A program made the position numbers and the translations under genes. A DNA stretch of 64,000 nt. Origin: Oscillospiraceae bacterium (lineage in GTDB: Bacteria > Bacillota > Clostridia > Oscillospirales > CAG-272). This document shows, one piece after another, positions 1 to 64,000 of this stretch. The notes beneath the pieces were generated by a model that saw only the letters and a program-made list of their open reading frames with translations, ran no database searches and was not told the DNA's origin. The first letter of the stretch is position 1. Every line of letters begins with the position of its first letter. The DNA lies in NCBI GenBank assembly GCA_015063305.1, contig SVUJ01000001.1, positions 86,262-150,261 on the forward strand, given 5' to 3'.

Positions 1-1034
1 GGAATATTCTCCTTCATGCTTCTTACCTTAGCGTCAAGCTCTGCGAGCAGGGCGGGGTTAGCCTCGATGATCTTGCGAACGTTCTCCTTGCCCTGACCGA
101 TACGCTCTCCGTTATAAGAGAACCAAGAGCCGCTCTTCTTGATTATGTCAAGCGAGATACAGTAGTCGATTATCTCACCCGAGCGCGAGATACCCTTGCC
201 GTAAAGGATATCGAACTCAGCTACCTTGAAGGGGGGAGCTACCTTATTCTTAACTATCTTACATCTTACGTGGTTTCCGTATATATCGTTTCCGTTTTTA
301 AGCTGGTCTGCCTTGCGGACGTCTATTCTGACCGATGCGTAGAACTTGAGCGCGCGGCCACCGGGGGTGGTCTCGGGATTTCCGTACATAACGCCGACCT
401 TCTCACGGAGCTGGTTTATAAATATTACCACCGCGTTGCTCTTTGAAATGACCGCCGAGAGTTTTCTCATCGCCTGTGACATAAGTCTTGCCTGAACGCC
501 CACCTGCGACTGACCCATATCTCCTTCTATCTCCTGACGGGGAACGAGAGCTGCCACCGAGTCGATGACAACGACGTCGATAGCGCCCGAGCGCACAAGC
601 GCCTCGGTGATATCGAGCGCGTCCTCACCGCAGTCGGGCTGTGACACGAGCAGATTGTTTATATCGACACCGAGCGCCTTGGCGTAAACGGGGTCGAGGG
701 CGTGTTCGGCGTCAATAAAAGCCGCCTCGCCGCCGAGCTTCTGAACCTCGGCGATTATATGTAAAGCAACGGTAGTTTTTCCCGATGACTCAGGGCCGAA
801 GATCTCTATTATCCTTCCTCTCGGAACACCGCCTATGCCGAGCGCCATGTCGAGGGCGATAGAGCCTGTGCTGACGGCTTGTACCTCAAGGTGCGAGTTT
901 TCTCCGAGCTTCATGATCGAGCCCGCGCCGAAATCGCGTTCAAGCTGGGCGATAGCTGTGGAGAGTGCTTTTTTCTTAGCGTCCTTATCGCTATCTCTGG
1001 GGAGCATTTCGATCTTCTTTTTAGCAGTTGCCAT
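1..1034 (-). CDS. recA: Recombinase RecA (C-terminus runs off the window)
   Basis: Reverse-strand translation from ATG at 1034: [45 protein letters not shown]...[25 protein letters not shown]...; classic RecA motifs. Absent from ORF track because it is partial. Confidence 0.97.
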
Positions 1035-1240
1035 AACAAACCTCACGTATAAAAATTAATTTGCGTTCAATCGACGTTCTTATTATACAACCCCCAAATC
1101 CTCTTGTCAAGGGTTTTTTGAAACATTTTTTCTCAAAACGGAAAAATTTTGTTATTTAGGGGTGGAAATGTACTTTGTAAATTCCGAAAACAGAAAAAGA
1201 GAGTTCTCGGAAAAATCCCGCTTTAAAATAAAAAATGTGT

Positions 1241-1269
1241 TTGACTAAGGCGGGAGAATGTGGTATAAT
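1241..1269 (+). promoter_or_regulatory. Sigma-A type promoter for prfB
   Basis: TTGACT (1241-1246), 17-nt spacer, TATAAT (1264-1269). Confidence 0.7.
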
Positions 1270-1291
1270 TACTGTATCTATGTAAAAAGGT

Positions 1292-2410
1292 ATGGTGATA
1301 AAGATGATAGTTGCACTTGAAGATGCAAAATATAAGCTTATAGGAATGAGAGAGGGCATCGCAGATCTCGGCTCGGCGCTGAGAATAGACGAGCTTCGCG
1401 CTACCGCCGAGGAGCTTGACAAGCAGACCCTTGATCCCGATTTCTGGAGCAATCAGGAGAACTCCTCAAAAGTGCTTCAGAAAATAAAGCAGACTAAATA
1501 TACTATAGAAGAATACGAAAAGCTCTGTAACCGTCTTGAGGACGCGATAACCCTTGCCGAAATGGCTATTGAGGAAAATGACGAGAGCTACGTGGAAGAG
1601 GTTGAGTCCGAGCTTGCCGAGATAACCAAGCAGGAAGAGGAGAAGAGAATAGAGATCCTTCTTTCGGGCGAATACGATAAGAACAACGCCATCGTTTCCT
1701 TCCACCCGGGTGCGGGCGGTACTGAGGCGCAGGACTGGGCGCAGATGCTCTACCGTATGATAACCAGATGGGCAGAGCGCCACAAGTTCAAGTACAAGCT
1801 TCTCGACTGGCTCGACGGCGACGCGGCGGGAATAAAGAGCGCGACCATAATGGTCGAGGGGCTCAATGCTTACGGATATCTGAAGTCGGAGAACGGAGTT
1901 CACCGTCTTGTAAGAGTTTCTCCCTTTGACGCGGCGGGAAGACGTCAGACCTCGTTCGCCTCTATCGAGGTAATGCCCGAATTCGAGAACGTCGATAAGG
2001 TAGAGATAAGAGATGAGGATATAGAGGTAACGGCGCACCGTTCGAGCGGAGCAGGCGGTCAGCACATCAACAAGACCGACTCGGCGATAAGAATTCTCCA
2101 CAAGCCCACGGGTATCGTGGTCGGCTGTCAGACCGAGCGCTCTCAGCTCCAGAACAAGGAAACGGCTATGAAAATGCTCAAGGCGAAGCTTATGGAGATA
2201 AAGCTGCGCGAGCGTCTTGATACCATAGAGGATATTCAGGGAAATAAGACGAATATCGAGTGGGGCGCGCAGATACGTTCCTACGTGTTTATGCCCTACA
2301 CCCTCGCAAAGGATACCAGAACAGGCTACGAGGACGGAAACATCAGCGCGGTAATGGACGGCGAAATAGACGGATTTATTAACGCATACCTGAAGATGAA
2401 TGCAAATTAA
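1292..2410 (+). CDS. prfB: Peptide chain release factor 2
   Basis: 372 aa with GAGGTEAQDWAQML and SSGAGGQHINKTDSAIRILH motifs; single frame without the usual frameshift site. Confidence 0.95.
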   Translation: MVIKMIVALEDAKYKLIGMREGIADLGSALRIDELRATAEELDKQTLDPDFWSNQENSSKVLQKIKQTKYTIEEYEKLCNRLEDAITLAEMAIEENDESYVEEVESELAEITKQEEEKRIEILLSGEYDKNNAIVSFHPGAGGTEAQDWAQMLYRMITRWAERHKFKYKLLDWLDGDAAGIKSATIMVEGLNAYGYLKSENGVHRLVRVSPFDAAGRRQTSFASIEVMPEFENVDKVEIRDEDIEVTAHRSSGAGGQHINKTDSAIRILHKPTGIVVGCQTERSQLQNKETAMKMLKAKLMEIKLRERLDTIEDIQGNKTNIEWGAQIRSYVFMPYTLAKDTRTGYEDGNISAVMDGEIDGFINAYLKMNAN

Positions 2411-3060
2411 AAAGAGAGATTGGCAAGGGGACACTTTTTAAGGAAAGGTGTCCCCTTAAACCCCTTCCAAACCTTTTGACACTATTTTCACCATCGGGTT
2501 GGAGCAAGCGAATAGTGGGAACTACCCCGAAGATTGGCTGTCGGCACTGCCGACCCTTTTAAGGAAAGGTTCTCCCTTGACCCTCTCCAAACCTTTTTAC
2601 ACTATTTTTAACTACAGAGATGAGGTTTAGATTGTAATGGTTGTAAAACGGGGCGTCGAGGACGTCGCCCCCTACAGGTTAACTATATTTAACACACAAT
2701 CTGTTACAGTGCAATTCACCACAGCAAACATTTCAAATTGTAGGGGGCGACGTCCTCGACGCCCCGTGTAATAAACAAATAAGCAAAATATAAAACAGAA
2801 AATCAAACGTCACCACAAATCGTAGGGGCGACCATCGGTCGTCCGCCAAATAGGCATAACCCCACCACCGGGTGGGGATAAACGGTCAAGGCGAACTACC
2901 CCGATCTTTGGCGGCGGGGGCGCCCCGCACGTAGGGGCGACCATCGGTCGTCCGTAAAAAAGACGGACGTGCAATGCACGCCCCTACAGAGAAAATAGCG
3001 TTCTATAAATTTAATCTGACCCATAGTGTGAAAGTTTTTGAGGGGGTCCGCCTCAAAAAG
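2411..3060. repeat. Mosaic of intergenic hairpin repeats
   Basis: Contains modules shared with 16.4, 21.6, 29.4, 33.6, 50.7 and 52.2 kb: ggaaaggttctccc/ccctctccaaacctttt, caccatcgggttggagcaagcgaatagtggga, 29-bp perfect IR, gtaggggcgaccatcggtcgtccg (twice). Confidence 0.85.
2648..2767. repeat. Long hairpin: 29-bp perfect inverted repeat with 62-bp spacer
   Basis: ACGGGGCGTCGAGGACGTCGCCCCCTACA (2648-2676) and its exact reverse complement (2739-2767). Confidence 0.95.
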
Positions 3061-3236
3061 TTCTCCCATTTTTGTTCAACCATAATAAAACAATTTGTAT
3101 CTTTTGTTCAACAGATTTTTAAAAATTTTATTAATATTTGTTATAAATGCACATTGTCATTTGTCGAAGAGTATGTTATAATATCGTATATTGACCGTTG
3201 AAGCTTTCAGAACCGCAGGGAACTGAGGGCGGAGGG

Positions 3237-3320
3237 GCTCTGGAGAATCTCATTTATGAGTGCCGAAGGTGCAAGGCGATATTTTTTCGCTGAATCTCTC
3301 AGGCAAAAGGACAGAGCAGA
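3237..3320 (+). ncRNA. Glycine riboswitch aptamer (appears singlet)
   Basis: gctctggagaatct...gagtgccgaaggtgcaaggcgat...cgctgaatctctcaggcaaaaggacagagc matches the glycine aptamer core; lies upstream of an AGCS symporter. Confidence 0.9.
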
Positions 3321-3363
3321 CATACTTCCATAGTTATATATGTCTGACAGTCTATTTTTCGAG

Positions 3364-3395
3364 CCACCGATATATCGGTGGTTTATTTATTTTTT
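3364..3395 (+). terminator. Intrinsic terminator / riboswitch expression platform
   Basis: CCACCGATATATCGGTGG followed by TTTATTTATTTTTT, directly before the AGGAGG of the symporter gene. Confidence 0.8.
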
Positions 3396-3406
3396 AGGAG
3401 GGCATT

Positions 3407-4795
3407 ATGACAGCCGTTTCAGATTTTCTTCTCCCGATAGTACAGAAGATCAATATGTACCTTTCGGACTACATTCTCATTTTCCTCTTGGTAGGAATAG
3501 GTCTTTTCTACACTATAAGAACAAGATTCGTACAGGTTCGCTGCTTTGGCGAGGGTATGAAAAAGGTGTTCGGTAACATCAAGTTCCGCGGCGGTAAAGC
3601 CGGAAGCGGTCTTTCCTCGTTCCAGGCGCTTGCAACCGCTATCGCGGCTCAGGTCGGAACGGGTAATATCGTCGGCGCGTGCGGCGCTATCCTCATAGGC
3701 GGTCCCGGCGCGATATTCTGGATGTGGGTAATCGCATTCTTCGGTATGGCTACTATCTACGCCGAGGCAGTCCTCGCTCAGGATACCAAGGTCGTTCTCG
3801 AGGACGGCTCAGTTCTCGGCGGTCCTGTTTACTACATAAAGAAGGCATTTAAGGGCAAATTCGGCAAGGCACTTGCGGGCTTCTTCGCCGTTGCAACTAT
3901 ACTTGCGCTCGGCTGCATGGGCGCTATGGTTCAGTCCAACTCTATCGCAGGCGCTGTAAGCACGGCAACTGCTGACGTTGTTCCCGGTTGGGCAGTAGGT
4001 CTTGCTCTTGCTGCTGTCTGCGCTATAATCTTCATCGGCGGTATCAAGAGAATCGCATCTGTTGCTGAAAAGATAGTTCCCCTTATGGCGGTCATCTATA
4101 TCGTTACGGGTCTTATCATTCTCGGTATCAACTTCACAAAGATCCCCGCAACATTTGGTATGATATTCAAGTATGCGTTTATGCCTCAGGCAATACTCGG
4201 CGGTACTGTTGGTATGGCTATCAAGGCGGCTATCAGCCAGGGTGTTAAGAGAGGTCTGTTCTCTAACGAGGCAGGTATGGGTTCAACTCCTCACGCTCAC
4301 GCTCAGGCTAACGTTGAGAAGCCCCACGACCAGGGTGTTGCTGCTATGATAGGTGTGTTTATAGACACATTCGTGGTTCTCACAATGACAGCTCTCGTTG
4401 TTATCTCTACTCTCTACGTTGGCGGTAACGGTACACCTGACATCTCCAAGGCGAACCTTATGCAGACCGCTGTCGGAACTGCCTTCGGCAATATGACACT
4501 CGGTAACATTCTCGTTGCAGTTTGCCTTACATTCTTCGCGTTTACAACTATCATAAGCTGGAACTTCTTCGGTAAGCAGAACGTTCAGTATCTCTTCGGC
4601 AAGAAGGCTACAGTTGTATATTCTGTTATAGCTGTTATATTCGTTATGCTTGGTTCGCTTCTCTCCAACGACCTCGTTTGGGAGCTTACCGATATGTTCA
4701 ACAACCTCATGGTAATACCCAACGTTATCGCTCTCGCGGTACTTTCGGGTATAGTTGTTGCGGCTGTTAAGTCGAAAAAGAAAAAGGAAAAGTAA
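3407..4795 (+). CDS. Sodium:alanine/glycine symporter (AGCS family)
   Basis: 462 aa; GGKAGSGLSSFQALATAIAAQVGTGNIVGACGAI and NEAGMGSTPHAHA motifs of the AGCS family. Confidence 0.95.
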   Translation: MTAVSDFLLPIVQKINMYLSDYILIFLLVGIGLFYTIRTRFVQVRCFGEGMKKVFGNIKFRGGKAGSGLSSFQALATAIAAQVGTGNIVGACGAILIGGPGAIFWMWVIAFFGMATIYAEAVLAQDTKVVLEDGSVLGGPVYYIKKAFKGKFGKALAGFFAVATILALGCMGAMVQSNSIAGAVSTATADVVPGWAVGLALAAVCAIIFIGGIKRIASVAEKIVPLMAVIYIVTGLIILGINFTKIPATFGMIFKYAFMPQAILGGTVGMAIKAAISQGVKRGLFSNEAGMGSTPHAHAQANVEKPHDQGVAAMIGVFIDTFVVLTMTALVVISTLYVGGNGTPDISKANLMQTAVGTAFGNMTLGNILVAVCLTFFAFTTIISWNFFGKQNVQYLFGKKATVVYSVIAVIFVMLGSLLSNDLVWELTDMFNNLMVIPNVIALAVLSGIVVAAVKSKKKKEK

Positions 4796-4811
4796 TATTC
4801 TTTGAATAAAA

Positions 4812-4840
4812 TACCCCCCGATTTTACGGGGGGATATTTA
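4812..4840. terminator. Bidirectional intrinsic terminator
   Basis: ccccccgattttacgggggg with flanking A/T runs between convergent genes. Confidence 0.75.
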
Positions 4841-4847
4841 TTTATTG

Positions 4848-5063
4848 CTATTCATCGATTGCTTCAAATCTTTCTCTTGCGCGGAAGATGAGCGAGATGC
4901 ACCATATTCCTGCCAATGCAACGACGGTATAGATTATACGGCTGACAAGAGAGCCCTGTCCGCCAAACAGCCATGCGACGATGTCAAACTTGAAAAGACC
5001 GATGCTTCCCCAGTTGAGCGCGCCGATAACTGTTATGATGAGTGCAATTCTGTCCATTAACAT
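4848..5063 (-). CDS. DUF378-family small membrane protein
   Basis: 71 aa: MDRIALIITVIGALNWGSIGLFKFDIVAWLFGG...; GALNWGxxG motif of DUF378. Confidence 0.8.
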   Translation of the reverse strand: MLMDRIALIITVIGALNWGSIGLFKFDIVAWLFGGQGSLVSRIIYTVVALAGIWCISLIFRARERFEAIDE

Positions 5064-5163
5064 TGCAAAATCCTCCTGATCTTAACGGTTGAACCGTCAA
5101 TAATATTTTGTTCGGAAACGGCGGCGATATGTACGGAATAAATCGGAAAGGTTTTTGAAATTA

Positions 5164-5192
5164 TTGACAAAAAGTGTTTAAAATGATACAAT
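5164..5192 (+). promoter_or_regulatory. Sigma-A type promoter for radC
   Basis: TTGACA, 17-nt spacer, TACAAT. Confidence 0.65.
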
Positions 5193-5224
5193 TATAAAAG
5201 ATAAATTCCGCGGAGGACGGCAAG

Positions 5225-5947
5225 ATGCATGAAGGACACAGAAAAAGGGTAAAGGACAAATTCAGAGCTCACGGTCAGGAGGTCTTTGAGGACCACGAGC
5301 TTTTGGAGCTTTTGCTCTTTTTTGGAATATCAAGAAAAAATACGAATGATACGGCGCACGAGCTCCTATCGAGGTTCGGTTCGCTCCAGGGCGTTTTTGA
5401 CGCGAGTATAAACGAGCTGATGGGCGTGAGAGGGATAGGCAGGTCGTCGGCAGTGCTTATAAAGACGGTTGGAGCGTTTATCCACAGGTGTCGGCAAAAA
5501 CAACCCGACAACCGCCTGAAGCTGGATAGCTTTTCATCGGTGAGCAGGTTCGTGACAGATCTTTTTGACGGAGATAGCGAGGAGCGGATATATCTTGTCG
5601 CGCTCAACAGCTCATTCAGGCTTATCGGGTACTCGAACATTTGTACGGGAGAGATAAATTTTTCATCTGCCACGATAGACAAGATAGTGAAGACCTCGTT
5701 TGATTATAACGCGTCCTTCGTTATAGTGGCGCATAATCACCCGGGCGGTATAGCGATGCCCTCCCAGCACGATATTGATTCAAGCACGAAGCTGAGCGAC
5801 AGCTTCAGATATTTGAATATCTGCTTTTTGGAGCATTTTATCGTGGCGGGCGGACGCTGTAATCCGATACTTCACGGCTTGGAGGCGCAGGGAAATAAAG
5901 CCTTCGACCGAACGATAGAAAACCTTGCCTCAAGAAAGCGCAAGTAG
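5225..5947 (+). CDS. radC: RadC family JAB-domain protein
   Basis: 240 aa; HxH...D JAMM-type motif (AHNHPGGIAMPSQHDID) and N-terminal RadC region GVRGIGRSSAVLIKT. Confidence 0.92.
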   Translation: MHEGHRKRVKDKFRAHGQEVFEDHELLELLLFFGISRKNTNDTAHELLSRFGSLQGVFDASINELMGVRGIGRSSAVLIKTVGAFIHRCRQKQPDNRLKLDSFSSVSRFVTDLFDGDSEERIYLVALNSSFRLIGYSNICTGEINFSSATIDKIVKTSFDYNASFVIVAHNHPGGIAMPSQHDIDSSTKLSDSFRYLNICFLEHFIVAGGRCNPILHGLEAQGNKAFDRTIENLASRKRK

Positions 5948-5952
5948 GGGAC

Positions 5953-6165
5953 TTTGCGCCGAGGCGCAAAGCATCGATATAAATCCCTTACGGGATTTTC
6001 GATATGTTGCTGACGCAACTCGATATAGCTACGCTCGATATGTTTGCTTCGCAAACGAGGATTTATATCATATCGAAACCGACCGTAAGAGAGGTTATAT
6101 CGAATTTGCCGCAAGGCAAATATATCGAGCCGAGCCGAGCGAGGCATATCGACAGAATAAAATCA
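5953..6165. repeat. Array of short perfect hairpins separated by CGATAT/ATATCG
   Basis: TTTGCGCCgaGGCGCAAA, AAATCCCttacGGGATTT, GTTGCtgacGCAAC, AGCtacGCT, GTTTGCttcGCAAAC, ATTTGCCgcaaGGCAAAT, separated by CGATAT in the first half and ATATCG in the second. Confidence 0.85.
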
Positions 6166-6282
6166 CATTTGTATCCATAAATAGAATACGGCGGGTTTGC
6201 GACCGCTCTTTACAGAAAATTAACAAAAAATGACGATCTTTGTGCTATAATGAAAATAACCTAAAAAAGAGAGGTTTCTGCT

Positions 6283-7521
6283 ATGGAAGGCAAATACAAA
6301 GGAAGAAAAAGAATCATACTTATTTTCAGCGCACTGTTTTTGGTAATAGCAACGCTTTTGTTGCTTATATTCAATCAGGGAAAGAAGAGCTATACCGTAA
6401 AATTCGAGCTTGACGGCGGAACGCTGCTCAACGGTTCGCTCGTACAGGAGGTCAAGCACGGTCAGGACGCAATCCCCCCCACGGTAGTCAAGGATGGTGC
6501 ATATCTGCGTTCATGGAGCGGCTCATATAAAAGTGTTACCAAAAATATGACCCTTGAGGCGGTTTGGGAGTATGAAACCACCCCCGGTATTATCTACTCG
6601 GAAAGCGAGAACAAAAACTATACCGAAATTGAAGGCGCTTATAAATATTTGAAGGGCGAGATCTACCTTGGTGCTTACTATGACGATAAAAAGGTTCTCG
6701 GTATTTGTGACGGCGCGTTCTCCGATTGCACGGGAATTACAAAGGTCTATCTGCTCGACGGTCTGCTTTTGATAGGCGATAACGCCTTCTCGGGTTGTAC
6801 GTCTTTGACCGAGATAGAAATCCCCGAAACCGTAGTTCGTCTTGGCGATGGGGTTTTCAGCGGCTGTGAGTCGCTTGAAACTCTTATCCTCAACGAGGGA
6901 CTCGAGGAGATAGGAGTGGGTGCGTTTGAGGGCTGTACGTCTTTGAAAAAAATCATCATTCCCAAAACGGTTACGAGCATAGGCGAAGGCGCCTTCAGCG
7001 GTTGCGAATCCTTGGAAACCGTGGTGTTTGTTGAAGAATCTGAAAAGACAGATGAAGTGCCCGAAAACATCACCGAGGAAACGGGAGAAACACTCATACC
7101 CGAAGAGCCCGCAAAGCCCGAGAAGGTTCTCAAAGAGATCGCGGCTGGCACATTTGAAGGCTGTACGTCACTTGAAGAGATAGTTATCCCCAAAACGGTT
7201 ACGAGTATAGGCGATGGCGCGTTCCGCGGCTGTGAGTCGTTGGAAACTGTGGTGCTGGGTGAGGGACTCGAGGAGATCGGGGCAGGCGCTTTTGAAGGCT
7301 GTACCAATCTTAGGACGGTATTTTTGCCCGAAAGCCTGTTGAAGCTCGCCGCTGACGCGTTCGCGGGTTGCGAGGACCTTGTCATAAAAACGATACTTCC
7401 CGAGGAAGATGTACCCGAAGGTTGGGAAGAAGGCTGGAACAGCGGCGCTGAGGTTGAGTGGACTGCCGAAACCGAAGCTACCACCGCCGAAACTACCGTT
7501 CCTGAAGAGACGACCAAATAA
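6283..7521 (+). CDS. BspA-type leucine-rich repeat surface protein with N-terminal membrane anchor
   Basis: 412 aa; N-terminal TM, InlB-type repeat (YTVKFELDGGTLLNGS...LRSWSGSYKSVTKNMTLEAVWE), then LRR_5 repeats (GAFxGCTSLxxIxIPxTVTSIGxGAFxGCESLETV). Confidence 0.88.
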   Translation: MEGKYKGRKRIILIFSALFLVIATLLLLIFNQGKKSYTVKFELDGGTLLNGSLVQEVKHGQDAIPPTVVKDGAYLRSWSGSYKSVTKNMTLEAVWEYETTPGIIYSESENKNYTEIEGAYKYLKGEIYLGAYYDDKKVLGICDGAFSDCTGITKVYLLDGLLLIGDNAFSGCTSLTEIEIPETVVRLGDGVFSGCESLETLILNEGLEEIGVGAFEGCTSLKKIIIPKTVTSIGEGAFSGCESLETVVFVEESEKTDEVPENITEETGETLIPEEPAKPEKVLKEIAAGTFEGCTSLEEIVIPKTVTSIGDGAFRGCESLETVVLGEGLEEIGAGAFEGCTNLRTVFLPESLLKLAADAFAGCEDLVIKTILPEEDVPEGWEEGWNSGAEVEWTAETEATTAETTVPEETTK

Positions 7522-7539
7522 AGCAGGGGGAACTTATTC

Positions 7540-8322
7540 ATGGATATGATGCAAATGCTGGGAATACTCTGTGCGGTATTCTTTACGGCGTTGACCCTGA
7601 TGTGCTTTTTCAGAGAAAAGCTGACGCTCAGCCTTTTTAATCCATTGTTCCTTTCGGCGTGTGCGTTCTGCTTCTTTTGCTGGAATTACGCGGCATACGA
7701 GCGCGGGTGGCTGGAAGACGGTTTTATGACGCTTGAAAACATAAGTCCGTTTATCTGTACCGTTATATTGCTCACTCCGTTTATGGCAAAGTGGGTAAAG
7801 GACCTTGCTTACTGTACCATTGCTTTTCTTGGGTTTGGAATGTTTTTGGCACTATTTATCAGTCCCGGGGCAGAATATTTTTTGAGCTTCAGACACACCG
7901 CGACCTTTATGCACATCAGCGAAGCGACCTGTCACCTTGTGATGGCGCTTTACGGATTTTATCTGATCCTTGCAAACAAGGTGAAGCTTGATTATAAGAG
8001 CTTGGGCAAGTCGCTATTGTTTATTTACGCTTCTATCGGATTTGGCGTTTTTCTAAACTGGTGTTTCCATCTTGCAAACTTCGGAATGAATATGTACGGA
8101 AATTATTCGATATATTTTCTGGACATTTTCGGAAGCTTCGGCGCTACCTTTATCGCCTATCTTGTCGGCGTTCTTGGGGTTATTCTTATGGGATTCCTTG
8201 TGGGGATATTCCTCGATTGGATCAGCCGACCCAATAAGCAAGAGAAAGAAGAGGAGCAAGAGAAGCGAGAGGAACAAGCGGAACAAGTGGAAGAGAATTG
8301 CTCGCAGACTTCTCCGGACTAA
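7540..8322 (+). CDS. Multi-pass membrane protein, possibly YwaF/TMEM164-like
   Basis: 260 aa, several hydrophobic helices, charged C-terminus (KQEKEEEQEKREEQAEQVEE); 18 nt after the LRR gene. Confidence 0.55.
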   Translation: MDMMQMLGILCAVFFTALTLMCFFREKLTLSLFNPLFLSACAFCFFCWNYAAYERGWLEDGFMTLENISPFICTVILLTPFMAKWVKDLAYCTIAFLGFGMFLALFISPGAEYFLSFRHTATFMHISEATCHLVMALYGFYLILANKVKLDYKSLGKSLLFIYASIGFGVFLNWCFHLANFGMNMYGNYSIYFLDIFGSFGATFIAYLVGVLGVILMGFLVGIFLDWISRPNKQEKEEEQEKREEQAEQVEENCSQTSPD

Positions 8323-8478
8323 TATTAATTTAACAAAAACTATAGCCGAACGGATATTAGTCCGTTCGGCTTTTGTTGATGGTGCGGCGAATAAAGATAA
8401 ATCCGAACCCCACGGTCGTGTGATAAGGTTCGGACTTTCGATGACGACACCCGAGTTTTGGGTGCCGACACTGTCGGC

Positions 8479-8561
8479 TGGTGCGGGTGACAGGGGTCGA
8501 ACCTGCACGAATTAACACAAGATCCTAAATCTTGCGCGTCTGCCAATTCCGCCACACCCGC
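8479..8561 (-). tRNA. tRNA-Leu (anticodon TAG), CCA encoded
   Basis: Reverse complement GCGGGTGTGGCGGAATTGGCAGACGCGCAAGATTTAGGATCTTGTGTTAATTCGTGCAGGTTCGACCCCTGTCACCCGCACCA; acceptor GCGGGTG/CACCCGC, anticodon stem CAAGA/TCTTG. Confidence 0.95.
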
Positions 8562-8701
8562 ATATTAAGTTTGTTTCGGGCAGCCGCGCCCGCGAGACAG
8601 CTTCAAACATAGTCGCATTGCTTCCTGCCGTCGCAATTCTCCTTGTTTGTGCGCCTTCTCGAACTCGCTCGGTCACCCACCAGGTGCGCTCGTTCTCGAA
8701 G

Positions 8702-8752
8702 CTGCCAATTCCGCCACACCCGCATATTAAGTTTGCTTCGGGCAGCCGCGCC
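8702..8752 (-). pseudogene. Truncated tRNA-Leu 5' half plus flank (tandem duplicate)
   Basis: 51-bp direct repeat of 8540-8590 with one mismatch; includes the first ~22 nt of the tRNA but not the rest. Confidence 0.75.
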
Positions 8753-8850
8753 TACGTCAGCGACATTTATCATAACACAAAACAAACGTCTTGTCAACAC
8801 AATTTTTTGCTCGTGCTCGACAATGATAAAATCTTTCCTTATTTTACATA

Positions 8851-8879
8851 TTGAAATCGGGAAAGGTTTATGGTATAAT
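8851..8879 (+). promoter_or_regulatory. Sigma-A type promoter
   Basis: TTGAAA, 17-nt spacer, TATAAT upstream of the HD-domain gene. Confidence 0.65.
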
Positions 8880-8905
8880 GAGGTAACGTCAGTTGAGGAG
8901 ATATT

Positions 8906-9487
8906 ATGAGTCATAACTTTTTTGCATATATGGCGCGAATGAAGCTCATTCGGCGCTGGAGTCTTATGAAATCGGTGAGCGACGAGAACGTCGCCGAGCA
9001 CAGCGCGCAGGTCGCGCAGATAGCTCACGCGCTCGCGCTCATAAAGAACCGTATGTTCGGAGGAGAGCTTAACGTGGACAGGATAACCTCTGCCGCGCTT
9101 TACCACGAGGCATCCGAGGTGCTTACGGGAGATCTGCCCACTCCGATAAAATATTATAATCCCGAGATACGCAAGGCGTACAAGGATATCGAAGCGGTGG
9201 CAAACGACAAGCTCTTGTCTATGCTTCCCGACCAGCTCAGGGATGATTACCGAGAGCTTATTGAAGTGCCTGTTGACTCGTATGAGTATGCGCTCATAAA
9301 GGCGGCGGACAAGATCTCGGCCTACATAAAGTGCATCGAGGAGCTCAAGAGCGGGAACAGGGAATTCGCCAAGGCTGAGGCGACACTGAAAAAAGAGGTG
9401 AAAAGCTTCTTTTATCTTGGTGAGGTCAAATATTTCTTTGACAATTTCATAGATACTTTTGGCAAAACTCTTGACGAGTTGGAATAA
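8906..9487 (+). CDS. yfbR: YfbR-like HD-domain 5'-nucleotidase
   Basis: 193 aa; FFAYMARMKLIRRWSLMKSVSDENVAEHSAQVA... LYHEASEVLTGDLPTPIKYYNPEIRKAYKDIE. Confidence 0.9.
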   Translation: MSHNFFAYMARMKLIRRWSLMKSVSDENVAEHSAQVAQIAHALALIKNRMFGGELNVDRITSAALYHEASEVLTGDLPTPIKYYNPEIRKAYKDIEAVANDKLLSMLPDQLRDDYRELIEVPVDSYEYALIKAADKISAYIKCIEELKSGNREFAKAEATLKKEVKSFFYLGEVKYFFDNFIDTFGKTLDELE

Positions 9488-9565
9488 ATCCTACATTATA
9501 TTTTATTATATATAGCAATTCTGCTTTTTTTGATAAAAATATTGTAACAAATTTGATTTATCCCC

Positions 9566-9594
9566 TTGACAACGGGGAAAATAAAGGATATAAT
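9566..9594 (+). promoter_or_regulatory. Consensus sigma-A promoter for the lipoprotein gene
   Basis: TTGACA, 17-nt spacer, TATAAT; the -35 sits inside the dyad TCCCCttgacaacGGGGA. Confidence 0.75.
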
Positions 9595-9692
9595 GATTTA
9601 GTATAATAAGTAAATTGTCGGTACTGGCCGACCTACACTTGTTTCTTTGAGGTAACTCAAGATTATAAATTTCAATCTTAGGAGGAATTTTT

Positions 9693-12527
9693 ATGAAGCG
9701 ACATGTAAAAATGTCATTGGTGCTCGTTGCACTTCTCCTTGCTTTCGCGTTCATTTTTACCGGATGTAATGATGAGCTCGCTGCTAAGGTAGACGAGAAT
9801 GCAACCGCTGCACAGAACGCCGCGGATGCGGCAAACAAGGTTCAGTCTAACCTTGATGCGGCTAAGACTGAGCTCGCAAAGGATATCGCTGCTAACGAAG
9901 CAGCAGCAAAGAAGGCATTGACCGACCTCGAGGCTGCTAAGGCTGCTCTCGATAAGGCAATTAAGGACGGAGATGCAGCAGACGCGGCAGCTCTCGTTGC
10001 AAAGGCAGAGGCTCTTGAAACAGCTATAAAGGCTGCTAAGGATGCCATAACAACTCTTGAAACAAGCGTTGCAGCCGCTAAGGATGCAGCAGACGCAGCT
10101 CTTGAGGATGCTATAGAGGCTGTTGAGGCTCTCGAAGAGGAGCTTGAGGATGCTATAGCTGACGCTAAGGCAGCTGTTAGTGCAGCAGCTCTCCAGCTCA
10201 AGGCTTGGGATGATGCAACCGATGCAATCATTTCCGGAGCAGAAGGCGCAAGCCTTAAGGCTCTCTCCGGCGCATATGCTGAGTACGAGGCAGTAAAGGA
10301 TTACTACTTCGCAGCTGATTACGCAGAGATCGCTTATCAGTATGACGCAGCATACCTTCGTATGATCAGAGCTACCAGCGTTGATGCTGTTAAGGCTGCA
10401 TACGATACATTCGTTGAGGAAGCAGCTAAGCTTCCCACAATCCCCACTTCTCTCTACAACGCTCTTATGGCTGCTGGCGAGACTGTTGAAGATCTCGTTT
10501 ACGACGAAGACGTTGAAGAGAACCTTGTTAAGGCAAGAACTATACTCGGCGCAGTAGACGTTATGAGCGCTGAGCTCAAGGTTGAGCTTATGGATCAGAT
10601 CAACGCTTACGGTGAAGATGATGTTGATCTCGCAGCTCTTTACAATACATACATTGCAAGATACGGCGTTCTCACCATGATCAACGGTGGTGAAGAGCTC
10701 CTTGCTGATATCAACGAGGCTCTTGAAGCTCTTACAGTTCCCACATCTGATTACACCGCTATTCGCAGCGACGTAACCACATGGACAACAAGCTCCACAA
10801 CAACTCTCAACGGTGACGTTACTAACGACGTAGCCGCAGTTGAAGGACTCCAGGCTGCTATCGACGCTCTTACCGCAGCTGAGAACCGTGCAGCAGCACT
10901 CGTTACCGCTTATGCTGAGGCTGAGGCTCTCAACGCTCAGATAGCTGCTCTTAAGACCGCTATCGAGGCAGACGGCGCAACAGTAACTAACGAAACCGCA
11001 CTCGACGCATTGAAGACATCTGTCAATGCTTGGGTTGACACATACTTCTCCGGCGCTTACGCTGAGGAGAAGGCTACAGAAACCGAAGAGGGATCTGTAA
11101 ACTACAATAAGGTTGACTATGAGGCACTTGAAGAAGTCAACGAGCTCTTCCTTGCTGAGCTTGACTCCTTCGCAAAGGCATCTAAGGTATTCGAGGATGC
11201 TGTTGCTGCTATAGGCGAAGTAGACCTTCTCAGCGCTGATGAGATTCAGGCTGCTTGGGATGCATACTACGCATGGATAATCGAGGCTGACCTCAGAAAC
11301 TTCGACTATGCAACCAATCCCACAGCAACCTACCTTGAGCTCGTTGAAAAGGATACCGAGTACAAGGCACTCGTAGAAGAGGCACTCGCTGCATACAACG
11401 AGGTTGCTCTCGCAGACGATTTCGCTGCAACACTTTACAATGCAAACAAGATCAACGCTGTTCTTGCTTGGTACGAGCACTACGCAGTTGTTGAGGGCGG
11501 AGTAAAGGTATTTGAGGACGGTTATGTTCTCAGCGACACTCTCACAATTACCGCTGCAGATCTTGCAAAGGTAGAGGGACTCTACGCAGATTATGAGGCT
11601 CTCAAGGCAGCTAAGGCTGAAGAGACCGCAAAGGTTCAGGCTCTCATAGAGGCTATAGGTACAGTTACTATGAACGATAAGGCAGCTATCGAGGCAGCTG
11701 AGGCTGCATACGCTGCATGGCTCGCAGGAACTAACGCTCCCGAGGGCTACACCGCTGCTCAGTTCGCACTTGACGAGGACAACACACTCTCGTTCTACGT
11801 ATCCGATGACGTTCTCAGAGCTGCAAGAACAGCTTGGAACGGACTCAATGCTCAGGTAACAGCTATCAAGACCGCTATTGCTGATCTTGATGACAAGAAG
11901 GACGTAGCTGACTTCAACGCTGACATTGCCGAGTACACAGTAGCTGTAAATGCTATCAAGGCTGCTATCGAGACCTTCAAGACCGCAAACGGCGGTGACC
12001 TTGAGGGCAACGTAACCGATGCTGAGTTTGCTAAGCTTTACGCTGGAGCATTCGCAATAGAGAAGTACAACGTATACGCAGCACTCGTTGTAGAGCAGGA
12101 AGCTGCTAACGCAACCGTTAACGGTCTTGCAATCAGCGATCTTGATAAGACAACCACAAAGAACGCTATCGCAGCTATCGTTGAAAAGGCTCTCGAGGAT
12201 ATCGAGGCTGTATACGTAGCAGCTGATAACGCTGATGCAGCAGCTCGCAAGGCTGACATTGATGCTATCAAGGCACTCGCAGCAGCTAAGATCGATGCTA
12301 TTGAGGTTGCAGCAGGCACTTACAAGGATTACGTAGTTGCAGTAGAGGCGGATGCTACTCTTGCCGCTGACGAAGTTGCAAAGGCAGAGGTAGTAGTTGC
12401 ACTCAACACCTCTTACGTAAACAACGTAATGCGGATAAAGGCAGCTCTCAACGCAGCAAACGCTGACACATTTGCTGCAATGGTAGCTACACAGCTTGAG
12501 GCAGTATACCCTATAACAACTCCGTAA
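9693..12527 (+). CDS. Very large Ala-rich, predicted helical lipoprotein
   Basis: 944 aa; signal peptide with lipobox-like FTGC; N-terminal ~180 aa coiled-coil-like Ala/Lys/Glu/Asp repeats; own promoter, SD and terminator. Confidence 0.85.
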   Translation: MKRHVKMSLVLVALLLAFAFIFTGCNDELAAKVDENATAAQNAADAANKVQSNLDAAKTELAKDIAANEAAAKKALTDLEAAKAALDKAIKDGDAADAAALVAKAEALETAIKAAKDAITTLETSVAAAKDAADAALEDAIEAVEALEEELEDAIADAKAAVSAAALQLKAWDDATDAIISGAEGASLKALSGAYAEYEAVKDYYFAADYAEIAYQYDAAYLRMIRATSVDAVKAAYDTFVEEAAKLPTIPTSLYNALMAAGETVEDLVYDEDVEENLVKARTILGAVDVMSAELKVELMDQINAYGEDDVDLAALYNTYIARYGVLTMINGGEELLADINEALEALTVPTSDYTAIRSDVTTWTTSSTTTLNGDVTNDVAAVEGLQAAIDALTAAENRAAALVTAYAEAEALNAQIAALKTAIEADGATVTNETALDALKTSVNAWVDTYFSGAYAEEKATETEEGSVNYNKVDYEALEEVNELFLAELDSFAKASKVFEDAVAAIGEVDLLSADEIQAAWDAYYAWIIEADLRNFDYATNPTATYLELVEKDTEYKALVEEALAAYNEVALADDFAATLYNANKINAVLAWYEHYAVVEGGVKVFEDGYVLSDTLTITAADLAKVEGLYADYEALKAAKAEETAKVQALIEAIGTVTMNDKAAIEAAEAAYAAWLAGTNAPEGYTAAQFALDEDNTLSFYVSDDVLRAARTAWNGLNAQVTAIKTAIADLDDKKDVADFNADIAEYTVAVNAIKAAIETFKTANGGDLEGNVTDAEFAKLYAGAFAIEKYNVYAALVVEQEAANATVNGLAISDLDKTTTKNAIAAIVEKALEDIEAVYVAADNADAAARKADIDAIKALAAAKIDAIEVAAGTYKDYVVAVEADATLAADEVAKAEVVVALNTSYVNNVMRIKAALNAANADTFAAMVATQLEAVYPITTP

Positions 12528-12574
12528 CTGCCGCTTAAGATTGGATAATAATAGATTAGCTATTATCAATTCAT

Positions 12575-12617
12575 AAAAATTCCCCCTCGATGCAATCTTG
12601 CATCGGGGGGAATTTTT
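12575..12617 (+). terminator. Intrinsic terminator
   Basis: AAAAATTCCCCCTCGATGCAATCTTGCATCGGGGGGAATTTTT. Confidence 0.9.
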
Positions 12618-12810
12618 GTCCGGAGGGAGTTTTAAATTTAATGTGAACAACCCAGATCTTTGCTTGCGGGGGCTCCCCGCCCCTCCGTAAAATAAAACAT
12701 AAAATAGAAAACAAAAAACAAAAAATTAACAATAATTCGTTCAATCATACACAATAAATTAAAAAAATAATGTTATCATAATAATATACACTTAAAATGG
12801 GGAGATATGT

Positions 12811-15800
12811 ATGCTTGAACTTAGAAATATAGTCAAACAATATTCCTCGGGGGATACCGCCGTTACCGCGCTTAACGGAGTGAGCCTGAAATTCCGTGAG
12901 AGCGAATTTGTGTCGATCCTCGGTAAATCGGGCTGCGGAAAGACCACGATGCTCAATATCATCGGCGGCCTTGACAGGTATACCTCGGGTGATCTTATAA
13001 TCAACGGAAGATCGACAAAGGAATTCAAGGACAGAGATTGGGACGTTTACCGTAACCACTCGATCGGATTCGTTTTCCAGAGCTATAACCTTATCCCTCA
13101 CCAGACCGTACTCGCAAACGTTGAGCTTGCGCTCACGCTTTCGGGTGTTTCAAAGGCAGAACGCCGCCGCAGAGCGGTATCGGCGCTCGAAAAGGTGGGG
13201 CTTGGAGATCAGCTTAAGAAAAAGCCAAGTCAGATGTCGGGCGGACAGATGCAGAGAGTGGCTATCGCCCGCGCGCTTGTTAACGACCCCGATATCCTTC
13301 TCGCAGACGAACCTACCGGCGCGCTTGATACACACACCAGCACTCAGATAATGGACCTGCTCAAGGAGGTCGCTAAGGAAAAGCTGGTAATAATGGTAAC
13401 GCACAACCCCGATATCGCTCAGGAGTATTCAACGAGAATAGTTCAGCTCTCTGACGGTGAGGTCATATCCGACTCCGATCCTTATGACGGAGAGGAAGAG
13501 CAAAAAGCGCCCGTGGCTGTGGCAAAAGTCAAGAAAAAGAGCATGTCCTTTCCCACGGCAATATCGCTTTCTCTTAACAACCTTCTTACAAAAAAGACGA
13601 GAACGATACTTACGTCCTTCGCGGGAAGTATCGGTATCATAGGAATCGCGCTGATACTTTCTCTCTCAAACGGTATTCAGGCGTATATAGACGCGGTTCA
13701 GGAGGATACGCTCTCAACCTATCCGCTCACACTTGAGGCGACGACTCAGGACTACACCGCTATGCTTAACGCGATGATGGAAGTGTCTGAGGTGAAAGAG
13801 GGAGAGATAGACCCGAACAAGATCTACGTTGACGACTCGCTTGGAGCTATGATGTCGGCTATGTCGGCAACCAAGGAAAACGACCTCGTTTCCTTCAAGA
13901 AATATCTTGAAGAAAATTACGACAGCATAAAGGACAACGTAAGTGACATTCAATACACCTACGATTTCGACCTTCAGGTGTTTACCGCGGACGGCAAGGT
14001 GCAGGTCAGTCCCACCGAGATATTTGACAATATGGGCTCGTCTTTTGCGGGAATCAGCGAAATGATGAAGACCATGGGCGGATTTGGCATTATGTCCGAG
14101 ATGATAAACAATCAGGAGCTTCTCGACCAGCAGTATGAGCTTGTGGGCGAGGGAAGCCATTGGCCCACGAACGCCAACGAGGTAGTGCTGGTTGTAAACA
14201 GCAATAACCAGATAAGCAAGATGACCCTTTATATGCTCGGTGTGCTTCCTCAGGAAGAGCTTGAGGATATTATGAAAAAGCTTATGACAGACGGCACTTA
14301 CGAGTCGTCGCATATGCAGGAATACACGCTTGACGACTTCCTCGGAATGAAGTTCTATCTGCTCAACACCTCGGATTACTATACCAAGACAGGCGTCAAT
14401 TACAAAGTTGACGGTGTGGATTATCCGATGTGGCAGGATATGCGCGAATACGGCTTCAAGAATGCGGACGGACAGCCCATAACGCAAGAGGAATTTATCG
14501 TGCAAAACGGCACTGAGCTGGTGATATCGGGAATCGTTCGTCCGAAGGAGGGCGCAACTGCCACCTCTATATCGGGTGCGTTGGGTTACTCTAAGGCGCT
14601 GACCGATATGATCCTTGCTTGGAACGCTGAAAGCGAGATAATCGATCAGCAGAAAAAGACTCCAAACAACAGCGTTCTCAACGGCGCGACCTTTAAGCGC
14701 ACTCCCTATACGCGCGAGAACATTCGCGATCTTATCGACCGAGTTGGCTCTACCAATATGAGCCGTTTCTACAGCATAGTCACGGCAATGCTTCGCGACA
14801 ATCCCGAATTCAAGGGCATTTGGAACGATAAGGAGCTTGCCATCACAATGTATATCAGCACTCTGGACGACAAGCAAATGGCTGCTGAGATTGCAGCCCT
14901 TCTGGAGAATGCAAGGGCTAACGATCCCACGGGTATGCAGCTTAGTATGCTCTTTATGCTTCTCAACAATGAGCAGCTTGGTGGACCGAAGAACGTGCAG
15001 ATCACACCCGATAACGTTGTGGCGCTTCTGCCCGTTATGTCGGATACGCAGATCATGCTTATGCTCAGCGGTGTTCCGGCAGATCCCAACAATACCATGA
15101 TGCCGAACGGTATCCCCGGGCTGAACAAAATCTGCGACACGGATACGACCGATGCGCTCTTTGAAAAAATTAAGAGCAAGCTTGCAAATGGAGAGTGGAT
15201 GGTCAGCGAGAAGTTTATTTCTCTGATGCTGGAAAGCAAAAACAGCGACGGCACACCTTTGCTTGATGACGAGATGTTTGCAACCTTCGAAGCGACTCTC
15301 TACGATATGGTTCCAGACAAGGATGAAACCTACGATTCGATGCTGACAAAGCTTGGCGACGCCGAGAAGGCATCGCCCGCTTCGATAAACTTCTATGCTA
15401 AGGATTTTGAGTCTAAGGACAATATTGAGGCATTCATCAAGGAATATAACGATGCTCAGACTGACAAGAGCAAGAAGATAGAATACAACGATATTATCGG
15501 AACTATGATGTCCTCGATCTCTCTCATAATAAACGTAATATCCTACGTTCTTATAGCCTTCGTTTCGATATCTCTTGTGGTATCCTCGATAATGATAGGA
15601 ATAATCACCTATATCTCGGTGCTCGAGAGAACCAAGGAGATAGGAATTCTCCGCTCGATAGGCGCGTCGAAGAAGGATATATCGCGCGTGTTCAACGCCG
15701 AAACGCTTATCGTGGGACTAGCGGCAGGACTTATAGGAATACTTTCCACTCTCCTGCTCTGCATACCGATAAACGCTATAATCCACGCGCTTTCGGGAAT

Positions 15801-15942
15801 AAGCACGATAAACGCCGTGCTTCCTTGGGTAGGCGGTGTGGCACTGGTGATCATCAGTATGTTCCTCACATTTATCGCGGGACTCATACCCTCGCGTCTT
15901 GCGGCTAAGAAAGACCCTGTAGAGGCGCTCAGAAGCGAATAA
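12811..15942 (+). CDS. ABC transporter, fused ATPase and FtsX-type permease (MacB/LolD-like exporter)
   Basis: 1043 aa; Walker A GKSGCGKTT, signature MSGGQMQRVAIARAL, Walker B ILLADEPTGALD; C-terminal FtsX domain (RTKEIGILRSIGASKKDI). Confidence 0.93.
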   Translation: MLELRNIVKQYSSGDTAVTALNGVSLKFRESEFVSILGKSGCGKTTMLNIIGGLDRYTSGDLIINGRSTKEFKDRDWDVYRNHSIGFVFQSYNLIPHQTVLANVELALTLSGVSKAERRRRAVSALEKVGLGDQLKKKPSQMSGGQMQRVAIARALVNDPDILLADEPTGALDTHTSTQIMDLLKEVAKEKLVIMVTHNPDIAQEYSTRIVQLSDGEVISDSDPYDGEEEQKAPVAVAKVKKKSMSFPTAISLSLNNLLTKKTRTILTSFAGSIGIIGIALILSLSNGIQAYIDAVQEDTLSTYPLTLEATTQDYTAMLNAMMEVSEVKEGEIDPNKIYVDDSLGAMMSAMSATKENDLVSFKKYLEENYDSIKDNVSDIQYTYDFDLQVFTADGKVQVSPTEIFDNMGSSFAGISEMMKTMGGFGIMSEMINNQELLDQQYELVGEGSHWPTNANEVVLVVNSNNQISKMTLYMLGVLPQEELEDIMKKLMTDGTYESSHMQEYTLDDFLGMKFYLLNTSDYYTKTGVNYKVDGVDYPMWQDMREYGFKNADGQPITQEEFIVQNGTELVISGIVRPKEGATATSISGALGYSKALTDMILAWNAESEIIDQQKKTPNNSVLNGATFKRTPYTRENIRDLIDRVGSTNMSRFYSIVTAMLRDNPEFKGIWNDKELAITMYISTLDDKQMAAEIAALLENARANDPTGMQLSMLFMLLNNEQLGGPKNVQITPDNVVALLPVMSDTQIMLMLSGVPADPNNTMMPNGIPGLNKICDTDTTDALFEKIKSKLANGEWMVSEKFISLMLESKNSDGTPLLDDEMFATFEATLYDMVPDKDETYDSMLTKLGDAEKASPASINFYAKDFESKDNIEAFIKEYNDAQTDKSKKIEYNDIIGTMMSSISLIINVISYVLIAFVSISLVVSSIMIGIITYISVLERTKEIGILRSIGASKKDISRVFNAETLIVGLAAGLIGILSTLLLCIPINAIIHALSGISTINAVLPWVGGVALVIISMFLTFIAGLIPSRLAAKKDPVEALRSE

Positions 15943-15956
15943 TACTCTAAATTAAA

Positions 15957-15983
15957 GGGGAAGGAAGTTTTGCTTCCTTCCCC
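15957..15983 (+). terminator. Intrinsic terminator-like hairpin
   Basis: GGGGAAGGAAG-TTTTG-CTTCCTTCCCC. Confidence 0.65.
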
Positions 15984-16004
15984 GTAAATCAAATTCGGGA
16001 GTAA

Positions 16005-16418
16005 GTGACAATGGGAAAATTTAAAAGTAAGCTATACAGATTTATGTACGGCAGATACGGTTACGACACGCTCGGAAAGGTCCTGCTGTGGACCTACATC
16101 AGCTTGATGCTCTGCTACACCCTGCTTTCCTTTTTCGTGAACGAGCCCTTCTTCGATCTGTGCTACTATCTGCTCAGTTTTTCGTTGGTAATATACATCT
16201 TTTTCAGAATAATGTCGCGTAACGTGGCGAAAAGACGCGCCGAAAATCAGAAGTTCTGCAACTTCTTCAAGCTGAGAAAAAATAAATTCAAGGACAGAAA
16301 AACTCACGTCTACCGCAAATGCCCCTCTTGCAAGGCGGTCCTGCGATTGCCTAAATCAAAGGGAAAACATTCGGTCTGCTGCCCGAAGTGCAGAAATAAG
16401 TTTATAGTTAGAGGATAG
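16005..16418 (+). CDS. Membrane protein with C-terminal zinc ribbon
   Basis: 137 aa; two N-terminal hydrophobic segments; CPSCKAVLRLPKSKGKHSVCCPKCRNKF. Confidence 0.7.
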   Translation: MTMGKFKSKLYRFMYGRYGYDTLGKVLLWTYISLMLCYTLLSFFVNEPFFDLCYYLLSFSLVIYIFFRIMSRNVAKRRAENQKFCNFFKLRKNKFKDRKTHVYRKCPSCKAVLRLPKSKGKHSVCCPKCRNKFIVRG

Positions 16419-16429
16419 ATTAAGGGAGA

Positions 16430-16866
16430 ACCTGCCCCGGAAAGGTTCTCCCTTTAACCCTCTCCAAACCTTTTTAAACTATTTTTAGCTACAGACTGTT
16501 TGTTTTGCTTTATAGCCTTCCTCCGGGAGGAAGGGGGACCGCATAGCGGTGGAAGGAGAGTGCGGTATATTAAAATTAGTTTAGTGTTATTGTAACGCGC
16601 TCTCCCTCAGTCGCCTACGGCGACAGCTCCCTCCCGGAGGGAGCCTTTTTTCGGACGATTCGTGAATCGCCCCTACATTCGGCGAGAGATAAACCCCCGC
16701 CCTACGGTTTGAGGTGACGATTAGTTTTCTATTTTATGTTTTGCTTATTTGTTTGTTTTTCGGGGCGTCGAGGGGCGGGTATGACCCGCGGCAAAAATCG
16801 GGGTAGTTCCCACTATTCGCTTGCTTCAACCCGATGGTGAAGATAGTGTAAAAAGGTTCTCCCTTG
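16430..16866. repeat. Intergenic repeat mosaic including a four-hairpin MITE-like element (16514-16648)
   Basis: 16514-16756 is near-identical, in inverted orientation, to 21857-22102. Confidence 0.9.
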
Positions 16867-16869
16867 CTA

Positions 16870-17268
16870 TCACCCGACAAAAAGTAAAATTGCAAGCATG
16901 AGAATGATATCGTCGTCCGCGCCGTTTTGTGAGATGAGGAAAATAAGCGCGATAAGCAGTAACTCCTCAAAACCAAATCTTCCCGAAAACATTTTTCCTA
17001 TATCAAAGCCAAAGCCGGGGAATCTTATCCCTTTTTTGTTTGGTCTGAAGACCTCGCGAGCTTCCTCTTTTATTTCTTTATCTTCTGTATCGTTTGCGGG
17101 TGCGCTGACGGTTTCTATGTCGGGCTGTTCGGTACTTTGCTCGGTGGGGATCTCATCTATGATTATTTCTTTCTTATCTTCCTCGGTCGGGCTGAATGCG
17201 TTTCCGCTGTAATTTTCGGGCACACGGACACCGCCCGAGAATCTATAATTTGGATATCTGCTATACAT
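16870..17268 (-). CDS. Uncharacterised protein with C-terminal hydrophobic segment
   Basis: 132 aa; SD GGGGGA; acidic linker then FEELLLIALIFLISQNGADDDIILMLAILLFVG. Confidence 0.65.
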   Translation of the reverse strand: MYSRYPNYRFSGGVRVPENYSGNAFSPTEEDKKEIIIDEIPTEQSTEQPDIETVSAPANDTEDKEIKEEAREVFRPNKKGIRFPGFGFDIGKMFSGRFGFEELLLIALIFLISQNGADDDIILMLAILLFVG

Positions 17269-17277
17269 AATATCCCC

Positions 17278-17721
17278 CTAACTCATATTTCTGAATACCT
17301 CGGATATCTTTCCGAGCTTTACCATATAATCTATCGCTTCGCACCGCTCCCGCGAAAGATAGGGTTTTAGCGCCACGAGCAGACATGAGCGGCGGTCGCC
17401 GCCCCCGTGAGACCCCTTTGGCGCTCCGCCTTTCATTGAGGCGAGCGCGGGCATAAGCGCCGTCATAAGCTCGGGGAGCTTATCTGCCGCGCTTGGCGCG
17501 GCTGATGCTTCCGCGTCGGCGCTTGCGGGCGCGCTGTCGGTAGGCGGAGCGCTTTCTTGCGATCCTTCTGCCGATGCGGCGCTTGGGGGAGAGGTGAGCG
17601 CTGATGCCACCATGCTTATGAGCTCGGGATTGGCTAATATCTTATCTATCATCGCCGATATCTGGGGAGAGGCGGAGTTCTCGGCATCGTTTTGCTTTAT
17701 ATTTTCATTATCTTCGCTCAT
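17278..17721 (-). CDS. Uncharacterised protein, Ala/Ser/Pro-rich linker
   Basis: 147 aa; SD AGGAG; ISAMIDKILANPELISMVASAL and a conserved-looking C-terminus RRSCLLVALKPYLSRERCEAIDYMVKLGKISEVFRNM. Confidence 0.65.
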   Translation of the reverse strand: MSEDNENIKQNDAENSASPQISAMIDKILANPELISMVASALTSPPSAASAEGSQESAPPTDSAPASADAEASAAPSAADKLPELMTALMPALASMKGGAPKGSHGGGDRRSCLLVALKPYLSRERCEAIDYMVKLGKISEVFRNMS

Positions 17722-17756
17722 AAGGCTGCTCCTTTCGGTGTGCTTTTTGGGGGGAG

Positions 17757-17981
17757 TTATTTTTTTCGCTTTTTGTTTTGCTCATACATCTCGGCGATGC
17801 GGCTAAGATCTGCATCGCTCGCGCTCGAGAGGGCGCGGCGTATGCTGTCTACATCGCTCGTGTTCATATTGAAGCTTGCGGGGTCGATACCGCTGTCGGC
17901 GGCGAGCTTTGTTATCACAGCCTTGAGCTGTCGGTCGTTGAGGGTGAGAAGCCTTTCGAGTGATTGGCGGTCTATCTGCAT
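17757..17981 (-). CDS. Uncharacterised small protein
   Basis: 74 aa; SD GGAGG; MQIDRQSLERLLTLNDRQLKAVITKLAADSGIDPASFNMNTSDVDSIRRALSSASDADLSRIAEMYEQNKKRKK. Confidence 0.65.
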   Translation of the reverse strand: MQIDRQSLERLLTLNDRQLKAVITKLAADSGIDPASFNMNTSDVDSIRRALSSASDADLSRIAEMYEQNKKRKK

Positions 17982-18130
17982 TATGTATACCTCCGATATA
18001 AAATCTCTTCACGAAAAGTATATGCGCCGAGCGCTCGGTGGGTTCGGAGAGAATAAAATATAAAAAATTGTAGACTTTGTGGGCGGAATATGTTATAATT
18101 TATTTAATAATAATTTGTTTGGGGTGCGTT

Positions 18131-19096
18131 ATGAAATATTACTTTATCGTTAATCCAATGGCGGGTAAGGGCGCTCACAGAGAAGAGCTTATCGAGAGCA
18201 TTCGCGCGGCTTGTGAAAAAAGAGAGATAGAATACGAAATTTACAAAACCAAAGCGGTTGGCGACGCTACCGTTTTCGTTAAGAGCGTATGCGCCGACAC
18301 GGCTAATCTCCCCGCAAGATTTTACGCCTGCGGCGGCGACGGCACACTTGGCGAGGTGGCTAACGGAGCGGCGGGAGTGAAGGGCGCGGCTGTCGGCGTT
18401 ATACCCGTTGGAACGGGAAATGATTTCGTGCGCAACTTCGGAAAGGGCGAGCTTTTCTTTGACATTGAGGCGCAGATAGACGGCGAGGAATACCCCATAG
18501 ATATTCTTAAATGTAACGATATGTACGCGATAAATATGATAAACATAGGATTTGACTGCGAGGTCGTTAAAAAGACGGTCAAGCTTAAGAAGAGTCCGCT
18601 TATCCCCTCAAAGCTTGCGTACATAGCGGGGGTAGTTACCACCCTTATAAAGAAGCCCGGAATGAAGGCCGAGGTATCCTGCGACGGCTCTGAATTTGTT
18701 TTTGGAGAATATCTGCTCACCACCTATGCGAACGGCGAGTTCTGCGGCGGCGGATTTCATTCTAATCCCTGCGCGGCTCTTTGTGACGGAACGATAGACT
18801 CGCTTTTTATAAACAATGTTTCGAGAAGAGTATTCGTAAGCCTTGTGGGAAGCTACAAAAAGGGAACACATCTTCCGCTTGAGCAAAAGAATATACTTAA
18901 AAACCGAAAGTACAAAAAAATAGAGCTCCGCTTCCCGCAGAAGCAGAGCGCAAGTGTTGACGGCGAGCTTTACGATTTTGACGAGCTTTGCATAGAGATA
19001 GTTCCGAGAGGCGCTACCTTTGTTGCGCCCGCGGGAGTGATCCTTCCTCGCGCTCTTGCCGACAAAGTGGAAGAGCGTGTAGAGGCGACCGTCTGA
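18131..19096 (+). CDS. Diacylglycerol/lipid kinase family protein (YegS/BmrU-like)
   Basis: MKYYFIVNPMAGKGAHREE...ACGGDGTLGEVANGAAG...GVIPVGTGNDFVRNF; start moved from the ORF-track 18077. Confidence 0.92.
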   Translation: MKYYFIVNPMAGKGAHREELIESIRAACEKREIEYEIYKTKAVGDATVFVKSVCADTANLPARFYACGGDGTLGEVANGAAGVKGAAVGVIPVGTGNDFVRNFGKGELFFDIEAQIDGEEYPIDILKCNDMYAINMINIGFDCEVVKKTVKLKKSPLIPSKLAYIAGVVTTLIKKPGMKAEVSCDGSEFVFGEYLLTTYANGEFCGGGFHSNPCAALCDGTIDSLFINNVSRRVFVSLVGSYKKGTHLPLEQKNILKNRKYKKIELRFPQKQSASVDGELYDFDELCIEIVPRGATFVAPAGVILPRALADKVEERVEATV

Positions 19097-19614
19097 TGAC
19101 GTTGCTCGTTCTTTCCGACTCGCACGGAAGAGTTGACAGGATATCGCGCGCGTGTGAACTGAATAAGGGTGCGCGTGCGATACTTTTTCTCGGCGACGGT
19201 CTTTCCGACCTCGGCAGAGCCGAGCTCTGCGGTATCCCCGTGGTGGCGGTGCGCGGAAACTGTGATTTTGATTCCTCGGCGGGAGCATCAAATGCTCGGT
19301 ACGAACATATAGAGCGCGTTGGGGAATATAATATATTGTTGACACACGGACATCTGCTCGGAGTTAAAGAGGGGCGATCGAGGGCGGTGCTGCGCGCGGC
19401 GCAGCTTGGCGCGGATATCCTGCTTTACGGGCACACGCACGAGCCCGAGGAGAGCTACATCGCCGCGGGTACTGACGTGGGCGGTGTGATCCTTGATAAG
19501 CCCTTGCGCGTATTCAATCCGGGGAGCATAGGCAGACCGAGAGGGAGAGGCGCGTCGTTTGGCGTTATCACCATTCGTGGCAGAGATATACTGCTCTCGC
19601 ACGGTGAGCTTTGA
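19096..19614 (+). CDS. YfcE-type metallophosphoesterase
   Basis: MTLLVLSDSHGRVDRI...FLGDGLSD...VRGNCDF...LLTHGHLLGV...LLYGHTHEPEE; ATGA overlap with the upstream stop. Confidence 0.9.
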   Translation: MTLLVLSDSHGRVDRISRACELNKGARAILFLGDGLSDLGRAELCGIPVVAVRGNCDFDSSAGASNARYEHIERVGEYNILLTHGHLLGVKEGRSRAVLRAAQLGADILLYGHTHEPEESYIAAGTDVGGVILDKPLRVFNPGSIGRPRGRGASFGVITIRGRDILLSHGEL

Positions 19615-19628
19615 AACAAATAAAATAG

Positions 19629-19655
19629 ACCCCTGCCGTGGGCAAGGGTCATAGT
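19629..19655. terminator. Bidirectional terminator-like hairpin
   Basis: GACCC...GGGTC between convergent genes. Confidence 0.45.
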
Positions 19656-19667
19656 TTATGTTGGACT

Positions 19668-19973
19668 TCAGACGGGAGTTGCTACGGGATCGTCTTCTGA
19701 CAAGGGGGCTGAAGCGAGAGCTTCGTTATACGCTTCTATCACCGCGTCCTCAAGCTCTGCTCGGAACTGCGAGTTGATGGGATGAACGATATCGCGGTAG
19801 GTATCGTCGGGGTTTTTTCTGCTCGGCATCACGATAAAGAACTTATCTCTCGCGTTTATCACCTTTATATCGTGTACGGCGAGCTGAGAGTCAAACGTGA
19901 CCGATACGATTGCCTTCATAGGGCCTTCGTCAAAAAGCTTTCTGACCTTGACGTCTGTAATTTGCATTTTCAA
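19668..19973 (-). CDS. spoVG: Septation/sporulation regulator SpoVG
   Basis: MQITDVKVRKLFDEGPMKAIVSVTFDSQLAVHDIKVI...FIVMPSRKNPDDTYRDIVHPINSQFR. Confidence 0.96.
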   Translation of the reverse strand: MKMQITDVKVRKLFDEGPMKAIVSVTFDSQLAVHDIKVINARDKFFIVMPSRKNPDDTYRDIVHPINSQFRAELEDAVIEAYNEALASAPLSEDDPVATPV

Positions 19974-20155
19974 TTCCTCCGTTGTTGAAAAAATGATAGA
20001 CTTAATGTCAATAACTCAAAAGTCCTCTATCTGTTTGATTATATTATACAGTCAATTTTTTACCGTTATTCAATAAATTTGAAAGTTTTGTGTGAACAAC
20101 CTTGAAATAAATTTTGATTTTTGCTGCCCATATACCTATTAAGGATGGTTTTATT

Positions 20156-21565
20156 ATGTCTACTCCAAACACACATTTCGGCGCAAAGAGGATATCCGAG
20201 CTGCTGGAGAATTGTAAAAGTATATATTTTATCGGTATTGGCGGGATAAATATGTCCTCTCTTGCCCACATATCGCAGAACCGAGGATTTCGGGTCGGCG
20301 GCTCGGACAGAGTGTCCTCGGCGCTGACCGAAAGACTTGCCGCGCGCGGGATAGAGATATATCACGAGCACAGGGCGGAGAACGTGTGGGGATATGACGC
20401 GGTGGTTTACACGGTTGCCATCTCTCCCGACAATCCCGAATACCTTGAGGCGCAAAAAATGGGGATACCCTGCATATCGCGCGCCGATTTTCTTGGGTAT
20501 ATCATGACGGGATATCCGAGAAGAGTGGGTGTGTCGGGTATGCACGGAAAGAGCACCTGCACGTCTATGTGCGCCTCTGTTTTTATGGGGGCGAATTCCT
20601 CTCCGACCGTGCTTTCGGGCGCTGAGATGGATATTATGGACGGCGCTTACACCGTTGGCGAGGGTGACGATTTTATATTCGAGGCTTGTGAGTATATGGA
20701 CTCCTTCCTCGATTTCAACCCGACCGTGGCGGTGATACTCAATATAGAGCTTGACCACGTGGACTATTTCCACGGCATCGAGCAGGTGAGGGGGTCGTTT
20801 GCAAGGTACGCCTCTCTCACGGGAGACGGGGGATACGTTGTGGCGAATGCAGATGACGAGAACGTGATGATCTCGCTCGAAAATTACGGCGGAACGGTGC
20901 TGCGCTTTGGAGTGGATAGCGAAAACGCCGACTTCAGGGCGGTGAATATCGCGTGCAGTGGCGGAAGATACAGCTTTGATATCGAAAAGAGAGGTAAGCC
21001 GCTCTGCCGTGTGGAGCTTTCGGTCACGGGATATCACAATATATATAACGCGCTCGCCTGCGCGGCGGCGGCAGATCTTTGCGGTATTCGCGCGGAGGAT
21101 ATCGCCGCGGGTCTTGCGGCTTTTGGGGGAGCGAAGAGAAGAATGGAATACAAAGGGCGGATATGCGGAGCGGATATCTACGACGATTACGGACATCACC
21201 CCACCGAGATAGCCACCACTCTCGCGGGAGCGAGGGGACTTGCCGAGGGAAGGCTCGTCTGCGTCTATCAGCCGCACACCTATTCGAGAACAAAAGCCCT
21301 GTTTGATGATTTCGCGAGGGCGTTCGAGGCGGCGGACAAAGTTATTTTCTCGGACATATACGCCGCAAGAGAGATAGACGACGGCTCGGTCAGTTCCAAA
21401 ATGCTCGCCGAGGCGGTTGGAGAAAAAGCGGTCTGGGGCGGCGATCTTAAAATGACCGCCGAGCTGCTCCGCGCCGAGCTGAAGGACGGCGACACCGCCA
21501 TCGTAATGGGCGCGGGCGATATTTGGAAGATAGTTGATATGGTAAAGCAAGGAAGAACCTTTTAA
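20156..21565 (+). CDS. murC: UDP-N-acetylmuramate--L-alanine ligase
   Basis: IYFIGIGGINMSSLAHI...GVSGMHGKSTCTSM...DDYGHHPTEI; C-terminal GRTF* is encoded by a repeat hairpin. Confidence 0.94.
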   Translation: MSTPNTHFGAKRISELLENCKSIYFIGIGGINMSSLAHISQNRGFRVGGSDRVSSALTERLAARGIEIYHEHRAENVWGYDAVVYTVAISPDNPEYLEAQKMGIPCISRADFLGYIMTGYPRRVGVSGMHGKSTCTSMCASVFMGANSSPTVLSGAEMDIMDGAYTVGEGDDFIFEACEYMDSFLDFNPTVAVILNIELDHVDYFHGIEQVRGSFARYASLTGDGGYVVANADDENVMISLENYGGTVLRFGVDSENADFRAVNIACSGGRYSFDIEKRGKPLCRVELSVTGYHNIYNALACAAAADLCGIRAEDIAAGLAAFGGAKRRMEYKGRICGADIYDDYGHHPTEIATTLAGARGLAEGRLVCVYQPHTYSRTKALFDDFARAFEAADKVIFSDIYAAREIDDGSVSSKMLAEAVGEKAVWGGDLKMTAELLRAELKDGDTAIVMGAGDIWKIVDMVKQGRTF

Positions 21566-22105
21566 GGAAAGGTTCTCCCTTGACCCTCTCCAAACCTTTT
21601 TAAACTATTTTCACCATCGGGTTGGAGCAAGCGAATAGTGGGAGCTACCCCGATTTTTGCCGCGGGTCATACCCGCCCCCTCAAAAACTTTCAAACTGTT
21701 CTTGGCTACAGTGACGAGGTTTAGATTGTAATGTTTATACAAGGGTCGTCGTAGGCGCCGACCCCTACCACGAAAATTATAATCTAACTTCACCACGGTG
21801 TGGCAGACATTATTTTATAACCGGTAGGGGTCGGCGCCTACGACGACCCTTAAAACAAACAAATAAGCAAAACATAAAATAGAAAACTAATCGTCACCTC
21901 AAACCGTAGGGCGGGGGTTTATCTCTCGCCGAATGTAAGGGCGATTCACGAATCGTCCGCAAAAAAGGCTCCCTCCGGGAGGGAGCTGTCGCCGTAGGCG
22001 ACTGAGGGAAAGCGCGTTACAATAACACTAAACTAATTTTAATATACCGCACTCTCCTTCCACCGCTATGCGGTCCCCCTTCCTCCCGGAGGAAGGCTAT
22101 AAAAC
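21548..22105. repeat. Intergenic repeat mosaic with 29-bp perfect inverted repeat and MITE-like element
   Basis: 29-bp arms 21741-21769 and 21823-21851; 21857-22102 inverted copy of 16514-16756. Confidence 0.9.
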
Positions 22106-22128
22106 AGAAATCAAAAAAGGACACAGAT

Positions 22129-22896
22129 ATGTACGACGCTATTGCTCATGTTTACGATAAGCTCAACGCCGATATAGACTATGGCGCGTGGGCGGATTTC
22201 GTTGAAAAATGCTTTGATAAATATTTGCCCCAAAGCCCCACGCTCTTGCTTGACCTCGCCTGCGGTACGGGCAGTATGACCATACAGCTCGCCTCGCGCG
22301 GATACGATATGATAGGCGTGGATATGAGCGAGGATATGCTCTCCGAGGCGTATATACGCAGCGAAGGGCGGGGAATACTCTACCTTTGTCAGGATATGAG
22401 AAGCTTTGAGCTTTACGGAACTGTCGGGGCGGTCACCTGCTGTCTTGACAGCATAAATTATCTGCTTACCGAGGCGGATGTAAAGAAGACGTTTGGGGGT
22501 GTTCACAACTATCTTGACCCCGATGGGCTCTTCATCTTTGATATGAACACGCCGTATAAATTTGAGAATATATACTCGGATAACGCCTACATACTTGAGG
22601 ACGAGATAGACCTCGGCGACGGTGAGCCGCCCTTCTCGGTCTATTGCGGTTGGCAGAACCACTATGATGCCGAGAGCGGTATATGCGATTTTTACCTCTC
22701 GCTCTTCGAAGAGAGGGACGGGGCTTATCTGCGCTCGGACGAGCATCAAAGGGAGAGAAGCTATTCGCTCGATACGGTAAAGAGGTTGCTTTCCGAGAGT
22801 GGCTTTGAGCTTTTGGGTTGCTTTGGAGATCTTGATATGTCAGCGCCTGCGGAAAGCTGTGAGCGCTGGTACTTCGTTGCGAGAGCAAAAAAATAA
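22129..22896 (+). CDS. Class I SAM-dependent methyltransferase
   Basis: LLDLACGTGSMTIQLASRGYDMIGVDMSEDML. Confidence 0.9.
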   Translation: MYDAIAHVYDKLNADIDYGAWADFVEKCFDKYLPQSPTLLLDLACGTGSMTIQLASRGYDMIGVDMSEDMLSEAYIRSEGRGILYLCQDMRSFELYGTVGAVTCCLDSINYLLTEADVKKTFGGVHNYLDPDGLFIFDMNTPYKFENIYSDNAYILEDEIDLGDGEPPFSVYCGWQNHYDAESGICDFYLSLFEERDGAYLRSDEHQRERSYSLDTVKRLLSESGFELLGCFGDLDMSAPAESCERWYFVARAKK

Positions 22897-22914
22897 AATC
22901 AGGGAGATAGCAAA

Positions 22915-23832
22915 ATGTCAGAAAACAGAACTTCATCGATACTTCGCGCTATGACACAGGACGGGAGCGCGAGAATACACATAATAAATTCAACCGAGAT
23001 AGTCAACGCGGCTGTGGGATATCACCACACCACGCCAACGGCGACCGCGGCGCTCGGCAGACTTCTCACGGCTACCTCGATTATGGGCGCTATGCTCGGA
23101 GAGAAGGAGAACAGCATCACCGTTATGCTGAACGGAGACGGCCCTGCGGGCAGACTTATAGCCGTGGGCGACTATTACGGAAACGTGAGGGGATATATCC
23201 AAAATCCCGAGGTCGACGTGCCCAAAAAGCCCAACGGCAAGCTTGACGTTGGCGGCGCTGTCGGAGCGGGACTTCTGACTATCATAAGAGATACGGGCGC
23301 TGACGAGCCCTATACAGGCTCGATACCGCTGAGAAGCGGAGAGGTGGCGGAGGATATCGCCGAGTATTTCGCGAACAGCGAGCAGATCCCCACGGTCTGC
23401 GCGCTCGGAGTGCTCGTTGACACAGACCTGAGCTGTCGCGCGGCTGGCGGAGTGCTTATACAGCTTCTCCCCTTTGCCGCTGAGGAAACGATATGCGCTA
23501 TCGAGAGAAACACGGCGCTGCTTTCAAACGTTTCAAGGCTTTTTGATTCGGGCAAGTCGAATGCCGAGATAGCCGAGATAGTCATGGAAGGCATACCTTA
23601 TGACATTTTTGACGAGCTTGAGGTAGAGTATAAGTGCAACTGCAGCAGAGATAAGGTCAAGGGAGCGCTTATATCGGTGGGAGCTAAAAAGCTTCACGAG
23701 ATGCTTGACGAGCAGGTCGCCGAGGGCAAGGAGGAAAAGCTTGAGGTGGTATGCCGTTTCTGCGGCAAGAAGGAAGAGTTCAGCCGCGCCGATGTCGAAG
23801 AATGGGAAAAGAGCGCTGAAATAAAAGGTTGA
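22915..23832 (+). CDS. hslO: Hsp33 redox-regulated chaperonin
   Basis: 305 aa; C-terminal CNCSRDKV...[10 protein letters not shown] zinc motif. Confidence 0.94.
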
Positions 23833-23889
23833 CTTTGTGAGCCATAAAGGTTATAATAGACCCAACGGCAACAGGGGGAGAGGGGAGAT

Positions 23890-24753
23890 ATGGAAAAGAA
23901 TCTTCTTAAGGAAATAGAGGCGAAAAGGATTTTTCTCTCAAAGGGACAGAAGCTTATCGCGAATTACGTCACCGCTCATTACGATAAGGCGGCGTACCTC
24001 ACGGCGTCAAAGCTGGGGGCTGTGGTAGGCGTTTCGGAATCCACGGTGGTCCGCTTTGCGACCGAGCTTGGCTTTGACGGATATCCCGCCTTTCAGCACG
24101 CCCTGCAGGAGATGGTGCGTACCAAGCTGACCTCATTCCAGCGTGTTGAGGTCACCAACGACCGTATCGGAAACGGAGATATCCTCTCAAAGGTCTTGCT
24201 TTCCGATATGGAAAAGATACGCCACACCCTTGACGGAATAAACAGAGATGATTTCAATTCTGCGGTGCAGAGTATAGTCTGCGCCAGGAAGATATACATA
24301 ATAGGCGCGAGGTCGTCGGCGACCATCGCGGGATTTCTCGGACACAACCTGAGAATGATATTCGATAACGTGAAGCTCATCGATACCGTTTCGGGAAGTG
24401 AGCTTTTCGAGGAGATAATGGGGATAAGCGATGAGGACGTTATGGTCGCGATAAGCTTTCCCAGATATTCAAAGAAGGTAATAAACGCGGTCGATTACGC
24501 GAGGAACGCGGGGGCGGACGTTATTGCTGTTACCGACAGTAAAAGCTCGCCGATAGCGAGCAACGCCACACAGGTGCTTGCCGCCGAGAGCGATATGGCT
24601 TCCTTTGTGGATTCGCTTGTTGCTCCGCTCAGCATAATAAACGCCATAATCGTGGCGGTTGCAAGAGAGAAAAAGGACGAGCTTGACGTAAGACTGCGCC
24701 GACTTGAGGAGATATGGGACGAATATGATGTCTATGACAAATCACACGGCTGA
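23890..24753 (+). CDS. MurR/RpiR family transcriptional regulator
   Basis: N-terminal HTH (LSKGQKLIANYV...VGVSESTVVRFATELGFDGYPAFQ) and SIS domain. Confidence 0.92.
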   Translation: MEKNLLKEIEAKRIFLSKGQKLIANYVTAHYDKAAYLTASKLGAVVGVSESTVVRFATELGFDGYPAFQHALQEMVRTKLTSFQRVEVTNDRIGNGDILSKVLLSDMEKIRHTLDGINRDDFNSAVQSIVCARKIYIIGARSSATIAGFLGHNLRMIFDNVKLIDTVSGSELFEEIMGISDEDVMVAISFPRYSKKVINAVDYARNAGADVIAVTDSKSSPIASNATQVLAAESDMASFVDSLVAPLSIINAIIVAVAREKKDELDVRLRRLEEIWDEYDVYDKSHG

Positions 24754-25996
24754 TACGCGCTCGGTTGTGATAGTCGGGGGCGGAGCTGCGGGAATGATGG
24801 CGGCTATCGCCGCGGCAGACAACGGAGCGGCGGTAACGCTTATAGATAAAAATGAAAGGCTCGGCAAAAAGCTGAGGATAACGGGCAAGGGGCGCTGTAA
24901 CGTCACAAATGACTGTCAGCTCAATGAGTTTTTGAACAACGTTCCCACCAATCCCAAATTTTTATATGCCGCGCTCAGCCGATTTGACAGCGCGGACACG
25001 ATGGAGTTCTTTGAGGGCGCAGGTGTGCCGCTCAAGGTCGAGAGGGGAAAAAGGGTTTTCCCCGTGTCGGACAAGGCTTGGGACGTTGCCGAGGCTATGG
25101 TGCGTCTTTGCCGCAAGAAGAACGTTAAGATAATAAAGGGAAGAGTGTCACGGATACTCGCCGAGGGTGGCGCTGTTTGCGGCGTCGTTTGCGGTGGAGA
25201 GATAATAAACGCCGATGCGGTGGTAATCTGCACGGGAGGAAAGTCGTATCCTCTCACGGGCTCTGACGGCGACGGATACCGCCTTGCCGCCGAGCTTGGA
25301 CACGACACGGTAGCTCCTACTCCGTCACTCGTGCCGCTCACCTCGCGCTCGGGCGACTGCGCCAAGATGCAGGGGCTCTCGCTCAAAAACGTGGCGCTGT
25401 CGGTCTACCATACCGATAGCGGCAAGAGAGTTTACGAGGATTTCGGCGAGATGATGTTCACACATTTCGGAATGACAGGGCCGATGATACTTTCGGCGTC
25501 GGCTCACATAAAGGACGTATCAAGCGGAAAATACGAGGCGTTAATAGACCTCAAGCCCGCGCTTGACGAAAAGACGCTTGATGCTCGCATACTCTCGGAT
25601 TTCGCTAAGAACACGAACAAGGATTTTGTCAACTCGCTCGACGCGCTCCTGCCGCAGAAGATGATAGAGGTCGTGGTGCGCAGAAGCGGGATAGATGGCA
25701 GAAAAAAGGTAAATTCGATCACCAAGGAAGAGAGAAGGGCGCTTGTAGAGGTGATAAAGAATTTCAGAGTGCCGATATCGGGATTTCGCCCGATAGACGA
25801 GGCGATAATAACCAAGGGCGGAATATCGGTAAAGCAGATAGACCCCAAGACTATGCGCTCAAAGCTTTGCGCGGGGCTCTATTTTGCGGGTGAGGTAATA
25901 GATGTTGATGCCTATACTGGCGGATTTAATCTGCAGATAGCTTTTTCCACAGGCATTCTCGCGGGTGAGAATGCGGCAATAAATATAGAAAAATAA
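24734..25996 (+). CDS. NAD(P)/FAD-dependent oxidoreductase (HI0933/BaiN-like)
   Basis: VVIVGGGAAGMMAAIAAADNGAAVTLIDKNERLGKKLRITGKGRCNVTN; ORF-track start at 24704 is probably upstream of the true start. Confidence 0.92.
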   Translation: MTNHTADTRSVVIVGGGAAGMMAAIAAADNGAAVTLIDKNERLGKKLRITGKGRCNVTNDCQLNEFLNNVPTNPKFLYAALSRFDSADTMEFFEGAGVPLKVERGKRVFPVSDKAWDVAEAMVRLCRKKNVKIIKGRVSRILAEGGAVCGVVCGGEIINADAVVICTGGKSYPLTGSDGDGYRLAAELGHDTVAPTPSLVPLTSRSGDCAKMQGLSLKNVALSVYHTDSGKRVYEDFGEMMFTHFGMTGPMILSASAHIKDVSSGKYEALIDLKPALDEKTLDARILSDFAKNTNKDFVNSLDALLPQKMIEVVVRRSGIDGRKKVNSITKEERRALVEVIKNFRVPISGFRPIDEAIITKGGISVKQIDPKTMRSKLCAGLYFAGEVIDVDAYTGGFNLQIAFSTGILAGENAAINIEK

Positions 25997-26010
25997 AGGA
26001 GATATTTATT

Positions 26011-26679
26011 ATGATAAAGATAGCTATAGACGGCCCCGGAGGCGCGGGTAAGAGTACGGTGGCGAAGGCGGTCGCGGCAAGGCTTGGGATAGTTTACGTT
26101 GATACGGGAGCGCTTTACAGGACTGTCGGATATTACGTAAAGCAGGCGGGAGTTGATCCCCGCGATGCCGAGGGAGTGTCCGCGCTTCTGCCCGATATCA
26201 AGATAGAGGTGAAGTACGAGGACGGAACACAGAAGGTATATCTTAACGGCAAGGATCTTGGAGATGCTATCCGTACGCCCGAGATGTCGATGTACGCCTC
26301 TGCGGTGTCCGCTATAGGAAGCGTGAGAGCTTTTTTGCTTGACACACAGAGAGATATCGCGAAAAAGAACAGCGTTATAATGGACGGCAGAGATATAGGT
26401 ACGGTAATTCTTCCCGATGCCGAGGTGAAGATATTTATGACCGCATCCCCCGAATGCCGCGCCAAGAGAAGATACAAGGAGCTTATCGCAAAGGGCGTTG
26501 ACGCGAAGTACGAGGACGTACTCGCCGAAATGAACGAGAGGGATAAGAACGACAGCACAAGAGAGATAGCCCCCACTATGGCGGCTGCGGACGCTATCTT
26601 TATGGACAACTCGGATATGGACTTTGACGAGAACGTTGAGGCGGTAATAGCCATCGTAAAGGAGAAGACAGGCAAATAA
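26011..26679 (+). CDS. cmk: Cytidylate kinase
   Basis: IAIDGPGGAGKSTVAKAVAARLGIVYVDTGALYRTV...DGRDIGTVILPDAEVKIF. Confidence 0.96.
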   Translation: MIKIAIDGPGGAGKSTVAKAVAARLGIVYVDTGALYRTVGYYVKQAGVDPRDAEGVSALLPDIKIEVKYEDGTQKVYLNGKDLGDAIRTPEMSMYASAVSAIGSVRAFLLDTQRDIAKKNSVIMDGRDIGTVILPDAEVKIFMTASPECRAKRRYKELIAKGVDAKYEDVLAEMNERDKNDSTREIAPTMAAADAIFMDNSDMDFDENVEAVIAIVKEKTGK

Positions 26680-26689
26680 GCTCTGCTAT

Positions 26690-27370
26690 ATGGCGGGTGT
26701 ACAGAAAGGAAGTGCCGTTTTGGCTAAGAAGGACAAGCAGTCGAGCAGGATATACAGAGTAATATACGCGATATTTTCGGGTATAGTCGGCTTGATATTT
26801 AATATAAGGGTGATAAACGCGCAGAACGAGCCCGACGAGGGTGGATTTCTGGTCTGCGCGAACCACGTGTCGGCGACCGATGCGGTGGTCATAGCATACG
26901 CCTTTCGCAAGCATCAGATAAGACTGATGGCGAAGAAGGAGCTTTTCAAGATACCCGTTCTCGCGCAGCTCATAAAGCTGCTTGGCGCGTTCCCCGTGGA
27001 CCGCTCGGGTAGTGACGTGGGCGCGATAAAGGGAGCGGTGGCGATGCTCAAGGAGGGGAAGTGCGTTGGTATGTTCCCTCAGGGACACAGATACGTGGGA
27101 GTAGACCCCGCGACCACGCCGACTAAGAACGGCGCGGCGCTGATATCCACGAGAGCCGCGGCAGACGTTGTTCCCGTGTATATCTGGAGAAAGAACAACA
27201 CGTTCAGGATTTTTAAGAGGACGTATGTTATAATCGGTGAAAAGATGCCCTTTGCGGATATGGCGTATGACAGCGAGGCGACGGGAGAATACAAGCGCAT
27301 CACCGACAAGATCTTTGTGCGCGTATGCGAGATAGGCGCGGGCTTTGACCCCAAGGGCGCTAAAAAATGA
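26690..27370 (+). CDS. plsC: 1-acyl-sn-glycerol-3-phosphate acyltransferase
   Basis: CANHVSATDAVVIA (variant NHxxxxD) and FPQGHR motifs; cmk-plsC-ispH/rpsA context. Confidence 0.9.
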   Translation: MAGVQKGSAVLAKKDKQSSRIYRVIYAIFSGIVGLIFNIRVINAQNEPDEGGFLVCANHVSATDAVVIAYAFRKHQIRLMAKKELFKIPVLAQLIKLLGAFPVDRSGSDVGAIKGAVAMLKEGKCVGMFPQGHRYVGVDPATTPTKNGAALISTRAAADVVPVYIWRKNNTFRIFKRTYVIIGEKMPFADMAYDSEATGEYKRITDKIFVRVCEIGAGFDPKGAKK

Positions 27371-29379
27371 AGATAACAGTTGCAAAAAACGCGGGGTTTT
27401 GCTTTGGTGTGAAGCGCGCGACCGACAGGCTTGAGCGCGCGATAGAGCGCAAAAGCGAGGGCGAACGGATATTTACCCTGGGCAACATAATCCACAACGA
27501 TATCTACAACGCGATGCTGGGGGACAAGGGGGTCAAGGTTGCCAAGATAGAGGATATTCCCTCGATCGCCGAGAGCGCGTGTGAGAGTTCTCCGGTTACG
27601 GTTTTTGTGAGGGCGCACGGTATTCCGCGTCAGGACGAGAAGCTTCTGTCCGAGATAGCGAAGAGCAACCCCTATTTCAGATACGAGGACTGCACCTGTC
27701 CTTTCGTGAAGAAGATACATAACATAGCGCTCCGGAATTGCTCGGAGGACACCTTCTTTTTGCTCTTCGGAGCCCAGGAGCACCCCGAGGTGGTGGGAAT
27801 AATGAGCTATGCCGACTGCGAAAAGACAGTCTATGCTACCACCGACGACCTTATGGCGCAGATAGAGAGCGGAAAACTCGCTAATTTGAGCCAAAAAACT
27901 CCGATAGTTGCATCTCAGACCACTCAAAAGATGTCGGAATGGAAAAAAAGTCAGAAAATTTTCAAAAAACTATATACAAACGCCTTGATTTTTGATACAA
28001 TATGTAGTGTTACTGAATTGAGGCAGAGCGAGGCGGAGGAGCTCTCGGCCGAGAGCGATCTGATGATCGTTATCGGAGGCAGAGAAAGCTCGAATACCGC
28101 AAAGCTCTATTCGATCTGTAAAAAGAATTGCGAACGCACGGTGTGGATAGAAAGTCCCGATGAGCTGCGCGAGAGCGATCTTATAACGTCAGCCTACACG
28201 AAAGTAGGTATTGCGGCGGGTGCTTCCACTCCGTCCGCGCTAATACAGGAGGTATACAAAATCATGAGCGAAATTAAAGAAAATTTCGAAGAACTGCTTG
28301 AGTCATCACTCAAAACTTTAAATACAGGAGATACCGTCACCGGAACCGTAACACTCGTTACCGATGCTGAGATCCAGCTTGACCTCGGCGTGAACGTTAC
28401 AGGCGTAATCAAGGCTGAACAGATCACAGACGATGCTTCTGTAAAGCTTACCGAGATGTTCAAGAAGGGTGACGAGGTCGAGGCTTTCGTTATCCGTGTC
28501 AGCGATATCGAGGGATTCGCTGAGCTCTCTAAGAAGAGAGTCGATTCCGACAGAAACTGGCAGAAGATAGTTCTCGCTTGCGAGAACGCAGAGGTCCTTG
28601 AGGGTAAGGTCGTTGAAGTTGTAAGAGGCGGCGTTGTCGTTCTCGTTGGAGCTAACCGCGTGTTCGTTCCCGCTTCTCAGACAGGTGTTCCGAAGGACGG
28701 CGACCTCGCTTCCATCAAGGGCGAGCAGGTCAAGCTCCGCGTTATCGAGATAAAGGGTAACAAGGCTATCGGTTCTATAAAGGCTGTTGCTCGCGAGGAG
28801 CGCCGCGCTGCTGAGGCTGCGTTCTGGGCTTCTATCGAGGAAGGAAAGGTCTACACAGGCTGCGTAAAGAGCCTTACATCTTACGGCGCGTTCGTTGACC
28901 TCGGCGGAGTTGACGGTATGGTTCATAAGACCGAGCTCTCCTGGCGTCCCATCGCTACTCCCGCAGACGTTGTTTCTGTTGGTCAGGAGATAACCGTTTT
29001 CGTTAAGAGCTTCGACGCTGAAAAGAAGAGGATCTCTCTCGGATATAAGACAGACGATACCAATCCTTGGTACATATTCACCGCTAAGTACGCGGTAGGC
29101 GACGTTGCATCTGTTAAGATAGTTAATATGATGCCCTTCGGCGCTTTCGCTGAGATTGTTGACGGAGTTGACGGTCTTATCCATATCTCCCAGATAGCTC
29201 AGCAGAAGATAGGCAAGCCCGCAGATGTTCTCGCTCTCGGTCAGGTAGTTGATGCTAAGATAATCGCTATCGACGAGGAGAACCAGAAGGTCAGCCTCTC
29301 CATCAGAGCTCTTCTCGATGAGGCTCAGGCTGCTGAAGAAGCTATGCCCGAGGACGTTGCAGAGGCTGTTGAGGAATAA
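27367..29379 (+). CDS. ispH-rpsA: Fused 4-hydroxy-3-methylbut-2-enyl diphosphate reductase / ribosomal protein S1
   Basis: IspH: ITVAKNAGFCFGVKRATD...HAIP...ASTPSALIQEV; S1 repeats: GKVYTGCVKSLTSYGAFVDLGGVDGMVHKTELSW. Confidence 0.95.
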   Translation: MKITVAKNAGFCFGVKRATDRLERAIERKSEGERIFTLGNIIHNDIYNAMLGDKGVKVAKIEDIPSIAESACESSPVTVFVRAHGIPRQDEKLLSEIAKSNPYFRYEDCTCPFVKKIHNIALRNCSEDTFFLLFGAQEHPEVVGIMSYADCEKTVYATTDDLMAQIESGKLANLSQKTPIVASQTTQKMSEWKKSQKIFKKLYTNALIFDTICSVTELRQSEAEELSAESDLMIVIGGRESSNTAKLYSICKKNCERTVWIESPDELRESDLITSAYTKVGIAAGASTPSALIQEVYKIMSEIKENFEELLESSLKTLNTGDTVTGTVTLVTDAEIQLDLGVNVTGVIKAEQITDDASVKLTEMFKKGDEVEAFVIRVSDIEGFAELSKKRVDSDRNWQKIVLACENAEVLEGKVVEVVRGGVVVLVGANRVFVPASQTGVPKDGDLASIKGEQVKLRVIEIKGNKAIGSIKAVAREERRAAEAAFWASIEEGKVYTGCVKSLTSYGAFVDLGGVDGMVHKTELSWRPIATPADVVSVGQEITVFVKSFDAEKKRISLGYKTDDTNPWYIFTAKYAVGDVASVKIVNMMPFGAFAEIVDGVDGLIHISQIAQQKIGKPADVLALGQVVDAKIIAIDEENQKVSLSIRALLDEAQAAEEAMPEDVAEAVEE

Positions 29380-29394
29380 TAGAATAAGATAGTT

Positions 29395-29460
29395 ATAAGG
29401 GAGAACCTTTTAAGGAAAGGTTCTCCCTTTGACCCTCTCCAAACCTTTTACACTATGGGT
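29395..29460 (+). terminator. Repeat-derived terminator-like hairpin after ispH-rpsA
   Basis: GGGAGAACCttttaaggaaaGGTTCTCCCttt. Confidence 0.6.
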
Positions 29461-29975
29461 CAGATTAAATTTATAGAGCGCCATTTTGTTCTCCTAACAG
29501 AGAACAAAGGGGTATAATCAAAACTCCGCGTGCGAGGCTGAGGGCTTTACTTAAAGGTGTCGCTCGCATCGGCACCTCGCACTCGCGCTCCCGCTGCTGC
29601 TATTCGTGCCACGCATTCGCTACCACTCATTAACGCAGCATACGAACAGCAAAGCAAGACTAAATTTAAAATAATAAATTATAGTCCAACTCTTCGGGGA
29701 CGGTAGGGAGATCCAAGGGGGAAAGCCTTGGTACGTTTCTTTCGTCTATTTCTTGCCGTATAGCAAGAAATGGACAACAGCGAATACCGGTACCAACAAT
29801 ACAAAGCGTCTATAGCAAAAAACAGTGTAAAAGTTTTTGAGGGGTCAAAGGGGTAACTTTTCTCAAAAAGTTCCCCCTTCTCCCGCTGGAGAAGGCTTTT
29901 TAGAGAAATAGTGTGAAAAGGTTTGGAGAGGGTCAAAGGGAGAACCTTTCCTTAAAAGGTTCTCCCTTGTTATCA

Positions 29976-31394
29976 TCACACATCTTTCTTTTTCACTCTT
30001 ACCACCAGCGAGAGCAGGGCGCGGGGGTGGAAGGGAATGAGGGGATAGAGGTAACGCCTCTTTCCGTTCACCGTTTTGTTGCTCAGCAAGAGAATGAAGA
30101 TTATCACGCAGCCGGCGACAAATCCCCAGAACTTGAATATTGCAGTGAGCAGCAGCAAGAACATTCGCAAAAATTTGAAGGCGTAGCCCAGCTCATAGCT
30201 TCTCTGCGTGAAGTTCGCGATAGCCACGAACGCCATATAGAGAATGACCTCGGGGATAAGCCAACCGATATCGACCGCAAAATCCCCAAGTATCAGTCCG
30301 CCCACCACCGATAGCGAGTTCGCGAGCATATCGGGGGTATTGGTAGAGGCAAGTCTGAGGGCGTCGATAATAAACTCAACCAAGAATAGCTGAAAGATTA
30401 TCGGTATCCTTGCCGAGTTCTCGGGAACTATAAATTGCAGCCACCCGGGTATCATCTCGGGATAGAGCATAAACAGATACCACACGGGGGTTATCATAAG
30501 GGTCATAAAGAAGACTACAAAACGAACTATCCTTATATAAGTTCCCGTGAGCGGCGGGAAGTAGAAGTCGTTCGTTTCCTGCATAAAGTCGAATATAGAG
30601 GATGGTAGTATCATCACCTCGGGGGAGTTGTCCATAATTATCGCAATGCTTCCCTCGAGTATTTGCGCGGATGCCGAGTCGGGGCGCTCGGTCATTCGTA
30701 TCTTTGGGAAGGGATTATACCACCCGCTGTGTATCAGACACTCGGCGAGCGACTGTGAGCCCATAGTCAGCGACTTTGTCTTTATCGACTTTAGCTTTGA
30801 CATCAGCTTATCAACGTAACCCTCATCTGCCTTGCCCTTCATATAGCAGACCACAACATCGGTCTTTGATTCCGAGCCGACCGTCACATATTTCATCGTC
30901 AGCGAGCAATCTCTTATTCGGCGACGGATAAGCGCGGTGTTGAATATCAGCGTTTCAACGAATCCGTCGCGTGCTCCGCGCATAACGCGGTCGCCCTGCG
31001 GCTCTTCGGCATCTCGACCGGGATATGTCCGAGAGTCGATTATTATGCCCGAGCCCCCAAAAGTGCTTCCGAGAAGCAGAGTAGCGCCCGACAGCACCAT
31101 CTGTATCATAAGCTCGGCGTTATCGGTGACGTCTGTTTCTACGTAGGGAACGGAGGTCTGCATAAATTCCTCGGCGCTCTGCGGCATCTTTTTTACCGAG
31201 AGAAAATGCATCATCAGCTTTTGCATAACGGTGTCCTTCACAAAACCGTCTATATAATATAATGATAGCTCTCCGTCGCCGAGCTTAAGCACCTTTTTTA
31301 AAACGTCAAAATTTTCGTCTACCGAAAACTTGTTGTCAAAATACTTTACGTTCTGCCTGTACTCAGAAAACAATTTGCGCATAAAACCTCCCAA
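29976..31394 (-). CDS. spoVAF: GerA-type spore germination protein, SpoVAF-like
   Basis: 472 aa; AEVMIDNSPEV-type region (SIAIIMDNSPEVMILPSS) and C-terminal membrane domain of the GerA family. Confidence 0.85.
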   Translation of the reverse strand: MGGFMRKLFSEYRQNVKYFDNKFSVDENFDVLKKVLKLGDGELSLYYIDGFVKDTVMQKLMMHFLSVKKMPQSAEEFMQTSVPYVETDVTDNAELMIQMVLSGATLLLGSTFGGSGIIIDSRTYPGRDAEEPQGDRVMRGARDGFVETLIFNTALIRRRIRDCSLTMKYVTVGSESKTDVVVCYMKGKADEGYVDKLMSKLKSIKTKSLTMGSQSLAECLIHSGWYNPFPKIRMTERPDSASAQILEGSIAIIMDNSPEVMILPSSIFDFMQETNDFYFPPLTGTYIRIVRFVVFFMTLMITPVWYLFMLYPEMIPGWLQFIVPENSARIPIIFQLFLVEFIIDALRLASTNTPDMLANSLSVVGGLILGDFAVDIGWLIPEVILYMAFVAIANFTQRSYELGYAFKFLRMFLLLLTAIFKFWGFVAGCVIIFILLLSNKTVNGKRRYLYPLIPFHPRALLSLVVRVKKKDV

Positions 31395-31455
31395 AAAAGT
31401 CTTTGGTGGTTATTATGCGCAAATTTTTATTTTATATTCGTTTTACTCGGCGTTA

Positions 31456-32709
31456 TCAGAATATGAAGAAGGACGGTATGCCGTTCTTATACTCGGGATA
31501 AGCCTCTCCCTCGATAAGGGGAAGGATATACTCGGCGCACTCCTTGGTGATTCCGTTTGCTGTGTCGTTTATGAATTCATCGGAAAGCGCCTTTACCTCG
31601 TTTGCGATAGAGGATACGTCGCTGTGCGCGAACTCGCACTTATAGGGATTAGAGGAAACGCGGCGATAGAGCATCATCTCTCCGTTAGCACCCTCGGCTG
31701 CCGCAACGACTGCCGCCTGTCCGAGCTCTACCGACTCGTCAAGGTCGGTCTTAGAGCCGAGGTGAGCCGCGCATCTCTGGGGAAGGCTGAGCTCGATAGA
31801 GCGAACCTTACAGCCGAACTTTTCCTTGACTGCGTTCTCAAGCACCTTTGCCGCGCCCGAGAGGTATTTGTGACCGAACACGTCAACAGCTCCGCTCTGC
31901 TGTCCCTCGCCTACGTAGCGTCCGTCAGCAAACTTTATGCCCTCGGATACCGCGATAACTACGTTGGGGTGCTTTGCGAGTGCCGCTTCAACGTCGGCGT
32001 AGAAGCTATCCATATCGAAATCTCTCTCGGGGAAGTAGGTAGCGTCGGGAGAAGCCGCGCCAACATATTTTCCAACGTCTGCCGCAGCCGCCAGCCAGCC
32101 CGCGTTTCTTCCCATTATCTCAACGATGGTGACAGCGGGAATACGGTAAACGGCGCAGTCTCTTATTACCTCCTGAATGGTAGTAGCTATAAACTTAGCG
32201 GCTGTTCCGTATCCGGGGGTGTGGTCGGTAGCCACGAGGTCATTGTCGATAGTTTTGGGAATACCGAGAATTCTCATCTCGTAATTTCTGGACGCCATAA
32301 AGCGGGAGAGCTTAGCAACGGTGTCCATCGAGTCGTTTCCGCCGATATAGAAGAAATATCTTATATCGTATTTCTTGAATATTTCGAGTATCTTTTCGTA
32401 GGTGTCGATACCGCTCTCGAGGTCGGGGAGCTTTTTGCGGCAGCTTCCGAGAGCCGCTGCGGGGGTGTGCTTGAGAGTGGTGAGGTTCTTTTCGTCCTCA
32501 AATATCTCCTTGAGGGATATAAGGTCCTCGGAGAGAAGACCCTCGATGCCGTGCTTCATTCCATAGAGTGTCTTTATGCACTCCTTGCCCTCGTCTGTTT
32601 TCATAACGCCCTGTATAACGCCCACGAGCGTTGCGTTTATTGCCGAGGTAGGTCCACCGGACTGACCGACAACTGCGTTTCCTATAAGCTTATTCATTTT
32701 TGCCTCCAT
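31456..32709 (-). CDS. 6-phosphofructokinase family (likely pyrophosphate-dependent)
   Basis: VVGQSGGPTSAINATL...FFYIGGNDSMDTV...GIPKTIDNDL...GRNAGWLAAAA; GGND instead of GGDG suggests a PPi-PFK. Confidence 0.9.
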   Translation of the reverse strand: MEAKMNKLIGNAVVGQSGGPTSAINATLVGVIQGVMKTDEGKECIKTLYGMKHGIEGLLSEDLISLKEIFEDEKNLTTLKHTPAAALGSCRKKLPDLESGIDTYEKILEIFKKYDIRYFFYIGGNDSMDTVAKLSRFMASRNYEMRILGIPKTIDNDLVATDHTPGYGTAAKFIATTIQEVIRDCAVYRIPAVTIVEIMGRNAGWLAAAADVGKYVGAASPDATYFPERDFDMDSFYADVEAALAKHPNVVIAVSEGIKFADGRYVGEGQQSGAVDVFGHKYLSGAAKVLENAVKEKFGCKVRSIELSLPQRCAAHLGSKTDLDESVELGQAAVVAAAEGANGEMMLYRRVSSNPYKCEFAHSDVSSIANEVKALSDEFINDTANGITKECAEYILPLIEGEAYPEYKNGIPSFFIF

Positions 32710-32859
32710 ATATAGAAAAATAATTCTTACGTATAAATTATACTATATCTACAAAAATATGTCAACTGCGTTTTGAGGAATGTGGGGCTTGTTTTGGGAT
32801 TTATCGAGGGGGCGGCACATAGATTTTACAGAGCGAAAAAATTCTTTATGGAGGACGCT

Positions 32860-33540
32860 ATGTTTACGGCATTGATATCTATGTTTTCTAACCTCATTCA
32901 TTTGGTGCTGGGGATAAACACCCCTCAGAATTTTCCGCCGCCTCTGCCGCACGAAAAGGAGGTAGAGTATTTCAAGGCGCTCGAGGGAGGAGATGAGGAC
33001 GCAAGGCAGGAGCTGATACTGCACAATCTGAGGCTGGTATCGCACATAGTGAGAAAATATTACGCGTCGAACAAGGCTCAGGACGACCTTGTGTCGGTGG
33101 GGGTGATAGGACTTGTGAAGGCGGTAGACTCGTTTCGGGTGTCGGCGGGGGCGAAGTTTGCGACTTATGCCGCCAAGTGTATCCAGAATGAGATACTGAT
33201 GTATTTCAGGGCGCAGAAGAAGCTTGGGGCAGAGGTGTCACTGAATGAAACGATAGACGTTGACCGCGACGGAAACCCCCTGACCTACATAGACGTTATA
33301 AGCTGTGAGGAGAGCGTGACGGGGGAGATAGAGAGGAAGATATGCTCACAGCGGGCGCTGAGATACGTGGAGACCCTGCTTGACCAGAGGGAGCGGCAGA
33401 TAATCACGATGCGATACGGTCTTGGGGGCGGCGAGCCGATGACCCAAAAGGAGGTCGCGGGGGTGATGGGGATATCGCGCTCATACGTGAGCCGCATAGA
33501 AAAGACCGCCCTTGAAAAACTCCTCGAGGGGTTTAAATGA
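32860..33540 (+). CDS. sigK: Sporulation sigma factor SigK (uninterrupted)
   Basis: LPHEKEVEYFKALEGGDEDARQELILHNLRLVSHIVRKYY...; complete in one frame; SD GGAGG before ATG 32860. Confidence 0.9.
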   Translation: MFTALISMFSNLIHLVLGINTPQNFPPPLPHEKEVEYFKALEGGDEDARQELILHNLRLVSHIVRKYYASNKAQDDLVSVGVIGLVKAVDSFRVSAGAKFATYAAKCIQNEILMYFRAQKKLGAEVSLNETIDVDRDGNPLTYIDVISCEESVTGEIERKICSQRALRYVETLLDQRERQIITMRYGLGGGEPMTQKEVAGVMGISRSYVSRIEKTALEKLLEGFK

Positions 33541-34165
33541 TGGTTGAAGGATAATTACCCCGATCTGTTGCCGCGGGTCATACCCGCCCCTTCCAAACCT
33601 TTTCACACTATTTTTTGCTACAGTGATGAGGTTTAGGTTGTAATGATTGTACAAGGGTCGTCGAGGGCGCCGACCCCTACCACGAACATTATAATCCGAC
33701 TTCACCACGGTGTGGCAAACAATATTTTATAATCGGTAGGGGTCGGCGCCCTCGACGACCCTAAAAATAATAAATAAGCAAAACATAAATCAGAAAATCA
33801 AACGTCATGTTACCCAAAGCCTCTCCCCTTGGGAGAGGTGGCACGACGAAGGAGTGACGGAGAGGGTGAATATTTTCAAATGCCCTCTCACCCGCTATCG
33901 CGGGAGCTCTCCCAAAGGGAGAGCCTATAATAAAAAACCCCACCATCGGGGCGGGTAAAACCCGCGGTAACAGATCGGGGTAATTATCCTTATCTTTTAA
34001 TCCACACCCGATGGTGGGGGTTGCTATATAGCCTTCCTCCGGGAGGAAGGGGGACCGCATAGCGGTGGAAGGAGCCTGCGTAACAGTAAGTTTTGGTTAA
34101 TTTTATTGCAACGCACTCTCCCTCAGTCGCTCCGCGACAGCTCCCTCCCGGAAGGAGCCTTGCAG
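33541..34165. repeat. Intergenic repeat mosaic: perfect 28-bp IR, second hairpin family, MITE-like copy
   Basis: IR arms 33654-33681 and 33735-33762; MITE-like 34026-34160; ggctctccctttgggagagctcccgcgatagcgggtgagag-type element at 33817-33925. Confidence 0.85.
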
Positions 34166-34239
34166 AGCGTTCGTTTGGATTTGCTGAGGTGTATTGGTTG
34201 GATATATTGTAATATAAAGCAAAAATTAGGATAAAAACG

Positions 34240-34276
34240 TCCCGACGGAGGTAAAATTCCGTCGGGTTTTATCTTT
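34240..34276. terminator. Intrinsic terminator-like hairpin
   Basis: CCCGACGGAggtaaaaTTCCGTCGGGTTTTATCTTTTTTT. Confidence 0.7.
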
Positions 34277-34494
34277 TTTTCTGAAAAATTCGATTTTTGG
34301 AGCATTTTTATCAAAAAATTCGCTTTTGGGGAGCTTTTTTACCCCGAAAATACCCCGTTTTGAGGCAAAAAACGGGCAAATTTGTGAAAGGTGAATATAT
34401 TTAGGCGAGAAAAAGGTGATAAAATCTCTGTTTTGACTAACAAAAAATCCTTGCAAGTTGGGGAATAATGTGATATAATCATAGAGCTTGATAT

Positions 34495-34670
34495 GCGTTG
34501 AAGCGAGAGGTTGCTACGCTTCTGCTACGGCAGAACGTAGGGAATTTTCGTGGAGTATGTCCGTTTTAACCGGGCGACAGCAATCCCTTTCTACACCATA
34601 GGTGTGCGATTGAAGTCCTTTATTCCCGGATTGTGCGCAGATGCTGATGCGGTACAATTCCGGTTTTTAA
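34495..34670 (+). ncRNA. Structured 5' leader of the S10 operon with terminator-like attenuator
   Basis: Nested helix CTACGcTTCTGCtacgGCAGAACGTAG; later CCGGATTGT...ACAATTCCGG followed by TTTTT. Confidence 0.55.
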
Positions 34671-34797
34671 ATGGATAGAAAAGAAACGCACCGGCACGGT
34701 GTTAGGAAAAGATCGCGCCCCCAAAAACGATGCCGCGCAGCAAAAGTTACTCATTATTATATATGCGCGGGCGAAATTTTAAAAGGAGGCAAAAACA

Positions 34798-35109
34798 GTG
34801 GCAGTCAAAGAAAAGATCAGAGTAAGACTGAAGAGCTACGATCACACACTCATCGATGCAGCAGCAGAGAAGATAGTTGACGTGGCAAAGAGAAACGGCG
34901 CAACCGTTTCCGGTCCTATCCCGCTTCCCACCGACAAGGAGATAGTAACCATTCTCCGCGCGGTACACAAGTACAAGGATAGCCGTGAGCAGTTCGAAAT
35001 GCGCACACACAAGAGACTCATTGACATCATGAAGCCGTCTCAGAAGGTTGTAGATGCACTCATGAGCGTTGAGCTCCCCGCCGGTGTTGAGATCGAGGTA
35101 AAACTTTAA
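34798..35109 (+). CDS. rpsJ: 30S ribosomal protein S10 (GTG start)
   Basis: [24 protein letters not shown]. Confidence 0.98.
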
Positions 35110-35240
35110 TCAAGCACCCGACTCACCCAAAACAAAGATAACAGCCGTTGCGCGCTAAAGCTGCGCAGATCGGTAACTTTGTAAATCATGTTGGCGCGCC
35201 AAAGCGCAGTCAACCAATAATTTACAGGAGGAAAGAAAAA

Positions 35241-35870
35241 ATGAAAAAGGGTATTATCGGTAAGAAGATCGGTATGACTCAGATCTTCGACGAGGTCGGA
35301 AATGTAATTCCGGTAACGATAATCGAAGCAGGTCCTTGCTGCGTAACGCAGAAGAAGACCAAAGAGACTGATGGATACGACGCAGTACAGCTCGGATTCA
35401 TGGATCTCAAAGAGAAGCACACAAACAAGCCCATGAGCGGACACTTCGCAAAAGCGGGTGTGAGCGCTAAGAAGCACCTCAAGGAGTTTCGCCTTGATGA
35501 TTGCTCGGCAGTAAACGTTGGCGACGTTATCACCGTCGATACCTTCGCTGCAGGCGAGAAGGTCGACATAACAGGTATAACAAAGGGACGTGGATACACC
35601 GGCGCGATCAAGAGATGGAACCTTGCAAAGCTTCGTATGACCCACGGCGTGGGCCCTGTTCACCGTCAGTCCGGTTCTATGGGTGTTATCGACCCCGCGA
35701 GAATCTTCAAGAACAAGAAGATGGCAGGTCAGTACGGTAACGAGCAGGTTACAGTTCTCAATCTTAAAGTTGTAAAGATCGATACTGAGAAGAATCTTAT
35801 CGCTATCAAGGGAGCAGTTCCCGGAGCAAAAGACGGTATAGTCTTCATCAGAGATTCGGTTAAAGCATAA
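35241..35870 (+). CDS. rplC: 50S ribosomal protein L3
   Basis: [18 protein letters not shown]; start moved from 35148. Confidence 0.98.
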
Positions 35871-35890
35871 GCGGAAGGAGGAAACAAGCT

Positions 35891-36601
35891 ATGCCAAACA
35901 TTAAAGTAGTAGATATGACCGGCAAAGAAGTCGGCGAAATCATGCTCTCCGATGTGATCTTCGGAGCAGAAGTTAACAAAGCAGTCCTCCATGCTGCTGT
36001 CAGAGTTTATCTGATGAACCAGAGACAGGGCACACAGTCCACCCTTACCCGCACCGAGGTTTCCGGCGGCGGTAAGAAGCCCTGGAGACAGAAGGGTACA
36101 GGAAGAGCTCGTCAGGGTTCGACCCGTTCTCCTCAGTGGACACACGGCGGTATCGCTCTCGGCCCGAAGCCCAGAGATCACCGCATAGCTCTTAACAAGA
36201 AGACAAAGAGAGTTGCTCTCTTCAGCGCACTCTCCGCTAAATTCGCTGCAGGCGAGATCGTCGTTGTTGACGATATCAAGCTTGAGAGCTACAAGACTGC
36301 CGAGATGGCTAAGATGCTCAAGGCGCTTGGCTGCGAAAAGGAAGTTACCAAGACCTACAAGTCTACCGAAGTTGTTAACGGCGAGGTAGTAAGAGAGAAG
36401 AAGACAAGAACAGCTGTTGTTGCTCAGAAGGCTCTCGTAGTTCTTGACACTGCTGACAAGTTCGTAGTAAAGAGCTGCGCAAACATCCCCGGCGTTGAAA
36501 CAACAATGTACAGCACCATAAACGTTTACGAGGTGCTCAAGGCTGAGAAGGTTATCCTTTCCAAGGCAGCCGCAGAAAAGCTTCAGGAGGTATATGCGTA
36601 A
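35891..36601 (+). CDS. rplD: 50S ribosomal protein L4
   Basis: [33 protein letters not shown]. Confidence 0.98.
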
Positions 36602-36894
36602 TGAAGATGATTCAGGATATCATAATCAAGCCGGTGATCACCGAGGCGAGCATGGACAGAATCGCAGATAAGAGATATACCTTCAAGGTAAGCAAGGATG
36701 CGACAAAGCCCGAGATCGCAAAGGCGGTTGAGGCAATGTTCGGCGTTAAGGTTGAAAAGGTTAACACGATCAACATGAAGAGAAAGCCCAAGAGACTCGG
36801 CGTACACGCAGGTTACACCTCCGAGTGGAAAAAGGCAATCGTAACACTGAAGTCCGATTCAAAGACCATTGAGTTCTTTGACGGTCTTAACTGA
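36601..36894 (+). CDS. rplW: 50S ribosomal protein L23
   Basis: Sequence and synteny. Confidence 0.98.
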
Positions 36895-36913
36895 TGGTAG
36901 GAGGTAAAGAGTA

Positions 36914-37744
36914 ATGCCTACAAAGAAATTTAAGCCTACTACACCGTCGAGAAGACATATGTCGGTTCCGACCTTCGAGGAGATCACAAAGTCAACTCCC
37001 GAAAAGAGCCTGGTTGTTATCAAGAAGAAGCACGCAGGCCGTAACAGCTACGGAAGAATCACAGTACGTCACCACGGCGGCGGAAACAAGATAAAGTATA
37101 GAATTATCGACTTCAAGAGAGCTAACAACGTTCCCGCAACTGTTGTCGGAATCGAGTACGACCCCAACAGAACCGCTTACATCGCACTCCTTCAGAACGA
37201 AGCGGGCGAGAAGAGCTACATCATAGCTCCTGTTGGACTTACAGCGGGTGACACGGTTTACACAGGCCCTGATGCAGACATCAAGCCCGGTAACACTCTC
37301 CCGATCGAAAACATTCCTGTGGGTACATTCATCCACAACATCGAGCTCTATCCCGGTAAGGGTGCGCAGCTTGCTCGTTCCGCGGGTGTTGCTGCACAGC
37401 TCATCTCCAAGGAGAACGGAGTCGCTCAGGTAAGACTTCCCTCCGGAGAAGTTCGTTATATCCGTCTTGAGTGCAAGGCAACTATTGGACAGGTCGGCAA
37501 CATCGAGCACGACACTGTTAAGATAGGTAAGGCAGGTAAGAAGAGACACATGGGTATCCGTCCCACAGTACGCGGTTCTGTAATGAACCCCTGCGATCAC
37601 CCTCACGGTGGTGGAGAAGGAAAGTCTCCTATCGGTCGTCCCTCGCCTGTTACCCCTTGGGGCAAGCCTGCTCTTGGTTATAAGACCAGAAACAAGAAGG
37701 CTAGAACAGACAAATTCATCGTAAAACGCAGAAACGCTAAATAA
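36914..37744 (+). CDS. rplB: 50S ribosomal protein L2
   Basis: [18 protein letters not shown]...[28 protein letters not shown]. Confidence 0.98.
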
Positions 37745-37758
37745 GGAGGGAATATAAG

Positions 37759-38040
37759 ATGAGCAGAAGCCTTAAAAAAGCACCTTTTGTAGAAGAAAAG
37801 CTTTACGCACGTATCTGCGCCATGAACGAGAAGAACGAGAAAAAAGTTCTTAAGACATGGTCGCGCGCGTCGACAATATTCCCGGAGTTTGTCGGACATA
37901 CCATCGCGGTTCATGACGGAAGAAAGCATGTACCGGTATATGTGACCGAGGATATGGTAGGACACAAGCTCGGCGAGTTTGCGCTTACAAGAACATTCAA
38001 GGGCCACGCAGGTTCTAAGACGTCAAACAACGGTAAATAA
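37759..38040 (+). CDS. rpsS: 30S ribosomal protein S19
   Basis: [15 protein letters not shown]...[24 protein letters not shown]. Confidence 0.98.
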
Positions 38041-38063
38041 TGCAAAGGGAGGAAAAATTCGAG

Positions 38064-38399
38064 ATGGAAGCAAAAGCAACGCTTAAGTATGCAAGAATTT
38101 CCCCGCGCAAGGTAAAGATCGTTCTCGACCTCATCAGAGGTAAGGATGCCGGAACCGCAATGGCAATTCTGAAGAACACCAACAAGAGTGCTTCGGAATA
38201 TCTTGTAAAATTGCTGGGAAGTGCAATTGCAAACGCAGATAACAATTTCAATATGGATGTAACAAAGCTCTACGTATCCGAGTGCTTCGTATGCCCCGGA
38301 CCTACTCTGAAGAGAATAATGCCCAGAGCAAAGGGAAGCGCAGACAGAATACTCAAGAGAACATCCCACGTAACTATCGTAGTTAAGGAAAGAGACTGA
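38064..38399 (+). CDS. rplV: 50S ribosomal protein L22
   Basis: [27 protein letters not shown]. Confidence 0.97.
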
Positions 38400-38416
38400 G
38401 AGAGGAGGTTAAGCTG

Positions 38417-39184
38417 ATGGGACAGAAGGTTAATCCCCACGGACTTCGTGTGGGCGTAATAAAGAACTGGGACTCCAGATGGTTCGTATCGGACGAGAAG
38501 TTCGGCGACACTATCGTGTCCGACTATAAGATAAGAAAGTATCTTAAGAAAGAACTCCAGAGCGCAGGCGTTCCTAAGATAGAGATCGAGCGCGACAGCC
38601 AGAGAGTAAGAATATTCATTCATTGCGCAAAGCCCGGAATGGTAATCGGCCGCGGCGGAGTAGAGATCGAGAAGTACAAGAACGAACTCCAGAAGATGGT
38701 TGGTATGCCCGTTGCACTCAACGTTGTTGAGGTAAGACAGCCCGACCTCGATGCTCAGCTGGTTGCAGAGAACATCGCAAAGCAGCTTGAGAACAGAGTG
38801 GCTTTCCGCCGTGCTATGAAGATGGCGATCAGAAACACTATGAGACTTGGCGCTAAGGGTATCAAGATCACCTGCAGCGGACGTCTTGCAGGAGCAGAAA
38901 TCGCAAGATCCGAGCACTATCATGAGGGAACTATCCCGCTTCAGACACTCAGAGCCGATATCGATTACGGTTTCTGGGAAGCAAATACAACCTACGGAAA
39001 GATCGGCGTCAAGGTATGGATATACAAGGGCGAGGTTCTTAACGAGGTAAACAGACAGAGCACAAACGCACCCAGAGATGCAAGACGCAACGATCGCCGC
39101 GACAACCGTGGTGGCGAGCGCCGCGGACGCCGTCCCGAGGGAGCAAGAGGCGAGAGAGCTCCGAGAGAAGGAGGTCGTAAATAA
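38417..39184 (+). CDS. rpsC: 30S ribosomal protein S3 (Arg-rich C-terminal tail)
   Basis: [23 protein letters not shown]; tail [33 protein letters not shown]. Confidence 0.98.
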
Positions 39185-39597
39185 TGTTAATGCCGAAGAG
39201 AGTTAAGTTCCGTCGTGTACAGCGCGGCAGACTTAAGGGAAAAGCAACAAGCGGCAATAAGGTTACAAACGGTTCTTACGGACTTGTAGCGCTTGAGCCG
39301 GCATGGATCACAAGCAATCAGATCGAGGCAGCCCGTATCGCGATGACAAGATACATCAAGCGTGGCGGTAAGGTCTGGATAAAGATATTCCCCGACAAGC
39401 CTATCACTGAGAAGCCTGCCGAGACTCGAATGGGTTCCGGTAAGGGTTCGCCTGAGTATTGGGTTGCAGTAGTTAAGCCGGGCAGAGTAATGTTCGAGAT
39501 GGACGGAGTTGCAGAAGAGGCAGCAAGAGAAGCTATGCGTCTTGCATCTCACAAGCTCCCCATCAAGTGTAAGTTCGTGACAAAGGAGGATGTATAA
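39184..39597 (+). CDS. rplP: 50S ribosomal protein L16
   Basis: [20 protein letters not shown]. Confidence 0.98.
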
Positions 39598-39600
39598 GCG

Positions 39601-39801
39601 ATGAAAGCACAGAAGTTCACAGAAGAGCTGAGAAAAATGAGCGCTGAAGAGCTTGACGCAAAGCTTAAAGAGCTTAAGGAAGAACTTTTCAGACTTCGTT
39701 TCCAGCACGCGATCAATCAGCTTGACAACCCCCAGAAGATCGTGGACGTCAAGAAGAACATTGCCCGTGTAATGACAATCCTTTCAGAGAAAAATGCGTA
39801 A
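39601..39801 (+). CDS. rpmC: 50S ribosomal protein L29
   Basis: Sequence and synteny. Confidence 0.97.
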   Translation: MKAQKFTEELRKMSAEELDAKLKELKEELFRLRFQHAINQLDNPQKIVDVKKNIARVMTILSEKNA

Positions 39802-39813
39802 GGAGGAATAGTC

Positions 39814-40074
39814 ATGACAGAAGAAAGAAATCTCAGAAAGACCAGAGTTGGATACGTAGTAAGCGATAAGATGGACAAGACTGTTGTCGTAGCTATCGAG
39901 GACAACGTAAGACACGCGGTCTACGGAAAGATCATCAAACACACCTTGAAGGTTCATGCACACGACGAGAAGAACGAGTGCGGAATCGGCGACAAGGTAG
40001 AGATTATGGAAACAAGACCTCTCTCCAAAACAAAGAGATGGCGCGTTGTTGAAATAATCGAAAAAGCTAAATAA
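39814..40074 (+). CDS. rpsQ: 30S ribosomal protein S17
   Basis: [22 protein letters not shown]. Confidence 0.98.
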
Positions 40075-40142
40075 TTTAGCTCCACAAAAACCATATACAG
40101 TAGATACGGCAGAAATCGTATTGAAATCAGGAGGAAAATAAA

Positions 40143-40511
40143 GTGATACAGCAACAAACATTAATGAAGGTTGCCGATAACACCGGAGCTAAAGAGCTGA
40201 TGTGCATTCGCGTATTGGGCGGAACAGGCCGCAGATACGCAAACATCGGTGATATAGTAGTAGCCAGCGTAAAGAAGGCTACTCCCGGCGGCGTTGTTAA
40301 GAAGGGCGACGTAGTAAAGGCTGTTGTAGTTAGAAGCGCACACGGAATCAAGCGCGCTGACGGCTCTTACATCAAGTTCGACGAGAACGCAGCGGTAATC
40401 ATCAGAGAAGATAAGACGCCCAGAGGTACACGTATATTTGGCCCTGTGGCAAGAGAACTTCGCGAGAAGGACTTCCTTAAGATCCTCTCTCTCGCACCCG
40501 AAGTACTTTAA
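40143..40511 (+). CDS. rplN: 50S ribosomal protein L14 (GTG start)
   Basis: [27 protein letters not shown]. Confidence 0.98.
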
Positions 40512-40526
40512 TGGAGGTATCGAGAA

Positions 40527-40832
40527 ATGAATATTAAGACAGGCGATACCGTCATCGTTCTTTCCGGTGACGACAAGGGAGCAAAGGGAAAGGTTATAGC
40601 CGTTTCCCCCAAGGAAGGAAAGGTGCTTGTTGAGAAGGTAAATATGATCCACAAGCACGTTAAGGCACGCAAGCAGGGAGATGAGAGCGGCATCATCGAT
40701 GCTGAAGGCGCTATCTACGCGTCCAAGGTTGCTCTCTACTGCGACGCATGCAAGAAGGGCGTTAGAGTTAAGCACGTTGAAAAAGACGGCAAGAAGATCC
40801 GCGTTTGCGCAAAATGCGGAAAGGCACTTTAA
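40527..40832 (+). CDS. rplX: 50S ribosomal protein L24
   Basis: Sequence and synteny. Confidence 0.97.
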   Translation: MNIKTGDTVIVLSGDDKGAKGKVIAVSPKEGKVLVEKVNMIHKHVKARKQGDESGIIDAEGAIYASKVALYCDACKKGVRVKHVEKDGKKIRVCAKCGKAL

Positions 40833-40848
40833 TGGGAGGTAAAGACTG

Positions 40849-41391
40849 ATGGCAAGACTTAGAGAAACATATAAGGCCGAGGTTGCTCCCGCCCTTATGA
40901 AGAAATTTGAGTACAAGAGCTCGATGCAGATCCCTAAGCTCAACAAGGTAGTTATCAACTGCGGTGTTGGCGACGCAAAGGACAACTCCAAGGCTCTTGA
41001 CGCTGTTATCAACGATCTGACCCTTATCTCGGGTCAGAAGGCAGTACCCACATTCGCAAAGAAGTCTGTTGCAAACTTCAAGCTCCGTGAGGGCATGAAG
41101 ATCGGTGCAAAGGTAACTCTTCGCGGCGACACGATGTATGAGTTTGTTGACAAGCTCTTCAACTTCGCGCTTCCCAGAGTTCGTGACTTCAAGGGTATCA
41201 ACCCCAACGCATTCGACGGCAGAGGAAACTATGCGCTCGGACTTAAGGAACAGCTCATATTCCCCGAGATCGAGTACGACCAGGTTGACAAGATCCGCGG
41301 AATGGACATCTGCTTCGTAACAACAGCAAACACAGACGAAGAAGCAAGAGAGCTCCTCAAGCTTATGGGCGCTCCCTTCGCAAACAACTGA
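40849..41391 (+). CDS. rplE: 50S ribosomal protein L5
   Basis: Sequence and synteny. Confidence 0.98.
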
Positions 41392-41407
41392 TAGGAGGTA
41401 AGTAAGG

Positions 41408-41593
41408 ATGGCTAAAAAGGCAATGGTTCTCAAGCAGCAGAAGGCGCAGAAGTATTCCACTCGTGAGTACAACAGATGCAAGATCTGCGGACGTCCCCAT
41501 GCTTATCTTCGCAAGTACGGCATTTGCCGTATCTGCTTCCGTAACCTCGCTTATAAGGGAGAGATCCCCGGCGTGAAGAAGGCAAGCTGGTAA
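41408..41593 (+). CDS. rpsZ: 30S ribosomal protein S14, zinc-binding type Z
   Basis: [38 protein letters not shown]. Confidence 0.97.
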
Positions 41594-41608
41594 GATTTAA
41601 TGTGATTT

Positions 41609-41640
41609 CGGAAATCAAGACCGCGCGGTCTTGAATTCCG
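41609..41640. repeat. 32-nt near-perfect palindrome between rpsZ and rpsH
   Basis: CGGAA-a-TCAAGACCGC|GCGGTCTTGA-a-TTCCG. Confidence 0.9.
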
Positions 41641-41790
41641 AGTGTCATATATCGCGAAAGCGAAAAACCCCTAACTATCAGAAGGAAGCTAATCGCAGAA
41701 AAAATAACAGGCGTTGGGCTTAACCGCTGATATGCCGCCGAGAAGATCGGCAGCAAGAATAATTTACTTGCATACAGGAGGAAAAAAGTA

Positions 41791-42189
41791 ATGCAAATGT
41801 CAGATGTAATCGCCGATATGCTTACAAGAATAAGAAATGCTAACGATGCAAAGCATGCAACTGTAGACATTCCGGCATCCAACATGAAAAAGTCTATCGC
41901 AGACATTCTCGTTGAAGAGGGCTACGTAAAGGGCTATCAGGTAATCGAGGATGGCAAGCAGGGTGTGATCCGTGTTACACTTAAGTACACGGCAAGCAAG
42001 CAGAAGGTTATCCGCGGAATTCGCCGCGTATCGAAGCCCGGTCTTCGTATATACGCAGGTTACGAGGATATGCCCAAGGTTATGAACGGCCTTGGAATCG
42101 CTATCGTTTCCACATCCAAAGGAATAATGACCGACAAGAAGGCAAGAGCTACCAAGATAGGTGGCGAAGTGCTGGCGTTTGTTTGGTAA
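41791..42189 (+). CDS. rpsH: 30S ribosomal protein S8
   Basis: Sequence and synteny. Confidence 0.98.
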
Positions 42190-42210
42190 TGAAGGCGGGA
42201 GGTAAATAAA

Positions 42211-42783
42211 ATGTCAAGAATAGGAAGAATGCCGATTGATGTTCCCGCAGGCGTTACCGTTACCATTGCGGCTGACAACACCGTAACAGTAAAGGGACCT
42301 CTCGGAACACTTACCGAAAAGTTCAGCGAACGTATGAGCATTAAGCAGGAGGGCGCGCAGATAATCGTTACTCGCCCCACTGACGAAAAAGAAGACAGAA
42401 GCGTACACGGTCTTACTCGCGCGCTTCTCAACAATATGGTAGTAGGAGTAAGCAAGGGCTATTCCAAGACCCTTGAGATCATTGGTGTAGGTTATAAGGC
42501 AGCTAAGGTCGGCAAGACCGTTCAGCTTTATCTCGGACACTCGCTCCTCTCCAACGGAACTCCCCAGGAAAAGTTCTGCATCACAGAGCCCGAGGGAATC
42601 ACACTTGAGGTTGCCGAGAAGGCTGTTCCGATAACCATCACGGTTAAGGGAATAGACAAGCAGGCAGTTGGACAGATGGCAGCAGTTATCAGAGGCAAGA
42701 GACCCCCCGAGCCCTATCATGGTAAGGGTGTTAAGTACTCTGATGAGAGAGTTCGCCGCAAGGCCGGAAAAACCGGTAAATAA
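42211..42783 (+). CDS. rplF: 50S ribosomal protein L6
   Basis: Sequence and synteny. Confidence 0.98.
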   Translation: MSRIGRMPIDVPAGVTVTIAADNTVTVKGPLGTLTEKFSERMSIKQEGAQIIVTRPTDEKEDRSVHGLTRALLNNMVVGVSKGYSKTLEIIGVGYKAAKVGKTVQLYLGHSLLSNGTPQEKFCITEPEGITLEVAEKAVPITITVKGIDKQAVGQMAAVIRGKRPPEPYHGKGVKYSDERVRRKAGKTGK

Positions 42784-42801
42784 TGAAAGGAGTAGACACA
42801 A

Positions 42802-43161
42802 ATGGTATCAAGAAAAGACGCTAATAAGGCTCGTCTTAAGAGACATAAGAGAGTCAGAGCAAAGATCTCGGGTACAGCTGCTCGTCCTCGTTTGGCAGTA
42901 TATCGCTCAAACGCGAACATCAGCGCACAGATCATTGATGACGTTGCAGGTGTAACATTGGTTTCTGCTTCTACCTATGAGAAGGATTTCCAGGGTAACG
43001 GCGGAAACAAGGAAGCTGCAAGAGCAGTAGGAAAAGCAATCGCTGTAAAAGCAGCGGCAAAGGGTATCACCGAAGTCGTATTCGACAGAGGCGGCTATCT
43101 TTATCACGGACGTGTATCGGAGTTGGCTGACGGCGCTCGCGAGGGCGGCTTGAAGTTCTAA
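42802..43161 (+). CDS. rplR: 50S ribosomal protein L18
   Basis: Sequence and synteny. Confidence 0.98.
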
Positions 43162-43238
43162 TCGCCAAAGGCGGTTAGTCCGGTTTGTACACTGTTCAAA
43201 ACACAATGTATTGAACAAAATTTCAGGAGGAAAACACA

Positions 43239-43742
43239 ATGTCAACTAAAATTAATCCGGCAGAGCTTGATCTTCGTGAGCAGCTCGTCGCATTGAATCG
43301 TGTTTCCAAGACCGTAAAAGGTGGTCGTATCGCTCGTTTCGCAGCAATCATGGTTGTTGGTGACGGAAACGGTCATGTAGGAGTAGGACTTGGAAAGGCA
43401 GCTGAGGTTCCGGAAGCGATCCGCAAGGGAATCGAAGATGCAAAGAAAAATATGATAACAGTATCCCTTAAGGGTTCAACTATCCCCCACGAGGTAGTAG
43501 GTGTATTCGGAGCAGGTAAGGTCCTTCTTAAGCCCGCCGCTCCCGGTACAGGTATTATCGCTGGTGGTAAGGTAAGAGCAGTTCTCGAGCTCGCAGGTAT
43601 CCATAACATTCGTGCAAAGTGCTTGCGCTCCAACAATCCTACAAACGTTGTTAAGGCAACTATTGCAGGACTTGAGGCGCTCCGCAGCGCAGAAGAGGTT
43701 GCGAAGATCCGTGACATCTCTGTTGATCAGGTAAAGGCATAA
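43239..43742 (+). CDS. rpsE: 30S ribosomal protein S5
   Basis: Sequence and synteny. Confidence 0.98.
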
Positions 43743-43756
43743 GGAGGGTTTAGAAA

Positions 43757-43930
43757 ATGAAAAAAGTAACTCTCGTAAAGAGCACCATCGGTGCAAAGCC
43801 TAACCAGAAGGCAACAGCGAAGTCCCTCGGACTTGTTAAGATAGGCGACAGCATCGTTCATGAGGACAATGCAGTGCTTGCAGGCAAGATCAAAGTTATC
43901 TCTCACCTCGTAAAAGTTGAAAACGTATAA
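43757..43930 (+). CDS. rpmD: 50S ribosomal protein L30 (missing from ORF track)
   Basis: ATG 43757: MKKVTLVKSTIGAKPNQKATAKSLGLVKIGDSIVHEDNAVLAGKIKVISHLVKVENV. Confidence 0.96.
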   Translation: MKKVTLVKSTIGAKPNQKATAKSLGLVKIGDSIVHEDNAVLAGKIKVISHLVKVENV

Positions 43931-43942
43931 GGAGGCAGCAAG

Positions 43943-44383
43943 ATGAAACTTAATGAACTTTCACCCGCAGTTGGCTCTGCAAAGCCCGCATGGCGTAAGG
44001 GCAGAGGTCCCGGATCGGGTAACGGCAAAACAGCCGGCAAGGGACACAAGGGTCAGAACGCGCGCTCCGGCGGCGGTGTAAGACCCGGATTTGAGGGAGG
44101 ACAGCTCCCCCTGTACAGAAAGCTTCCCAAGAGAGGCTTCACTAACAGATTTGCTGTCAATTATGCAATAGTAAACGTTTCTGATCTCAACAAGTTTGAG
44201 GACGGAGCAGTAGTAGATCTCGAGACCCTGGTTGAGAAAAGAATAGTTCGCAAGCCCATGGATGGACTTAAGGTCCTCGGCGGCGGCGAGCTCATCAAAA
44301 AAATAACTGTCAAAGCGACAGTCTTTTCGGCAACAGCTAAGGAAAAGATAGAAGCAGCAGGTGGAAAGACCGAGGAGGTATAA
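43943..44383 (+). CDS. rplO: 50S ribosomal protein L15
   Basis: Sequence and synteny. Confidence 0.98.
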
Positions 44384-44385
44384 GC

Positions 44386-45708
44386 ATGATCAAGACGCTG
44401 AAAAATGCTTGGAGAATCCCTGAGCTTAGAAGCAAGCTCCTCTTCACATTGCTTATCATCGTTCTTTACCGACTTGGCGCAAACATTCCCGTACCTTACG
44501 TTAATCCCCAGGTATTCGAGGAAGCGTCTGCTGTAGCGGGCGGTACTATTCTGTACTACCTCAACATTCTTTCGGGCGATGCGCTCGGAAAGGCAACCCT
44601 TTTCGCACTCGGCGTATCTCCTTACATTACGTCATCGATCGTAATGCAGCTCCTTACGATCGCTATCCCGCCCCTTGAGAGACTTGCAAAGCAGGGCGAT
44701 GAAGGCAGAAAGAAGATAACTGCTATCACACGTCTCGTTACCGTAGGTCTTGCTCTTGTAACGGCTATCGGTTACGCGTTCTATCTTAACGCGTCGGGAT
44801 TCCTTGTTACTGAGATCGGCTGGTTCAGCGGTTCTGTTATCGTTGCTTGCTACTGCGCAGGCGCGGCACTCGTAATGTGGCTCGCAGAGAAGATCAATGA
44901 GTCGGGTATCGGTAACGGTATTTCGATAATCCTCTTCGCAAACATTATCGCAGGTCTTTTCGGAATAGCACAGTCTCTTTGGGGCTTGGTATTCACGGCA
45001 GGCGGATTCAGCGGATTCAGCTGGGTAGGACTTATCCTTGCCGTTGTTGAGGCGCTCGTTCTTCTCGGAATGATAATGATCATCGTTTGGATGTCTGATG
45101 CAGAGAGAAGAATTCCGATACAGTACGCTAAGAGAGTTGTTGGAAGAAAGATGTATGGCGGTCAGAACACAAATCTGCCCCTCAAGGTAAACATGGCAGG
45201 AGTTATGCCTATAATCTTTGCTAACTCTATAGTTGCGATCCCCGCTACTATAGTAAGCTTTATGAGCAAGGAGAACTGGTTTACTAAGTTTATCAACAAC
45301 TGGTTCAATTATAACACCTGGCCTTACCTCATAGTATTCACGATCCTTCTGTTTGCTTTCGCGTTCTTCTACGTGGCTATCTCGTTTAACCCCGTTGAGG
45401 TCGCAAACAACATCAAGAACAACGGAGGAGCTATCCCCGGAATTCGTTCGGGCAGACCCACCGTTACCTATATCAAGAAGATACTCAACAGAATAACCCT
45501 TTTGGGTGCAATAATAGTCGCGTTTATCGCTTGCTTCCCCATGATCGTTAATATCATTGATACTATGATCACCCCCGGAAGCACCAGATTCTCCGCGCTT
45601 GCGTTCGGCGGTTCTTCGCTGATCATTCTCGTTGGTGTTGCTCTTGAGACAGTTCGTGAGCTTGAGGCTCAGATGTCCCTGAGAAACTACAAGGGATTTC
45701 TTGACTGA
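44386..45708 (+). CDS. secY: Protein translocase subunit SecY
   Basis: 440 aa; SecY family sequence and synteny. Confidence 0.98.
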   Translation: MIKTLKNAWRIPELRSKLLFTLLIIVLYRLGANIPVPYVNPQVFEEASAVAGGTILYYLNILSGDALGKATLFALGVSPYITSSIVMQLLTIAIPPLERLAKQGDEGRKKITAITRLVTVGLALVTAIGYAFYLNASGFLVTEIGWFSGSVIVACYCAGAALVMWLAEKINESGIGNGISIILFANIIAGLFGIAQSLWGLVFTAGGFSGFSWVGLILAVVEALVLLGMIMIIVWMSDAERRIPIQYAKRVVGRKMYGGQNTNLPLKVNMAGVMPIIFANSIVAIPATIVSFMSKENWFTKFINNWFNYNTWPYLIVFTILLFAFAFFYVAISFNPVEVANNIKNNGGAIPGIRSGRPTVTYIKKILNRITLLGAIIVAFIACFPMIVNIIDTMITPGSTRFSALAFGGSSLIILVGVALETVRELEAQMSLRNYKGFLD

Positions 45709-45729
45709 TCCCCTTCGGAGGAATAAACT

Positions 45730-46371
45730 ATGAAGCTTATTCTTTTGGGTGCGCCCGGAGCGGGCAAGGGAACTCAGTCAGCAAAAATATCAGAAAAGTG
45801 GAATATCCCCGCCGTATCTACGGGTGATATGCTTCGTGCCGCCGTTAAGGAGGGCACGGAGCAGGGACTTTCCGCAAAGGCATATATGGACGCGGGTAAG
45901 CTTGTTCCCGATGAGGTAGTCATCGGAATAATCAAGGAATACCTGTCGTCGGACAAATGCAAAAACGGATTTATACTCGACGGCTTCCCCCGTTCGATAC
46001 CTCAGGCAGAGGCGCTTGACGCCATGGGCGTTAAGATAGACGCTGTGCTGAGCATCGAGGTGGAGGATGAGAAGATAATCGAGAGAATGAGCGGTCGTAG
46101 GATCTGCTCGTCCTGCGGAGCTTCTTATCACGTTGTGTATAACCCTCCGAAAAAGGCAGATGTCTGTGATGCTTGCTCGTCGGCTCTTTATATAAGAGAT
46201 GACGATGCTGCCGAAACGGTCATCAAGCGCCTTAACACCTACCACGAGATAACCGAGCCGCTTAAGGGATACTACGAAAAGAAGGGTATTCTGGTATGCG
46301 CTAAGGGTATGGAGAAGGTAGAGGACACTACGGCAAACGTATTTGAGGCACTTGAGAAGGTTGAGGCATAA
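45730..46371 (+). CDS. adk: Adenylate kinase (zinc-lid type)
   Basis: LLGAPGAGKGTQSAKI; lid CSSCGASYHVVYNPPKKADVCDACSS. Confidence 0.97.
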   Translation: MKLILLGAPGAGKGTQSAKISEKWNIPAVSTGDMLRAAVKEGTEQGLSAKAYMDAGKLVPDEVVIGIIKEYLSSDKCKNGFILDGFPRSIPQAEALDAMGVKIDAVLSIEVEDEKIIERMSGRRICSSCGASYHVVYNPPKKADVCDACSSALYIRDDDAAETVIKRLNTYHEITEPLKGYYEKKGILVCAKGMEKVEDTTANVFEALEKVEA

Positions 46372-46373
46372 GA

Positions 46374-47135
46374 ATGATTCAACTAAAAAATTCCGCTCAG
46401 ATATCAGCAATGAAGGAAGCGGGAAGGATCACGGGAGAAGCGCTGCTTCTCGCGAGAGAGCATGTCAGGGAGGGAGTCAGCACCAAGGAGCTTGACACTC
46501 TTATAAGAGAGTATATCGAGCGCGCGGGCGCAAAACCTTCCTTCCTGGGATATGCCGGTTTTCCTGCATCGGCTTGTATCAGTATAAATGACGAGGTCAT
46601 CCACGGCATACCCTCGAAAAACAGGGTGCTTCAGGAGGGCGATATCGTCAAGATAGACGTGGGAGCTTTTTATAAGGGCTTTCACGGCGACAGCGCAAGA
46701 ACGATTCCTGTCGGACGGGTAAGCGACGAGGCGATGAAGCTTATCGAGGTAACTCGAAACAGCTTTTTTGCGGGAGTCGATATGCTCAAGGTCGGAAACA
46801 GACTTGGAGATGTCGGATACGCGATACAGTCTTGTGTTGAAAAAGAAGGATTTTCCGTAGTCCGCAGATATATAGGTCACGGAGTAGGAAAAGAGCTTCA
46901 CGAACAGCCCGACGTTCCGAACTACGGAACAGCGGGCAGAGGAACAAGACTTTGCGCGGGAATGACCTTGGCTATAGAGCCGATGGTCAATACCGGAAGC
47001 GCGGACGTCTATGAATTGGCTGACGGTTGGACAGTTAAAACTGTCGATAAGGGACTGTCGGCGCATTACGAGAACACGGTTGCTCTTACGAGCGACGGAG
47101 TCCTGATAACGACGCTTATCGATAAAGATTTTTAA
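46374..47135 (+). CDS. map: Methionine aminopeptidase type I
   Basis: HGIPSKNRVLQEGDIVKIDVG...GHGVGKELHEQPDVPNYG. Confidence 0.97.
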   Translation: MIQLKNSAQISAMKEAGRITGEALLLAREHVREGVSTKELDTLIREYIERAGAKPSFLGYAGFPASACISINDEVIHGIPSKNRVLQEGDIVKIDVGAFYKGFHGDSARTIPVGRVSDEAMKLIEVTRNSFFAGVDMLKVGNRLGDVGYAIQSCVEKEGFSVVRRYIGHGVGKELHEQPDVPNYGTAGRGTRLCAGMTLAIEPMVNTGSADVYELADGWTVKTVDKGLSAHYENTVALTSDGVLITTLIDKDF

Positions 47136-47174
47136 GGTTGATATCACAGAATATAAAGCAGAGGAGGGATTATT

Positions 47175-47393
47175 CTGCCTAAGGACGATGTAATAGAGTT
47201 TGAGGGTACGGTCGTTGAGGCTCTGCCTAACGCTACCTTCAAGGTAAAGCTCCCGAACGGGCATATCGTTACTGCTCATATATCGGGAAAGCTGAGAATG
47301 AATTATATCAGAATATTGCCGGGAGATAAGGTGACCGTTGAGGTGTCGGTCTACGACCTCAATAAGGGACGCATAACCTGGCGAGCAAAGTAA
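47175..47393 (+). CDS. infA: Translation initiation factor IF-1, apparent CTG start
   Basis: 72 codons from CTG 47175: (M)[77 protein letters not shown] 47162-47167; no ATG/GTG/TTG between in-frame TAA (47154) and this codon. Missing from ORF track. Confidence 0.95.
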
Positions 47394-47428
47394 CGTAAAA
47401 CAAATTCAGAAAGGAATGGTATAATAGA

Positions 47429-47542
47429 ATGAAGGTTAAACCATCCGTTAAAAAGATTTGCGAAAAGTGCAAAATCATAAAGAGAAAAGGCAAAGTAATG
47501 GTCATCTGCGAGAACCCTAAGCACAAGCAGAGACAGGGCTGA
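47429..47542 (+). CDS. rpmJ: 50S ribosomal protein L36 (missing from ORF track)
   Basis: [37 protein letters not shown], 37 aa. Confidence 0.97.
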
Positions 47543-47579
47543 TTGTCTTTAAAATTTAACAGAAAGGTGAATAAACAAA

Positions 47580-47948
47580 ATGGCACGTATAGCTGGTGTT
47601 GATATACCTAACAACAAGCGTGTTGAGATAGCTCTTACCTATATCTACGGAATCGGAAGAAAGAGCGCTAACGATATTCTCGCACAGACGGGCATAAACC
47701 CCGATACACGCGCAAAGGATCTTACCGAAGATGAGATCGCAAAGCTTCGTGACGTAATTGAAAACCAGTACACCGTTGAAGGTGACCTCCGCCGTGAGGT
47801 TGCGCTCAACATCAAGAGAATGGTTGAGATCAATTGCTACCGCGGTATCAGACACAGAAAAGGTCTTCCCGTAAGAGGACAGAGAACAAAAACCAATGCA
47901 AGAACCCGCAAGGGACCTGCAAAGACGATAGCAAACAAGAAGAAGTAA
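47580..47948 (+). CDS. rpsM: 30S ribosomal protein S13
   Basis: Sequence and synteny. Confidence 0.98.
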
Positions 47949-47964
47949 AGGAGAGGCATGACAG

Positions 47965-48363
47965 ATGGCTAAAGTTGCAGCAAAGAAAGTTGTCAAGAGA
48001 CGCCGCGAGAGAAAGAACATTGAAAAAGGCGCGGTTCATATCAGTGCAACTTTCAATAACACAATAATCACTATCACCGACGTTGCCGGAAATGCTATTT
48101 CCTGGGCATCTGCTGGTGAGCTCGGATTCAAAGGCTCCAGAAAGTCAACTCCGTATGCAGCTCAGACCGCTTCTGAGACAGCTGCAAAGGCAGCAATGGA
48201 ACACGGACTTAAGTCTGTTGAAGTTTACGTAAAGGGCCCCGGATCGGGACGTGAGTCGGCAATCCGCGCACTTGAGACCGCTGGACTTCAGATCACTATG
48301 ATCAAGGACGTAACCCCCGTTCCGCATAACGGATGCAGACCGCCTAAGCGCAGACGCGTATAA
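47965..48363 (+). CDS. rpsK: 30S ribosomal protein S11
   Basis: Sequence and synteny. Confidence 0.98.
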
Positions 48364-48386
48364 TCAATAACAGGAGGTAAATAACA

Positions 48387-49013
48387 ATGGCAAGATATAC
48401 AGGACCTGCTTGTAAGCTTTGCCGCAGAGAGGGAACTAAGCTTTTCCTTAAGGGCGACAGATGTATGTCCGGAAAGTGCGCTATTGACAGAAGATCAACA
48501 GCTCCCGGTCAGCACGGCGCGGCTAACAAGAAGCAGAAAGAATATGGAATGCAGCTTCGTGAGAAGCAGAAGGCAAAGAGATACTACGGTGTTCTTGAGA
48601 AGCAGTTCAAGAACTACTTTGCTGAGGCAGCTCGTAAAGAGGGTATGACAGGTGAGAACCTGCTGAAGCTCATCGAGCGTCGTCTTGATAACGTAGTATA
48701 CAGAATGGGTATGGCAGAGAGCCGCAAGGAAGCTCGTCAGCTCGTTCTTCATGAGCACTTTGAGCTTAACGGTAAGAAGGTTAATATTCCTTCTATAATC
48801 GTAAGCGCAGGTGACGTTGTTGCTGTAAGAGAGAACTTCCGCGGTTCTGCAAAGTGCAAGAGCCTTGCTGAGGGTCTTCAGACAAAGAACGCGCCTAAGT
48901 GGCTTGACGTAGATAAGACCAACCTGAGTGCGAAGGTTGTTGCTCTCCCCGCGAGAGATGACGTTGATTTCGATTTCAACGAACAGCTTATCGTCGAGCA
49001 TTATTCCAAGTAA
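48387..49013 (+). CDS. rpsD: 30S ribosomal protein S4
   Basis: [26 protein letters not shown]... Confidence 0.98.
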
Positions 49014-49105
49014 TTTCCATTCTTTATTCGCTTAGGATAAAGAAAGCACAGCGTAAATACGCAAGTTTTTGTAACACACAATAATTTTAGGAGGGTTTAT
49101 TTGGA

Positions 49106-50080
49106 ATGATTGAGATAGAAAAGCCCAATATAACTACTGTAAACCTTAGCGAAGACGGTACGAGCGGTAAATTTATCGTTGAGCCTCTTGAGAGAGGTTT
49201 TGGAATAACTCTCGGCAACTCGCTGCGCAGAATAATGCTCAGCTCTCTGCCCGGATATGCTGTTACTAACATTAAAATAGACGGCGTTCTCCACGAGTTT
49301 TCCACAATCCCCGGTGTAAGAGAAGACGTGACCGAGCTTGTGCTGAACGTTAAAGGCATAGTTGCTAAGCTTCACTGTAACTCCCCCAAGACCGTAGTAA
49401 TAGACGTTGTCGGCGAGCAGGAGGTAACAGCAGGAGATATCAAGCAGGACCCCGATATAGAGATACTCAATCCCAACCACCACATAGCAACAGTTGGTGA
49501 GGGCGAAAGACTTTATATGGAGCTTACCTTTGACCACGGCAGAGGATACGTTTCTCAGGACAGAAATAAGCAGCTTCACGCTCAGATGCTGGGAGCTAAT
49601 ATTTCCGCGCCCATCGGAACGATATACACCGACTCTATCTATACGCCCGTTTACAACGTTAGCTACACTGTTGAAAATACCCGTGTGGGTAACATAACCG
49701 ACTTCGACAAGCTGACGCTGGAGGTTCTTACAAACGGTACGATTTCCGCTAAGGAAGCGATTTCATTCGGAGCCAAGATTCTCAACGAGCATCTCAACTT
49801 GTTTGTTGATTTGTCGGATGAAGCAAAGAACGTAGAGATAATGGTCGAAAGAGAAGAGACCATCAAGGAGAAGGTTCTTGAGATGACCATTGAGGAGCTT
49901 GACATGTCTGTAAGAAGCTTCAACTGCTTGAAGCGCGCAGGCATTGACACAGTGGAAGACCTGACGAACCGCACCGAGGAGGATATGATAAAAGTACGAA
50001 ACCTCGGAAAGAAATCGCTTGAGGAAGTTATCCAGAAACTGCATTCACTTGGACTTGACCTCAGAAGAGAAGAGGACTAA
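49106..50080 (+). CDS. rpoA: RNA polymerase subunit alpha
   Basis: [44 protein letters not shown]. Confidence 0.98.
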
Positions 50081-50158
50081 AATCAAGGCGGCGTAAGCGT
50101 GCCGATAAGTGAAATGCTTTGTAATTAGATTTAAAAACGCAAAAGGAGGGAAACGACA

Positions 50159-50575
50159 ATGCCCGGAACAAGAAAACTCGGCAGACCTACCGCGCACAGA
50201 AAAGCTATGCTTCGCGGAATGGTAACATTGCTGCTTGAGAACGGACAGGTAGAGACAACTCTTACCAGAGCAAAAGAAGTTCGTTCTGTTGCAGAAAAGA
50301 TGATAACACTTGGCAAGAAGAACACTCTTGCAAGTCGTCGTGCGGCTCTCGCATATATAACCAAAGAGGAAGTTGTAACAAAGGTATTTACCGAACTTGC
50401 TCCCTTGTATGCAAACCGCAACGGTGGATATACACAGATATTCAAGCTCGGCGCACGTAGAGGCGACGGAGCTGAGATGGCTATCGTTAAGCTTATAGAC
50501 TACGTAAAGCCTGAGGCTGACGATAAGAAGAAAAAGAAAGAGAAGAAAGTAGAAGCTGCTGCTCTCGAAAAGTAA
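50159..50575 (+). CDS. rplQ: 50S ribosomal protein L17
   Basis: [42 protein letters not shown]. Confidence 0.98.
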
Positions 50576-50590
50576 TTTCTTTCGAATTCA

Positions 50591-50627
50591 AAAAACATCG
50601 GGAAAGATATTCTTTCCCGATGTTTTT
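50591..50627 (+). terminator. Intrinsic terminator of the ribosomal superoperon
   Basis: AAAAAACATCGGGAAAGAtatTCTTTCCCGATGTTTTTT. Confidence 0.9.
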
Positions 50628-50639
50628 TGTTTTATATTT

Positions 50640-50775
50640 TGCTTATTTGTTTATTTCGCGACCACCGGTCGTCCGCGGGCGATTCGTGAATCGCCCCTAC
50701 GGTTATTGGTTTAGTGTAAAAAGGTTTGGAGAGGGTTTAAGGGAGAACCTTTCCTTAAAAGGTTCTCCCTTAAGA
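50640..50775. repeat. Intergenic hairpin repeat modules
   Basis: gggcgattcgtgaatcgcccctac plus ggtttggagagggtttaagggagaacctttccttaaaaggttctccctt. Confidence 0.8.
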
Positions 50776-50924
50776 AATTTTTCTCTTGAAAAATTAAAAA
50801 ATTTTTGATATAATGATCGTGTATATTTATTTGGTTATTATGTCATTTTAAGCAAAAATGCGAAAAATTCCCCATTTATGGTGACTGTTGACCGCAGATC
50901 AACTCAAGAGAGGAGAACACTGAC

Positions 50925-52139
50925 GTGGCTAAAAAGAAAAAGAAAAAATGGTTAAAATTCAGGCATAAGGTGGTCAGAAATGTTCTGTTCCCTACGCTTG
51001 GGACATATTCGCGCATCAAATACAATATCAAGGTGGACCGCTTTAAGGAACAGCAAAAGCGTCCCTATCTCATACTGCTTAACCACCAGACTGCCTTTGA
51101 CCAGTTCTTTGTCGGAATGGCGTTCAAAGGCCCTGTATACTATCTTGCGAGTGAGGATATATTCTCCAACGGATTTGTATCCTCTCTTATAAGGTATCTT
51201 GTTGAGCCTATACCGATAAAGAAGCAGACCACCGACGTTAAGGCGATAATGAACTGTATACGCGTGGGAAAAGAGGGCGGTACTATCGCTATCGCGCCTG
51301 AGGGCAACAGAACATACAGCGGAAGAACGGTCTATATGAGCCCTTCTATCGTCCCCCTTGCTAAAAAGCTGGGAATGCCTATTGCGCTCTTTCGTATAGA
51401 GGGCGGATACGGCGTTCATCCGAGATGGAGTGACGTTGTTCGCCGCGGAAAGATGAGAGCTTACGTATCCCGCGTGATATATCCCGAGGAGTACGCGACG
51501 ATGAGCGACGACGAGCTTTTCGCCATCATCAAAGAGGGACTTTGGGTGGACGAGGCGGTGTGTGATGCTGAGTTCCACCACAAAAAGCGCGCCGAATATC
51601 TTGAGAGAGCTATGTACGTGTGTCCTTTCTGCGGACTTTCAAGCTTTGAGAGCTCGGGCGAGATAATAAGCTGTCAGAAGTGCGGCAGAAGCGTAAAATA
51701 TCTTCCCACAAAGGAGCTTGAGGGAGTTGGATTTGACTTTCCGTTCCGCTTTGTTGCCGATTGGTATGAGGCTCAGGAGGATTTTATTAACGCCTTTGCT
51801 CTGACCGAGTGCTCAGACGAGCCGCTCTACCGCGAGGTGGTGTCGCTTTCTGAGGTAATTCCTTGCGAGAAGAAGATACCCATATCCGAGAAGGTAGAGC
51901 TTTCGCTCTGCAAGGACCGACTGGTATTTTCTTACCAAGACAAAGAAGAGAGCTATCTCTTTGAGGAGCTTGCCGCGATAACCGTGCTCGGAAAGAACAA
52001 GCTGAATATTTACTGCGGAGAAAAAATATATCAGATAAAGGGTTCAAAGCGATTTAACGCTTTAAAATACGTACATATTTACAACCGCTATAAAAATATC
52101 GTTAAAGGAGCTGCAGACGCACAATTCTTGGGATTGTGA
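50925..52139 (+). CDS. Acyltransferase (PlsC-like) fused to zinc-ribbon and C-terminal domain (GTG start)
   Basis: LLNHQTAFDQFFVG and APEGNRTYSG motifs; CPFCGLSSFESSGEIISCQKCGRS; C-terminal beta-rich region. Confidence 0.85.
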   Translation: MAKKKKKKWLKFRHKVVRNVLFPTLGTYSRIKYNIKVDRFKEQQKRPYLILLNHQTAFDQFFVGMAFKGPVYYLASEDIFSNGFVSSLIRYLVEPIPIKKQTTDVKAIMNCIRVGKEGGTIAIAPEGNRTYSGRTVYMSPSIVPLAKKLGMPIALFRIEGGYGVHPRWSDVVRRGKMRAYVSRVIYPEEYATMSDDELFAIIKEGLWVDEAVCDAEFHHKKRAEYLERAMYVCPFCGLSSFESSGEIISCQKCGRSVKYLPTKELEGVGFDFPFRFVADWYEAQEDFINAFALTECSDEPLYREVVSLSEVIPCEKKIPISEKVELSLCKDRLVFSYQDKEESYLFEELAAITVLGKNKLNIYCGEKIYQIKGSKRFNALKYVHIYNRYKNIVKGAADAQFLGL

Positions 52140-52235
52140 CATTACAATCTAAACCTCATCACTGTAGCTAAAAATGCTTTGAAAGTTTTTGAAGGGGTCA
52201 AAGGGGGAACTTTTTGGGGAAAGTTCCCCCTTGTC

Positions 52236-54011
52236 CTATTTCCTTCTCAAGCTTGATATTTTTTCGGCGTTGGGTGTTACGTAGGCGGTATAATTCGTGT
52301 GATATATCACGAGACCGGGTTTGCCGCCCGCGGGCTTTTTCACGTTCTTTGCGAGGGTATAATCCACACCGATATTTTGTCCCTCTGCCTTTGAGTAGAG
52401 GGCGGCTATCTCGGCTGCCTGAGTGAAATCGCGGTCGGTGGGCTCGTTGCCGCCGGTGATCAGCAGCACGTGAGAGCCTGCCGTTTGCTTGGCGTGAAAC
52501 CAATAGTCGGTCTTTGCGGCGAGCTTGTGGGTTATATGGTCATTTTGCAGATTGTTTTTGCCGCAGAGAACAGTCATTCCGTCGTCGGTCACGAACTGCA
52601 TATAGGATATATTATTCGCCTTTTTCCTGTCGCGCTCGTTATATCCCTTCATCTTTGACGCATACCCCGCGCGATAAAGCTCGTCGCGTATCTCGGCGAG
52701 GTCGGTGGGGGTCTCGGCGTGTGTGAGGGCATCGAATACCGTATAGATATATTCAAGCTCCTCTTGTCCAAGCCTTATCTGGTTTGTCAGCTCGGTCCTT
52801 GCCGTTTTGCTCTTATTGTACTTTTTATAATACCTTTGCGCGTTTGCCGAGGGAGAAAGGCGGCTGTCAAGCTCTATCTTCACCTGTTCAAACTCGCCGT
52901 CCTCGTTCATGCTCTCGTAGTCATCGAGCAGGGCGAAGCGGTCACCGCGCGACAGACGGTAGATGTTTGCCGTTATGAGGTCGCCGTATTTTTTGTATAT
53001 CTCTCCTTTTGCGCATTCCTCAAGCTCGGCGCTCTGAAGGTCGAGCTTTTTTCGTATCCTCGTTTCGGCGTTCGTGAGCAGGCGGAGGATATCCGAGGCT
53101 CTTTGCTTAACGCGCATCTCCTTGTCGCGCGTATCGAAAAATGTATCGAGAAGCGCTCCCGCACTCTCAAACGCTCGCAGCTCCATAGAGGTATAATGTG
53201 TTAAGGGAATAAATGAATATTCCACGGGGGCTGATCCGTCAAGCACGAGGCAGGGCGAAAAGTTCTCTTTTTTTATGCGCTCGGTCACGGCTAAGAATTC
53301 GTCCGTGAGTTTCTGCGGCGGGATATCACCCACGGCGGTGTCTGTATCACCCGACGCGCGATAGACTATCTCTCTTGCCACCGAGCTTGAAAGTCCCGCA
53401 AAACTTCTGACGAGAAATTTTGCCCCTTCAAGCCCCGAGGGGGCGTCTTCGAGTATTGAGGCGAGTTTTTCTTTATTGACGCTCAGGGGGCTTATTTTGT
53501 CGCCCAGAGAGGGCAGAGAATACGCGCCCCCCGCGATAAGCTGTCGGTGCGAGTCGAGCGAGAAGTCGGCGGTCTTGAGCGCCGATATTATTTTTTTATC
53601 TCCGTCGGCGAAGATAAGGTTACTGTATTTTCCCATAAGCTCGGCGATGAGAAATCTGGTGCAGAGAAATCCCATTTCGTCGCGCGTTTCAAACTCAAGA
53701 AATGCAATTCTGTCAAAATCCGCTTGAGTGATTGAGACAAGCTTTGCGCCCTGAAGATATTTTCTCAGCAGCATACAGAACATTGGGGGATTTTGGGGGT
53801 TCTCGCGAGTTGCCGAGGTAAATCCTATTCGGGGATTGTTCGACCCCGCGTTGATAAGAAGGCGCTTTCCGCCCTCAAAGCTTCTCATTTGAAGTATCAG
53901 CTCGTCCTTTTCGGGCTGATACACCTTTTCGATGCGCGCGCCGAGGGCGGCTTTTTTTATTTCACTCAGGGTACACGCAAGCATACCTGCATCAAATGCC
54001 ACGGCGCTCAC
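52236..54011 (-). CDS. rqcH: RqcH/NFACT-family protein (Rqc2 homologue)
   Basis: 591 aa; AFDAGMLACTLSEIKKAALGARIEKVYQPEKDELIL...GSNNPRIGFT; C-terminal KTDYWFHAKQTAGSHVLL. Confidence 0.94.
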   Translation of the reverse strand: MSAVAFDAGMLACTLSEIKKAALGARIEKVYQPEKDELILQMRSFEGGKRLLINAGSNNPRIGFTSATRENPQNPPMFCMLLRKYLQGAKLVSITQADFDRIAFLEFETRDEMGFLCTRFLIAELMGKYSNLIFADGDKKIISALKTADFSLDSHRQLIAGGAYSLPSLGDKISPLSVNKEKLASILEDAPSGLEGAKFLVRSFAGLSSSVAREIVYRASGDTDTAVGDIPPQKLTDEFLAVTERIKKENFSPCLVLDGSAPVEYSFIPLTHYTSMELRAFESAGALLDTFFDTRDKEMRVKQRASDILRLLTNAETRIRKKLDLQSAELEECAKGEIYKKYGDLITANIYRLSRGDRFALLDDYESMNEDGEFEQVKIELDSRLSPSANAQRYYKKYNKSKTARTELTNQIRLGQEELEYIYTVFDALTHAETPTDLAEIRDELYRAGYASKMKGYNERDRKKANNISYMQFVTDDGMTVLCGKNNLQNDHITHKLAAKTDYWFHAKQTAGSHVLLITGGNEPTDRDFTQAAEIAALYSKAEGQNIGVDYTLAKNVKKPAGGKPGLVIYHTNYTAYVTPNAEKISSLRRK

Positions 54012-54025
54012 TCCTTTCTCTGTTT

Positions 54026-54838
54026 TTATCCAAATATTATTTTATCGGCATCGGCAAGGGAATCGAGCACTATGTCGGGGCGCTCGTATTCGTCTGCCTT
54101 TTCGATGTCAGAAGGTTTAGTTTCTCCCGTCAGCACGAGCACCGAGGTGACACCGAAGCGCTTGCCGAGGGCTATATCGGTCATAAGTCTGTCGCCGAAG
54201 ATACACATATCACTCGGAGAAAATCCCGTTGCCTCGCTTATCATTTCTATCGTCTCGCGATAGGGCTTTCCAAAATATGTGGGGACAACGTCGGTAGAAG
54301 CCGTCACAAGCGCCGCTATCGCGCCGCTGTCGGGGATAAACCCGTTCTCGGTGGGACAGTTCTTATCGGGGTGGGTGGAGAGGTACTCCGCGCCGCCGCG
54401 TATGAATCGGCAGGCGTTATCGAGCTTTTCGTAGGTGAGCGAGGTATCGAAGCTTGTCACAACTATGTCAGCGCTCTCCTCGCTGCCGTCAAGCATATTT
54501 ATTCCGCTGTTCCTGAACGCGCTCACAAGCTCGTCCGTACCGACGAGGTAGACCGACTTCCCCGCGCGGTGGCGCTTTAGAAATTCTATGGTGACGTCAC
54601 CCGAGGTCATTATCTCTCCCTGTCTTGGAGCGAAGCCGAGGCGAGAGAGCTTGGACATATAGAAATCGGTGGTATGTGACGCGTTATTGGTGAAGAAAAG
54701 GATATTTTTATCGCTGTTATGAAGATTTTCTATAAATTTTATCGCAAAATCAAAGGGCGAATTTCCGAGATATATAGTTCCGTCCATATCAAAAATAAAG
54801 AGCTTTTTATCCTTAAGCACAGAAACTGCCGTGTTCAC
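54026..54838 (-). CDS. HAD-IIA family hydrolase (NagD-like)
   Basis: LFIFDMDGTIYLGNSPFDFA...FFTNNASHTTDFYMSKL...FGDRLMTDIALGKRFG. Confidence 0.92.
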   Translation of the reverse strand: MNTAVSVLKDKKLFIFDMDGTIYLGNSPFDFAIKFIENLHNSDKNILFFTNNASHTTDFYMSKLSRLGFAPRQGEIMTSGDVTIEFLKRHRAGKSVYLVGTDELVSAFRNSGINMLDGSEESADIVVTSFDTSLTYEKLDNACRFIRGGAEYLSTHPDKNCPTENGFIPDSGAIAALVTASTDVVPTYFGKPYRETIEMISEATGFSPSDMCIFGDRLMTDIALGKRFGVTSVLVLTGETKPSDIEKADEYERPDIVLDSLADADKIIFG

Positions 54839-54890
54839 CTTAAAAGTCCTCCCCAGAAATTTAAAATATATGGGTAATTATAACATATCC

Positions 54891-54919
54891 TTGATTTTTT
54901 TTCAAGGTGGTGATATAAT
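54891..54919 (+). promoter_or_regulatory. Sigma-A type promoter for coaW
   Basis: TTGATT, 17-nt spacer, TATAAT. Confidence 0.6.
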
Positions 54920-54957
54920 TATAATATATTTTTTCTGTTACAGAGAGGAAAACATTT

Positions 54958-55809
54958 ATGAGAACTGTTATAGGAATAGACGTAGGCGGAAGCACCACGA
55001 AGATAGTGGGAATGAAAAAGGACGCCGAGAATAATATAAATATCATCGAGCCCCAGCTTGTGAGGGCGACCGATGCGGTTACCTCTGTGTACGGCGCGTT
55101 CGGAAAATTCACCGTCGAGAACCATATAGAGCTTGAGGATATAAATCAGGTGCTTATGACGGGCGTGGGCGCGTCATTTATAGACAGACCGATATACTCC
55201 CGCCCCTGCAAAAAAGTATCCGAGTTCACAGCCGTGGGGCTTGGCGGACTTTATCTGTCGGGGCTTGACGAGGCGATAGTGGTTAGTATGGGCACGGGAA
55301 CGGCGTTTATCCGCGCACAGAAGAAGGACGGCAAGACCGATATAGAGTACCTCGGCGGAACGGGAGTGGGCGGCGGAACGCTCATTGGTCTTTCCAAGAA
55401 GATGATAGGAGTGGACACGGTAGAGCATATCGAGGACCTTTGCGCCGAGGGAGAGCTTGACAAGGTGGATCTTCGCATCAAGGATATCTCGGCAGACCAG
55501 TCCTTCCAGATAAACGAGGAGTTTACCGCGGCTAATTTCGGTAAGCTTTCGGATATGGCTACAAAGAACGATCTCGCGCTCGGCATAGTCAATATGGTTG
55601 CCGAAACGATAGCTATGCTGGGCGTTTTCGCGGCGAGAAATTTTGGCATAAACAAGGTAGTTCTCACGGGAAATCTGACCTCGATAAAGCCGATCACACA
55701 CGCGTTTGAAAAGGTTGGGGATAACTTTGGAATAAGCTTTATCATACCCGAGAACGCGCAGTACGCCACGGTCATCGGCGCGGCGCTCTGCGACGGCGCG
55801 GAAGCGTAA
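54958..55809 (+). CDS. coaW: Type II pantothenate kinase
   Basis: IGIDVGGSTTKIVGM...VSMGTGTAFIRA...YLGGTGVGGGTLIGLSKKM. Confidence 0.88.
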   Translation: MRTVIGIDVGGSTTKIVGMKKDAENNINIIEPQLVRATDAVTSVYGAFGKFTVENHIELEDINQVLMTGVGASFIDRPIYSRPCKKVSEFTAVGLGGLYLSGLDEAIVVSMGTGTAFIRAQKKDGKTDIEYLGGTGVGGGTLIGLSKKMIGVDTVEHIEDLCAEGELDKVDLRIKDISADQSFQINEEFTAANFGKLSDMATKNDLALGIVNMVAETIAMLGVFAARNFGINKVVLTGNLTSIKPITHAFEKVGDNFGISFIIPENAQYATVIGAALCDGAEA

Positions 55810-55817
55810 GATTAGTA

Positions 55818-55847
55818 TTGACACGGCCTTTTTGGGTGTGGTATAAT
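55818..55847 (+). promoter_or_regulatory. Sigma-A promoter for alaS
   Basis: TTGACA, 18-nt spacer, TATAAT. Confidence 0.7.
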
Positions 55848-55886
55848 ATCTTGATAAAAAGTTAAAGAAAGGTTTAGGCGATATAA

Positions 55887-58529
55887 ATGCAGTGGACATC
55901 TTTAAATGAGCTCAGAGAAAAATATCTTTCCTTCTTTGAATCGAAGGGACATCTCAGACTCAATTCTTTCCCGTTGGTTCCCATCAACGACAAATCTCTT
56001 CTTTTGATAAATTCGGGAATGGCTCCGATGAAAAAATATTTTACAGGCGAGGAAGTGCCGCCCCGCAGCCGCGTGACGACCTGCCAGAAGTGTATCCGTA
56101 CGCCCGACCTTGAGCGTGTGGGTCATACCGCGCGTCACGGTACGTATTTTGAGATGCTTGGCAACTTCTCGTTTGGCGATTATTTTAAGGATCAGGCTAT
56201 ACCGTGGGCGTGGGAGTTTCTCACCGAAACACTCGAGATCCCCACAGACCTTCTCTGGCCCTCTATATACGAGAATGACGAGGAAGCCTTTGAGATATGG
56301 AGCAAGAAGATCGGCGTTCCCACAGAGCATATAGTTCGCCTCGGTAAGGCGGATAACTTCTGGGAGCACGGCTCAGGTCCTTGCGGACCTTGCTCCGAAA
56401 TATATTTCGACCGCGGAGAAAAATACGGCTGCGGCTCGCCCGACTGTAAGCCCGGCTGCGACTGCGACAGATTTATGGAGATATGGAACAACGTATTCAC
56501 TCAGTTCAGTAACGACGGAAACGGAAATTATACCGAGCTTGAGCAGAAGAACATAGATACCGGTATGGGTCTTGAGCGTCTTGCCTGTGTTATGCAGGGA
56601 GTGGACAACCTTTTTGAGGTAGACACCGTGAGAAAGATACTCAACACGGTCTGCGCTATCGCGGGTAAGGAATACGGCGCTGATGCCGATGATGACGTTT
56701 CGATAAGAGTTATCACCGACCACATCAGAGGCGCTACCTTTATGATATCCGACGGAGTTATCCCCTCGAACGAGGGCAGAGGCTACGTGCTCCGCAGAAT
56801 ACTCCGCAGAGCTTGCCGTCACGGAAAGCTCCTCGGAATAAACAGAGCATTCCTCACCGAGCTTTGCGAGGTGGTGATAGGCGAGAATATCTCGGCGTAC
56901 CCCGAGCTCGGAGAGAAGAAGAGCTATATAATAAAGGTCATTGAGAACGAGGAAACGAGATTTGACGCGACGATAGACGCGGGACTTAATATCCTTTCGG
57001 GTATGATAGCCGATGCTATCGCCGAGAACAAGACGGTTATCGGCGGCGAGGACGTCTTCAAGCTTTACGACACGTTCGGCTTCCCGATAGACCTCACAAG
57101 AGAGATAGTTGCCGAGAAGGGACTTTCGATAGACGAGGATACCTTCGTAACTCTTATGAACGCTCAGAAGAGCAGAGCGAGAGCGGCAAGAGGAAATATC
57201 GGCGGTTGGGACGAATCCTCAAAGCAGATGCTTGCCGACCTCCCTAAGACCGAATTCGTTGGATACGACAGCTTTGCAAGTGACGCAAAGGTCCTTGCTA
57301 TCATAGTAGAGGACGAGGACGGTGCGCGTACCGTTGACGAGATAAGCGAGGGAGATTTCACTCTCGTGCTTGACAAGACACCCTTCTACGGAGAGGGCGG
57401 CGGTCAGGTGGGTGACAGCGGAGCGCTCAAGGCAGATGGCCTTGAGATAGCCGTTATTGACACCAAGAAGACCGACGGAGTATATCTGCACATCTGCTCA
57501 CTCGTAAGCGGAGCGGTAAAGGTTGGAGATGGCGTTTCGGCAGAGCTTGATGCCGACAGACGCCGCGCTATAATGAGAGCTCACTCCTGCGCACACATTC
57601 TTCAGGCGGCGCTTCGCGAGGTGCTTGGAAACCACGTTGAGCAGGCGGGCTCTTACGTTGAGGGCGACCACGTTCGCTTCGACTTCACTCACTTTGCGGC
57701 TATGACCAAGGAAGAGCTTGCGGCTGTTGAGGCTATAGTCAACGCGAATATACTTCTCGGAGAGCAGATATCCATGACCGAGATGCCTATAGACGAGGCT
57801 AAGAAGCTTGGCGCTATGGCACTCTTCGGCGAGAAGTACGGAAGCCTTGTAAGAGTTGTAAGAATGGGTGATATCTCTATAGAGTTCTGCGGCGGTACTC
57901 ACCTTGATAACACCGCGAAGATAGGAATGTTCAAGATAGCGTCCGAGTCCTCTGTGGCGGCGGGCGTGAGAAGAATAGAGGCGAAGACGGGACTTGGAGT
58001 TCTCGCTCTTATCGCCGAGCAGCAGAAGCTGATAAACGATGCGGCATCGGAGCTTAAGGCGCAGAATCCCGCAGACCTCTGCAAGAGAGCGGCGGCTGTT
58101 CAGGAAGAGCTTCGCGCCTCTAAGCGAGAGATAGACGCGCTCAATTCCAAGCTCGCGGCATCAAAGCTCGGAGATATTCTTTCGGGCGCTGTAGAGGTGG
58201 GAACGGTACGTCTTGTGCGCGCAAGCTTCGAGGATATGCAGCTTGACGCGGCACGCGCGCTTGCTGACGACCTGAAGGCTAACCACGCCGACGTTGTTGC
58301 CGTACTCGCTGTAAACGCGGGCGGAAAGCTCAACTTTATCGCTGTTGCGGGTAAGGCTGCCGTTGCGGCGGGCGTACACGCCGGAAAGCTGGTTGGAGCT
58401 GTTGCGGCTGTAACAGGCGGAAAGGGCGGCGGACGTCCCGACAACGCTATGGCGGGCGGCGCGGACGCGACCAAGATATCCGAGGCGCTTGAATCTGCCG
58501 AGGCGACCCTTAAGGGAATGATAAAGTAA
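55887..58529 (+). CDS. alaS: Alanyl-tRNA synthetase
   Basis: 880 aa; LREKYLSFFESKGHLRLNSFPLVP...; C-terminal GGKGGGRPDNAMAGG. Confidence 0.98.
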   Translation: MQWTSLNELREKYLSFFESKGHLRLNSFPLVPINDKSLLLINSGMAPMKKYFTGEEVPPRSRVTTCQKCIRTPDLERVGHTARHGTYFEMLGNFSFGDYFKDQAIPWAWEFLTETLEIPTDLLWPSIYENDEEAFEIWSKKIGVPTEHIVRLGKADNFWEHGSGPCGPCSEIYFDRGEKYGCGSPDCKPGCDCDRFMEIWNNVFTQFSNDGNGNYTELEQKNIDTGMGLERLACVMQGVDNLFEVDTVRKILNTVCAIAGKEYGADADDDVSIRVITDHIRGATFMISDGVIPSNEGRGYVLRRILRRACRHGKLLGINRAFLTELCEVVIGENISAYPELGEKKSYIIKVIENEETRFDATIDAGLNILSGMIADAIAENKTVIGGEDVFKLYDTFGFPIDLTREIVAEKGLSIDEDTFVTLMNAQKSRARAARGNIGGWDESSKQMLADLPKTEFVGYDSFASDAKVLAIIVEDEDGARTVDEISEGDFTLVLDKTPFYGEGGGQVGDSGALKADGLEIAVIDTKKTDGVYLHICSLVSGAVKVGDGVSAELDADRRRAIMRAHSCAHILQAALREVLGNHVEQAGSYVEGDHVRFDFTHFAAMTKEELAAVEAIVNANILLGEQISMTEMPIDEAKKLGAMALFGEKYGSLVRVVRMGDISIEFCGGTHLDNTAKIGMFKIASESSVAAGVRRIEAKTGLGVLALIAEQQKLINDAASELKAQNPADLCKRAAAVQEELRASKREIDALNSKLAASKLGDILSGAVEVGTVRLVRASFEDMQLDAARALADDLKANHADVVAVLAVNAGGKLNFIAVAGKAAVAAGVHAGKLVGAVAAVTGGKGGGRPDNAMAGGADATKISEALESAEATLKGMIK

Positions 58530-58545
58530 GATATAAAAAGATATA

Positions 58546-58566
58546 GGGGGCGTTAGAAAACGCCCC
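58546..58566 (+). terminator. Terminator-like hairpin after alaS
   Basis: GGGGCGTTagaaAACGCCCC. Confidence 0.55.
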
Positions 58567-58705
58567 TTAAATTTATGTAATATTTATTTGTTGCTATGAA
58601 ATCGTTTTTTGAAAAATGGACCGGCGTCCTCGATGGTCCATAAATATTTACAAAAAGGGCAGAGGATTTTTGCGCTGTTGTTCTTAACGGAGAGATTGCA
58701 AGCAC

Positions 58706-59155
58706 AAAATTTCGGCAGAAGGACTTTTCTTTCTGCCGATTTTGTGATATAATGGAAACAATGAGCATGGGAGTAAATATGTCACTTGAGTATAACGAAA
58801 AGAATATTACTCTTGCCAAAAATCTGCGCAAAAATGCGACACCGCAGGAAAATCATTTGTGGTACGATTTGAGGGTAATTTGTTTTATAAACATACAAAT
58901 CGACACAAACTTTCGTGGTGTCTGCGAGTATATCGATGCCGTCGTAAAAGCCTCCCTCCGAGAGGGAGGGGGACCGCCTTAGCGGTGGAAGGAGCCTGCG
59001 TGACTTAAAAATTGCGATAATTTCACTGTAACGCACTCTCCCTCAGTCGCCGTTGGCGACAGCTCCCTCCCGGAGGGAGCCTATATACACGCTCGCGCAT
59101 CTTCAAGGGTATGGACTTTGCCCGATGCGTTTGTAATACAAATGCGAAACTAGCG
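58706..59155 (+). repeat. Left arm of a long inverted repeat (hairpin promoter, DUF559 remnant, MITE-like element)
   Basis: Reverse complement of 60503-61135 apart from an internal deletion within the DUF559 gene. Confidence 0.85.
58779..58982 (+). pseudogene. Internally deleted DUF559-type endonuclease-like gene
   Basis: MSLEYNEKNITLAKNLRKNATPQENHLWYD then jump to INTNFRGVCEYIDAVVK-type tail; ~60 residues present in the 60680-61057 copy are missing. Confidence 0.8.
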
Positions 59156-59221
59156 ATAAAACAGAACGATAAATAAGAATTTACCAACCAATCTCAAACA
59201 ATACGATAGGAGGAAACGAGT

Positions 59222-59920
59222 GTGCGTTATTTTAGATATAAGAATACTGACAAAAATGTTAATAATGCACTTAAAGAGCAATATAAAACCTTGACCGAAG
59301 ATGAAAAACGTAGATTTCGCAAGAAAAAACGTTTGGAAAAATTCAGCACAATAGTCACCCTTACCATTTTTATTTGCTGCATGATTGCCGAAATATTTCT
59401 TCTCAAATCAATTCCAGTGCCTAATCACATACTCTTAGAAGCTCTTGTTATTGTCGGCAAAGTCATTGTTGGTTTTGTTTTGTTAATTGTCAGTGCCGGT
59501 TTAACAGCTATATTGGTAACTCCTTTGTGGAAAAAGGTTGAAACATTTGATATCCCCTTGATGAAGAAAGAGATTTTTTCAAAAGCTTGCAAGCATTTGC
59601 GCGATTATTACCATTTGCAAGAACCCTATATCATAACCAAGTGCTTTGAGGCAACAGACAAGAACTTCCAAAATCACGATGTGTGTATTTTTGTTGTCGG
59701 AGACGAGTTGCGAATTACTACAGATTTAATTCAAGGATTTCTTCATGGTGAAAGAGATTTAGGGTGTTATGCGTTTAAAAAAGAGGAAATCACGCTGTTA
59801 AAACGAAATAATGGAAACCATTTAGTCGCCGAGTTGAGAACAGATGACACTGTATTTCTACTGGGTTATCGTGCAAAAAGATTTATAGATAACTTCTTTA
59901 TTTCAAAGACAGTTTGCTAA
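59222..59920 (+). CDS. Uncharacterised membrane protein (two predicted TMs, soluble C-terminal domain), GTG start
   Basis: 232 aa; AGGAGG upstream; hydrophobic segments at ~41-66 and ~76-98. Confidence 0.75.
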   Translation: MRYFRYKNTDKNVNNALKEQYKTLTEDEKRRFRKKKRLEKFSTIVTLTIFICCMIAEIFLLKSIPVPNHILLEALVIVGKVIVGFVLLIVSAGLTAILVTPLWKKVETFDIPLMKKEIFSKACKHLRDYYHLQEPYIITKCFEATDKNFQNHDVCIFVVGDELRITTDLIQGFLHGERDLGCYAFKKEEITLLKRNNGNHLVAELRTDDTVFLLGYRAKRFIDNFFISKTVC

Positions 59921-59946
59921 ATTCCAATTTATCTAACAGAATAAAA

Positions 59947-59985
59947 GAACCCCGACAGATTTTTGAAAGTCTGTCGGGGATTTGT
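59947..59985. terminator. Bidirectional terminator between convergent genes
   Basis: CCCCGACAGAtttttgaaagTCTGTCGGGG. Confidence 0.75.
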
Positions 59986-59994
59986 TTAAGTAAT

Positions 59995-60486
59995 TCAATC
60001 CGTGTTATTGTTTTTCCATTTCCTGATTTTATTGACATTCGAGGAACTTAAACACCAAATTATATATTTTTTGTTATCAACTGTTTTTATAGTTACCTTA
60101 TTGGAAGAACCGCCTTTGCCGTGAACCAACTTAGAATTTATGGATTTAATGTGACTTTTGTATATTGAACTAATTCCAGCCCGTATAAGCCAATCTTGCG
60201 AAAGATACAATGTTGCTTCTAGCCTAATAACATTATCGTCATTAAACTGCACCCCATACAGTTGTTCTTGCATTTTGATCATCTTTTTGAAGCGAATAGT
60301 GTATAACGAGGCGATTGCAACACATATAGCAGCAATTACAAAAGGTGCAAATGCAATCAAAGTGTCTTTCGGTATGACATCATATATCAGTGATACGATA
60401 AATGAGGGGATAAATCCAATGCTTGCACAAAAGAAAGCTAACAGGCAATTCCGTCTGTTGTAGATATGAATGTATTTGTTTATCAT
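59995..60486 (-). CDS. Uncharacterised membrane protein (two predicted TMs, possible PH-like C-terminal domain)
   Basis: 163 aa; SD AAAGGAG upstream; hydrophobic segments ~15-35 and ~43-62. Confidence 0.75.
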   Translation of the reverse strand: MINKYIHIYNRRNCLLAFFCASIGFIPSFIVSLIYDVIPKDTLIAFAPFVIAAICVAIASLYTIRFKKMIKMQEQLYGVQFNDDNVIRLEATLYLSQDWLIRAGISSIYKSHIKSINSKLVHGKGGSSNKVTIKTVDNKKYIIWCLSSSNVNKIRKWKNNNTD

Positions 60487-60502
60487 AAAAGCTCCTTTCT
60501 GT

Positions 60503-61135
60503 TTGTCGCAAATTTCACATTTGCGTTACAAAGGTACCAGGCAAAGCCCATACCCTTGAAGATGCGCGAGCGTGTATATAGGCTCCCTCCGGGAGGGAGC
60601 TGTCGCCAACGGCGACTGAGGGAGAGAGCGTTACAGTGAAATTATCACAATTTTTAAGTCACACAGGCTCCTTCCACCGCTAAGGCGGTCCCCCTCCCTC
60701 TCGGAGGGAGGATTTTACGACGGCGTCGATATATTCGCAGACACCACGAAAGTTTGTGTTGATTTGACGGTTTGTAAATCTGATTAATTTCAGATCGTAT
60801 CCTTCAAGGATTTCAGTTCGGAAATCGTCTTTTTGTCTGCCTTCTTCGGTGTAATGCTGCGAGCCATCAATTTCTATGATCAATTTTGCTTTATGACAAT
60901 AAAAGTCTGCGATAAAATTATCGATTGCTTTTTGGCGTTGAAATCTTACTTCGTATTTCGATAAAAAATCATACCATAAATGATTTTCTTGGGGTGTTGC
61001 GTTTTTGCGTAGATTTTTGGCAAGAGTAATATTATTTTCGTTATAATCAAGTGACATAGCTACTTCTCCAAAATTTCACTATATCCATTATAACACAAAT
61101 CGGCAGAGGGAACAATACCTCTGCCGAAATTTGTA
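60503..61135 (-). repeat. Right arm of the long inverted repeat
   Basis: Inverted counterpart of 58706-59155. Confidence 0.85.
60680..61057 (-). CDS. DUF559-type (Vsr-like fold) endonuclease-like protein
   Basis: 125 aa; LRKNATPQENHLWYDFLSKYEVRFQRQKAIDNFIADFYCHKAKLIIEIDGSQHY; C-terminal SLREGGGPP encoded by the adjoining repeat. Confidence 0.88.
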   Translation of the reverse strand: MSLDYNENNITLAKNLRKNATPQENHLWYDFLSKYEVRFQRQKAIDNFIADFYCHKAKLIIEIDGSQHYTEEGRQKDDFRTEILEGYDLKLIRFTNRQINTNFRGVCEYIDAVVKSSLREGGGPP

Positions 61136-61199
61136 GAGAGCCGTGTATCTGCATAGATTCTCCGTTAAGGACAACCGCGAAAAGCCCTATGTCTTTTAA

Positions 61200-61835
61200 T
61201 TATATGTGTTTGTAATGCTCGCAAAATTCTTTTATCGGGCATTCGTGGCACTTCGGGGAGCGCGCGGTGCAGGTATCTCTGCCAAACTGAACTATTCGGT
61301 GGCAAAAATCCGATTGCTCCTCGGTGGGGATAAGCTCGGACATTATCCTCTCGGTCTTCAGCGGGTCTTTTACACTCTCGGGGTACATTCCGAGTCTGCC
61401 GCATATCCTTATACAATGCGTGTCGGCAACGATGCCGCCCTTGCCGTATATATCTCCAAGCAAAAGATTGGCTATCTTTCGTCCCACGCCGGGCAGAGCG
61501 AGCAGATCGTCCATATTGTCGGGAACGGCGCTGTCAAAGCTATCCCTGATTATGGTACAGGCTTCCTTGATGCTCTTTGCCTTGGTTCGGTAAAGTCCGC
61601 AGGGGCGAACAAGCTCTTCTATCTCCGAAAGCTCACCGTCCGCCATAGCCTCAAGCGTTGGAAAACGGGCGAAAAGCTCACGGCACACTATATTCACCCT
61701 CGCGTCGGTGCATTGCGCCGAAAGGCGCGCCATAACAAGGAGCTTCCAGGGCTCACCCCCGTATTCAAGGGCGCAGAGCGCCTCGGGGTAGAGCTCCGCC
61801 AAGCGCTCGGTTATGAGCGCCATTCTTTTTTTCTT
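61200..61835 (-). CDS. nth: Endonuclease III (approximate start; ORF track extends to 61865)
   Basis: LLVMARLSAQCTDARVN...LPGVGRKIANLLLG...VADTHCIRICGRLG; C-terminal CTARSPKCHECPIKEFCEHY Fe-S motif. Confidence 0.95.
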   Translation of the reverse strand, partial: KKKRMALITERLAELYPEALCALEYGGEPWKLLVMARLSAQCTDARVNIVCRELFARFPTLEAMADGELSEIEELVRPCGLYRTKAKSIKEACTIIRDSFDSAVPDNMDDLLALPGVGRKIANLLLGDIYGKGGIVADTHCIRICGRLGMYPESVKDPLKTERIMSELIPTEEQSDFCHRIVQFGRDTCTARSPKCHECPIKEFCEHYKHI

Positions 61836-61842
61836 TTCGTTC

Positions 61843-62661
61843 TTATTCATTTTCTCTCTTTTCACGCAAGGATTTGTCTGCCTTGAAGTAAGTTCCTATG
61901 TGTCCGCCGTCAAGCAGAACGTAGAGTATCTCGGGGTCTTGACCGTTGATTATAAACATAGGTATTCCGCAGTCGTTTACTATCTTTGCGGCGTTGAGCT
62001 TGGCTATCATTCCGCCCGTGCCCCTGTCAGTGCCCGCTCCGCCCGCGATAGAGTAAAGCTCGTCGGTTATGCCGTCGACCTTGGTTATAAGCTTTGCCGA
62101 GGGATTCTTTCTGGGGTCGGAATCGTAAAGTCCGTCAACGTCCGACATATTTATCAGAAGATCGGCGTGGCAGACCTTCGCTATGTAGGCAGAGAGGATA
62201 TCATTTCCGCCGAACTTGGTGAGCTCGTCGGTCGATATGGCGTCGTTCTCGTTTACTATCGGGATACAGTGCATAGCAAGCAGACGGTCAAAGGTATTCT
62301 CGGCAGCCGCGCGGCGCACGGGGTTATCGAGAACGTCCTTAGTCATAAGTATCTGCGCCACGGTGTGGCCGTAGACAGAGAAGAATTGATCATAAAGCTT
62401 CATAAGCTCACTCTGACCGATAGAGGAGAGCGCCTGCTTTTCCTCGGGAGTAGAGGGAATATGACCGTATCCGCTCTTCGCAACGCCCGCGCTGACTGCT
62501 CCCGATGATACGAGCACCATCTCTATGCCCGAGTTCTTCATATCGGATATCACCTTTACGAGCGACTGTATCCTTCGCAGATTAAGGTGTCCCGTTGAGT
62601 GTGTGAGGGTGGAAGTACCCACTTTAACAACTATTCTTTTGCAATCTCTTAAATAAGCCAT
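61843..62661 (-). CDS. proB: Glutamate 5-kinase (no PUA domain)
   Basis: RIVVKVGTSTLTHSTGHLNLRRI...FGGNDILSAYIAKVCHADLLINMSDVDGLYDSDPRKNPSAKLI. Confidence 0.95.
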   Translation of the reverse strand: MAYLRDCKRIVVKVGTSTLTHSTGHLNLRRIQSLVKVISDMKNSGIEMVLVSSGAVSAGVAKSGYGHIPSTPEEKQALSSIGQSELMKLYDQFFSVYGHTVAQILMTKDVLDNPVRRAAAENTFDRLLAMHCIPIVNENDAISTDELTKFGGNDILSAYIAKVCHADLLINMSDVDGLYDSDPRKNPSAKLITKVDGITDELYSIAGGAGTDRGTGGMIAKLNAAKIVNDCGIPMFIINGQDPEILYVLLDGGHIGTYFKADKSLREKRENE

Positions 62662-62802
62662 AATTTTTTACAATCTTTCTGTTAAAATTTTGATAAAACT
62701 CTTTAAAAATAAGAAAAAGTGTATTATAATATAGATAATAAATAATTATACAACACATTTCGTCTTTTTTCAAGTACAAAAATCAAATTGGAGGACACTC
62801 TG

Positions 62803-63120
62803 ATGAAACAAAAATACACGATAACCGTTGCCGACGTTGAAATGAACGTTATAAGCGATGAGTCTGCCGAGGCGGTAGAGGCGCTTGTAGGCATAGTTGA
62901 CAGAAAAATGAGAGAGATAGCCCTTATGAGCAAGAGCTGCTCAAAGACAGAGGCGGCGCTTTTGTGCGCGCTTGACTACTGCTCGGAGAGGATCAAAACA
63001 CAGAGAAAGCTTAAGGCGCTTGAGTCCAAGCTTGCCCTGACCGAGACCGCGGTGGACGAGCTTGAGCTTGAGAACGAGCGCTTGCGCCGTGAGCTTGAAT
63101 TGATAAGAGGCAGAGATTGA
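62803..63120 (+). CDS. zapA: Cell division protein ZapA
   Basis: KYTITVADVEMNVISDESAEAVEALVGIVDRKMREIA plus C-terminal coiled coil. Confidence 0.85.
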   Translation: MKQKYTITVADVEMNVISDESAEAVEALVGIVDRKMREIALMSKSCSKTEAALLCALDYCSERIKTQRKLKALESKLALTETAVDELELENERLRRELELIRGRD

Positions 63121-64000
63121 TGATACAGAGTAGAAATACTGAGCTGTCAATGGCGGCGGGTAGGAATCCTGATTTAACAGAGTTTAAGCCAGAATTGCTC
63201 TGTCCGGCGGGTTCACCCGCCGCCTTTGATGCGGCTATAGAGGCGGGAGCAGATGCCATATACATAGGCGGCTCGGAGTTCAACGCGAGGATAAACGCGA
63301 AGAATTTTAACGACGAGGAGATGCGCTCTGCCATAGAGCGCGCTCACGCTTACGGTGTGAAGGTCTATCTGGCTGCAAATACGCTTATACACGACAGAGA
63401 AATGAAGAGCTTTCTCGGTGCTGCCGAGAAGGCGTACCTTTACGGCGCTGACGCGCTTATCGTTGCCGATATAGGCGCGGCATCGCTTATCAAGCGATAT
63501 ATGCCCGAGCTTGAGCTCCACGCGAGTACACAGCTCTCGGGTCACGGAGTGGATGCGGCGCGCCGTCTTGCTGAGGCGGGATTTTCGCGTATGGTCTGCG
63601 CCAGAGAGATGTCGGCGGACGATATCAGAAGATTTACAGAAAACTCCCCGATAGAGGCAGAGGTATTCGTTCACGGGGCGCTTTGCGTCTGCCATTCGGG
63701 ACAGTGCCTGTTCTCCTCGCTTGTGGGAAAGAGAAGCGGAAACAGGGGAGAGTGCGCTCAGCCCTGCCGTCTGCCCTATAAGACCGAAAGAGGAAACGGA
63801 TATCCGCTCTCGCTCAAGGATCTTTGCCTTGCCGAGCACGTTACCGAGCTTATAGATATGGGAGTTGCTTCCTTTAAGATAGAGGGAAGAATGAAGTCGC
63901 CCGAGTATGTGCGCGACGTTGCCTCAATATGGAGAAGACTGATAGATGAGCGCCGTGACGCTACCCGCGAGGAGATGGAAGAGCTTGAGAAGATCTTTTC
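63120..64000 (+). CDS. U32 family peptidase (runs off the window)
   Basis: ELLCPAGSPAAFDAAIEAGADAIYIGGSEFNARINAKNFND...VFVHGALCVCHSGQCLFSSLVGKRSGNRGECAQPCRLPY; ATGA overlap with zapA. Confidence 0.94.
   Translation, partial: MIQSRNTELSMAAGRNPDLTEFKPELLCPAGSPAAFDAAIEAGADAIYIGGSEFNARINAKNFNDEEMRSAIERAHAYGVKVYLAANTLIHDREMKSFLGAAEKAYLYGADALIVADIGAASLIKRYMPELELHASTQLSGHGVDAARRLAEAGFSRMVCAREMSADDIRRFTENSPIEAEVFVHGALCVCHSGQCLFSSLVGKRSGNRGECAQPCRLPYKTERGNGYPLSLKDLCLAEHVTELIDMGVASFKIEGRMKSPEYVRDVASIWRRLIDERRDATREEMEELEKIF

Follow-up and report, generated by a model that had tools for sequence, protein, structure and literature searches.

Two head-on expression cassettes between alaS and nth, probable members of an undescribed transposon-like family in an Oscillospiraceae genome

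The block between alaS (55887–58529) and nth (61200–61865) in the 64,000-nt stretch of DNA analyzed here (the window) most probably consists of two expression cassettes that stand head-on in a terminator between the two genes and belong to an undescribed, transposon-like and non-autonomous family; we put the probability of this reading at roughly three in four. In the proposed frame, terminal inverted repeats of about 20–25 bp would be outermost and would enclose a promoter overlapped by a hairpin, a variable slot, a two-hairpin leader (conserved block, CB), one exchangeable cargo gene and a terminator hairpin. Sequence comparison established the frame and its end repeats, the position of the cassettes in split terminators, how diverse the cargo is, and that one cargo can occur with different slots at separate sites; from these comparisons we infer that the cassettes are mobile.

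The cassette block (58668–61179) is made up of two convergent units. An initial annotation had described inverted copies with the same order of parts, and we found them to be slightly longer than noted, at 58669–59160 and 60502–61183, enclosing two convergent genes; the matching arms are I1 (58863–59160/60502–60799, 90%), I2 (58772–58870/60966–61064, 89%), I4 (58669–58693/61159–61183, 88%), and I3 and I5 in the hairpin and promoter. The order in each cassette, from the outside inward, is end repeat, hairpin promoter, DUF559, four-hairpin MITE, CB, Shine-Dalgarno region and membrane gene. On the plus strand, cassette 1 begins with the terminal inverted repeat T1 (TTCTTAACGGAG, 58670–58698), which pairs with 61157–61179 and whose motif also ends other T1 elements. 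A hairpin overlapping the promoter follows at 58712–58753 (CGGCAGA..TCTGCCG, with the -10 element TATAAT at 58748–58753), the hairpin being computed and the promoter assigned by inspection. Next come a DUF559 remnant with an in-frame deletion of 58 codons (58779–58982), a MITE of palindrome type D that is 98% identical to the right copy and has 31 matches in its own genome (58949–59082), the CB leader before the cargo, whose structure is kept by covariation (59104–59161), and cargo 1, a membrane protein of 232 aa with a weak DUF3784 match below the cut-off (59222–59920). On the minus strand, cassette 2 has T1 at 61157–61179, the hairpin-promoter at 61087–61127, an intact DUF559 nuclease gene of 125 aa whose 3' end reads into the MITE (60680–61057), the type D MITE at 60580–60713, CB at 60502–60556 and cargo 2, a membrane protein of 163 aa, at 59995–60486. 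A bidirectional terminator (CCCCGACAGA..TCTGTCGGGG, 59950–59979, no strand assigned) is common to both cargos. The two membrane proteins have no similarity to each other, in agreement with the initial annotation, and relatives of cargo 1 were absent among the other fetched loci. As its two cargos show no relationship, the pair does not represent a whole cassette duplicated in inverse orientation; it is two similar cassettes placed head-on.

The pair extends from T1 to T1 over 2491 bp, and both of its ends are of the left type; each cassette keeps its left end repeat only. Outside it lie two target arms with no strand assigned: on the left a partly decayed half of a host intrinsic-terminator stem (AAAAAGGGCAGAGG..., 58652–58669), and on the right a terminator stem just 3' of the nth stop codon (GCGAAAAGCCCTATGTCTTTT, 61177–61197), to which the left arm is weakly complementary (score 8.0). 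The weak match of the outer arms and the lack of both right-hand end repeats mark the locus as old or rearranged, and it is best interpreted as a pair of cassettes in the nth-side terminator that are old and have been rearranged. Inversion between two cassettes was considered as its origin and rejected, because the reciprocal arm of the nth side was not found in the genome (94.6% complete), nor was a second copy of the right target arm. The clean empty site between alaS and nth that the initial annotation had suggested looking for was not found, and alaS was not found beside nth in the other genomes of the genus searched.

Parts of the frame recur in the window and in its genome. Within the window, the hairpin motif matches 20 times against 0.09 expected, and thus is not due to chance. 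Apart from the window's gene, a single DUF559 gene in this genome (G000:C16) exceeds the cut-off. It shares with the window cassettes the upstream motif TTCTTAACGGAGA, the CGGCAGA hairpin-promoter, CB and the kind of terminator, and differs from them in having another palindrome family around DUF559 and another membrane gene. It is one example of DUF559 with a palindrome and other cargo, for which a search had been recommended; neither conserved synteny of the whole block nor a lack of co-occurrence of DUF559 and hairpins elsewhere, the two outcomes named beforehand as contrary evidence, was observed. A third frame copy in the genome (G000:C7) has a RAYT/Y1 transposase in the place of DUF559, and therefore frame and slot are separate things. 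A covariance model of CB detected 93 copies in 24 of the 30 genomes of the window's genus and, across the family, found the frame in 82 of 196 genomes and 41 of 71 genera, with up to 28 copies per genome. The exact CB pattern was present in at least 116 stretches of GTDB genomes, those listed being MAGs named Clostridia, Clostridiales, Oscillospiraceae or Eubacteriales and derived largely from the ruminant gut; it had no match in viral contigs, and a cassette at another locus (L289) had none when searched against plasmids.

We collected 168 distinct CB copies, whose slots contain a MITE in 66 cases, RAYT in 27 and DUF559 in 12, the remainder being short or empty. The hairpin-promoter element lies upstream of CB in 109 of 147 copies, and the same terminator hairpin (CCCGACAGA..TCTGTCGGG) stands after 102 of 116 cargo genes. 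Complete cassettes span about 0.65–1.5 kb. Most copies lack a transposase and carry a passenger gene instead. The 124 cargo genes fall into 99 clusters, of which 81 are singletons, and are of types typical for accessory genes: GNAT acetyltransferases (17/121), small kinases, NUDIX, HD and methyltransferases. A scan of the cargo for defence functions gave a few scattered candidate matches with no theme. At three loci (L063 3149–3204, L185 and L420), CB is followed by similar short repeat-like reading frames (VIFFALAKSDIIA...) with no ordinary cargo gene.

The two hairpins of CB are conserved (96.7% of cells paired versus 94.2% after shuffling, 0/500 shuffles), and one pair switches from C-G to A-U in 21 copies. 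Searches of Rfam gave weak matches far below the gathering scores and no known RNA family. A structured block that adjoins an exchangeable small gene, together with a cargo spectrum of GNAT, NUDIX and kinases like that of integron cassettes, would be expected if an integrase used CB as an attC-like site of single-strand recombination. However, the CB consensus from 110 copies has no GTT, hence no attC core, and the cassettes are dispersed and have their own promoter and end repeats, so that an integron-like system is barely credible here.

Cassette end repeats are of two types, T1 (TTCTTARCGGAGAA) and T2 (GGTTCTCATAAGGA), and, two pairs apart, the left and right ends of a cassette are of one type (T1/T1 or T2/T2). 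CB is enclosed in 47 of 49 end pairs, a figure biased by the fact that the loci were mostly fetched by CB. These repeats (TTCTTARCGGAGAA or TTCTCATAAGGA) stand outside the DUF559 units, which the initial annotation had suggested as possible ends of a mobile or rearranging cassette with exchanged cargo, the nuclease possibly acting on the hairpin ends. In this view, the nuclease would cut the hairpin ends to exchange cargo. Two inverted DUF559 units do flank both genes of the window, and DUF559 and palindromes coevolve; yet most cassettes lack DUF559, those without it still vary in cargo, the terminal repeats lie further out, and cargo 2 has been found with RAYT replacing DUF559. We therefore regard DUF559 units as cassette ends to be very improbable.

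Beyond the end repeats, the cassettes are bordered on either side by one arm of a split host intrinsic terminator, as in AATAAAAAACAAGCGGCA–cassette–TGCCGCTTGTTTTTTATT. The median complementarity of the outer arms is 13.0, versus 7.0 for swapped arms, and 27 of 44 elements reach at least the 99th percentile of swapped arms (p=1.2e-17); in a mostly independent sample, 5 of 9 did so (p=1.5e-4). As their flanks are the arms of host terminators, the cassettes sit in terminator loops, and they presumably insert there. The T-rich spacers found beside the outer arms fit a target duplication of about 3 bp or a Y1-type target equally well. REP-like palindromes headed by GTAG (GTAGGGACCGGCGTCCTCGACGGTCC, GTAGGGGCGTTCTGTGAACGCCC) were also seen near cassette ends at L289 (4440–4680), L355, L356 and other cassettes, and at L289 even within the reading frame of RAYT.

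A cargo with 84% identity to cargo 2 occurs in L289 and in L339/L416 (one locus of genome G339, from another genus), and this identity across genera compares with 62–81% for nth within the window's genus. Over 650 bp, starting at CB and reaching shortly beyond the terminator, L289 and L339 share 97% identity; their slots (RAYT versus DUF559 and MITE) and their sites are unlike. Further cargos recur with other slots. Comparison of the flanks showed recurring cargos at unrelated sites, and recurring sites with different cargo or orientation. These observations on cargo 2, on the L289/L339 pair and on the recurring cargos and sites support two processes, movement of the whole element and swapping of cargo inside the frame, and the initial view of a mobile-type cassette with exchanged cargo is upheld in this respect. 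A search for empty sites with joined flanks in the genus genomes and all fetched loci, which are diverged and represented by one genome per species, gave no spanning match; at L214/L215, orthologous left genes end in ordinary unoccupied terminators. The frame might instead be a recombination platform only, its promoter, leader and terminator repeats spread by homologous or illegitimate recombination and its cargo exchanged by gene conversion between copies, with no transposition. The stretch shared by L289 and L339 begins at CB and ends just past the terminator, as exchange inside repeats predicts, and the same sites do recur with different cargo; but this explanation leaves unaccounted for the matched types of end repeats at both ends and the constant distance from the ends at which terminators with no relation to one another are split, and we consider it unlikely.

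According to the transposon-like reading, a cassette would move as DNA through recognition of its own end repeats, with the T-rich loop of terminators as the probable target, and cargo would also be exchanged within the frame, CB and the terminator serving as the places of recombination. Insertion into a terminator would disrupt no gene, and promoter, gene and terminator would arrive ready for expression. Mobilization would occur in trans, and the first candidate for the enzyme is the RAYT of the slot, a Y1 transposase present in 27 of the 168 copies. In nearly all full-length RAYT copies the stop codon abuts CB, which puts RAYT first among the candidates, and its case is weakened because RAYT clades show no correspondence with the T1 and T2 end types; the window cassettes have no RAYT. 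A more specific form of the same explanation names the enzyme: the cassettes would be RAYT elements, that is, IS200/IS605-like units (end, promoter, RAYT, CB, terminator, end) that capture downstream genes, the copies without RAYT having decayed. The abutting stop codon, a match to PF01797, the RAYT tail kept directly before the terminator at L354 and the RAYT start before the cargo at L357 all suit this form. Against it stand the small share of slots filled by RAYT, the independence of RAYT clade and end type, and the lack of signs of IS-like mobility in published RAYTs (PMC2817692), and we hold it to be possible but doubtful. In a limited search, no DDE or other transposase was found with cassette ends. 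No autonomous relative was seen among T2 copies without CB: the internal copies inspected proved to be additional cassettes, remnants of RAYT or matches by chance, and many others stopped at contig ends. One distant RAYT-like match occurred in an unannotated record labelled as phage.

The occupant of the slot in the window deserves separate consideration. The right DUF559 protein, initially called intact, matches PF04480 with 94.5 bits against a cut-off of 20.6, and its nearest solved chain is 3hrl, 'Endonuclease-Like Protein' (E=1.4e-8); we take the DUF559 fold to be that of a PD-(D/E)XK-type nuclease. The left remnant, said to lack about 60 codons, scores 17.5 bits, below the cut-off, and its 58-codon deletion likely removes the catalytic region. 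The four-hairpin element of type D proved to be a genome-wide MITE with about 30–35 copies in the window's genome; further type D copies without DUF559 lie in the window at 16514–16649, 21963–22098 and 34030–34161. Palindromic ends are beside or around DUF559 in all 29 genes of the genus whose flanks were read. Strong inverted ends around DUF559, judged against windows further out, were found in 16 of 27 cases in the genus and in 22 of 27 in the order, covering many families, and 0 of 170 controls reach 15. On the DUF559 tree, which has few columns and many open forks, the five end types require 5 changes (minimum 4) versus about 30 when shuffled. The tracking of the DUF559 tree by end type indirectly supports the earlier suggestion that the nuclease acts on hairpin ends, for MITE ends and not for cassette ends.

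Within the window's genus, the type D gene adjoins a complete MITE and stands just before it, and elsewhere in the order DUF559 genes with type D ends lie between two MITE halves (L384). We infer that the MITEs derive from DUF559 elements and are non-autonomous. The copy number of MITE-D is weakly associated with the presence of DUF559-D (p=0.02), and one genome with no detected DUF559 carries 29 MITE-D copies. At order-level DUF559 loci in many families (L367–L396), palindromic ends enclose the genes and their type follows the protein tree; DUF559 with palindromic ends at this level is a candidate for a new nuclease-based mobile element. Two loci (L053 and L056, in G005 and G021) have a type C DUF559 element just before apparently the same gene (translation start MESYKREF), so that two species have it in the same place. 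At two others (L055 1323–2539 and L029 1392–1760), a third end type (ACTCTAAAGGACAGTTT) was seen, around a unit with DUF559 and around a short one that has no CB; these may be a sister class of cassettes.

DUF559 and its palindromic MITE would then form a second, nested selfish element, in which the nuclease acts on its cognate palindromes; in the window, the left copy of this element would be dead and the right one intact. The wider proposal joins two new kinds of mobile DNA, one nested in the other: a family-wide set of single-gene expression cassettes that move into the loops of intrinsic terminators, and a lone DUF559 nuclease that spreads its cognate palindromic ends and MITEs, as a nuclease-based parallel to RAYT/REP. 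We advance it tentatively, at somewhat less than an even chance. If it is true, a whole family of gut Clostridia has terminators as safe harbours for exchangeable, ready-to-express genes, and this would be a route of gene gain that breaks nothing and has been missed by annotation. The link between DUF559 and palindromes would likewise suggest a first function for a large, little-characterized family of nucleases and account for where very common palindromic MITEs come from.

Our search of the literature, mainly that outside subscription journals, yielded no account of such cassettes and no relevant paper joining DUF559 with palindromes, MITEs or inverted repeats; as no paper was found, we describe the cassette family and the DUF559-palindrome element as previously undescribed. 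Among known systems, phage morons are single genes with their own promoter and terminator, and the present cassettes resemble them in this point, but are chromosomal, and viral contigs gave no match to the CB pattern. Integron cassettes carry cargo of GNAT, NUDIX and kinase type, and the core of the attC recombination site is GTTRRRY; the likeness lies in a content of small accessory genes, GNAT and NUDIX among them, that can be exchanged, whereas our cassettes lack the attC core, have their own promoter and end repeats, and are dispersed. IS1397 is an example of an IS that uses REP palindromes as its target. Such targeting is reported for some IS elements (PMC2817692), and a hairpin structure is likewise the insertion site here, but the target is an intrinsic terminator, and cargo is carried instead of the element's own transposase. 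RAYT genes coevolve with REP repeats, and for RAYT units no cargo has been described and no signs of IS-like mobility have been seen (PMC2817692). RAYT in a subset of the cassettes and the many palindromic repeats recall that system, and its coevolution of protein and repeat is mirrored by DUF559 and palindromes, but most cassettes have no RAYT and do have exchangeable cargo. Closest in kind are mobile insertion cassettes of the MIC231 type, reportedly the work of Chen et al. in 1999. These have terminal inverted repeats around a passenger gene that replaces the transposase and are mobilized in trans (PMC6542083); they are not known to have an expression frame, a terminator target or an inner slot. 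The present cassettes likewise combine matching terminal inverted repeats with a passenger gene and differ in having a standard promoter, a structured leader, a terminator, very diverse cargo and sites in terminator loops.
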